Origin: Hirudinaria manillensis
Lineage: Eukaryota > Annelida > Clitellata > Hirudinida > Hirudinidae
Reading direction: 5' to 3'
Assembly (NCBI GenBank): GCA_034509925.1
Contig: CM067526.1
Span: 2,771,001 to 2,835,000, forward strand
DNA: 64,000 bases
Under the pieces are notes generated by a model. It searched no databases. It was given only the letters and a program-made list of their open reading frames with translations, and was not told where the DNA came from. Made by a program: the position numbers and the translations under genes. This document shows, piece after piece, positions 1 to 64,000 of this stretch (position 1 is the first letter of the stretch; each line of letters begins with the position of its first letter).

Positions 1-1055
1 GGTGACCTAGGACGCTTCACTAAAGTGAAGCGATGCCCGATTATCGATCACAAGTTTAACTAGTACAGATTCTCGTCGTCATCGTCGTCGTTATCAACAA
101 CAACAACAACAACATCATCATCATCATCATCATCACCATCTTCATCATCGTCATAGTCATCATCTTCCTTTATTCATCCGAATCAATAAAGCTGTCATAA
201 GGAATCTGAGGTGACATGTTAGTTCGCAATTTATTTTCATTCCGTGGACCACAACATCAGACCTTTTTGCTGGCTCCAAGTCCATCACTTGATTAGGACA
301 ATTGCAAGGAAATTTATAATTGAACGTCGATGGAAAAATCTGGAAAGAGAATCGAGGAAGTCCGTGCTTCGGCGGCTGGAAAGGGGTATAAAAGAGCCTG
401 GAATTGCTGGAGTTGAGACATTTCTTTGCCTGGAGAATTCCGAACTGGAGGAGCGTTCGTGTTGGTTGACAGTTTTTACTAATTACTAATTATAATTATA
501 ATTAAATGAAAGATTATTCTCTTTTAAATGATATATTAAACGTATATTCTAAACTCTCATTGGTCTAAGAATGTCGCGATTATCGGAGTTTTGTAGTTGA
601 AAACATGTTTGAAAATGTAAGATTTAATGTGAGGAGGAACATGAGATAAAATATCAAGTGAATGCTTTGCACTTGTGTGTGCATGTGTGTGTGTGTTCAG
701 GGTCTTAACATTTATTCTGCATTTCATCGCAAAATATTCGCAAAATATCTTTCCAAACGCCTGGAAATCTCTCGGGCGGAATGAGGGATAAATGAGAAAA
801 ATATATTTCCATTTATTGAATCTTTGGCAGCTCAGAGCAAAATCTCCTGCTCTGAAAAGAGCAAAAGACGAATGTTCCTGCATTTTCCATCAAACTCTTA
901 GGCTTTTTTGCTTCGGGGAATCGAAATAAAAATGCGAATAATACAATTGCTTCTCGATTGCGCACAAAAAATTCTGGCACAAGCGGTAAGGTGCGAAGTG
1001 CCCGCTCAATAGTTTCTCATAAATTATGCTAATGTCTTAATTAACATAACAACAA
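1..1055. other. Non-coding start of window with CAT/CAA microsatellite
   Basis: No gene is supported. A CGT/CAA/CAT trinucleotide tract runs from about 71 to 165. A short TG-rich tract lies near 675-700. The open frame at 244-489 has no recognisable protein and no convincing splice signals, so I leave it out. Confidence 0.5.
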
Positions 1056-1097
1056 ATGCTAATTAGTAATTACTTCCTAATTCGTAGATATTTCCTT

Positions 1098-1458
1098 ATC
1101 GATTCAGACGTGCAAAGAGCTACCAGGAGCAATCAGAAACAAAGTCTAAGCACGAATCCAGTATTCGTCAGTAACAGTCGTTCTCGCCCAATTCGTCTGC
1201 CGGTTTTACCGCCAACAGCTGTTTGCATTCCTACTCCGGACACATCCGGACGAGATTTCGAATCCAGTTTCAACAGCAAAGACCTAAATAGGCTACCAAC
1301 TGCGCAAGTCATTAAGAAAGTCTGTGAAGAGGAATGTTTTCATCGCTAATGCAGTTCCGTTGACAATTTCCAATCCATCAAACTCCGGGGAATTAGTTGA
1401 ATTAAAGGATCCAAATCTCAACAGTCATTCGTCTAAATCATCTCGTCGGACTGATAGT
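1098..1458 (+). CDS. Possible upstream exon of the 2.3-12.7 kb gene, frame broken
   Basis: A plausible acceptor (ATCGATTCAG, ending near 1108) opens a frame with coding-like, Ser/Pro-rich composition that runs to a stop near 1349. A second overlapping frame (from 1324) continues to a strong donor, AGT followed by GTAAGT at 1459. The two frames do not join, so either there is an indel or a small intron I cannot see. Joining the second frame to the acceptor at 2275 gives an in-frame stop before the ATG at 2349. It may therefore be a 5' UTR or alternative exon. Function unknown. Confidence 0.28.
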
Positions 1459-2348
1459 GTAAGTGATCCACTTTTATCCGTTGCCTTGTTTATTATTATT
1501 TTTTTTATTATTTTTTAATTTTTTATTTTGTTTTTTTTTACAAATTGGAAGCAATTTCTCTGCCTCCTCGCTAATGTAGTTGTCCGTGTTGTTTGTGTTG
1601 AGTTGATGCGAGTTACTATTATAATTATTTATGATAATTACAATTACAATTATTATTATTATTATTATTTCAGTTATGTGATATAATTATTATTAATCCT
1701 AACTTCTCATGACAACCAAAAATATTCCCCTTTTCTGTGAATCCAGGTTCCCCTATTCGTGACTATTTTAATGAAAAGCATTGTCTTGAAAAGTAAGATT
1801 AAAACGAAGTAAAACCACCAGCAACAACAACAAAAGTTGAATAACAAATTTTTATTTGAATTAAAACATTTTTTTAAAAAACATTTGTAAATTATTTTAA
1901 AAATATTTATAAATTATTTGCAAAATGTGTGCAAAATATTTGCACCAGCTCGCATCCTCACTGAATCTCCAGTTTCATTTTCTCACTCTTTCAAGCAATC
2001 CCATGGATATTAACGACGAATATTTTGAAATAATCCTTTTAAGTCGCTGAACTCAAGAAATACTTTTAATGAACAAAGTGAGAAACGCAAAAAACAAAAC
2101 AAAAAATAAAACATGCTAAAATCCGAAAATAAATATTAATATTATTATTATTATTCTTTTATTATTTCAATTAGCAATACTTTTATATTCTTTATTGCTT
2201 AATTTATGATGATTAATTGCTATAATGACAAAAAATTCAGCGATAACTCATCCGAATTATCCCAGCAAATCACAGGAAGCGAATAAAAACCTCTACTCCG
2301 ACCACAGCGACTACAACGACCGCAAGCCGCCACTGCCGCCCTAGCGAC

Positions 2349-5300
2349 ATGGAGCAAGAGGTGCATCCTTCGCAGTTACTGTCTCCAAACGGCGAGAATG
2401 GAATCTATTCCTCGTGTTCAGAAGCTTTCGATGAAATTCTTTCACATCTGCCAGAAGCAGCAAGTCCAGCGCCCAAGGCTGAGTTGGATGTTTTGAGCGA
2501 CGACGATGAAGACTCGTCGCCGGCTAAGAAGGAAAAGTCATCGTCGTCGTCGTCGACCTCGTCGGTCAAGGTGGAGAAGGTTGGAAAACAAGAGAAGGAG
2601 GTTAAGAAAACCGAGGAGGAAGAGGAAGAAGATGAGGTTTCACCTGAACTCCCGATGTTTATCCAGGACTGGAAGTCGGCGGAGAAATTTGAGGTGAAGA
2701 AAATTTCCAGCCGGAAAAGCGACGGAGAGGTCACTAAGGACACGCCGGAAGTCTGGAAAACCATCAACGGAGACGCCAATGCAGCAGACGACATCAGTCT
2801 CGTCGCCGCCCTGCACGACGCTTCAGTCGATGAAGTGACGTCTGAACATTCCGTACAGAACGAGGTCCACGTTGTTGATCGATCGATGGAAGCGAGAGAC
2901 GATGTCGGAGCGGAAATTGATCTGGAGTCAGGCGCACTGCAAACAGAGTTCCGTGATCGACTCGACCAGCCTCCGGGGAAAATGGAAAAGCTCGAAAGCA
3001 ATGAGGAAATGGCCATGACTGTACTACAACAACAGCAAGAACAAGAACAACAACAAGAGCAAGAACAACAGGACACAGTCTTCACGGTTCAATTCCAAGT
3101 CTCGGCTTCTATAGTCGAACTGCCAGACGACGAGAATAGTACAGACGACGACGACGTTACCAGCAAGAACGGATCCGAGGAAACCGTCCTGAGAGATGAT
3201 CACAGATCCACTTCCGGCGAAACTAAATCATCTCCCGACGACGTCATTTCCACCATCATAGACGACCAACGAAGAAATCTCGTTAGGAAGGATAAGGATG
3301 ATGAAGAGGAGGAGGAAGAGTACGACGGGGCCGCGGACAAAACCTACGTCTACGAAATTTTCCAGCCCGTCCAGAGCTCAGCTGACATCCAGACCGGAAC
3401 CTCGTCAAGGTCGAACGAGGCGCACCTGACGAGGGTCATGATGCGGATCAGGGACCAGGAGATTGACGGATGCATCGAGAGGAGGACCCTGGTGAGTTGA
3501 GGAGCTTGGGGAGCCTGGTGAGTTGGGGAGGTTGGGGAGTCTCTGGGGTGCCTGAGAGACGCTGGGGAGTTTGAAGAGCGATGGAGAGCGTTGATGCGTG
3601 CCGATCACAGCTTAAGTCTCGTTTCGGTGTATGGGCTTCACATCATTTTTTGTGGTCATATTTTTTTTATAATAACGATATAATAATTAATAATAATGAC
3701 AATTAACAGAAATATTTGTTCAATATTGATATTCATTTTTTGTTACTTCGAATATACATACCATTTATTTTCAGGATTTGTGATATATTTAAATCTGCCA
3801 TAAAATTCCACCGATTTAGTTTTGCATTCGTAATCCAATCGAGAGTGTGGGCTTTAAAAAATATTTCGTCGAATTAGTAAATATAATTATTAAAAATAAT
3901 TTTTTTTTGTTTTTTTTTTAAATTCAAAATCATTTCCTGTCGACGGATAAATTCAATTACGAATCCCCCTGTAAAAAGTTTTCCGTAAATTTTTTTCCTG
4001 AGGGAAGGGATTTTCACGACCAAAAACTGAAAAAAACTGGAAAAACCCAGGAAACAAAAACACCTTTTTCCACCTCCTTGGACGTGACGGACGTGACTTT
4101 CTTTCCAGCTTTCGATTTTTCAGGATTTTCCCAAAACCTCTGCTCCTTGGGTGGTCAGAGGAGTTTGAAAGCCCCTCATAGTCAGTCACTTTAATTGCTG
4201 TGCTCTGTCACTCCCAAGTCATCAGCATATTCATGAGCCTATCAGGCCTCTTCCCTAATTATGACGTTATTATTATTATTTTTTTTTTTTTTTTTTTTTT
4301 TCCTTTATTTTCTCGGCCAAAAAAAATCATCCAACAGCAAACGCGATCATCAAACACCTCAACTAACATCCACTGTCCCCCATCCGGGCCCGAGATCACC
4401 CCGGGACATACAACCGCATTCCCCAGCGCCAACAACACCGCGCTATAAACAAGCGACATCAACCATAATCAATCACTATAGTCCAATTCGCCGGCGCCAA
4501 CGTTTATGAGTTCTGCGCTTATGGAATTTCCACATAAGGTAGGTGTCCAGCAAAACCGATGTTGCCAGGTACATCATGCCGTTTCTGGACAGACCGATGC
4601 CCCGCCATGACAAGTAAGATCTGGAGGATATTACACCTCTGAAGTTGCATACAAAGGCGGTTACTATGATCTTCGGAGAGATAGCACCCCCAGGGCTATT
4701 GTTAGACATCCAGATGTGGATGTCTTTGGAGTTATATTTCCCTGTCTTGGATGAGTGGACCTCGTCCAGTGAGGCGGTATCAGAGACAATGGTGACGTCG
4801 CATACGATTGAATCGTCCTTACTCCACGCGACTAGGTCAGGGACTCTGATGCCTTCCTCAACTGGTATCCTTCGTTTCCAGCCGATGGACGAGGTTGTTG
4901 TGCCTCTCTCGTCTCGATACATCCATTCCTGGACAAACCTGGAAAATGTGATCCAGGCTCTCGGTGACTCTGCAACCGGCGTCACACTTGGTGTTTACCT
5001 CTGGATGATATCTGGAAACCCGGAGATTGCATGGGAGGACGCCTGCTCTGACCTTTAAGCACTTTAAGTAGTCACTCGGGAACAATCTTGAACGCCCATC
5101 CGCGATCCATTCACTGATACCGACACCCTGGAAAAAGGACTGGAGTCCAAATCCGTCTACCGAGCTGTAAAGGCTCTCGAGAGTCTCTTCCTTAAGTCGT
5201 TTTTTGGCTGACGACTCCGAATTTAATTGCCCGAACTTCCTGTGTTCTCCAAGGACGATGCTGTTGTCCTTTAGAGTGTCGAGCAAGAATTCGTCTTCAT

Positions 5301-7356
5301 TGCTTTTCGAGCGAGCCATCATAGATCTCATTCTGCTGGTTCTGATGAGTGGAACCCACTTTCTGAGCTGCAGTAGTCCCAATCCACCAAATTTCAGCCC
5401 CGCATGGAAGAAGGCGGTCGGCGTGTCTTTTGGGAGGCGCAGCCATTGCCTGACGGCAGATCTTACTTTCGTGTCTGCAGCCTTTAGAGATTTCAAAGAG
5501 ATTTTATTGAAGGTAAGATAGTGCACGAGGCTTGGAATAAGGTTCGATCTTAGGGTGTAGAGTTTTTGATTTGGCTTTAAAGGAGCTCTAGATATTGCAT
5601 GCAAGGATTTATGCATTCTGTCGCCTAGTGACGCGTATTTCATTTTTGGGCCAATGTCAATTCCAAGATATCGGTAGGTGTCGAGAATGTTCATTGCCTT
5701 GATTGGCAGCTGGCTGACACTGAGGTAAGAATCCGGGTCAACAATCCAAGGACTGTTTTTCTTTTGCACTTTCGCTCTCAGTGAAGAACATTTTTGGGCA
5801 TTCATAATTAGTCCAACTTTTGCCAGAGATTCCTCGACTTGTTTCAACAACATCCTCATTCCAATATCAGTAGAGGATAGCAGGATCAAATCATCTGCGA
5901 ACGCCAAATAATTGCATTTGACTGATGAACTAACATCGCCAGTCACACCGATGGATTGGTCTACTTCTGACATCACCATGTCGATAACCGCGTTGAAAAG
6001 TAGAGGAGACATTGGATCTCCTTGCCTGACTCCTCTATTAACTGGTATGTCCCGACTCAATTTGCCTCCAATCTTCATTTGAACTGAACAATCGCGGTAG
6101 GCCTCTGAAATGTATCTCAACAAAAAAGGAGGAGTTCCCAATCTGTGAGCCGCTCTTACAATGGACTGGTGTGAAACCGAATCGAAGGCTTTGGTCACAT
6201 CAATGAACGTGAGATTGAGATTCTGTTTCTGTTCCTTCTTTTTCTGTATGATTGCTTTCACGAGCCATATATTATCCGCCAGGCCATCACCGTGTCTGAA
6301 AGCCTTCTGACGATTTGAGATGGACCAGTGTGCGAGCATTCTCTTGCTCAGCAATCGGTGAAATAAACGACCGATGATTGATCCCACCGTAATTGGTCTA
6401 AAATCCTCTGGCTTCAGACTTTCTTGTTTCTTTGGAATGCAGGTGACAATTCCTTTCCTGAGTGCATCGGGAGGGCATCCAGTAAATAACCAAAGCGTCA
6501 TGTGAGTCGCCAGGTCCTCCGGTGCAATTTTGTTCAGATCAATTTTTTTCATGCCGTCAAAGCCGGGGGCAGAATCTTTCAATCCTTTTGCCGCGTGAAT
6601 GATTTCATCGACCGTGATTGGAATGTCCATTTCATCGATAGGCTCAATCGTTTCATCCAATGGCCGGGAGTCGGTTTTGGAAGCTTGAGTGAAAACCTTC
6701 TCCCAATACTCCACCAATGTTTCATCGGAAGGACATACTGCATTTTTCTCGTAGTCACCTTTCATTACCGTTTGTGCCCCAAGACTTGGACTTTTCCTAA
6801 ACAGCTGCTGGATCCTCGCATACTGCTCCTTCCGACGCCTCTCTTTTATCGCACGCTTTGAGTTGCGATTGATCCATTTGACGAATTTGCGGCCACTTGT
6901 TTGCACCTTGTCTTGCTTCTTCGTCTGATGTTTCTTTGCCACTTTTTGAGTCCTCTTCTTTGACACTGTTATGCCAGCAATCCATCTCTGATATTCTATG
7001 TTGATAAGTGACCTTTTAATCTCGTATACCTCAGTGGAATCAATGAGCGAACTGAACTCTTCATCAGACAATCGAAGAAAAAATCTTCTTCTTTCAATGA
7101 ATTGCAAGGGACCAATAATATTTTCTGGGTCTAATGCTTTGCAACAGGCTGAGATACCAGCATCGGCCTTAACGTCTGCCATTATAATATTTGAGAGAAG
7201 ATGACGATATTGAGGCTTATTTCTAATCACTTTTATAGCATCCACACTGAGGGAGGGAAATTGCTGCTGAAGTGAGAGGTTGATTCTGTTTTTGTGTGTT
7301 CCCCCAAGACTAAGTTCAGCCTTGGCCAGTACATTCCATGACTCAGTGTTATGCAA

Positions 7357-7392
<36 letters not shown>

Positions 7393-8670
7393 TATTTTTT
7401 TATTGTCCATTTTCCACTGGATAATTTGTATAAATATATTGCAATATTTGCATAAAATATGCATTGAAGAAATTTACGACGTGGCTTTAAGAGAAGGAGA
7501 ATAATGCATCAGAGTGGAACTATGGTTTTTATGTTGGTGATGACGAAGACGACGATGGTGATTTTCATTTACAACAATAATAATCGAATTTAATTCTAAA
7601 AACGAATTATAATATTATTATTAACACATAATAACAATATTATGATATTAACAATATCAATGTAAAAGACTAAATAAACTAATTTTATCATAAAAAGCTA
7701 GAGAAAATTGAGAATTGATAAGAATCTAAGGAGGTACCTACGACGTTGATGACGTAACAATGACATTCACCAAAAAGCCCAGTCTTTCAACATGAGAGTC
7801 CCAATCCGTAATTACAATTCATTCCTTCCAATCTGGTCAGAAAACTTCAAAGGTAAAATAAAATAAAAAAATCTTTTCCTGAAAGAAATATTTTTATGCA
7901 GAAAATATTATTTTGCATAAATGAAGAAAAAATGAATAATAATAAAACGAATATTATTCGATAATATTTATTAAAAAAAAAGACCCATAAGAGATGAAAG
8001 TGCCAAGTGACGTCACAAGATTTAAAATGACGTCACAGGAATCGAATGAAGGAGGAAAAAAGAGTTTGCAATTTCTTTGCGATTTTTCGCGGTTGTTTTT
8101 TTCACGTCTGATTTCGGGGAAATTTCTCGCAAGTCTTTCTGAAAATTGTAATAATTATGTAATTATAAAATATTATTATTATTATTATTATTATTGTGGT
8201 TATAAAATAGAATTACAGTAATTCTTGTAATTATACTTTATTATAAATATCGTAATTCTTAAAAATGATATAGTAACGCTTCCTATGATGCTTCCTGCCA
8301 TTTCGTCTCCAATGCTTTCAGTGAATATAATTATTATTGTTTCCGAATATTATTACTAATCGTAATATTTTGTAATTGCAATATATATATATATTTCATT
8401 TAAATATTACAAAGTGTAATATTTCCTTTAATTCAGAATGAAGAGACTCCATCTGGTCATCCTAAAGAGTTAAAAGAAGAGATTATGAAGAGGTAAACTT
8501 TGAAACAGTTTTAAATGTTTAAAAACATAATAGCTTGAGTAATTCACTAATTATTACAAATATTAATAATAACAACAATGTAATTAATAATAGCAATGTT
8601 ATTATTTTGTTCCATGATTTTTTGCTTAAATATCTTTAAATTCAATTATTTTAGTTAGGAATTTCAGGAA

Positions 8671-8742
<72 letters not shown>

Positions 8743-11700
8743 ATATTATTATTAAACGTGCTTGACGAGAAGAGGTCTCCTCATATTTGTTCGTAATAAT
8801 TTGTTTGTCTTCCCAAGAATACATTGACGAAAATGATGTTTGCAACCCAATGTCGGGCAAACATTGGCTTGAGAATTGAATCAAATCCAGATCTTTCAGG
8901 GCTGCTGACAAACACCACCTCCGTATCGGTTGTTACTCTTTCATTTTCTCTTCCATCCTTTTCACAGCATCTCTGAAATCGAGCATGGAAGGCATAGAAT
9001 GAGATTTCAACGCCTTCTAGATTCGAACAGCTTTCCCTTAAAATATGGCTTTTGTATTTTTTTTTCACAATTTTTTATCCTTCCTCGGGAAATTCTAAAG
9101 AAAGTCTCGAATGAATGGGTTCCGCTCAAGAGATCATCAATTAAGGATTTACGCCGCATTTTATAATCTAAATCAGGCCACGCAATTTTTCTAGCGCTTA
9201 ATTTTAGTTATAAAAATGGCAGTGAAAAATCATTCCCCACAAGATGCACATTCTTGGTCGAAGCAAAAAAAATCGATTTCTTAACAGTTTATTTTTCAAA
9301 AGAGTTTCTCTATTTTCGAAAACTTCTGAAAGAAAACACCTCTCTGTATTTCAAAAACTATAATTCTTGAAAAGAGTTGAGATATAATTTTCCAGTTTAT
9401 ATACGAAAATATGTTCAGAAATAGACCCAAGAAAATAATATAATTGCATAATATTGTAATCACATAAATTATTTTGGAGGCATGCACTCAATTTCGCAGA
9501 GAATTTTCAATAGAAGCAATATTTGTCTCATCCGGTACGCTATTCGGTTGGCATGCCGCCATAAACAAGAATCGTCTGCTCAATGTTTTGCTTGGAACTC
9601 GGTGCAGAGCGATTCAATCGACTGGATTTTTAGAGCGCAAAGTTTATTAACGAATCGTTTGCCACGAAAATTCGCAATGTTTTTGAATTGGACATGTACC
9701 AACCATGACCTTTTTTTTGAAAATATTAAATTAGCTATTTATTTTAAATAATTTTGCTGAATATTTAAGAAAAAAGCTTTTAAAATGTTCCTGAATCTTC
9801 GGAGATTTCATCAACAAATGGTCTTTGAATACTAAATGAGAAGAAAGTGCTCATCTGATTATCTTTTTATTCCCACCGAAATGCGATTGCTCAATCAGTG
9901 ACCCCCTGACCTCTTTACAAGTCGTCTGATTGGACGGGAGCTAGCGAGGTTTCCTCGGGCTTGTTGTGTCGAGGTCAGATTCCAGGAGCACATGCCAGGC
10001 ACATCAGTGATCCGTGAAAGTTTATTTCCTTCTTGCACAAAAGATGCACGATCTGTACTTCAGGCTACCATTCGTGCCTCATTCCCGATTCTTTGCCAAT
10101 TTTTGCTTCGATTTCAGGAGAAAGCACTCGTAAATCATGTTCATTGATTCATTTAAATCGTTAATTTAAGAATTATTTTAAAGATTTTTATAGATTAATT
10201 TTACAGGTTGATTAACAGATTTAATCATGACTTTTCCAGCACCTCCGTGGTCCAATCGGAGAAGGATGAGGGGAAGAAAGCCGCACGCAAGACCCCCGAA
10301 GTGGATAAAGCAAGCGAATTACTGGAATCAGACAACAAATTTCACTCCGATATTAATCAAAAGGACGCAGACAAGGTCTCTGTTCACGAAAAGTCTCCCG
10401 CAAAGCAGATTCCCGTTGATAGACCGCCGTCTGTCGACGGAGTGAAAGGCAAGTTCCAAGAAGAACACGCCGTGAAAACGAAGCGAACCGCAGTGGAACC
10501 GGACGTGGCGACAAAGACTTCAACTGCCGCCTCGGAACGTGTCGTCGAGGCTGCAAAGAAAAGCCGAACTCCGTCGACCTCTTTGCCTCTCGTGATCAAA
10601 GGAGAGAGCACCAAGTGCATCAGAGATGAAGAAATGCCGGCTCCGAACTCCACGAAAGCTCTCCTGGCAAAGTTCAAGTCACTGGAGCGTGAGAATTCCA
10701 TGCAGCGACTGGACAAAGACAAACACCCTCGGACCACCAGGTCTTCGAACATGACCCTTTCGACCTCATCCCTGAGCGGAAGTTTCGACCGCCACTCCCA
10801 CTCGTCCGGGAAGCAGTTGGCTGGAAGGCACCAGGCAACGGTTGGGGCGGAGTCGACCTATCCTCTTGCAACAAGGTGATTAATTTCGCAAAGAGCCAGG
10901 AAATAAGGGGATAATAAGCCTAGTGCCATAATAAATCTCTGAAGGAGAAGATTACGAGAACCGACCAACTTTTTCTTTCAATCTTTCAAAGAAAGATTTC
11001 TATTTGTTAACTTACGACCTTCGATTTCAGGATGTGATTAGTGATGCCAATCATTCATGCAATCACTTCGTTCAAGTTTCAAATGAAATGGAAAAAAAAT
11101 CCACGTTTCCACGGTTGAAAAGCTCATTCAAAAAATATTTTCAATAGTTTTAGCTTTAAAGATTTTTAAAACTTTAAAATGTACGACGAATGTTTCGATT
11201 GTGAAGCAATGACCAGCACTCGACGACCACAATCATTCTCTTCTCAGGTCACCATCAGAATCCGTGTGTTCGAGTGACTGGGACACTGAAAGCTTTGGAA
11301 GCGACATCCTCCAGCAGCATCTCCTTCAATCCACCCAACATCTGACGTCAAAGGAAGGCGAAGAGGAGAGCGTTCTCCTCACAAAGAGCCTGTTGGCTCA
11401 GTGGAAATTGCTCGAGGAACACGAGAGAAGATTGAAGCAGTTGGAAAAGTCCGAGAAAGGTTTGACAGGTGAATGAAACTGTATTTCAATGCCACTGCAA
11501 TGAACGTTAAATCGGTGATTAATTCTACGTCGATGTTGAAATTCTATTTAAGAAAAGAAAGCCAACAGATTTTGCAAAGATTTAATATATCCCTGGGAAA
11601 AAAGCAATAAATAACTTTTTTTTGCAGCAAGCGACGCGAAAATCAGATCAAGGTCTCTTGGGAGACTTCAGAGTTCGATCGAAAAGAGGATCAGCCTCCT

Positions 11701-12679
11701 TGAAACTCCAAACGGACATCACCCGTTCGACTCCGACGTCTTAGATTCGTCCGCTGGTCTTTCCAAGTCGTTGACGCTGCCGAAAGCATCGAAGCCTTCT
11801 CTGATGAGAAACGAGAGTCCGTCGTCCCTGAAGGATCAAATGTTCCTTCCCTCCTGCACCAGATCTGATTCGTCTGAGTCCTTGCAGCAGGTCAAGGCCA
11901 AAGATTTCCAGCAGTATCTTCCACCTCCGTTCATGACTCGCTACGTCCTGGCGAAGTTCAAGGAAATGGAGGCCTTGCCTCAAATCGGTCAAAGTCCTTC
12001 GACGGAGCCAACGAAAAAGGTATCGAAATAAATCGCCAGGTTTTAATGTTTAAAAAGAAAGATTTTTCTCGCATTTGGATCTAAAGTAAAATCTAAATGG
12101 ATCTGCACTAAGATGTCACAATTCTCTGTTCATTTTTGGAAAAGAGTTCCTTTTAACTGATCATAGAAATCACATTTGTAGACCTTCAAATGGGAAGTCA
12201 AAGAAGCAAATCCTTTGGGAACCTATAGAGGAACCACCGTCGAATTTCGATATCGGAAACCTGGAAGCTACGATCCTTTCTATCGTCGCAGTTATTCGGA
12301 AGAGCCGAGGAGAATCCACTTCGAAATGAAAGCACAGGACGCTATAAGCGAGGAGGGCCAGACACCGAGCGAAACGCCGGGAAAAGAAAAATCCACGAGG
12401 CGCAAAGAAGGCCAAGCAGTCGGGGGGCATTCGGATCACAAGACAGACGTCGACTGTGAAACGGCACAAAAAGCCGATTCGAATTTAGAGTCGAAAGCGG
12501 GCTTTAGGAAGCCTGAGAGCCTGGCCGAGGCAAAGCAATATATACTGAAAAGTTACCTGGACAGGCACGAACCCAAAGAGCATTCAAAGAAAGTGGTGAA
12601 ATCGCTCCTCAACTATTTCAATTCGTTGGACGAGGAAAAAGAGAAGAAATCCGAGAAAGTTCTATCGGGGAAGAAGTGA
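2349..12679 (+). CDS. Unknown acidic, disordered protein with three related LAKFK-type motifs (six exons)
   Basis: I assemble exons 2349-3491, 8437-8492, 10207-10875, 11248-11468, 11628-12019 and 12182-12679. Each has a GT donor and an AG acceptor, and phases match throughout, giving 992 residues. The start has a good context (GACATGG). Residues 1-381 are rich in Asp, Glu and Ser, with poly-Ser, poly-Glu and Gln/Glu runs, and are probably disordered. Three similar short motifs recur: ALLAKFKSLE (about 551-560), SLLAQWKLLEE (about 670-680) and YVLAKFKEMEA (about 802-812). The C-terminus is more conserved-looking, starting TFKWEVKEANPLGTYRG and ending in a Lys-rich helix. I recognise no catalytic domain. 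A cytoskeletal or scaffold role would fit the composition, but that is inference. AATAAA lies at 12868-12873, 189 bases after the stop. The first intron holds an antisense R2-like retroelement. Confidence 0.7.
4476..4890 (-). pseudogene. Restriction-like endonuclease domain of the R2-like element, shifted frame
   Basis: In a different frame from the RT, the minus strand reads RIPVEEGIRVPDLVAW followed by DSIVCDVTIVSD. This is the PD...D signature of the RLE of R2-type elements. Downstream SSKTGKYNSKDIHIWM and a conserved region around FVCNFRGVISSRS complete the domain to the stop at 4476. The frame changes around 4860-4880: the RT frame ends HRLETKDTS while the RLE frame reads GWKRRIP across the same bases. 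A one-base indel there would inactivate the endonuclease. Confidence 0.7.
4858..7350 (-). CDS. R2-like reverse transcriptase, RT and zinc-knuckle part
   Basis: The open frame formally extends to 7464, but residues encoded above about 7356 are AAT-repeat translation. RT landmarks are clear: FRPITVGSIIGRLFHRLL, motif A FIDVTKAFDSVSH, motif B RGVRQGDPMSPLLFN, and the catalytic AFADDLILL. A CCHC-type knuckle, CDAGCRVTESLDHIFQVC, follows near the C-terminus, as in RLE-bearing retrotransposons. The frame stops at 4858 just before the endonuclease, which continues in another frame. The RT domain looks intact and has no internal stop, so the insertion is not very old. Family assignment to the R2 group rests on the endonuclease and knuckle pattern and is moderately sure. 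Confidence 0.82.
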   Translation of the reverse strand, partial: NTESWNVLAKAELSLGGTHKNRINLSLQQQFPSLSVDAIKVIRNKPQYRHLLSNIIMADVKADAGISACCKALDPENIIGPLQFIERRRFFLRLSDEEFSSLIDSTEVYEIKRSLINIEYQRWIAGITVSKKRTQKVAKKHQTKKQDKVQTSGRKFVKWINRNSKRAIKERRRKEQYARIQQLFRKSPSLGAQTVMKGDYEKNAVCPSDETLVEYWEKVFTQASKTDSRPLDETIEPIDEMDIPITVDEIIHAAKGLKDSAPGFDGMKKIDLNKIAPEDLATHMTLWLFTGCPPDALRKGIVTCIPKKQESLKPEDFRPITVGSIIGRLFHRLLSKRMLAHWSISNRQKAFRHGDGLADNIWLVKAIIQKKKEQKQNLNLTFIDVTKAFDSVSHQSIVRAAHRLGTPPFLLRYISEAYRDCSVQMKIGGKLSRDIPVNRGVRQGDPMSPLLFNAVIDMVMSEVDQSIGVTGDVSSSVKCNYLAFADDLILLSSTDIGMRMLLKQVEESLAKVGLIMNAQKCSSLRAKVQKKNSPWIVDPDSYLSVSQLPIKAMNILDTYRYLGIDIGPKMKYASLGDRMHKSLHAISRAPLKPNQKLYTLRSNLIPSLVHYLTFNKISLKSLKAADTKVRSAVRQWLRLPKDTPTAFFHAGLKFGGLGLLQLRKWVPLIRTSRMRSMMARSKSNEDEFLLDTLKDNSIVLGEHRKFGQLNSESSAKKRLKEETLESLYSSVDGFGLQSFFQGVGISEWIADGRSRLFPSDYLKCLKVRAGVLPCNLRVSRYHPEVNTKCDAGCRVTESLDHIFQVCPGMDVSRRERHNNLVHRLETKDTS
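7357..7392. repeat. (ATT)n microsatellite flanking the retroelement
   Basis: About 12 ATT units. On the minus strand it is the 5' flank of the R2-like insertion. Short TAA units flank the other end of the element at about 4265-4276. Confidence 0.9.
8672..8754. repeat. (ATT)n microsatellite
   Basis: Almost pure ATT repeat in the second coding intron of the 2.3-12.7 kb gene. Confidence 0.95.
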
Positions 12680-15094
12680 TTTCTGGAACGTTTAGCAAGA
12701 AAGACATCGATGGGCTGAATTCAAACACGACACGTTACTCGCAGAAACTTACCTCAAAAAGGGGAATATAATATAGCATTACAAATCACTAAGCTAGATT
12801 ACGCCATGCTAAGCCGAGCCATTTGAAATTATTACTTCGAAAATAATCAGTAAAAAAAAATTAACGAAATAAATTTAAAAATACTTTCACAAAATCAGCG
12901 GCGGAGACTTTTAGACTTTCCTGCTTAAAATGCTTTATTCTACATATCAGACACTTTCGGTTGGTAGACAACAGGTTTTAAATTTGACGAAAAATTCTTT
13001 TATTTATTCTTGTTTCTCAAAGGTTTTCAGTACGTTTTCAGTAGCTGCTGTTTGAATCGATCGATTGATTTGAATTATTATCCAGTTTAAGTTAAAATTA
13101 AGTTTTAATTATTTTAAATAATTATTAATTATAAAAGGAATTATTGAATTATTTTCCAATTTAAAAGTTAAAATTAAGTTTGTCTCGATCTTCTTCGACG
13201 TTGAAACGACAGTCCCGTGTGTTGCACTGGAACTGCTTCTTTCATTCCGCTTTCATAGCATTCCTTGTTCCTTTTTTTTGTCCCTGGAACTTTTCCTGAG
13301 TCCATTTTCGAAGCTTTCTAGTCAATTTTAGCACGAGCCAAGAAGTTTTTTACAATTTTTTTTTAATTCGTGAATATTATTTCCTTGAAAGGAAGTCGGT
13401 TTTTTACCGACAAACGTTTGTTTTTGAACGTCCGATGGATCCGTCTCATGTTATCTTTGTTTGTTATTCTAGAGTTTTTTTTTGTGTCTTTGCCGTTTTA
13501 AAATAACTTTAACAGATTAAGTGATAATCAATTTGGTTTGTTAAACTCGTCCTGAAGTTAGGAAGCAGGTTAATCTTCCATTTTTTTTCTGACATTTTAT
13601 GGCAATCTGGTCCGCCTAGACCTTACAGTGATCGCTGTTTTCTTCTTAGGAATTCAGGCTTTAACTTTTCCGGCACGATTCTTCAGGGTTTTAGCCGTAA
13701 CGAACCGCTTTTTGCGATATGCTGAATCCAGTTTTGATCTCATTCGAGCTTTTAATCGCCAGCAAAGGACAAATTTGATGAACATCTAAAAGTATTGTCG
13801 GTTAATATTTCTGCGACAATTCATCATCCAGTTGTGATATAAATTCATTTTTAACTCTTCCACTTTGAAACGTTTTCATCTCGTGCGTGAGAAATCTTCG
13901 AGTCTGAAAATTTCCTCAATCATCGTTCCTAATTATAGTTCGTTGGTAAGCGTTCTGTGATGTATTTCAACGAAGTTGTTGGTGTTTCTTTTTTTGACGA
14001 ACTGTTTCTACCTTCAAATGTGTTGACCTTGAATTCAAAATCTCTTTTAAAGAGCTTTCTATCTTTCTTATTTGGGAAGAATTTTCATTTTTTTTTGTAA
14101 TTTACACTTTTTCTGAAGAATTACAGGCAAGACTTGACTAATTTCTTCTACGGTAAAAAAATTCCACCACAGTTAAATCCGTCGATGTATCGAGTTTTAT
14201 GTCTTCGGAGATTTGAAGGGTTTGTATCGTGCTAAAGAGATTTTGCTTGATCCAGTCAATTCAGAAAGGCTGTTATGCTGCTCTTCACTAGCATTTTAGA
14301 CACTTTTAGAGGTTGAATCAGTCCATGTTGACTTTGGATTGGAAGTCGTTTTGTTCCATTGTTTTATATAGCATCGCATTTTATGCCAGTTTAGAATTAT
14401 ATTTGCAACAATATTGCAACAGAAAAGGACTTGATTTTCATTTAGTTTGTGGCGTCCACAAAATTTTTTCCACGTTCTCAGTAATTAAATTAAGTTAAGT
14501 GAAACCTTTTTGAAGCTACTTTAAAGTATCACTTTAAAAGCACAAACACTTCTAAACTGCATGACCACAAAATAAAGTTCAGAGTAAAGAAGAAACTAGC
14601 AATTCAAATAATTCAATAGATTTAAAAGCTAAAAATTCAAATCACATAAATTCTTAAAATAAAATAAAATCTTAACCCTTACGTGGCCAGCGTCAGTTTA
14701 AGGCATCCCAAATGCAAACCCGGGTTATTCATTGAAAGCTTAGGCCTAGCGACCAGAAAAATTTTTATCATTTTAAAAAGTGCGATCTAGTGACCGTCGG
14801 TAAACAATTTTAGAAACCCTAGTTTGTGAAGTTGCTCCGCTAGTTTCAGGTCATGTTTATCCAAATTAGGCTGAATATATTATTGAGTTTCTTTACACAA
14901 TACCTTGCGGACAAGAGCTGATATTGAAATCGTTGTCGAAGCCTGCCTGAGTTCGGAAGCAGTCAACCATGAAGTGCGAAATTGCGAAAGATTTCAGAGA
15001 ATTTCTGGCACATCTAATTGCTTATGAAATAACATTTTGAACATTCTTTCGATTCTTCAATTCTACGTACTCTTCGCAGGACAAACTCCAAAAC
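12680..15094. other. 3' UTR and intergenic spacer
   Basis: The start is the 3' end of the preceding gene, with AATAAA at 12868. The rest is T-rich, with no open frame of coding character and no strong repeat. The last 150 bases or so probably hold the 5' UTR of the collagen-repeat gene. Confidence 0.5.
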
Positions 15095-16928
15095 ATGGAT
15101 TACAAACTAATTATACTCATTCTTTCCTTCATCGAGGGTGAGAAATTTGAAATTTTGAATTGAACTTTTGCAGATAATTTTTCACTTTTTGAAAAATTTG
15201 ATAAGCTTTTATTTCTTATTAAATAAATTCCTTAACAATCATAAACTTATTATACATAAACTCTAGATCCGGGATATATTCTTAGGATTTTAATAAAATA
15301 TTATTTTGCTTTAATAATATCTTTTATATATGTAAACAGCCTCCGTTGAACAAGGGGGAAGCAGTGAAATATTCCAAATCGGTCCAGGAGTATTCAAGAC
15401 AACCAAGACTCAAGCAAAAGCAAATATGATCTTCCTTTCGCAAGACAGTGCAAGCAACGATGGAATATTGGCAGGTTTCACAGTTTATCTCATTCAAGAT
15501 TCGCCCGTAGAATTACAGATCTGGAGGCCTGTCAATTCTTCAAAATCTCAGTTTAAACTGATCTCCACTTATCCGTATAACCGAGAGGCGAGGTTACGCG
15601 GATATCAGGACGTAAGGAATTTGAAATAATTATTTAAAGAAAAAATAATAATTCAATTTGTGAATAAACAATTCTTTCAGATTTATATTAAAAGCCTGAC
15701 CGATAATAAAGAATGCATTAGGGTTGCCAAGGGAGACAAGATTGGTATATTCTTTCGGGAGACGGTGTGGCCAATTCCGTACATTTTCGTCGAAGATAAT
15801 TCCCCAGAGGCTCTCAGGAGTTTGGTACTCGATCTAAAAGGAAAAGACACTTACAATGAGATACAAACAATCGACGAACTCATATTTCCTTACCAATTTT
15901 CGGCTGTGGCTCGGGTCTTGAGTTGTAAGCCCTTTTTTATTCATGGACTTAAATTTTTCAAAAAGGATTCCAGAGGGCGTTTAAGTTAATCGAGGTTTAA
16001 ATGTCAATTTATCTTATATTCAGACAGTAAAAATAATGAAGTTTCTATAGCATGTGACAGTGAGTCGTGATGGTAAATCCAAATCAATTTTAACCTTTTG
16101 CTGAGGGTAAAATATTATTAAGCCATGATCCTATTGTCCATTTTTAAATACGACCTGCACAAAAATTATCATGATTTTCTGACTGTCTTAGTGAATAAAC
16201 TGAGGCCTGGAAATAATGTTAATACTACTTTATGGTTAGGGTTTGATTGTTGAAGTATTTTTGGAACAATAAGATTTAGGAATTTTTCTTTGAAAGTCAA
16301 AATATTATTTTAGTCTCAAAAAGTAGCTTTTAATAAAATTAAAAATGCTGCGTTTGGTTCTAATCAAAGATAAATTTAAAGACATATTGTGCAGAACTGC
16401 ACGCATTTCTATCTACTTCGAGATTTATCCTTGACAGTTAAAAACTAAAGCAAAAGTTGTCGCAAAACAATTACAATAACAGTTTAATAACATAACAATA
16501 ACAATTAAATTTAATAACAATAACATCCTATTAATTTACATTTGCCATAATAGTTCACCTAGCGCTATACTTTAAAATGTTAAAAAAAATAAAAAATAAT
16601 TTTTAGTTTCTAGCCCACCTGTCGATTTCAATCCGAACATCAAACAAACGGATGGATGTCCCGACATTGTTTTTCCATACCTTTGGGGAACAACCACTTC
16701 CACATCAACAGCTGTTCCAAGGACTCCCCCCATGGGATTCACCGGAGCCACCGGAGCAACCGTTTGTTGTTTTGCTTTGTTATTTTTTTGTATCTTTAGT
16801 TGTATCTGAAGATACAAACAATCCAGATTATCATTCCATTCGTCTATCATTCGGCCAAGACTTGTTGAAATGTTTGGCAAAATTGTCACAGATTTGTGTT
16901 ATTGCTATTCTTCTTCTTCTTCTTCTTC

Positions 16929-16980
<52 letters not shown>

Positions 16981-18067
16981 CATCGTTGTTGTTTATTATT
17001 TATCTTAATCATCATCATCATGATTACAAATTACCAATCACTTGGACTGCTTGTCTGACTCAATTCGTAATTCGTCCTAACATCCTATTAAAGAGTTGCA
17101 CTTGTGAGCCGCCATTTAAGAGTTCATTTCATTCAAAATTGAATTGTTCAGCCAGATTAGTAAACCTTGCATAAATTCGTCTACTTAATATTAGTACTGC
17201 TACTACTACTAATACCATCATCACCGCTGTTGTTGAAGTCGTCGTAGCCATTATTACTACTACTATCATCATCATTATCGAGTTCATGATTATTAAATAT
17301 CATCATGTACTGCAAGCACAATTAAATAATTAAATAATTAATTATTTATTAATAACGAAAGGGAGCCGCGGGACCAAAAGGCTTCGCCGGGTCAACGGGT
17401 GCCATGGGAGTGGGCGGTTCAAAGGGTGCAACTGGTGAAAGGGGTCCGATTGGAGCGACTGGAAGTATCGGGACTGGTGGAACGAAGGGTGGAGTTGGTC
17501 ACGAGGGCGTAAAGGGACTTCCGGGGTCAATCGGTCTAACAGGTTCCACCGGGGCTACCGGACCGGTGGGCATTCCTGGACCCCCTGGGAAGAATGGCAC
17601 CGATGCTGTCAGCCCTGCTGTCGGTCCAGGTATGAATGTTTGACCGATTGGAAGAATATTGGATTTAAAATAGTTTATAGACGTAATGATAATGTATACT
17701 AAAAGAAATAATTATATTTTCATTAAACGTTTTAAAAATAAAAACTTACCGACACTGGTGATCAACTTCTGAATGTCAAAATAACGTCAAGTGATTAACT
17801 TGACGATTACGACTTAATGCCAGTCATAACATATTCAGAACTTTAGCCTGACTTACTGAATGCATGCACTTTCTGATGAATGAATTCACCTCGACAGGAA
17901 TCAATTCACCATCTCAGATGACGGTGTGGAGGTGGTGGAGAAGCAAAAATCTCATCGTCGGTTTGTATGCCTGGTCGGTCATCCTGTCAGTTCTCCTCAT
18001 TGCTGTCCTCGTCTGTTCTGTTGTCTTGCTGGTTAAAGTGAAGAATGAGAAGGACAAAAGTCTCTAG
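15095..18067 (+). CDS. Signal-peptide, collagen-repeat, single-pass membrane protein (seven exons)
   Basis: Exons 15095-15137, 15340-15611, 15681-15924, 16024-16059, 16607-16761, 17362-17629 and 17898-18067 join in phase to 395 residues. The N-terminus MDYKLIILILSFIEA is a signal peptide. Residues 16-198 form a beta-rich-looking domain I do not recognise (for example GILAGFTVYLIQD and GDKIGIFFRETVW). Residues 242-331 are 30 uninterrupted Gly-X-Y triplets, rich in Gly-Ala-Thr and poor in proline. Residues 358-385 are a hydrophobic span (VILSVLLIAVLVCSVVLLV), then a short basic tail KVKNEKDKSL. The expected topology is an extracellular head and collagen stalk with a C-terminal anchor, likely trimeric through the collagen region. 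The acceptor of exon 5 could instead be 6 bases downstream. Ligand and function unknown. Confidence 0.8.
16909..16983. repeat. (CTT)n(ATT)n microsatellite
   Basis: Compound trinucleotide repeat in the fifth intron of the collagen-repeat gene. Confidence 0.95.
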
Positions 18068-19259
18068 ACTTCAGAGGACTGATTGATTTTCAATCATTCG
18101 ATTGATTTTCAATCGCTCGATTGATTTTCAGTCAATCGGAATTAACCGACTAGAATCCCTGTGGACGACTCGGAGCAATATTCTATTCCAAATTTTATTT
18201 TTGAGGTGAAGGAATTGATTTTATTTTTATATTTATTTCATTTTTTATCGTTTGTCTTTTGTACGTCTAAAAAAAAATATTCTTAGGTATGATCTTACTG
18301 TTACTTTAAATAACATTTGTACATAAACATTACTCGGCACGTAATTGTAATAATAAGGAGATGACGTTTAGAATAGCACTGCAAAGACTGCTGGCAAGTT
18401 TAATACCAGAGATTGAATTTGTTTACTTAACATTTTGTCTTTTTATTGCTGCCAATGTTCTATTGTGTTAAATGCTTCGTGGAAATCCACGTGCTTTCGG
18501 GATTCCCAATAATTTCAGTTAAATCCTTTTAATTACCAAAAGAAATCAAATGCACAGGAAAAAATCTTTTTTTTTTTTGGGTTTCGGTTTCTAAACGTTC
18601 GTGAAATTGAGAACGTACGTTCTTTCGTAAACAAACGAATTGAAAACATGAGGATGGAACTTGGAACTCAGAACTCAAACTTGTCAGAAACCCTAAACTG
18701 AACCAACCAATCGACCAATCACTGAAGGGGAGGTGGCGTGCGAAAAACGTCAGTAAGGGAGACGTAATCCCAATCAGATGAACATACTTTCTTGTAGTGG
18801 TGTTGAGACTTTAATCGTAATTACTATTATTAATTAATTATTAATTATTATTAACACTATCATCATCATCGTCGTCGTCACAATCATTATCATCATTGGC
18901 GTCAAACTTGTTCTCGAATGATCGAAGACATGACAGATTTTCTGAGCTTCATCGGAAACATCCTTTTGTCCAGGATTGAAGACGACGGACTCTTGGAAGA
19001 GTTTCAAGAGAAGATGAATTTTCTCTTTTGGAAAGAAATTTTAAGAACCAATAGATTTGAAATTATCGATAAACAAATCGGAAATCTGTCCGGAATGGCA
19101 GAGTATGCACCCGCTATATGCCATTCTGTGGTAGAGTTTTTCAGACATTAAAATATTTTATTCGTAACTGTTTAAACAAAAAATTAATAATAATAATAAT
19201 TGATATTAAATCGGTTTGCAATTTAAGTGTTTTTCCTGAAAATATGAAAAAAAATCTTG
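18068..19259. other. 3' region with three tandem hairpins; possible small ORF
   Basis: Three copies of GATTGATTTTCAATC or a close variant lie at 18081-18137, starting 13 bases after the collagen gene stop. An open frame at 18918-19151 (77 aa, starting MIEDMTDFLSF) has coding-like composition but no recognised domain or splice context. AATAAA on the minus strand at 19157-19162 fits the neuropeptide gene's 3' end. Confidence 0.4.
18081..18137 (+). repeat. Three tandem inverted repeats in the 3' UTR
   Basis: Each unit has GATTGA and TCAATC arms around a short T-rich loop, so the RNA can form three adjacent small stem-loops. Units are at 18081-18095, 18100-18114 and 18119-18137. Confidence 0.75.
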
Positions 19260-19881
19260 TCAATAGTCTGATTCTCCGAGTTTTCTATCATTTCTCATCG
19301 GCTCTTCGATGTTCATCGAAAGACCTGGTCGCTGAAGCAGCTTCTGCATCGGCGGCAGGTGTCGCCACTGGTGGTCGGTGTCGCCGAGGTCAAGGTCGTA
19401 GGCATTTCGGCCGAATCTCATGTACTTTCCTCCCCTATTCATCCTCTTCGGCGGGAATACTTGACTCGATGGTCGCTCTTGTACCATCCACCATTCGCCA
19501 TCTTTTCAGTAGATGATTATTCCAATTAATTAACTTTTAAAATTAATTAATCAATTACTTTTGATGTTATTGCGATGTAATTGATCAACAAAGATACATG
19601 TTTTACGTCGTTTGATTTCAGTGACAGATGGAAATTCATAACAATTACTGCTATTAAAAGGAAGTAAATGAATATTTACGTAACAATTGAACATTAATGT
19701 ACTTTCACATATTCATCAGACCATAAATACATTCATAAATTTAAATATTTTGAATAATATATCCTAAATATAATCATAAACATAATCATAAATACTGACT
19801 GCACGGTTCCTGAAGAAGAATGGACAAAAGGAACATCCAAATGAAGCATTTTCTCAGCAGAAGTCCACAGCCCATCCCCAT
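19260..19881 (-). CDS. GGKYMRFamide neuropeptide precursor (two exons)
   Basis: Exon 1 is 19800-19881 and exon 2 is 19260-19501, read on the minus strand, giving 107 residues. Exon 1 encodes a signal peptide: MGMGCGLLLRKC, then hydrophobic FIWMFLLSILL, ending QEPC. Exon 2 contains PPKRMNRGGKYMRFGRNAYD. Lys46-Arg47 and Arg50 are cleavage sites, Gly58 is the amide donor and Arg59 the C-terminal cleavage site. The likely products are GGKYMRFamide or MNRGGKYMRFamide, one copy per precursor. GGKYMRFamide has been reported biochemically from medicinal leech. The remaining C-terminal 48 residues lack dibasic sites. The intron uses donor GTCAGT and an acceptor ending GAAAAG, which lacks a strong pyrimidine tract; phases match. 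Minus-strand AATAAA lies 98 bases after the stop. Confidence 0.8.
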
Positions 19882-19915
19882 TTTGGCCCTGTGTTAATTA
19901 ATATTAATTATATTG

Positions 19916-19925
19916 TTTTTTTTAT
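19916..19925 (-). promoter_or_regulatory. Possible TATA-like element of the neuropeptide gene
   Basis: Minus-strand TATAAAAAAA lies about 40 bases upstream of the initiator ATG. The region is AT-rich, so a chance match is possible. Confidence 0.25.
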
Positions 19926-20083
19926 AATTCTTTATTAATAACGTTATTAATTTATTTCTAGCATTTAATTATAAATCTATTATAAATATAAGTGTAAATG
20001 ACAAGCATTTGAAAATGTTTTGTCAGTAATTGCTGTTTTGAAAAAATAAAATTTAATTACTGATATTTTTTAAATTTGAATTT

Positions 20084-20089
20084 ATAATA

Positions 20090-20150
<61 letters not shown>

Positions 20151-20258
20151 TAATAACAATAATAATAACAATAATAATAATAACAATAAAAATAATAATA
20201 ATAATAATAAAAATAATAATAATAATAATAACAATAATAATAATAATAATAATAATAG
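20084..20258. repeat. (AAT)n microsatellite with AAC interruptions
   Basis: About 175 bp of AAT units interrupted by AAC and AAA. It creates spurious Ile- or Tyr-rich open frames. Confidence 0.95.
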
Positions 20259-20392
20259 ATTTTATAATGAATTTCTGCATTTAAAATCATCAAAGGTTTA
20301 AATGAGAACACAAATCGAAAGTTTTTACCTTTTTAAAGAATTGGTTTTTTGATTGAGATAGGAATCAAGCGGTAGGTTTTTAAGTTATCTGA

Positions 20393-20400
20393 TGACGTCA
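20393..20400. promoter_or_regulatory. Perfect CRE palindrome
   Basis: TGACGTCA, the consensus cAMP-response element, about 510 bases upstream of the neuropeptide start codon. A role is inference. Confidence 0.3.
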
Positions 20401-21410
20401 TAATTATTTCATATCATTCATAATAATAATATTTCTATTATTATTTTATATAATTATTATTAATGTTATTGTTATTATTATATTATATTAATATATTATT
20501 ATTATATTATTATTATTATTATTTATTAAACATATATTATTATGTTATTATTGGCTAATTATTACTTTTAATGACGGTTAATATCGCTTGAATGCTATTG
20601 AAAGGTGAAAATAGGTTCGACTTAATGCCTCAACATGTTTGAACCTGGTTGCCAGTATTAAATCGGCATTGAATAAAATTCTAACAAATAAAAGCCATTT
20701 CTGTGGTAAATTATGGTTATGATGATATATAAAAATGTAATTACGGATTACTGTTATTATATATTATTATATTATTATATTATTGTAATAATAATAACAT
20801 GTTATATTAAACGTAATTAACCTCTGGTTCGATATAACATCTTCGAGTCTAAAGAATGAAACCTTATATAGACTCCTTCCAATCGTCTTCTTGGTAGTGA
20901 CGATTCAGATGCGATGATGATGACGACTGCGATGATGAGCGTGATGATAATGATGATTGCAAATGACAAGAAGAGGGCGTAACACGAGGATGGGTCCGAA
21001 ACTTGAAAGGTAATTCGATTATACTCTTGTCGTCTGCTCAATTCGCGCCATCCATCCCTTCCCCTCGGTGGGTTATTATCAGGCCTCTTGTTGTCGGCCT
21101 AGTTTGGAGCTTTGAGTAATTATTCATTGTAATTATTAATTTTCGTATAATTGTAATTATGATTATGATTAGAGTTACGATAATTCAGAATATTTAGAAT
21201 ATTCTACATTTGGTCAGGCTTTGTAAAATCCTCTTTTTTGTTTATTTAAGCGTTTAATCATGAAAAAATACAACTATCAAATGGTCGAATAATTTGCTAA
21301 CTTGCATTAACTTGAGTTATCTTAAGGCGGGCAGGTGAAATACTGGACGGACGGACGGACGGACGGATGTAAGAAGGATGGATGGTTCAACCCGGTCCGA
21401 ATAAAAAGAT

Positions 21411-21588
21411 CGAGTGCACGGAGACAATATCACAGCTTCGCAAACAAATCCACAAGTGCCTCCTCTCTTCTTCCGAAGATGACATTCCAGTCGTTATCAA
21501 AGGAAAAAAGTTATCCACGTCACGCAGCATCCTACCACTTCGGTTGACGTTTCAATCCGTCCGCAACGGAGTGAGAGAAGGAGCGTAG
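21411..21588 (+). CDS. Possible terminal exon of an unrecognised gene
   Basis: After AATAAAAAG the plus strand reads IECTETISQLRKQIHKCLL and continues with SSSEDDIPVVIKGKK to a stop at 21588. Composition is protein-like rather than repeat-derived. There is no pyrimidine-rich acceptor and no partner exon I can identify. Confidence 0.22.
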
Positions 21589-22981
21589 AGGGAATGAAGA
21601 CGATTTTAAAGAAATAAAATTGAAGCTCATCTCTATGATTCATTGACTTTCTTATCATTCAAACTCAAAAAAGAGAAAAAACCGAGGGCCACGCAAAATC
21701 CGGATCGAAGCGACAAATTACAAACTCGAATCGTCTTTCAATTACGACTGACGGTGGACGCCGGCGTTGTTAACCCACTTCACGCAAAGCATCACGTTTC
21801 TTCTGCTACATCTTTAGAATTACAAATTCTCCAAATTGCTTCTCTCCTTTTCTAGTATGACAGTGACACCTTTACTTCGCTTTGGGAATACAAGAGCTTC
21901 ACGAACGTGTTGAAAAGCAGGGGGGTAAGGACTGACCTCATGTGCGTGGGCGGACGTAAACACCTTCCGAGACATTTAAAAATTAGTTTATAAATTAATC
22001 TAACGACATAGTAGAATTTGAAACCGATTTTAAAGTCTAAACGACACTCTCTTTTTAAGTTTCTCCAGATTGAAATGAAAACGAAATTGGAAATAAAACC
22101 CCGAATTCTTTTCTTGAGGTTCAGAAATGGTCCAATCAAGCATTAAAATAATTTCTTCAAGTTATTTTGAACGTTTATGAGGATTTAAACTCTTAAGAAA
22201 GAAAGTTATCACTTTTTATGCATTTTTTAATATTCACGGATGAATGATTCCCTAGGGAATAAAATAAAAAGTTAGGAATGAAGTGGACAACTTCCTGCCC
22301 TTCAAAAAGTGAGGAATGAACTGAGTACAGAAAAAAACACAAACAAACTGGCATCTCCCAGACACAGAAACTGTTCCTCCAAAAGCCACTAAGCCAAACA
22401 TTGGGCTTAGAATACTATTTGAGATGCACAGAGTACCAGACACTCAAAAGCCAAAGAAGGGCTCCATCAAGTACTATGTTATTTCAACCAAATGTTAAGA
22501 TTTTACTAAATTTCTCATGAGTGAAACAAGTTTAGAAGTTCATTGAACTTCAGGCATTCAGCACAACCAGTTGAGAAAGAAAGAAAAATAAACAGTTCTT
22601 TGAATGTCTGACAATCAATCAAATTCAATCCCTTCCTGCCACACAATATCCTTCATCTCAGCAATGCTTGGGGAGGTACTAAGTTTTGCAATGTACAATC
22701 CTTTTATATCTGCAAATATTCTAGGAATTCATCTAAAAAGAAAAATTAGGATCTAGAAAACCAAAGTTGTTGAGTAATAACCACTGATTATCCCAACAAA
22801 ATTCTCAGATTTTAAGAGACCACTTCAGGACTAAGGCAATACCAACACAGAATAAATGCTTACATACTTCCAACACAAGAACTCGTTCACGAAACTTGGG
22901 GTTTTATTAAAGATTTTGAAGAAGAAAGAGATTGTCAGAAAGATTTGAATAAATATTCATTTTTAAGTCCAATGTTTGCTT

Positions 22982-23356
<375 letters not shown>

Positions 23357-25500
23357 TCTGCTTGTTTGACGACCTGAATGGGCAAGCGGAGATTAATGAA
23401 GGTTTTCGAAAGCAATTTTAAGTGATGCGCAATAGACAATAACATGATTCCAAGTTTAGATTTGAAGATCAAAAGATTGAGAATCGTCATATTACTAAAA
23501 ATTTACGTTTAAATGGCTTCTAAATTTTATTACCTGGTTTGTTTTAAAATTTTTGGAGAGTGAACTGCCTGAGCTATCCGATACTGCCAGTCGATAAATG
23601 AAACCGTCAAGCAATAACAACTCTCCAAAGAATTTATTGGGCTTAAAATATTGTGTTGAAAATGAAATTTAAATATACAATTATAAACAACATATTAAAA
23701 ACTTGCCTGTGAGTTATTTTTTAAATAATTTAAATTTGCCTACCAACATTTTACAGGCACATTTTAAACTCAACTACGTTGATGACTTTTAAGAACGCTC
23801 CTCGCAATGTGAATCACCAGTTTTTCTTTAATTCGTTTGCATGTATTTTTTTTTAAATTTATACTCTTCGACAGAAATAGGAGCCCCAAGGGAGAAACCT
23901 ATGGCAGAACGGGAATCCTACGATAGAACGGAAACCACAAACATCTCTGAGATTATAGTTTATAAATATTGAATCTCTTAGTACGAGTACAAGTATTTAT
24001 ACTTAATTAATTAAAGTTTAGATTCTTTTAGACATGGCTCATTTAAAGCGCATACAAATCGTACGCAGGAAACATCCTTATACCATCATTCAGTCTTTTT
24101 GATTTTAAACCACTTAACCAACAATGATCAGCTTCAACAACCAAATCCCAAAATAAAGGATATTATATAACTTTTTATTCTGACAAAACTTTATGTCAAT
24201 AACCAAACTAATTCATGGTAATCCCGCAAAAAAAAATTGCTATAAATTTGCAACCTAAAGTTGTAGAAGTCCTCCCCTAAATGAGTATTGATGAGTCAGT
24301 GATAAGTTCTCATGTGACTGAACATTTCTAATCAATTGATAAACGCTCCATTGGCCTGATCATCATCAGCATCGTCGTCATAACAATCACTAGATCATTG
24401 TTTGGCCTGTGGAGCTAGTGCTTAATTGATGCTAACATGATATAAGACAGGGGATGTGCACTGCACAAGGAGAGCTGCTGTTATAACAGTAAACTTTCAG
24501 ACGTAAACAGACTTCAAAGATGATCATGATGACAATGGGAAAATGGATAAAAGTGAAGATGTTGTTGTTGATGATGATAATGATCGAAGTAATATATGCT
24601 AGAACGTCAACAATAGCAACTACAACAACATTGCAAATGTCATTTGCACAGAATGTTGGGCAACATTAACTAATCATAGGACAGAATGAACTCAATAAAG
24701 TTTTGATTTTAAATAAATACTTTCTGAAATATAATCTATTCAGAGAAATACAGAATAAAGAACTACTAGTCATCCTATTCGGGTCAGGCATTTGATTATA
24801 CGAACGAACTGACCTAATTAAGATGATTAAGGTAGCATCAACACAAACTACTCTAACAACTGCTTCGGTGGACGAAGCAGTACTTTTCCATCGTGGAAAT
24901 GCGTGAAACGTGGCCGTACTTGGAAACGACGTTGGACCCCCGAACTGCTTGACTGACGACACTGCCAACAACACACGACGTTTACACTTAAGAGGTCCAT
25001 CTGCAAACGTTATTTTGAAAGGAGAAGATGACAAACGTAGGAGCTCGACGAGGATTTCGTGGCGTTAAAACAGAAACTCCTTAGGAATCACGAAGGGAAA
25101 CCGAACGACGGAATAGCGGAGGAAATGGCACGGAAATGTTCAACATCAGAGTCGAGTACAAGAGAAGATAAACCAGCTTTTGATGAGACCAACCAATGGT
25201 TATTGCTCAAAGAGGCTTCCAAGTGAGGAACACGAAGGTGCAGAAAGAAAAATATTCAGTCGGAAACAACCATTCTTAAAGACTGTGACAACCACAAATT
25301 CGGGAAGATTTGAATTGGAAACATGCCAATGAAGAACGAAAGAACGAACGAACGAACGAAGATAGGATGAGCACAACAGTCGTAGAAAAATATTGGCCGA
25401 GACCTTTTTAAGCAACAAAAAAAAAGAAAAAAATAAAAAAAAATTAAAATAAAAAAAACTCGAAGAATCGAATGTTTGGAGTTCAAATTGAACCCCTTTT
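23357..25500. other. Intergenic between RPB10 and ALT
   Basis: No gene recognised. An open frame at 24666-25034 on the minus strand has no family resemblance and no clear splice sites. Minor repeats only, including a GAAC run near 25340-25360 and an A-rich run at 25419-25460. Confidence 0.5.
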
Positions 25501-32046
<6,546 letters not shown>

Positions 32047-32407
32047 AATTTCCAAGTAAATGTTCCGAAAGACTCGACGAAAACCCACGAATTGTTTCCA
32101 AGGAGTTCCACTTGAAAAGTAAATAAATAAACAGCAATTCAACAGAACGATTCTCAGCACCGCGAAGACCACGCACCAAGCAGTTGTTGTTATTGTTGTG
32201 GTTGTGGTTATCGTTGTGGTTATTGTTGTGATTGATAGGACTGCTGACGATTGGCTGGGTTGATAACGATTAACAGCGGTGGTTATTAAAGGTAGCCATC
32301 AGGATTCAGATGGCTCAAATGTTTCTTTGTTTGCCAGGTACAGAAAAGACAAAGCATTCGTTCATTCGTTCGTTCGTTCATTGATTGATTGATTCATTCA
32401 TTCACTC

Positions 32408-32452
<45 letters not shown>

Positions 32453-32730
32453 GACGCAAAACCAAAGATTCTGACAAGTTTAGAATCGAATCAACGCTAA
32501 AAAAAATGGAAGCGCCTCTGACGCTCTGCACGTGGCGCTACAATGAATGAAGTACATTTACATTTAGGATTAATAGAGTTTTTATAATGCAATTTTTTTT
32601 CAGAATAATCTATCGAAGCATAATTCCTGCATAAATTAACATTAATTATCAGTGAGACTGAAACATTCTTGTCTAAGAAAAGAGAGGGGATGACAATCAA
32701 AATTAAATTACTGTCTGCTTAAGAAAACAC

Positions 32731-33045
32731 GAATGAATTGGTGAATGAATGAATGAACAAATGAACGAACGAATGAATGAATGAATGAATGAATGAATGA
32801 ATGAATGAATGAATGAATGAATGAATGAATGAATGAATGAATGAATGAATGAATGAATGAATGAATGAATGAATGAATGAATGAATGAATGAATGAATGA
32901 ATGAATGAATGAATGAATGAATGAATGAATGAATGAATGAATGAATGAATGAATGAATGAATGAATGAATGAATGAATGAATGAATGAACAAATGAACGA
33001 ACGAATGAATAAAAGAACGAACGAACAAATGGATGAATGAATGAA
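32731..33045. repeat. (AATG)n array, long and nearly pure
   Basis: Pure AATG from about 32772 to 32989 (54 units), with interrupted AATG/AACG edges. All minus-strand frames read as Ser/Phe/Ile/His repeats and are not genes. Confidence 0.97.
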
Positions 33046-33479
33046 GGCACAAACCACTCCTAATAAATGTTACACAACATGGAAACTAATTAACAGCATC
33101 TGTTTTACCACTACAACCTACCAACGTCATCATCATCATTATCATCACCGGACACGTGATGGTGACGAATGGCTTAATGGTTACAGCGTCTACTAAGAGC
33201 CTGCAAAACAATTATTCTAATTGACTCAAAAATAATTATAAAGAGTCCCACAAAGTCACTCAAAACACAAGTTTGTCAGCGTTTAGTACGAGGTGATACC
33301 GGTGATTAGTTGGATTTAAAAACAAAATAATATTCATAAACAATCTAAAGTTCATCTCCTCCTCCAACACATCCATTCATCCATCCATCCATCCATCCAT
33401 CCATAGTCCGTCCATTATTCAAGAAGCACTCCAGAAGTTCCAAATGACCCAGTTTTTTTCAGCAGCCAATCAAAACTCA

Positions 33480-33700
33480 CTTCGTGAGACGTAAATCGGA
33501 ACTTTACGACGACGACGACAACAACAACAACAACAACAATTCAGCCACCCATCGAATTGCACATCCCTGGAGGAAGAAGCTTTCCACTCTCGGTGACGTC
33601 ATCACCGGCGATAATCACGTGACAAGCAACGAGGAACATTACAGTCATCTGTTGCTATGGTTACCGTCGTAATTATGCAAATTGTTCCAACACCTGTTGA
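33480..33700 (-). promoter_or_regulatory. Candidate ALT promoter with CRE and E-box
   Basis: GGTGACGTCATCACC (33592-33606) contains a perfect CRE, and TCACGTGA lies 10 bases downstream. On the minus strand a donor (ACGAA then GTGAGTTTT) follows at about 33481, which would make a short non-coding first exon spliced to the 32.1 kb exon. Inferred from sequence only. Confidence 0.3.
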
Positions 33701-34037
33701 TACATTAGTGAATCACGGGTGCACTGAATTTGTTTACCCAATTATAGCGACAGTAATTACCCATCCAATCAACCATCCATCCATCCATCCATCCATCTAA
33801 ATTGTATGATATTGATAGAATAATCTCCTAATCACTGCTTCATCTTTGTTCTGCGGTCGTCAATCCATTGGTCAGGAGTTCGAATCTCGGCCTGACCAGG
33901 AATGCTTTTGTATTTAATGAGTGCAAGTCACGCACACACGCACAAGTTCCATTGACTGAAAATCAAAGCTTCCGAGAAGTCTTTTTTTGCATCAATGGTC
34001 CCGTCATCAATGGATCAATTTCTTCGATAAAGAAGGC

Positions 34038-34084
<47 letters not shown>

Positions 34085-35529
34085 CATTATTGTTGTTAGA
34101 ATTATCATTGGTGATGTCAAATATCAGTATCATCCTTGAGCTGTCTCCAGCTGATTGGCCGAGACAGCTACTTAAATCATCATCATCATCATCATGTCTG
34201 ATAACACAATCACTGAAGCACAATGATATATACATAAGTATAATACTGAAAAACAATAAAACATATCTTGAGACAATTCATAAACCCCCGAAAAGCACAA
34301 AACTAAAAAAAAGCCTAACGACGACAACAACAAACAAACAAACAACTCACCCGATGTCGTAAACAACGACAAAACAATCCCTCGTCAAAAACTCCGCAAC
34401 GGAGGAGGAAGAAGTAAAAGTAACGAGAGTAGGGAAAGTAACGGAGAAAGTAAGAATTGATTCTTATCGAGAAAGTAACTTAGCGAACAGATGAATAGCG
34501 AGGCTCTGTTAAAGTTTAACAAATAACGAATAATAATATTATTATTAATCGGTTATTTAATAAATAATTAACGAGTTAATTAATTAATTATTTATTACAA
34601 CTTGCGTAGTTAAAAAAATTAACTTCGATGCGTCCACTCGGACCCAGGTTGGCACAAATCAATGAGAAGAGCTTTTATAAGGTCGACCAAAACTAGGTTG
34701 TGTCGGTGATTATAATGCACGTATTGGTCGAGAGAGTGCCTATGATATATTCATATATATATGCATATATATATATGGGTCCATAATATATTCAGAATAA
34801 ATTATAACTAGATAATAATAATAATTATTAAAGCAATTATGTTTTGTAATTAATAATAATTATTTCAATGAAATAACATTTCAAATTATTGTGTTGTGGT
34901 CTTTCAGATAAAAATGCGTATTCAGTTGTGCATCCGAAGCAATAACAACAATAACAACAGTAACATAAATAATAATAAGAATAATAATAATAATAGTAAG
35001 AATAATAATAATAATAAGGAGGTTCACACGATTTCAAAGTTTAGTGTTATGCTCTAATTCTGTCAATTCAAGGACATGCATTCACAAATTCATTCCCCTA
35101 TCCATTAAACATCCAACAATCAATCCATCCATTAAACATCCAACACTCCATCCATTAGAAATCCATCAATTCATCCGTCCTTTAAACACCAATCCATCCA
35201 TCCATCCATTAGATATCCATTATTACAGATATGTGTCGGGTGGATATTGATCCCACCCTCATCTCCGGATGTGGAAAGCAGGAAGCATTATCACCCGCGA
35301 GATCTCTTTCATGAGTCCGCCACCATTATCATCACTACCTGTTGCGTCGATGCCTCACTTCAATGACTTATCATCTTCATTATCATCGTCGTCATTCCTA
35401 GAATAAGGAGGTCGTCTCGTCATCACTATCATCTTTATCCAGAAAAGCGATTAGGCAAATTCAAACAAACATTTTAGATAATTATACAACCAATTAGGTT
35501 TTCATCACGCCGAAGACCTCATTTTCATG

Positions 35530-35616
35530 CTTTCACTCACTCACTCACTCACTCACTCACTCACTCACTCACTCACTCACTCACTCACTCACTCACTCAC
35601 TCACTCACTCACTCAC
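35530..35616. repeat. (ACTC)n microsatellite
   Basis: About 21 perfect tetranucleotide units. Confidence 0.97.
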
Positions 35617-36093
35617 CCTTACTTCTTCACGCGACCTGAAACCATAATTGGAAACCCAATCCAAAAGTTCAAAGGTCGTCACAAGAGGTCGTCATCCACG
35701 ACGATAAGGTAAAATGTAGCAAGCCGTAAAATAATAACAATAATAAAAAGCCAAATTAAAAATTTATGATAACAACATCAACAACAACAGCAACATCAAC
35801 AACAGCAACAACAACAATTCCAGGAAGATAATAAAATAAATGACCGCAATAAAAACTATAAACAAAAATATGAGCAAATAAAACGCATTGCGTTCGTATC
35901 AACGCAGAAGAATAATGGAATTAATTTAAATATATGATCATAATTATAAGTAATAGGACTGCACCTGTTGAACCCGCTTATTATGTTTCGGTACAACAAA
36001 TCTTCAAAGGTTTTCGCTGGTTTAAAATTGGATGTTTTTGGTGCCAAACACAAAAATTGATAAAAAAAAAACTCTTAAAACTTTACACTCGAG

Positions 36094-36297
36094 AGCAGGA
36101 CAAATAATAATATAAATACAAATAATAATACAAATACAAATAATAATATAAATACAAATAATAATATAAATACAAATAATAATATAAATACAAATAATAA
36201 TATAAATACAAATAATAATATAAATACAAATAATAATATAAATACAAATAATAATATAAATACAAATAATAATATAAATACAAATAATAATATAAAT
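36094..36297. repeat. 18-bp tandem repeat
   Basis: About 11 copies of AAATAATAATATAAATAC. It yields a Tyr/Leu-repeat open frame that is not a gene. Confidence 0.95.
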
Positions 36298-37589
36298 GGT
36301 TGATTTCCGGTTTCAATGTTGTCTTGTTATCTTTCAATTGGACCAACTGTCAAATAACCACCTCGTTCATTTCTGGTTCCATCCATCCATCCACCCAACT
36401 ACCCATCCATCCATCCATCCATCCATCCAACCACCCATCTATCCATCCACCCATCCCTCCATCCATATTGTTACTATTATTATTTACTATCAATCTGTTA
36501 GTTGTAATTATTACGGTAATAAAATTATTATTTTTCGTAATTTCAAAGACGCAAATTGTTCAATAATAGAAAATATTTGAGAGTACTCATTAGTCAATAT
36601 TTGACTTTCCTTTAGGACATCAAACACAAATCAGAGACATCATCATCGTCGTCATCATCATCATCGTCGTCGTCATCATCATCATCATCGTCATCACCAT
36701 CATCGTCATCATCATCATCATCACAAACTGTTTTTTAATAAAACTTTTGCTTTGAAAAACAAAAAACATTCCGTGAAAAATTGCGATGAAAACAATTTTT
36801 TTGGCTTCGGAATTCAACGCGCAATAAAACGTACTTAATTGGTCCTTACGAAATAATAACTCACAACCTCACATTTCTAGGTAAAAATATAATAAAATAT
36901 ATAATATAATAAAATATATTATATATTATAATATAAAATATATTATAATTAAAAAAACACTTTTAATTCTAGTTAAAAGTGGATACAAAAACATTGTATG
37001 TCCATGTTTGCAACAATCGCTTCCTTTCCTTTATGTTTGAAATATACGCCAACGCAATCGACCAAGTCCCAGTGTAATAAATAGTAATATTATAAATTAA
37101 TTATTATAATTATAATAAATAAATAGTTTTAATTGACAACTTTTAGTTTACAAAATGTCATAATTACAAATTAAAGGCAAAAAACAAATTAAAATAAATT
37201 TTCAATTTTTGTTTTGAAATTTTAAAAAAAATTTGATTTTAAAAAAATACAATAAATTGGTTTGAACCTGGTGCCATAAAATTGCTTTGCATATAATAAA
37301 AAAAATTACTCAATCACGCTTGTTACAATCTATTTTTAGAATAGTGTTGATATCAAAGATTTATAACAGGTGATAAGTACAGGACAGTGATAATGTAATG
37401 ATGATGATGATGATTATATAATTTATAATAATTATGTAATTTTATAATATGATGATGACAATATATTTGTATAATAAGGATGATGACGTTATAATTGATA
37501 TTATGTTTGTATCTCAAGTGATGTCCACTTGGCCACACTCTAGAATATCTTACAAGCACCAACTCGTCATTCATCAACTCAAACAACAA

Positions 37590-37707
37590 TAATATCAACA
37601 ACAACAACATCATCATCAACTCAACAACAACAACATCATCATCAACTCAACAACAACAACATCATCATCAACTCAACAACAACAACATCATCATCAACTC
37701 AACAACA
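37590..37707. repeat. CAA/CAT compound tandem repeat, about 27 bp
   Basis: Four copies of a unit made of AACTC, (CAA)n and (CAT)n. Confidence 0.9.
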
Positions 37708-38138
37708 AAGTAAGCAACTTCACTTGTGGAATGTAAAATCCCAAGAAATCATTCCAAGTACACAGTTATTAAAAATATTATTATTATTATTATTTACAAA
37801 TATTATTAAAAATATTACTATTATTTAATTACTTATTTTTAATTATAATTCTTGTTATTGTTCATTTATTGACAAGACAAAACAAAATAATGGCCTAAAA
37901 ATCAGTGGTGCCAGGCCTCAACTAGAGTCCAGAGATAGCCACATCTAAACATAACAAACGTTTATTATTAATGTTATTATTATAATTATTATTATTGGGT
38001 TAAGGATGATATCTAAAATTATTCACCCACAGTACTTTTCCACGAGTAATAGAATGTTATTTTAAAAACTGACATTTGAACCCGAATATACTCGGGTTTT
38101 TCCAAATGTAAGCCAAACTGATGATTGTTTCATCCCCA

Positions 38139-38225
38139 GGGAGATTACAATGAACTTATACAACAAATAGAGGCACAACATGTGGGCCATCATCCAGATT
38201 ATTTAAAATCAATAAAATTATATCG
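38139..38225 (+). CDS. Exon-like fragment, unassigned
   Basis: A pyrimidine-rich acceptor (TTTCATCCCCAG, ending 38138) opens GDYNELIQQIEAQHVGHH followed by PDYLKSIKLYR, then runs into an ATT tract. The peptide is distinctly protein-like and vaguely recalls SDS3/BRMS1 family coiled coils, but I cannot confirm this. No donor or partner exon is visible, so it may be a decayed exon or retrocopy piece. Confidence 0.25.
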
Positions 38226-41200
38226 TTATTATTATTATATTTATTGCTATTATTATTATTATTTTATAAATAAATCAGTCAATAAAATTATACCAAACAA
38301 AGTTTTTAATGCAGCATTCAGACTGAACAAGTTGATATCACATCCATGATAGCAGATAACACAATCATTCCAATCATTCACTTGAAAATTTCCAGAGCAA
38401 CTGAGACTAATTGTTGTGGTTGAATTTTCTAAAACAACAAAAAAGATTTATTGTTGGCCTTGTTGGTTGTTGTTTGCAGGGTCTTGAAAGTAACTGATTG
38501 CCTAACAAGTAGAATTTCACTCTGGATATTATGGTCATTGTATTGTTTGTATGTTTTGTTTGTTCATTGAATGTTGTTGTGATTTCTTTATCAGCAAACC
38601 ATTTCACTGATATCCTACATATTAGCAGAGGCATCATTATGATCCTTATTATGATAATAATAATAATAATGATTATCAATCATTTGTTTTCAAATACTAC
38701 ACTAGGTTTAGATTTCTAAACAATAAAACAAAAATGAACAATAAAAGGTGTTCACACAATGAGACACATCATTACAATCCTAATAATAATAATAATAATA
38801 ATAATAACCAAACCATTTGTTTTCAAATAGCTGACTAAATCTTAACAATAAAACTAAAATGCACAATAAAAGGTGTTCACAAAATGAGACAACATTTCAA
38901 TCCTTCAAAGAGTTGCTTGTGAAGCAGAAATAGAGGAGGCCCCTACTTGACTTGTGAACATGAATGTGAGTGGTCAAGGTCCCAAAAGTTGAAAAACTCT
39001 TGACACGACGGTGATGATGACGATGACGACTATGATGATGATAACGATGATGATTTGTGAGGGCAAAATCATTAAGAGGATCATAAGTCATGCAACTTCA
39101 AACACAACAAAATGTATAATTTAAAGCAGGTTATCATAATTAATTGAAACCATAAAATATTTTAGTGTTTCAATCACTAGCAAGCATTGATTGATTCCAA
39201 GGACAACTTGAAATTATTGTTATTCTCATACAATTGAAGTCAGTATTACTATTGCCATAAAAGCCTGATCAGTGTATCATCAGTTTGGAGAGCACAAATT
39301 AGGTCACTCAAATAAATAAATAAATAATTAAATTAATTAATTAAATTCAAGCTGATTGAATTAGTTGAAGATATGGTTGGTAAGATTTTATAATCCTCAT
39401 CTAGGTTTATGAGGATGCAATGTAAACATAAGGGCAATATTGAACAATTGATAAGCCAATCAATCTCTGTTAATGTCAACCCTAGAAAGTCAGAATCGTT
39501 AGACATTTAAGATTTTATGATCCATTCTGATTGGTCAATCGTTGATTGGTCGATTGGTGATTGGTTGGGCAGTCATGCAATTTTAAAACAAGCCCTTAGA
39601 AAGATGCAAGAATTCAAAGAAACATACTCAATGTCATCATCTTTGCAAGGTTGATGATGATGATGATTACTTAACAACTCTTAACTCTGCTTGTAATCTT
39701 CTGCCTCGCTCTCTCTTTGTATCCTTTCTGAAAGAATCCAATTCTTGAACTTATTGGTTGAAATTTATTTATAATAATTATTTCAAGTTATTATTACTAT
39801 ATTATTAACTATATTATTAAACCGGAAATTAATTATAACACCAGTTAACTGTAAATAATTACAAATCATTTTTTCTATTTGGATTGACCAAATCAGATTG
39901 TATTATTAAAAGTAGCCACCAGAAGAATATATTAATGAATGTAGCCACACCAGTTAATGAATGAATGAATATTAATGAGCCTTTAAAAAGCATTATTTAT
40001 TTATTAACTCTTTTATGAAGCAAGAGTTAATCAGTTATTAATTATCAGGTAATTCTTTGATTATCTGGACATTACTAAACAAAAACACCAATTCAAACTT
40101 AGTTCCACAAAGCTTCAATAAATTAATATTAGACAATGATAATAATAATAATAATATTATTATTAACAGCAATAATAAACAATCCCTCATCCCAAGCTAG
40201 AGCTCTCTTTTCTTAGCAGCCAGTCATAAGCAATTATAAGAGTTTAATATAATAAAATGTATCCAGTTAAACATATTAAGTGACAAATGGGTATCCATAT
40301 CAGTTCTTAGAAAATATCACAAGCACATAATAAACATCAAAATATTTAAAACAATACATGAATTTCTGAACTCACTCTTCACCTGAAAAGTTATTTTTTT
40401 AGGTAAACACTTTACAAGTTTACACGAAATGCCAAGAGCCAATGTCCAACAACAACGTTTTAGTCTCAACTGCCTGCTTGGCTTAACTGAGAATATTTAT
40501 CTGAGGTTGAATTCCAAATAGGATAAAGGTCAGGCTATTGAACTTGCATATTTTTTGGACCCAACGTGAAAAGGTCTTGATGATGATGATGATTTGGCAG
40601 TAAATTAGTTTTAATATAATGGCCACTAACAAATATACAATGTACAAAATTAAATTATCAAAATCTATTGTGTGTTTAAGATGAAAATGAGGTAAAATGC
40701 ATAGAAAAAGGTTTTTGTCTATTTACAAAGCCAAGATTAACACAACAATTATCAGATATCAAGTTTAGGAAAAACAAAAGTGATTTTGTTTAGTTTCAAA
40801 GATTCATTTCTAAAGTTCAAACTCTAACAATCTGCGCACACGCTACATTTCTGACATCATCTGCATACTTCACAAGCAAATCTCAAATTCTAACAACATT
40901 TCAAAGAAAGTGCTCCAGATCATATCTAATTTCGATCACAGACAAATTGGCTCAATAAAAACATATGATTAGGATTGCACGGGACAAATGGCTTAATTAA
41001 TAGCAAACAATCTGTGTTTGCTTAGATTATTCATATGGGAAGCGTCAATTCCGAGGATACACTTAGAAATCCTTGAAGCTCTTGATATTAAAGACTTATC
41101 TCGTTAGAAGAAAATATAAAGCCAGACGATATTCGGATACATATCAAATCACGTACAGCCACAACAAAAAATTGCCCCCCAAACCACACTAATTCGTCTA

Positions 41201-42395
41201 GCAAAACAAAGAAATCGAGGCTTAATTCCGACATCCCGGAACAGTAATCAAAACCAAAACAGTTTGTAAAAAAACATTTTCGTTTAAGCTTACCATCGGA
41301 ATGTTCAATCCAAAACAATGTTATTTTAAAACCCCCGAAATGCGAAATATGGATCCAAAGCTCCCAAAAATAGAATCACCCACCTGCTCGCGTTGCTTCA
41401 GTAACCAAGCATTCGAATTTGGCATCTAAATTTAATTGTTTTTATTTAAATCTATCAGGTTTTAGCAAAGTAGTTGAATTTTTCCGCAAAATTTTTGAAA
41501 ATAATCTCAGTGAGTGAAATTTCATTTCGACTAAAAAACCATAAACACATTCTGTTTAAATTACGAACAAATTAACTGATTTCTTAAAAATTTATGTCAT
41601 TCAATAAAATAAGTTTATTGAAATGTTGCGAAATCAAGTACCCTTATTAGCTAATTAGTTATATTCAACATTAGCGCGCGACCCTACCGACAAGATTCTG
41701 GCGATAACGAGGCAAACATTTCAACTCTATGATTTCTACGGAATTTCTATGTTAAACATTCAGTTCCTTTCACACGAACGATCTTTAGAATCTCTCGCAC
41801 GCCTTCCATGCCAAAAACGGCCAATCTGGACCACCGACTTCTCGACACCCCCCCCCCCCCTTAGAAGAGCCACTCCCTCAAACGCCCTCACTCATCTGGA
41901 CTCAGGGGACCACAACGACCCAGGGAGTGGGAATTACTTTCCTCCCTCAAAACCACACACACCACAAGTCACACATTTCAGACTCCAGCGACAGACAATA
42001 CTTCAACAATTGCCCTTTTCCCGCATTTCACAAAAATTGAAATGTCGACCAAACAATCAAATACAAACTTTATTGATTAAAAACCCGCAAACAAATCCTC
42101 AAACAACTCAATTGACCCCAAATTGACCCCATTGACACTCACAAAATCAGACCACACTGCACCAGCAAAGCAACTACCTTCTACTTATCTGAGCACCTAT
42201 CTTTTCTCTTATCAAGCATAAATCAAAATTATCAAACAATTTCATAACAGGTCAAATCTCGCGATATATTATCGCCTTATTATCGATTAATATTGATTTT
42301 TAAGTCAAATTAAGTGTGGCAAGTTAAACGTGGCACTTCTAAGAACTTGTGACAAGAGATGAAGGCTTAAAGGTGAAATATGATAATGAGGCCGA

Positions 42396-43637
42396 TCAAT
42401 CCTCATAGAGAAAGTCGTGGAATACTGGCTTCCACTGGAAAACCTCCCCCTCCTTGAACCAAAGTTGCACCTCTCTCCTGGCACTTTCCAAGGAATCGCT
42501 GCCGTGACAGATGTTCCTGATAACGATTAGGACGACGTCGGCGATGATGATGATGAATTGCAGGGTTATCATAAAAAAAAAAATTTATGAGTTTCAATTT
42601 CCAGTTAGCAGTTTCCAAAGTTTATATTTTTTATAGTTTAACTGTAAATTCTTTAAAATGCTATTTGAATCATTCCGTAACCATAATTATCTGATACTTT
42701 ACAACTACAGCATTAACCTTCCAACGCTGATTCCAAAATCTCCCCTTATTGTACCAGGATTGGACTTCAACGGATCTGTTTCACCTAGCATCGCTCTGGC
42801 TGCCTTGATGATGCCCTTGCCTTGGAAGACCTAAGGTTAAATTAAATTTAATTTCAGTTAAAAATATTATACAACACAAATGCATTAAAGTATTTCATTT
42901 TTTTTAAAAACTCGAATTAGAAAAAAATTTCCTTGTTAGGAGTGCTGCCCAGCAACATATTGATTAAAAAATATGATACATCAAATTACACTTATAAAGC
43001 AATTCAATGAAAGTTAACAACTTACCAAGCATTACAGCATGAAAAAAAACAGTTGACCAATTGACAAACATAACAATTTTGTAATAAACCATCTGTAGCT
43101 TCCAACCATAGGTACAACAGGTCCAGAGGACATGTCCTTGACAACTCTTTCAAAGAACGGTTTGCCCTTGTGTTCTTTGTAGTGCTCTTCCAGGTGGGAG
43201 GATGGAGCCTTCAAAATAATTAAAGACAAAATTCAATACGATTCCAGAACAGTATATTATTTTAATGCTTTCCATCGACGTGATATCATGACCGTGAAAG
43301 CATTCTCGTCGACAACGAACCTTATTGCCCACCAAATATTTAACTTTTAGATTACACTCTAAAGTTAATCTGCTTATATATCATCAAAAACGACTTAATT
43401 ATTGAAATTTATTAAACATGATTCTAAATATCAACAATATTAATCTACTATCGATGTCCTAGCCAACTGATAATTGGCATTCGATAACATTCGATGAAAA
43501 TGCTTTAAACTAACATGAACAAACTTCATAGCAACAAGTTTGAAGCCTTTCTTCTCAAATCGACTGATGATTTCTCCAACTAAGCCTCTCTGAACACCTT
43601 CTGGTTTGACCATCAAAAACGTCTGCTCGTCCGCCAT
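42396..43637 (-). CDS. NME: Nucleoside diphosphate kinase, group I
   Basis: Transfers the gamma-phosphate between nucleoside triphosphates and diphosphates through a phosphohistidine. Minus-strand exons are 43515-43637, 43107-43208, 42718-42830 and 42396-42516, all in phase, giving 152 residues, the usual group I length. The N-terminus is [20 protein letters not shown], with the conserved Lys of the KPxGVQRG motif. The middle has [19 protein letters not shown] and [10 protein letters not shown]. The catalytic His is in [12 protein letters not shown]. It should assemble as a hexamer in the cytosol. An AG at 43655-43656 (minus) may end a 5' UTR intron. Confidence 0.97.
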
Positions 43638-43640
43638 CTT
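43631..43640 (-). promoter_or_regulatory. YY1-like motif overlapping the NDPK start codon
   Basis: AAGATGGCGG on the minus strand includes the initiator ATG. This matches the YY1-type motif often found at start codons of housekeeping genes. Function here is inference. Confidence 0.35.
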
Positions 43641-46600
43641 TTGTTTTTCAAAGTCTGCAATCGTATAAAGTTACAAAAAAAAATTAATCTTTTACTTAAA
43701 ATGATAATTTTTCAGATGTAAATTAAGTACTGCAATAGATTTATAATACATTTACGCTACTAGATAAGATATTAAAATTAGTAAAATTTAAACTTTATAC
43801 GTTACGAATTTAACAGCATTCATCGCAAGATATTTTCAAACGCATTAAGACACTTTATTTTTAACTTTACAATTATTAACAAATTATAATTGCAACAAGC
43901 ATGCTTTTAAAAAGCAGATTAATGAATTTTAAGTGCAAGGTGACCGCTAATTTCTGTTGTTCTCGCCATAATATATTTAAGCATATTTTAATTGATTCCA
44001 CTTAATAATCTAACAGTAAAAAATTTGACGAGTGCCCCTAACCTTGGTGGAAAGTAAAAGTAACGAATGCTAACAAGGACGTCCGGAGCAAAACAAGTCG
44101 ATTTGCTATGCAGTAAAAGCATTTAAAACCTGGGCTGCAACAGGATCACAGTTGCTAAAAATATCTACGATTGATGCGCTACAATCAATCAATCAAATAT
44201 CCATGCAAGAAGACGTTAATTAATATTAATTATAAAAGTTAGAATCTTATGATCTTATTTGCTGGATTTCATTTTGACATTTTATTTTGTAATTTAATTT
44301 GTATTCCCCAGATGACGATTTGAAAACAAACTGTAAAATGGATTAGAGGTAAATATCTGTTGTGGATAATGTAATAATATTGTAAGAATAACGATGACAA
44401 TAATTCAGAGTTATTAGTATGCATCCAAGAATTTCAATCTCAAGTTAATATCGAGGGCAATGGCTGATCTGCAATATTCTTGCTTGGGCACAGCTTGGAA
44501 GATGAGCAATAGTCCTGGGCATAGAATTATTACTCTTTTAGGAGCAAGATTCAGATTAAATATTAACTGTTTCAAGTATTCGAGTATACCCTAACCCTAG
44601 CATTCCCAGACGAAGGAAAAAAATCCATTTCTAGATAACATCCACATCTCTATCTAAATTCGTTGTTGCTCGACAGATGGCTAGACAGAATGGTCGATGT
44701 CATCAATCAACAATCAATTGAAAGCTTTCCATTTAAGCATCCCTTCAAGCGATTTTTTTTATAAAATACCAGTAATTTCAGGCATTTAATCACAAAATAA
44801 AAACAAGATGTCTGATTATAAATATAAAATATAAAATAGAAAATGGAGAAAGACTTTTAATTAATTGTAGACAATAATTCTGACTCTTAAAAAATAAAAT
44901 CGTAATAAAGTTTAGATATAACAATAATCCATGACAGAGAAAGAATGATGACCAACAATAATTTCAGTTATTACTTTCGGACGGTCGCATAGTTTTGACC
45001 TCAGAATAATAAAGAAAACAATAATCTCCCGCCAATGAAAAGCAGACAATTCAATTTCGTTTTGGTCATGTCTATGGTTATATCTGCAAGAATTGGTTGG
45101 TTTCGCGTATAAAAATACTTGTGAAATACTTGTGAAATTATTTAAATATTTTATTTGATTTATTTAATAATTTAGAAAATTTGCAAGATAAATTAAATAT
45201 ATTACTTAACGAATTTATAATTTGTTAGGTAATGCGCATTTATGCGGTGGTTCAGTTCCAGTGAAAAACAAAGCGATTTGCCGATGACTCAAATTGAAAG
45301 TTTAATCTTCGATTTAAAATGTGAAAGAATGTCGGAACTTTGAAAGTACAACAGAAGATTAAAACTGTGAGAATGTCGGGAAAACAAATATTTTAACGAC
45401 AAACGTCTGATGTTTGTTTGCGCCACCTTAACTCATCTAATCCTCTGTTACGACTGAATTGTCTGCCAACAGGTCTCTTTGCGGGCTCTGAGGTGCGAAG
45501 TTAAAACCAATTACTTTTTTTTTTTAAATTAATCTAATTAGGTCAATTGGCCGCCATGTCTGCAAACGTTTTTTTTTGTGTGGTGGAGCAAATCTTCTTT
45601 GAAAAGTGGTCAGAACCTGGCTATCATTTGCTTTTCATCCCTGTGAATGGAGGGTCATTTCAGGGCAGGGGAAAACCATTCCATACTAGATCGACGATTG
45701 CCGCACAATTTATAATGTGCAAAATCGCACACGTAATAAACATAAAAATACTTTTTAATAATCTAATGCAATGTTTAAAATGTTTAGTTAGTTGACATTT
45801 AATAAATATTTTTTTTAAAATCATTAAAGTATACGATAAAAATATTGATAAAAAAAGAAGCGATATTAAAATTCATCTGTCTGTGTTGCATGTGTTGATG
45901 AAAGAGACGCTTGTTCCAAGCTTTTAAATCTACCACAACGTTACGTGGAATCAATTTTATATCGCGTGCAAAACGATTAATATAAACAATGACTCAAAAC
46001 CGTATAAATTTAAAAGTCATAGAAGTCTTAAACGATAAAATAGTCATCTGCACTTAAAACTGAATTCCCCACCAGAAAATAAAACATTCGAAGCATGACG
46101 GACCTGCATGGAAAGTAATTTGTGCTTAAAAGTGAATTCATCAGTGATCGACCATCGAACCAATGTACTTTTTATAGCCGCCATATTCCAGGCTCTTCAG
46201 ATCGAAATCTTCAATGGTTGAGTTTTGTAATAAAATGATTATTTAGAAAACAAACATAAAAATATTTCTTCTGTTATTTTAAGTTTTTTTTTTTTAAATT
46301 TTACTGAAACTTAAAACCTTAGAAAAATAATTTATTTAATTAAAACGGACGAAAATAATTGCACGAAGAGAAATTATGGGCATAAAATATTTTCATAACC
46401 ATAAATGAGTTCCTAATTGAGTAAAGTTCCTTTAACGTATTTTAAGAAAAGATTTTAAAAAAGTAAAGTCATTTAGAATTAATAAATCAAAGAGAAACAT
46501 CGTAAGAAAAAACAATAATTCAAGATGAGTTATTTTTATCTTAATCTAAATGAACTTTTAAAAAACATTTTAAATAATACGGCGTCATTTTAATCGTTTT

Positions 46601-47970
46601 CTTCAGCTGTCAGTAATGGCATTTCATATGGTTGTTATTATAGGACTTTCTTCCGCCATTGTTGTCCGGCAGATGTTTTTACTCAAAAGGCGTATTAAAA
46701 TGTCTTGAGCACAATGACAACATTGCTCTTAAGGCATAAAGGTGTCTTTGAAGTAAAGCAATAAAATGAAGAAAAAGAATTAAAATTACATCGAACGCGT
46801 TGGTAGAATGTGCCACTCACTCTCATACCACTAAGTTCATAAACATTATTTTTTACTGAACATGCTATGATAGCACGTAATCGTAATTATTGTCAAATGA
46901 TTACAATTCGACGAAGCCATCCACGATGGCTTCTTTTTCCTTTACAGCAGTTTTCTGATGATAAAGACAATGATTTGAAAACAAAAATCGAAGCTGGATC
47001 TCAGCCGAAAATAATTTTTTTTCCTTGAAGAAAGTACGCCAGGATTGTGACTTGCTCTTCTTGATAAATTAGTACATCGACGCAAATGTCCAGACAAAAA
47101 ATATCGTCTGCTTATGGGATGGGACAAAAAATCATTGAATTGAACATTCATGGAGTTGAGTGGAAAATTAAAAAGTCCTAAAATTAAAAACTTTTTTCCT
47201 CGCCATTTTTGTTTTGAGAAATTGTCGCAGATTATGTTTGCGAAATAAATTGTAAATATTCATGTGACGCTCAAAACGTTGTTACAATATTTGTGATGTA
47301 ATAAATATTATTTAAATAGTAAAGGTAGTTGAAAAATAATTAAATTAAGTGTATTTAGAAATTTAACTTCGGACAAATCTGGAACAGAAATATTCTTCAT
47401 ATTAATAAAGTGAAATTAAAGTTTTCAGATAAATCGCAATGTGCAATTTTGGTATAATAAATAACTAAATTAAAATTATTCTAGTAATAATCGGGCGTTG
47501 TTCTGTTTCAAAGGGCGAACCAATCAAATTTGGACGCGGCGGCAGACGACTTTCTGCCATTTTGTCTGCTTATGTGCGTGGGAGGTTTAATTCTGACTCG
47601 TCGATATGAAAAGATTTTTTCGATCGAAATGATCTGGAATATCGTTATTTGTGTATATTAAACAATAAATTATGGAGATTCAGGAATGGAGAAGGCGATA
47701 TTGCCTGCGAACAATGGCGTTGCTTTCTCATGAGCCTCCATCGGGCGACCTTTGGGCTCCTTTTGGTTTTTGGCCTGCTTTTAGTGGCGCTTATTTGGGA
47801 CTAATCCACGAATTCTATGGGAGTCGCCAACAGTTTCCCGAAGCCAAGGAAACTGAGAAACGTCGTGCTTCCATCGCCTCAGGCATCGTCGTCCTGTTCA
47901 TTTGAGTGAGGATCTTCCGGACGAGAAGTGTCAAAGTCACGTGCACATTCCAGCGCACACTTCTGGATAA
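43638..47970. other. Intergenic, AT-rich
   Basis: No gene recognised. GCCGCCAT-type motifs occur at about 45550, 46183 and 46655, and a CCAAT box near 47519. An open frame at 47672-47905 is not supported by any family. Confidence 0.45.
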
Positions 47971-48018
47971 GGATATAAACAGCAGGTGTTCCATTCTGTC
48001 TCGCTCGAGCCAAAATGA
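47971..48018 (+). promoter_or_regulatory. Candidate TATA promoter and short first exon
   Basis: TATAAAC at 47974-47980 precedes a pyrimidine-rich start region (CATTCTGTCTCGCTC). A short exon ends AAAATGA before a strong donor, GTAAGT at 48019. It may be the 5' exon of the neurotrophin gene, whose first coding exon has an acceptor at 52422. That join would put a three-codon upstream ORF (Met-Asn-Leu-stop) before the real start. Another unseen gene is possible. Confidence 0.35.
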
Positions 48019-51000
48019 GTAAGTAACCAACGCTCGCTGTTGTTATTTTAACCGTTATCAATGCTTCGAGAATCGTAGGCTAGTGACACTAGAACTATTA
48101 TACGAAGTATTTGTAGTTGCAGTAGTATCGACACCAGTTTAGTCGTGCATAATCTGACAGCTTTAACAGTACAGATAAATTAGAATCACTAAGAAATTTT
48201 AAAATCACAGTGATATATTTTTGACAGTTACAGGTACAGCAGTTGTTACCTTAGGCGTCACTTAGTAGTGGAGCCATTTGTAAAACTAAGCTATTGATTA
48301 TCAACATTAGGCTAAGATTTTTAACATGACTACATGAATCGTAAAAACAAAATAATTAATTTGTTATAATGGTTCATTTTGAAGAGGTAGGGCATTGCGC
48401 CGGTTAATAAAGTCATGAATGAAGAAAAAAAATCTTTAGAAAATGTGTAAGCAATGAGCGGCATTAAGATTTTGCCCAGACGACACATAGAGAAATAATG
48501 AGAGCTCGTGCCTGTGAGAGGAGTTAGTTTTGTCTGGTTCCTGAGGTATCAGGCAGGCATTTTGCATTGAGGTATCATCACTCTTTCGAGAAGTAGACTA
48601 GTATGTTGTTTTCTTAAAACCTCGGATATGTTCTTAGCTTTCTCATCTATTGTTTTGCCGGCGTTTTATGTTAGAAATACAAATTCGTTCAGGGATTAAG
48701 AAAAGTTAGATGGACTTCAATCTAGATAACAAGATGTTCATGACTTGATAGACATCTAACATCAGCTGGAAGTAGTTTTACCTTGTCTTCATCCTCACTG
48801 CCGGAAACTGACCTTTCCTTGATTGGAGTCATGCTTGGATGATGTGAGTTTATTGATATGTACATTTCTTCATTGTGCAAAATTCTCTTTTAATGTGCAA
48901 TTGAAATGATGACAGATTTCTCTTAAGTGAATGACTTTGTTATTGCTTAGTTTTTAGTTTTAATTATCGTTAGTGTTATTATCGAAAGTGTCATTCTTTT
49001 GTTGCTCATTGCCTATGCTTGTCATTGGCTCCACGATACCGTGAGTCACTTATTGGAAATTAACTCCCATTTTCCATAAAATGTCCATAGGAGTCTCGAA
49101 TGATTTTCTAGAAATCACATTGGAAAAAGTCGTAACATTTCGTCATGCATGTTTATTTTGCTTGAGAACGTAATTTATTACTCTGCTCTGCTCCTTCTCT
49201 AGTCAATGCGCGAGGATTTATGTGGTGTTAATAAAAAAAGATGTATATGTTTATATGTATATATACGATATATTCTCACTTATAATAACGTTGAATCGGA
49301 ATTTTGATCGCATTAAGTTTTGTCGGTGCTCTATGATGCCTGTCAGGAAATATTTGGTTTAGTCTTTCGATAACGTTTGTCAGCTCGAGATAAGAAAAAC
49401 GGTTCACTTCGTTATCCAACACAAAACTTTGAAAAACTTTCTGAGTTATTCAATAAGAATCTTTAACAAAATTTATATAATTATGAAGACCTCCTTTGAG
49501 ACCTGTGCTGCAGTTAAAAATTAATTTATTATTTGGTAAAATGGCTGGAATTTAATCAATTATTTCGCTAGTGTGAGGGATTTCGTTAGATTTGGACGAA
49601 CGCTTTGCGCCACCAGGCAGGAATAAGTAGTTTTTTCATCAGCTCAGGAATTAAATCGTCAAGAGTTTTTCGTGCTCTTTCGTTCTGGATCGAGCAACAT
49701 ATGATTAATGAAATTATTATTTATTTCTTTTCTTTTGTTTTTGCCTCTGCCGTCCAGCGTTTCATTTAGGCATCTCGGGGATGGCTATCTAAATTAATTG
49801 GTCCACTACGTCATGCTTTTGTGGCGTAGGTCTTGAACGTTAAAAGATGGTCGCTTCAAAATATTATTGAATTAAATGGTATTATTCTAGGAAACATTAA
49901 TTTGTTGCTAGCAAGTTATTTGTTGTTAGTGTTTATTGAGCTAGATTTACTCCAAATACGTTCTCGTGACAGAACTTGAGACTGCCTCAGAGATCTCTCG
50001 CAGTGTCGTGAGAAAACTGTCTATATGGACATCAACAGCAAAGAAATTGCATCTGAAATTCTCACAGCATCGTTTGTCAGCTGATCGAATTCTCATCAAT
50101 TTGTCATAATTAGTCTGACTTTCATAAATCACCTGACAAGCCTAGGACTGCTCAGACGTTTCTCTTGTAATAAATTATCAAAGAATAACCTGACAGAACA
50201 ACTCAACAAACCGTAATTTCTTGAGTAGTTACCTTCTACGATGGCTTCCAGATTTTTTTTTCGTTATGTGGGCGATCTTTAATCATAAATGAATTTTATG
50301 TACAAGAAATTTAACTCGCAGCCTCTTTCTGCTAGTATTTTGTATATTTTATGACTTAAAAATACCATGTACTTTGTGTATCTCAGTGTTTTCTTTTCAG
50401 AATCTCAGTCTTTTACGAAGTTGACAAATAAATCATCGAATTATGAGTGATTGTGATTGTGATTACATTGCACTCAGAGCTAAATGGATGATTGCTTGGG
50501 ATGTCACTTTAGAAATGACTGACAAATCACGTCTTTGTAGAAATTAACAGAGAATTCTCTTTAAAAATGCTAATTTGCTTCATTAAAATCCTCAGATGAA
50601 GAGTTAAATAAACTTTCGACGATTGCTTTTTTTTTTCCATAATCCAAGCGGACACGTGTTTTGGAACAGGTCGATGTGATTTATTTAGGCGTGGTTCCTT
50701 AAAAATACTGACATTTCCACGTCACCATTGACTGTGTGGTCTCGATGATATGATGACTTTGTAGACCTTAATCATTTCTCTATTCAACGTGGTTCGCCCA
50801 TTGCGTCACAATGATGGCAGTCGTTTCACGTGTATGAATTTCGTGCAAAGTCCTACTCGAATAAATTAATATTTAATTCTAGTGCTTCGAGTGCTAGTTT
50901 AATAACCATTGTTTTACGTAATTACATATATATATATATAGAAAATACGAACAAATGTTACTATTACCTGTCTGTCTGGTTGCTGAGTTAATGAGGTAAT

Positions 51001-52434
51001 TTGGTCCTATCCAGCCTTGAGGGATGAATTTGTGTCTGATCTAGGAGGTTTTCAAGCATCGAAAAACGTGGTTTTTAATCTATTTATTATTTAATGTGTT
51101 TGTTATTATTATTATTATCATTATTATTAATATTATTGTTATTATTATTAAAAATCAAGTTTTAACATTAGCACTCGCTACAAGCCAGAAATTTCTGCCT
51201 CAAGATATTCAGATATTTTTTCAACTGTTGAGCTTGGCACTGTGACTAATGGGTTAGGAGGTACACAAACAATAAATGACGTGGATTTTTTTTTTTTACG
51301 AAGACTAGCTATCCTCGAAGCCATGATATATAAAAGAATAAATAAATAAATATTAATAAAAAATATAAAAGTTATTTAAAATAAATGAATTACGATCAAC
51401 ATATAGGAGACTGGGAATTTCAGGTGCTACGTTGAATGAATAAATAAGTCATTTTAACAGTCTTTTTAGCATTTTAGCGGTCACTTTGACACAAAAAATG
51501 TTAGTGTTTTGACAAAATCCAGCACAAGTTCACAAAATTGATTTTAAGAAAGGCAAACATTTTTAACCTTGCAGAACTTGCTACTGTTTTTGTTTTTAAG
51601 CAATCACAACACTTCCATCAAATTGATGACGAGCTAAGAGCGGTGTGTAGTCTGTTCACGGATGGATGGATAAATGACTGAAGCCAGTAAAAGTACCAAA
51701 TTTAAATAAAAGAAAATAATTGCTTGCTGAGCTATAATGAAGCCCTGCATTGACTTCTGTCGCAGCTGTGTGGGTCTATCAGAAGAAGTCGTAATAATTA
51801 AATTCAGCTTAAATGCTTCTGATTGGCTTTTATATTTCATTGAAATGTCATTTTGGAGATTATAAGTCTCATCGCCTGCTAGGCAACATTGGTCTCTAAC
51901 TGAAAAAAATAATAAACAGAGGGGGATGCATTTGGTGTTTATGTGATGGATGTTATGTTTATGATCATTACGGAAATATATGACATCCTACATGGTTATT
52001 ATGAGTGCAGAAAATGTTGTTTACTGTGGTTACCAGGCATTTGGATAATATCCAATGGATATGCGTCTGGAGATGTTGGATTTTTGGATATCCATTTGGA
52101 AACGTAGGATATCGTCCTGATAGAGTTGAACTCGTAGAGTGGACTCCTGGAAATGGAATTCGTGCTGTTTATTCAATCTAATGTTAGCAATCATCGGGAT
52201 GTGATGCTATTTTCGGTTATTCCTATTATCCGTATATATTATTTGTTTATATGACCTGATATAATTGTAGTCTATTAGAGATATACTCAAAACATTTGTC
52301 ACAAACTTACATTTAGAATGAGCTTATATTTTCATTAAAAAATGCTTCTTAATTTGCGACGGATTTACCTGCCCTATTTTGTCTCAAAATCCTCAGAACT
52401 TTAAATGTTTTTTTTGTTCCAGATCTTTGACAGC
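48019..52434. other. Probable 5' intron or intergenic sequence before the neurotrophin
   Basis: No coding exon recognised. Holds a TA-rich tract near 50930 and an ATT tract near 51100-51150. A minus-strand frame at 49947-50132 is protein-like but unassigned. Confidence 0.4.
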
Positions 52435-52531
52435 ATGAAACCGACAGGATTTCTGCAGTCATGGCTGCTTCTCTTCATTTTTGGAAGTGAGTAAATAATC
52501 CGATAATAATGTTAAGTTATTGAAATTTTGC

Positions 52532-52585
<54 letters not shown>

Positions 52586-55500
52586 AACAACAATCATAAT
52601 ATCATTCGGTAGTCTTATGGCCGAACCCACTAAGCGATTTTTAAAAATGTTTCTTTTTCGAATGTCGTGTGTGTCAAATGGCAGGGGTTTGGCAGCGGGA
52701 AGTGATTTCAAAGAGATCAATGGCTTGCTTAAGTGTAATCATAATTATAATGCAGGTTGAGCGCAATTGAAATTATTTATGAAACAATTTTGTTTCACTT
52801 CACTGCCTGGTATGCCTGGCTAATCATTTCGAGGTATGCTTGGGTTTTTTTTTTGTAGGTTTAGTAATGATTAGAAGGTTCACTTTCCTTATCCATTTGA
52901 TTCTCCAACAGCTTTGATTGATACACATGCATACACGTTCTTTGTCTCGTGGAAAGTGGCTGCTTGCTATTCATTCATTTAAAGGATCTAATACGATATT
53001 TAGAATGCCAAAAAGCCTTCGTACGAAAGTCGATTGAGTGCGTGAGGATTCGGATGAGCGAATGATCGGCATAAAAATTCTTCTCCCATTATTTAAGGAC
53101 GTGGTACTAGGCAGTCAGATCCATTACGTGGCTTCGATAAAAATATCTAAGGGCAGACGGCTCGTCACTTGTGGCAATTTTGACTTTGTACCATTCGGGC
53201 CGCCCGTACTTTGAAAAGTCCTTTGTCTTCTTGTCCACGTCCGAGGAATCCACGAGAGAATAAATGCGTTGACAGGTTTCGAGTCTTTCAAAAGAATCTT
53301 AAGTTGGACGTACTGGTTTCGTCTCGATCGGCTGGACCTTATGTCCTGAGACTCGAGTCGATGAATTATTGAAACCTTGTCAGTTTTATTCCTCAGTAAT
53401 TTTGACAGTGTCTCAACTGTCTGTCTCTCGGTACAAGCAGATGGTGACAAATGAAAAATTATGCCTTCGTTGTTTGACACAAGTCATCGCAACGTTGAAT
53501 GGAGTTTCTTCACCATTCATAGAAAAGTGAATTGAATTCGCGCGCCAGCGTGCGCCCACTAATGCTTCTTATTTCTGTTGCCTGCCATTTTGCTTTTGTT
53601 ATGACTCGATGTTTGCACGGACTTGAAGATTTGCTTAAAAAAATAATAAGCCAATTAAATGAAATTATTCAAAGAATAGGTATTCATCCCTGAATATCGT
53701 TTGAAATCTATGAATGTCAGCACGTGCTTTGAGATTTGTTCTGTTTATCTTTTTTTTTTTTATATCTCCATTAATGTTGCAAAAGATACAAAAGTCAAAA
53801 AATTCGTGGAAAAGATGAAGGAAAATCCTTATTCGAGTTTTTTTTTTGCTTTTCCAGTATGCCATTCCATGGAGGAAAAAGATCACGATTATAGCGACGG
53901 CGTGCTCGGGCGCCAAGAAAAATTAAATCCGTTAGTGGTTTTCCTGTGGTTATCAGATCTAAAGAATATCAAGTTGAACTGAAAGTTGTTTAAAATTGTG
54001 CATCTAAGAATGATTCAGTCTCTAATAAATGAATAAATAAATAATTAATTAATTTTTAATGGATTTATTCACAGTTAATGAATTATCTTGAGTTTTTAAT
54101 GGAGAAATATACCTTTGAAATCTTCAGACGTCCATTTGAAAATATCTATCCTCTCGAGTTCTCCGGTGAATACCTCTCGAATCAGCCCGCGGATTATCAG
54201 TCGGATGAGACCCTGGAAGGCCCGCTCAACAATCTGACCGGCTATCCGCTCAAGAACGCATCTAGTCGCATGAAGTCGGGTCGCAAAAAGGGGCGAAAGT
54301 CCACCCAGTCAATGGTCAATCGGTCCACCAACGTTCGACGAAAGCAGGGGAAAAATGTCAGAATCCAGGCAAAGAGCCGTTTGAAAATAAAGTCTAAGGT
54401 AGTTTCGTTTGTTTTTATTTCTTTGTTTCTTTGTTTCAACTTCAAGAATTCCAATTCTTCCTGAACTAACGATTGGAAATGATAAGGATACAAGCTTAGG
54501 AACCTCTTAAAGTCTTCCATTATCAGGCCTCGTTGTATCTAAGCATCCACCTGGTTTATTAATAACTGGTCAGAGATAATTAATTATTTATTTATTTATT
54601 TATTTAAGCGAAATCATTTTCGAAAGGAATGAAAAAAAATAAGTAAACAAACTTAATAAGACTTGTTAAGAAAATATCCAGCACCAACAGAAGTATTTGA
54701 TAAGATTGGTCAACACTTGAATTGAAACACGAGAATCGTTTGCAAACAACAACTGTTCAACACGTGGTTTTTCTGGCAGGTGTAATAAAAACATCGTTTA
54801 CGAGACAAGGTTACTCGGTTGAGCTGAGATTGTATGGATTTGTTTCTAGACCGGTGCTATTTATAGTCTATTTAATTTCTATATACGATTATTAACGTCA
54901 AATTATGATTTTAAGATAATTTATTTGACTTTTCTGGTTCGACTTGACCACTGAATGTCTAGTTATTTTGGTGATATCTTTGAGATATTTGAGGTTTTTG
55001 AGCTCAGGTAGATTGACCGGAAAAATGGGTAGTGACCACGTTGTGAGTGATGATGTCTTGAGTGACGTTTGTAGAATCGCAGGAGAGGATTGCGATTGAT
55101 GTTTCGACATCATCAGCTGGGATTGTGATTCCTTCCGTCACAACAACGTGCCCTGCTAAATCGACTCGTGGAAATGTTTACGTTTCTATTCCTGTCTCTT
55201 GAAAACATTTTACAATTCGCTTTTCTGTTTGAAAATTGTTTGAGCGACCAACCGTGCTTCAGAGAAACGCACTTAATGACATTCAGAATACATGTTGTAT
55301 TTAGAGTTAGAATCCAACGGTGCGTGTCTCATTGATTGGAAATTCGTTAATTTCAAATAGGATCTCGACTTCCTACCTGGATTCGGTTTAATCGCTCAGA
55401 GGTCGTGTCCCACCAAGTACAATTGGCTGGCCATTGAAAGAGCCACGAATATAGAAAACAATCGGGTCGAAGTCTATCAGCCCCACATTCACAACTTGGA

Positions 55501-58324
55501 AGGATTGGAGAATTTCTCTCAGATGTTAGTCCGTCCGTCCGTCGTTCCGTTCGTTCGTTCGGCGAGTTTTAAAGCTTAATGAATTTGCTTGTTTTCTTGT
55601 GCAAACATATTATTAGATTAAACACAATATTCGATTGCAAGACAAACAGTTGAGAAATATTTTGCTCAGTGCGCAGATTAGTGTGAAGATTAGGAGGAGG
55701 TGATAAATTCATTTTATTTTTTATATTTAGGTTTTGTGAAATCAATAAAATCAAATTAAAATCAATTAAAGTTTAATCTCTTAAAATCAATAAAAAGTTT
55801 AATCTCTTAAAATCTCTTCAACGCGATGTCCCCCGTCCAAAGCTTTAAAGGCCAATATAATTTCTTAAACTGTCATAAGTCATCAAGTTACAATAACGTT
55901 ATTTGTGTACGAATTTGAATGTAATGTCATTCGTCGTCGTGTCGGGTCTCGTTTTGACTTGACGATGTAAAGGTGACTTTATGCAATTAGATATCAGCAC
56001 ATGGTATTCAAAGATATCTTTTATAGACTTTATGCAATTAGATATCAGCACAGGGTATTCAAAAGATATCTTTTATAGACTTTATGCAATTAGATATCAG
56101 CACAGGGTATTCAAAAGATATCTTTTATAGACTTTATGCAATTAGATATCAGCACAGGGTATTCAAAAGATATCTTTTATAGACTTTATGCAATTAGATA
56201 TCAGCACAGGGTATTCAAAAGATATCTTTTATAGACTTTATGCAATTAGATATCAGCACATGGTATCCAAAGATATCTTTTATAGACTTTATGCAATTAG
56301 ATATCAGCACATGGTATTCAAAAGATATCTTTTATAGACTTTATGCAATTAGATATCAGCACATGGTATCCAAAGATATCTTTTATAGACTTTATGCAAT
56401 TAGATATCAGCACATGGTATTCAAAGATATCTTTTATAGACTTTATGCAATTAGATATCAGCACAGGGTATTCAAAAGATATCTTTTATAAACTTTATGC
56501 AATTAGATATCAGCACAGGGTATTCAAAAGATATCTTTTATAGACTTTATGCAATTAGATATCAGCACAGGGTATTCAAAAGATATCTTTTATAGACTTT
56601 ATGCAATTAGATATCAGCACATGGTATTCAAAGATATCTTTTATAGACTTTATGCAATTAGATATCAGCACAGGGTATTCAAAGATATCTTTTATAGACT
56701 TTATGCAATTAGATATCAGCACATGGTATTCAAAGATATCTTTTATAGACTTTATGCAATTAATGTCGAGACGGGGCTCGCCTTTTGGATCCAAGGCTGG
56801 GTAGGAGTGCCACGTAAATGATTTGGAATTCGCTACGTCGTGGGTCAAGAAATTATTCAAAGGATTGATTGAAATAATTAATTTGCATTAATTTGCATTA
56901 ATTATTTTCTAACGATCAGGTTCTTCGTTGAGAGTTGCTTGAACGACGTCGGTCGAAGAGACTGTCCAGGATGCTGCAAGGGAATCGACCACAGCGTGTT
57001 GGTATTTACTTTGTTGTTGTTGTTGGTTGTGTTGGTATTTATGTTGTTGTTTGTGCTCTCTCATACCTGATTAGTGATGCCGTGTGGCCAGTTGATAAAC
57101 GACAAATGATGTTTCTCAAGTTATGATTTGAGACCTCACATGACGACGACGACGACTGACTTTTGACGTCGATGACGTGAAGTCGTGTACCGAACACGAC
57201 GTCAATCGTCTTGGTGCTTTCAACCTCTGACGTGGGACCTTCGCTTCTGTTTTCATGGCTACGTTGTAGCATTAGAACCTCTTAGTGGCTTGCAGGACCA
57301 ATCGGTCGACCTGAATAAATATTTTATAAAAATAATATAATTATTATATTAATTAATATATTAATTATTATGTTATATTAATATACATGTTCTCTTGAAA
57401 TAAGATGTGGATTAAATTAAGTGCCTTGGTACGACTTACGTGGATTGGTGTGTGGTTCAAGGAGTTCATTTAGGAAGCAATCAGTTGTAATCAGTTCAAT
57501 CAGTTGTAATCAGTTCAATCAGTTGTAATCAGTTCAATCAGTTGTAATCAGTTCAATCAGTTGTAATCAGTTCAATCAGTTGTAATCAATTCAATCAGTT
57601 GTAATCAGTTCAATCAGTTGTAATCAGTTCAATCAGTTGTAATCAGTTCAATCAGTTCAATCAGTTCTAATCGGAACATGTTATCAACAGGTGTCTATTA
57701 TTTCCAACTGAGATTCTTTGAAAAAAATCTCTGTTCTTTCATCGCCATCAAAAAAAACTTTATCGCAAATTGATGTTCATGTCAGCCATCAATGATGATA
57801 ATAATAATAACATTATCATTATTATTACTTATTACCAATAATAATATTGATATAATTATTTATTATCATTTATTAATAATTAATTAATTATTAACTAATT
57901 GATATTGTTAATTAATATTATTAATTATTATCAATTAACTTCCTAATAACCTAAGAATTACAAATTGACTAAAACCTTGTCTCCTTGTCGACTCATCACG
58001 TGAACTTGAAATCAGATTGGTCTGCTACTGTCAATCAAGAGACCTGTTGAAATACAAAAGATATTTAAACGTACAACCGCTGATTATTAGGATTATTCTA
58101 ATTATCACAATGTGTTTTTATTCTATTCTATTCTATGCTTGCTATCTTCATTGAAGTGGTTGCTTTGTTTCTGTTATTATTATTATTATTATTGATTTAT
58201 TATTATTATTATTGTTATTACTATTATAATTGATTTATTATTATCATTATTGCTATTATTATTATTATTATTATTATTATTGTTATTATTACTACTATTA
58301 TTATTGCTGTTATTATTATTATTG

Positions 58325-58370
<46 letters not shown>

Positions 58371-58430
58371 GATTTATTATTATTATTATTATTACTACTA
58401 TTATTATTGCTGTTGTTATTATTATTATTG

Positions 58431-58466
<36 letters not shown>

Positions 58467-58639
58467 GACTGTTATTATTTTTATTGTTATTATTGTTATC
58501 GTTGGTACTGGTTCATTAATGACAAACACAATCGTTTAACACCTCAATTAATACCTGTGGCGGTGACGCCTGCGATGACGTTGTTTAGTGTGACTCACGT
58601 TGACTTCCTAGTCGTACGACTTGTGCATATTAAGTGGTT

Positions 58640-58690
<51 letters not shown>

Positions 58691-59111
58691 GTTAATCGAT
58701 ACGTGGAATCGCATATTACGTCTATACATAATCTATTTAACAACAACAAAATTGAAGGTAAAAAGGCATAACGACCTGGTTTTTAGAGTACATTTAATAT
58801 GCCTATCAGCTCTCTAGTTACTCAAATGAAATTATATTTATTAAATTAAATTTATTAATTTATTGCTATTAAATTATTTATTAAATTATATTAATTAAAT
58901 TATATTTATTAAATTATTATTTATTAAATTATTATTTATTAAATTATTTATTGGATTAAATTATTTTATTTCCAGATATTCGTCACGGTGCAAGCAGAGA
59001 ATGTCCTACGTACAAGCACTTGTTACACTCGAAGGTAGCGAAGAGTTCTTTTGGAGTCACATCAAAGTCAACTCCAGTTGTGTCTGTGAATTCTCTCTTC
59101 AACAACCTTGA
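52435..59111 (+). CDS. Invertebrate neurotrophin precursor (six exons)
   Basis: Exons 52435-52486, 53858-53934, 54075-54398, 55361-55524, 56920-56997 and 58976-59111 give 276 residues, similar to vertebrate neurotrophin precursors. MKPTGFLQSWLLLFIFG is a signal peptide. The prodomain (exons 2-3) has sequons NLT, NAS and NRS and ends in basic clusters (GRKKGRKS, NVRRKQ, KSRLKIKSK) suited to proprotein-convertase cleavage. The mature cystine-knot domain reads RSCPTKYNWLAIERATNI, RVEVYQP, MFFVESC, PGCCKGIDHSVYSSRCKQ, MSYVQALV and FFWSHIKVNSSCVCEF. This aligns with vertebrate VCDS, TATDI, QYFFETKC, GCRGID, TFVKALT and the RIDTACVC region. It is a secreted growth factor, expected to dimerise and bind Trk- or p75-like receptors. 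The exon 2 donor (GTGGTT) is weak; the nearby GTTAGT would give a stop. Exon 5 ends at GTTGGT. Confidence 0.88.
52532..52581. repeat. (AAT)n microsatellite
   Basis: About 16 AAT units, 45 bases after the donor of neurotrophin exon 1. Confidence 0.95.
53107..53477 (-). pseudogene. Antisense open frames in neurotrophin intron 1, possible ACT-domain remnant
   Basis: From 53477 the minus strand reads EGIIFHLSPSA, VETLSKLLRNK, VSIIHRLESQD and NQYVQLKILLKDSK. The pattern recalls the regulatory ACT domain of aromatic amino acid hydroxylases (xxIIHLESR...). At about 53285 coding character moves to another frame: RIYSLVDSSDVDKKTKDFSK, RPEWYKVKIATSDEPSALRY, stop at 53107. A one-base frameshift would join the two. 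It has an in-frame stop just upstream and no clear acceptor, so it may be a decayed gene fragment or a nested gene with a sequencing error. Family assignment is weak. Confidence 0.35.
55980..56764. repeat. 51/52-bp minisatellite, 15 copies, in neurotrophin intron 4
   Basis: Fifteen full units plus a partial one. Each contains GCAATTAGATATCAGCAC and the palindrome AAAGATATCTTT. Two unit types differ at CATGGTAT versus CAGGGTAT and by one A (51 or 52 bp), and are arranged in blocks. It ends about 155 bases before exon 5. All frames are open through it, so its ORFs are artefacts. Confidence 0.97.
57478..57668. repeat. 19-bp tandem repeat in neurotrophin intron 5
   Basis: About 10 copies of TCAGTTGTAATCAGTTCAA. 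Confidence 0.95.
58170..58470. repeat. ATT-rich microsatellite
   Basis: Long ATT tract with regular GATTT and GTT interruptions in neurotrophin intron 5. Confidence 0.95.
58644..58691. repeat. (AAT)n microsatellite
   Basis: About 16 AAT units in neurotrophin intron 5. Confidence 0.95.
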
Positions 59112-59633
59112 TTACCTTGAACCTGCTGCACGTGCTGTTGTTGTTGTTGTTGTCGTTGTTGTTGTTGCTGTTACTGTTGTTGTTCATCGTCGTTGTCGTC
59201 GTCATCGTTGCCTAGATCAATCACTATCATCACCGCTGTCTCTGCGACAATTAATTAATTAATTAAATAATAATAATAATAATACTTGAAGCGGTTTCAA
59301 AGCTTTCTTTGAGAACTTGTTGTGACTCGAGTCAAGTGAACGTCTATCTTTAGGTTTGCATGGTTGGACGACGACGACGGTGATGATGACGATGATGATG
59401 ATGGTGATGATGATGATGATGACATATATTATCTTTTTATTTAACTTTCTTGTAATTAACCGCCTCGTTTAAAATGTTACAAAACCTTCTGATGACGTCA
59501 TTTCATCGGATCACGTGGTTTACGAAGGTAAACATTGTTTACAAAATATATTACAAGATTACAAGACATTACAAGACATTAACTGTGTGTAAGACTTTGT
59601 TAGGTTCACGAGACTGCCGAAGTGGGTATTTTG

Positions 59634-59718
59634 TAGACTTTCAATCACTTTCAATCAATTATTTTGCAGACTTTCAATCACTTTCAATCAATTATTTTGC
59701 AGACTTTCAATCACTTAT
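59634..59718. repeat. 33-bp tandem repeat
   Basis: Two and a half copies built from GACTTTCAATCACTTTCAAT and ATTATTTTGCA. Confidence 0.9.
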
Positions 59719-59818
59719 TCGGACGTTTTGGTGTGCATTTTATTAAGAGATTCAACTGTTGTTTCAAATTGCGAGCTATTTTTAGTTGCTTCCCTTGAAA
59801 TCGGAAAATGTTAAATGG

Positions 59819-59831
59819 TATCAATCAATCT

Positions 59832-59889
<58 letters not shown>

Positions 59890-59890
59890 T
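59819..59890. repeat. (AATC)n microsatellite
   Basis: About 16 AATC units. Confidence 0.95.
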
Positions 59891-59974
59891 CAATCAACCA
59901 ATCATTCCTTCTTGTGATATTAATTGTCGGATGTCGAAATGGACTTTTGAATGGCTTGTAAATAGAATGTATTT

Positions 59975-60085
59975 TAATAATTTAATTATTATTTAAATAA
60001 TTTAATTATTATTTTAATAATTTAATTATTATTTTAATAATTTAATTATTATTTTAATAATTTAATTATTATTTTAATAATTTTA
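59975..60085. repeat. 20-bp AT-rich tandem repeat
   Basis: About five copies of TTTAATTATTATTTTAATAA. Confidence 0.9.
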
Positions 60086-60631
60086 TTACTTAAATAATTT
60101 AATCTGTGACGACTACCTAAATATAAGTAGGCAAGTCATGTTTTTGTTTTCTGCCTCCATTTCTATCTCGAATTCACGCTGGTGTTGATGTTTATTTATT
60201 TATTTTGTTTGTTTGTTTGTTTGTGACTAATTACAAGGATTATCATATTTTTCTCTCTAAAGACACTTTTCAATAAATTTATTTTTTCCATAAATTGTAC
60301 GTTATATTCTTTGTTTCATTGGATGTTGCTGTGTTTCTGTAACTTTGTTTTTCTTTTGTATCCATGTATCTCTATGTATCTTCCTATCCTGCGTCTGTTT
60401 ATGTTTGCTTATGTTATGTTATTGTTATTTTTGTTGTATTTGTCTTCTTGATGATCTGAAGAATGACATCAAAACTTCGTAACACTTGATCAGCTCGCGA
60501 GGTGTCGCTATTTAAAATATCTTTGTTGCGGTACGCGTACATTTTCTATGCTTCTCTGCTCCACGTGTCTTAGGCTTAGGAAAATTTTTGTCTGCCGCGA
60601 CCTCTGGCGGAGGTGGAAAGGAATTAATTTA

Positions 60632-60852
60632 ATGTTTCATATTTTTTCGCTTCTGTTGTTCAATGTTTCCAATTCAACAACCAGTGATTCAGGCGGTTGT
60701 CTTTGTAACGGCTCGTGTCCCCAATCGAGGTGTATCGATTGTATCACCATCGTTTACGACTTGCAACATCGTCATCATCATCGTCATCATCATTATCATC
60801 ATCAGCGTTTGTCATCGTCATCGTCTACTCTCGACTGTCGTCAAGCATCAAC
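60632..60852 (+). CDS. Possible first exon of a secreted Cys-rich protein
   Basis: The frame starts MFHIFSLLLFNVSNS, which looks like a signal peptide, followed by GGCLCNGSCPQSRCIDC with five cysteines. It then enters a CAT-rich low-complexity His/Ser stretch. A possible donor (GTAGGT) is at 60853. No further exon or family recognised. Confidence 0.25.
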
Positions 60853-61439
60853 GTAGGTGGCCAAACAGAAGTAACAATTCGATTCTAGTCTCCGTGCTTA
60901 ATGCTTGAAGAAATAATTAAATAATTGAATAATTATCTTTCAATTACCACACGTTAATGGACTGAGTAATTCATCAATAATTCATCAATAATTCATTAAT
61001 AATTCGTTTCAAGCAACCCAAACACCCCTCAGCCACCCGTCCTGATGTCCCCTGGGGGGTGTGGGTGGCTGTCCGTGGATGTCGTACATAATTTAATTTT
61101 AATAATTTTCTGTATAATTTAATGTGTAATTGAAGAAATATTTGAATTTCTTGGTTCTTTGTTTCTCTTTGTTAATCCCATTAAATGTTCTCCAAGGAAT
61201 CACATCGGAGTTATTCTGAACAGGTCGTTCAGTGCAGTCGTCTTGTTGAGAGGAGTTGTTGTGTTGAGGTGGAGGTTTAGTTGTTGTTACTGTTGCTCTG
61301 TTGTTCGTTATGGAGAGGTAGGGTGGTGAAGACCCGGGGTACTGGGTTGACCCCGGTACGTGGGGCCACCTTGCGATCGTTTCGGAATTATTCGACGAGA
61401 CACTGGCGAATGGTTTGTTTGAAATCGCAGACGTTTCTT

Positions 61440-61840
61440 TCGTTGTTTGTCGTCGAGGAATTGTTTTGAATGTTGTTGTTGTTGTTGTTGTTGTTGAATG
61501 GTGTTTTGAATGTTGTTGTTGGAGTTGTTTTTGTTGAATGGTGTTTTGAATGTTGTTGTTGGAGTTGTTTTTGTTGAATGATGTTTTGAATGTTGTTGTT
61601 GTTGGAGTTGTTGTTGTTGAATGATGTTTTGGATGTTGTTGTTGTTGTTGTTGAATGATGTTTTGAATGTTGTTGTTGTTGGAGTTGTTGTTGTTGAATG
61701 ATGTTTTGAATGTTGTTGTTGTTGGAGTTGTTGTTGTTGAATGATGTTTTGAATGTTGTTGTTGTTGGAGTTGTTGTTGTTGAATGATGTTTTGAATGTT
61801 GTTGTTGGAGTTGTTGTTGTTGGAGTTGTTGTTGTTGGCA
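61440..61840. repeat. GTT-rich higher-order tandem repeat
   Basis: GTT runs alternate with GAATGATGTTTTGAAT and GGAGTT blocks, with a period near 60 bp. On the minus strand it yields a 258-aa Asn/Gln/Thr-rich frame (61099-61875), which I treat as repeat translation rather than a gene. Confidence 0.85.
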
Positions 61841-61994
61841 GGTAAGAGTTTAAAACTTTTAAATGTTAACAACATTTGTGTGGAGATTTAAACTGGTCTG
61901 ATTAATTGGTTCAACTTCTGTTGTTGTTGGTCGTAGTTCATTCAATAACTTGATCGATTGGTTGTTTATGGAAGTTGATGTTTACTATTGCTTT

Positions 61995-61997
<3 letters not shown>

Positions 61998-62035
<38 letters not shown>

Positions 62036-62145
62036 TATTATTATTATCATTGTTATTATTGTTGTTATTATTATTATTACTATTTTTTATTATTATCATT
62101 ATTATTGTTATTATTATTATCATTATTATTATCATTCTTTTCTAA
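61998..62145. repeat. (ATT)n microsatellite
   Basis: ATT tract with GTT and ATC interruptions, just upstream of an exon-like segment. Confidence 0.95.
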
Positions 62146-62182
62146 TAATCGTCGACAGATGGAACTCGAGCGGATCAAGTAG

Positions 62183-62276
62183 GAGGACAACACGGATGAG
62201 GAGACGCTCGTTGACCTCATAATGTACTTCGTGATGTTGGTCACGTTTCGAGACAGGAAGGATGTGACTAATCAAG
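62183..62276 (+). CDS. Possible internal exon of an unrecognised gene
   Basis: After AAGTAG the plus strand reads EDNTDEETLVDLIMYFVMLV then TFRDRKDVTNQ, to a good donor (CAAG then GTGGGT at 62277). An acceptor further upstream (CGACAG, 62159) would include an in-frame TAG, so I use the nearer one. No family recognised. Confidence 0.35.
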
Positions 62277-63104
62277 GTGGGTCGTTATGATACCTGTATT
62301 GGTTTTTGTTTTGTATGTGTGTGGTTTGTGTGTTATTCTGCTTGTATCGATGTAAGTGCACACGAATTAATCAATTTACAATCAGTTTATTTTTGACAAG
62401 CTTTGGATTATAATATGTAACGCTCTCCCGACTGGTGGGTGCATTGCGATTTAGTGGATGGAATGTACGATGCTAATATGTATTATAATTATAATATAAT
62501 AATATAATAAATTATATTATAGTGTTGAAATTATAATAAATAATAATTATAATATAATAAATTATATTATAATTCTAATTAATTATATTATAAATATAAT
62601 AAATTATATTATAATTATAATATATATTTACAATTATAACATTCGCTAAATAAAACAATAATGGTCTGACTTAATACATCCATGTTGTGGCCGTTAGTGC
62701 TTCAGGAAGAGGGAAGGTGATGATGATGATAATGATAGGATATGTGTGTGTGTGTTATTGTGTGTGGTGCGAGAGTTTTATGTTCAAGCATTTTGTACAA
62801 ATTAAATGCATAACTTTTTCAATCATTTTAAAATGATTTTAATTTATGGTCACTCATGGTAAGTTTATTTATAACTTATATATTCATATTTTATATTTTA
62901 TTATATTTATAATTTATGATGCTGGAAACTCCTCCTCGGAGCTTTCCGACAGGGATCCTCAGAGAAGATTATATTTTGTTATATTTATAATTTATATATT
63001 ATTTATAACCGACCGACATGAATTTATAAATTAAAAGCATTTCCACTTTGCTGGTCTGTGTAACGTACAGTTTGTATCTTACAAGTAGGCTTGTTTATAA
63101 AACA

Positions 63105-63250
63105 AGTGTGTGTATCTTGAAACATGTGTGTATCTTGAAACATGTGTGTGTATCTTGAAACATGTGTGTATCTTGAAACAAGTGTGTGTATCTTGAAACA
63201 TGTGTGTGTATCTTGAAACATGTGTGTGTATCTTGAAACATGTGTGTATC
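63105..63250. repeat. 18-bp tandem repeat
   Basis: About eight copies of TGTGTGTATCTTGAAACA and shorter variants. Confidence 0.95.
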
Positions 63251-63486
63251 TTCTCATCAATCTTCTTCTCGGAAGCATTTGCTTGAACTTCCCTCGAGCT
63301 GTATTTTCCATTAAGCTTTGTTTGACTTTAAGTTCCATTAGTTACACAATGCATTGTAAAATATCACCTGAAATTCTTTTAATTGCTTTTAAATTAATTA
63401 TATTAATATAATTTTATTATTTATTACTATTACTACTACTAATAATAATAATAATTATAATCATAATAAAGATAATTACTCCTCAG

Positions 63487-63594
63487 GTTAAAGCCCTATA
63501 GTTCTATCTCGAAAGAGTTGCTTGCCGAGCATGCAACTGAGAGCAGCATGCACGAGATGCAAGTTGAAAAAGCCGATGTCGTGTTTTGTTGCTG
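63487..63594 (+). CDS. Possible terminal exon of an unrecognised gene
   Basis: After acceptor CTCCTCAG (63479-63486) the frame reads LKPYSSISKELLAEHATESS then MHEMQVEKADVVFCC and stops at 63594. Composition is protein-like. The phase does not match the 62183-62276 segment directly, so an intermediate exon would be needed. Confidence 0.3.
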
Positions 63595-64000
63595 AAGTTG
63601 TGAACTTGTTGTTGAGTGGAGTAGCAACAACAACAACAACAATAACAACAACAGGACTTCATTCCTCCTGTGTTTCGTCATTCAATTTCTGCTTCTTTTT
63701 TTTTGGACTTACAATTTTTGAAGTTATTTTTTAAAGTCCTTCTGAATTAAAACGGAAATTAAATTTAATTAAAATTAATAATAATTTAATTAAATTAAAA
63801 ACGTAAACAAAACTAAAAGTGAATGGAAGCATGGAATTAAAAGACAACAAGTCAACATTTGCATCGTTTACTGGAACAAAGGAAACAGAATTTTAAGGCG
63901 GACAAAACGTTTAATACCTCAAATCGTAGTCGATCGAACGACTCTGAAAAAGTCCAAAGACATGAGACACTCAAGCTCTCCTCAAACAATGCTTTGCTGC

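What the first reader, a model, noticed from the sequence alone, without database searches (positions are those of the whole stretch)
52435..59111. A complete neurotrophin gene in an invertebrate
Six small exons, most missed by simple ORF calling, encode a signal peptide, a glycosylated prodomain, basic cleavage clusters and a mature domain with the neurotrophin pattern (ATNI, FFVESC, CKGID, SYVQALV, SCVC). Neurotrophins were long thought vertebrate-specific. Invertebrate members are known in molluscs, annelids, deuterostomes and Daphnia, but are sparsely characterised. The coding domain is split over three exons, whereas the vertebrate mature domain is in a single exon.
Basis: partly seen in the sequence, partly recalled or inferred. 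Interest (0 to 1): 0.9.

Follow-up and report, generated by a model that had tools for sequence, protein, structure and literature searches.

The report
Single neurotrophin gene of a leech
A blood-sucking leech carries what looks like one complete gene for a nerve growth factor relative, and a matching receptor gene; this fits what is already known for other worms and molluscs, but gives a favourite nerve-repair animal a gene that can now be tested.

Summary
The finding is real. Six GT-AG exons at 52435-59111 (+) join into a 257-aa precursor (not 276) with a signal peptide, a basic prodomain and a neurotrophin cystine-knot domain over exons 4-6. Pfam NGF scores 51.6 bits, cut-off 27; all 18 distinct solved-structure sequences at E<=1 are NGF-family. 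One copy was found. An unnamed related protein matches exon 3 at 63/89 residues, against 6/17 and 5/21 outside it. Assembly figures match Hirudinaria manillensis. The genome also encodes a Trk-type kinase beside two Ig domains; a p75 receptor was not established. Differences: no R-X-X-R furin site, two extra cysteines. Best reading: the leech orthologue of the bilaterian neurotrophin, a secreted ligand of the leech Trk. It is a new member of a known family: a Helobdella leech fragment was printed in 2009, and Platynereis, Capitella and Eisenia genes are described. It matters because a 2020 leech regeneration paper states that no canonical neurotrophic factor has been found in invertebrate nervous systems. 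No transcript evidence was available.

The parts
52435..52486 (+). coding exon 1: start codon and most of the signal peptide
   Evidence: GT donor, phase 0; hydrophobic stretch seen by eye; weak match, E 0.022,
53858..53930 (+). coding exon 2: end of signal peptide and start of prodomain (alternative donor after 53936 adds two residues in frame)
   Evidence: both donors keep the frame
54128..54398 (+). coding exon 3: prodomain with three N-glycosylation sequons and basic clusters
   Evidence: related protein P0001 identical at 63/89 residues inside, 6/17 and 5/21 outside the exon
55361..55524 (+). coding exon 4: end of prodomain and first part of the cystine-knot domain (first knot cysteine)
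56920..56997 (+). coding exon 5: second and third knot cysteines, two extra cysteines, CKGID motif
58976..59111 (+). coding exon 6: fourth to sixth knot cysteines, SCVC motif, stop codon
   Evidence: (29 bits, only NGF match reported in the genome)
60272..60277 (+). AATAAA, the only one within 59112-61500 after the stop codon (candidate polyadenylation signal; an ATTAAA lies earlier at 59262)
   Evidence: sequence match, no transcript evidence

Best explanation
This is the neurotrophin gene of the leech Hirudinaria manillensis, orthologous to the bilaterian neurotrophin ancestor of NGF, BDNF, NT-3 and NT-4; only one copy was found. SHOWN by sequence: a coherent gene model, membership of the NGF family, six aligned knot cysteines, and a Trk-type receptor kinase in the same genome. 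INFERRED: the precursor enters the secretory pathway, is glycosylated, folds with the basic prodomain and dimerises through the knot domain. It is trimmed at a dibasic site (the RRK of exon 3, kept in the relative, is the best candidate) rather than at a furin site. The secreted dimer binds the Ig domains of the leech Trk, whose kinase, NPXY site and C-terminal YLEL motif would start Ras/MAPK and PLC-gamma signalling, supporting neuron growth, survival or synaptic strengthening.
For: Gene model with five GT-AG introns and one open frame. Pfam NGF 51.6 bits, cut-off 27. 18 of 18 distinct PDB sequences at E<=1 are NGF-family, best venom NGF E 4.1e-9. BDNF (recalled) aligns at 46.2 bits; Spaetzle C-106 (recalled, checked) gives 14.6 bits. 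Six NGF-aligned cysteines. One copy found. Exon 3 conserved in a related protein. Trk kinase joined by eye from five exon frames: TrkC 335, TrkB 330, TrkA 325 bits, then MuSK 257, one EGFR-labelled chain 256 and ROR1 237 (best 60 of 107 shown); two Ig pieces over the I-set cut-off. Published annelid precedents, including induction in earthworm regeneration.
Against: No transcript data, so splicing and expression are unproven. No R-X-X-R site in the whole precursor, whereas Platynereis (RSKR) and Eisenia (furin site) have one, so maturation must differ. Two extra cysteines between knot cysteines 2 and 3. Spaetzle also scores just over its Pfam cut-off (29.5 against 27). The family signature quoted by Wilson fails at its first position. 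Searches with exons 4 and 6 found no relatives. Genome searches work exon by exon, so a diverged second copy could be missed. p75 with cysteine-rich domains was not found. The Trk leucine-rich part was recognised by eye only; Pfam did not confirm it. No tree was built and binding to Trk is not tested.
Confidence: 0.85

Rival explanations
1. It is a Spaetzle-type cystine-knot ligand for Toll receptors rather than a neurotrophin.
For: Pfam Spaetzle scores 29.5 bits, just over its cut-off of 27; the domain has eight cysteines rather than six.
Against: NGF scores 22 bits higher on nearly the same residues; no Spaetzle chain among 18 distinct PDB sequences at E<=1 although Spaetzle chains are in that library; 14.6 against 46.2 bits in pairwise comparison with recalled sequences; Wilson 2009 recovered no Spaetzle from lophotrochozoans but calls it too early to conclude absence.
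Confidence: 0.04
2. It is a secreted salivary factor aimed at the host (as snake venom NGF is in venom), not an endogenous signal.
For: The animal is a blood feeder and the best PDB match is a venom NGF.
Against: A matching Trk-type kinase is kept in the same genome; neurotrophins occur in annelids that do not feed on blood. Only one copy was found, a weak argument, since the passage names twelve multi-gene but also nine single-gene antithrombotic families. A search for leech, salivary, transcriptome and nerve growth factor gave 2 papers, neither on leech saliva by title (not opened).
Confidence: 0.05
3. The exons are remnants of a decayed neurotrophin gene that is no longer made.
For: Introns are rich in simple repeats and hold a 52-bp minisatellite of 15 copies; no transcript evidence.
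Against: All six exons are open, all splice sites canonical, phases fit, all six knot cysteines kept; exon 3 is conserved at protein level in a relative, with divergence beginning at its borders.
Confidence: 0.04

Closest known systems
Helobdella robusta neurotrophin-like cystine-knot fragment (Wilson 2009, PMC2772990)
   Same: A leech neurotrophin; a knot fragment on Scaffold 16 is reported, grouped in trees with Capitella and Lottia neurotrophins (passages seen).
   Different: In the passages seen only a fragment is reported, without signal peptide, prodomain or exon structure.
Platynereis dumerilii NT (Lauri 2016, PMC4812194)
   Same: Signal peptide, prodomain with a glycosylation site, knot domain, one single hit in the transcriptome, with a Trk partner (part 1 of section 11 read).
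   Different: Platynereis has an RSKR cleavage site and a p75 with four cysteine-rich domains; here no R-X-X-R site, two extra cysteines, p75 not established.
Eisenia fetida nerve growth factor (PMC6160089)
   Same: Clitellate neurotrophin, with TrkB-annotated receptors in the same animal (section 17 read).
   Different: Described with the characteristic furin site and as not resembling other invertebrate NGFs in primary sequence; induced in regeneration, whereas expression here is unknown.
Vertebrate NGF/BDNF/NT-3/NT-4
   Same: Six knot cysteines and the FF-C, C-[KR]-GID and CVC blocks align.
   Different: 22/71 identities to BDNF; the vertebrate precursor sits in one exon (Wilson passage), here in six.

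Membership tests
Neurotrophin (NGF) family | Significant match to the curated NGF domain | tested here: met
   51.6 bits, cut-off 27, profile positions 8-108 of 112
Neurotrophin (NGF) family | Six cystine-knot cysteines | tested here: met
   Cys 148, 193, 206, 218, 248, 250 align with the NGF cysteines; 202 and 205 are extra
Neurotrophin (NGF) family | Vertebrate signature [GSRE]-C-[KRL]-G-[LIVT]-[DE]-x(3)-[YW]-x-S-x-C (as quoted by Wilson 2009, who says most, not all, residues hold in the invertebrate alignment) | tested here: inconclusive
   C-C-K-G-I-D-H-S-V-Y-S-S-R-C: every position fits except the first (C instead of G/S/R/E)
Neurotrophin (NGF) family | Secreted preproprotein with N-glycosylated prodomain | tested here: inconclusive
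   Sequons at 77, 85, 106, those at 85 and 106 kept in P0001; signal peptide by eye only, no predictor available
Neurotrophin (NGF) family | Furin-type cleavage site before the mature domain (usual, not strictly defining) | tested here: not met
   No R-X-X-R or R-X-[KR]-R in 257 aa, no R-X-X-R in the related exon; dibasic RK, KK, RR only
Neurotrophin (NGF) family | Closer to neurotrophins than to Spaetzle | tested here: met
   no tree built
Neurotrophin (NGF) family | Dimer that binds and activates Trk | not testable with these tools
   needs protein; a Trk-type receptor kinase is present in the genome
Trk receptor (C11 gene, outside the window) | Trk-type kinase, two Ig domains, leucine-rich region with cysteine caps | tested here: inconclusive
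   Kinase met and two I-set matches met; leucine-rich region not confirmed by Pfam
p75NTR | Cysteine-rich domains, transmembrane segment and death domain | tested here: inconclusive
   C4:10563464 death domain matches NRADD E 3.6e-7 and p75 E 0.017; no TNFR_c6 match in the genome, but the tool warns that nothing rang anywhere; no convincing cysteine-rich exon in the 23 kb upstream; human p75 (recalled) gave two weak matches on C10, E 0.096 and 0.39, and missed the C4 one

The most novel reading that the evidence does not exclude
Leeches have rewired precursor control: the neurotrophin has lost the furin site and p75 may be lost or reduced to a death-domain protein without cysteine-rich domains, so that signalling runs through Trk alone with a precursor that is cut by other convertases or acts uncut.
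Probability: 0.2. Interest if true: 0.6.

Novelty: new member of a known kind. Interest (0 to 1): 0.4.

Why it matters
The leech is a classic animal for identified neurons and nerve repair. [quoted passage not shown] A defined ligand gene and a defined Trk gene make that directly testable. The missing furin site, absent from the relative too as far as exon 3 shows, raises a specific question on how the precursor is activated.

Tried and rejected
Spaetzle identity: rejected. Paralogues: none found. Further relatives through exon 4 and exon 6: none found, so the extra cysteines and mature domain could not be checked in a second leech. p75 by TNFR_c6, death domain, human p75 and a cysteine-spacing scan: one death-domain candidate, inconclusive. 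Of 17 death-domain matches 12 came with loci and were compared with p75; 5 were not examined, nor was the weak C10:6334568 match. The other candidate, L030, sits beside TIR-like frames (by eye) and was dropped as p75. Ribosomal RNA to name the species: not completed; the species rests on assembly figures and eglin-like genes instead. AlphaFold was not run: the spliced protein is not given letter for letter by the window DNA, which the tool requires. The bacterial promoter scan is not informative for an animal gene. No tree was built: too few invertebrate sequences were at hand. Paper searches gave nothing specific; the one paper (PMC12651989) was seen in the listing only.

Full report
What is there. 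On the + strand of the window, six exons (52435-52486, 53858-53930, 54128-54398, 55361-55524, 56920-56997, 58976-59111) with canonical GT-AG borders and entry phases 0/1/2/0/2/2 join into 774 nt coding for 257 aa. A second in-frame donor of exon 2 would add two residues.

Is it a neurotrophin. The protein scores 51.6 bits on Pfam NGF (cut-off 27), over profile positions 8-108 of 112, and 29.5 bits on Spaetzle (cut-off 27) over nearly the same residues. Against solved structures the 18 distinct sequences matched at E<=1 are NGF, BDNF, NT-3, NT-4 or ovulation-inducing factor, which I recall to be an NGF; the best is venom NGF, E 4.1e-9, aligned over residues 146-253 with no gap at either exon join of the mature domain. 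Spaetzle chains are in that library but did not appear. A pairwise comparison gives 46.2 bits with BDNF and 14.6 with Spaetzle (both sequences recalled). Six cysteines align with the six knot cysteines; 202 and 205 are extra. The Trk-facing residues of NGF as I recall them (W21, W99, R103) align with W, W and K; numbering and roles are recalled, not tested.

Is it more than chance. Exon 6 alone is the only NGF match reported in the 148-Mb genome and is over the curated cut-off. A search with the whole protein at E up to 10 returned six matches, which are the six exons. Both searches go exon by exon, so a diverged second copy could escape. It is identical at 63 of 89 aligned residues inside exon 3 but only 6 of 17 upstream and 5 of 21 downstream (5 upstream gap columns, 1 exon gap column and the residue that spans the splice left out), so protein conservation starts and stops at the predicted borders. 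Searches with exons 4 and 6 found no relatives.

Processing. Residues 43-132 of the prodomain hold 20 K/R and 7 D/E, with RK, KK and RR pairs, but there is no R-X-X-R motif in the whole precursor nor in the related exon. Platynereis has RSKR and Eisenia is described with a furin site. Cleavage at the RRK that both sequences keep, or no cleavage, is my inference. Two of three prodomain sequons are kept in P0001.

Which animal. The genome has 148,429,096 bases in 23 contigs; C1 is 14,755,599, C6 11,463,318 and C13 8,303,845 bases. The Hirudinaria manillensis assembly of PMC10671345 (passages seen) has 22 scaffolds plus a mitochondrial genome, 148.59 Mb, N50 11.46 Mb and 13 chromosomes of 14.76 to 8.30 Mb. 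Another assembly of the same species in PMC10087013 (157.5 Mb, 13+243 scaffolds; passages seen) does not match. Eglin-c-like matches (12, up to 70% identity, all within C2:13.367-13.413 Mb; query recalled) support a leech. The total differs from the published figure by about 0.16 Mb, so the name is very likely but not proven.

Receptors. A TrkB kinase query (recalled) gave 134 matches, among them a run of exons on C11:1056.5-1059.7 kb with up to 75% identity. Five exon frames joined by eye give TrkC 335, TrkB 330 and TrkA 325 bits in the PDB, against 257 for MuSK, 256 for one EGFR-labelled chain and 237 for ROR1 (best 60 of 107 shown). Upstream lie two Ig pieces over the I-set cut-off (25.3 and 32.0 against 23.7), a hydrophobic stretch taken by eye as transmembrane, an NPNY motif and, at the C-terminus, PPYLELID, close to the PLC-gamma site P(VIS)YLD(IV)L(GE) quoted in PMC4812194. 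Cysteine-rich caps of a leucine-rich region were seen by eye but Pfam did not confirm them, and no clear leucine-rich exon was seen between them. For p75, 17 death-domain matches were found; the 12 with loci were compared with human p75 (recalled), and two stood out. The C4:10563464 one matches NRADD (E 3.6e-7) and p75 (E 0.017) in the PDB. No convincing cysteine-rich exon was seen in the 23 kb upstream, the TNFR_c6 search was silent but with a warning that its silence proves nothing, and mature human p75 gave two weak C10 matches (E 0.096, 0.39) while missing the C4 one. p75 stays open.

What is known. Wilson 2009 (PMC2772990; passages) reports neurotrophins in Daphnia (six exons, knot over four), Capitella, Lottia and a knot fragment in the leech Helobdella, and contrasts them with the single-exon vertebrate precursor. 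Lauri 2016 (PMC4812194; passages, and part 1 of 2 of section 11) describes the Platynereis module. PMC6160089 (passages; section 17) reports an earthworm neurotrophin and Trk induced in regeneration. PMC7535936 (passages) treats the system as a bilaterian innovation. The Hirudo transcriptome paper PMC2996935 (word search of the main text) names a neurotrophin once, only in describing Trk. PMC3081291 (passages) uses 'neurotrophic' for leech antimicrobial peptides. In the searches made I saw no paper describing a complete leech neurotrophin gene; I opened only some of the papers listed, and the library lacks most subscription journals, so this is not proof. [quoted passage not shown]

How it most likely works. 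A secreted, glycosylated, dimeric ligand acting on leech Trk in the nervous system. Shown: gene model, family, one copy found, receptor kinase gene. Inferred: transcription, secretion, maturation route, dimer, binding and role. The case is a well-supported new member of a known family with two specific differences worth testing.

Noticed in passing
55975-56762: A 52-bp minisatellite of 15.3 copies, 97% matches, lies in intron 4, and a 19-bp array of 10.3 copies at 57478-57672 in intron 5; possible length markers between individuals.
   Followed up: no
4858-7473 (-): An 871-aa open frame with a reverse transcriptase domain (RVT_1, 120.8 bits), perhaps a non-LTR retrotransposon.
   Followed up: partly
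28249-28746 (-): Exon of a class I/II aminotransferase (49.7 bits).
   Followed up: partly
17356-17643 (+): Collagen-type triple helix repeats (43.7 bits).
   Followed up: partly
G000 C11:8124684-8136137 (-): Seven kinase-like matches in frames of 447-451 aa, spaced 1.81-1.82 kb apart: looks like a tandem array.
   Followed up: no
L030 (G000 C10:4736728-4739949): A death domain close to two TIR-like open frames (by eye), perhaps a multi-TIR adaptor gene.
   Followed up: no
G000 C4:10563464-10563682 (+): Death domain most like NRADD and p75 without convincing cysteine-rich exons upstream.
   Followed up: partly
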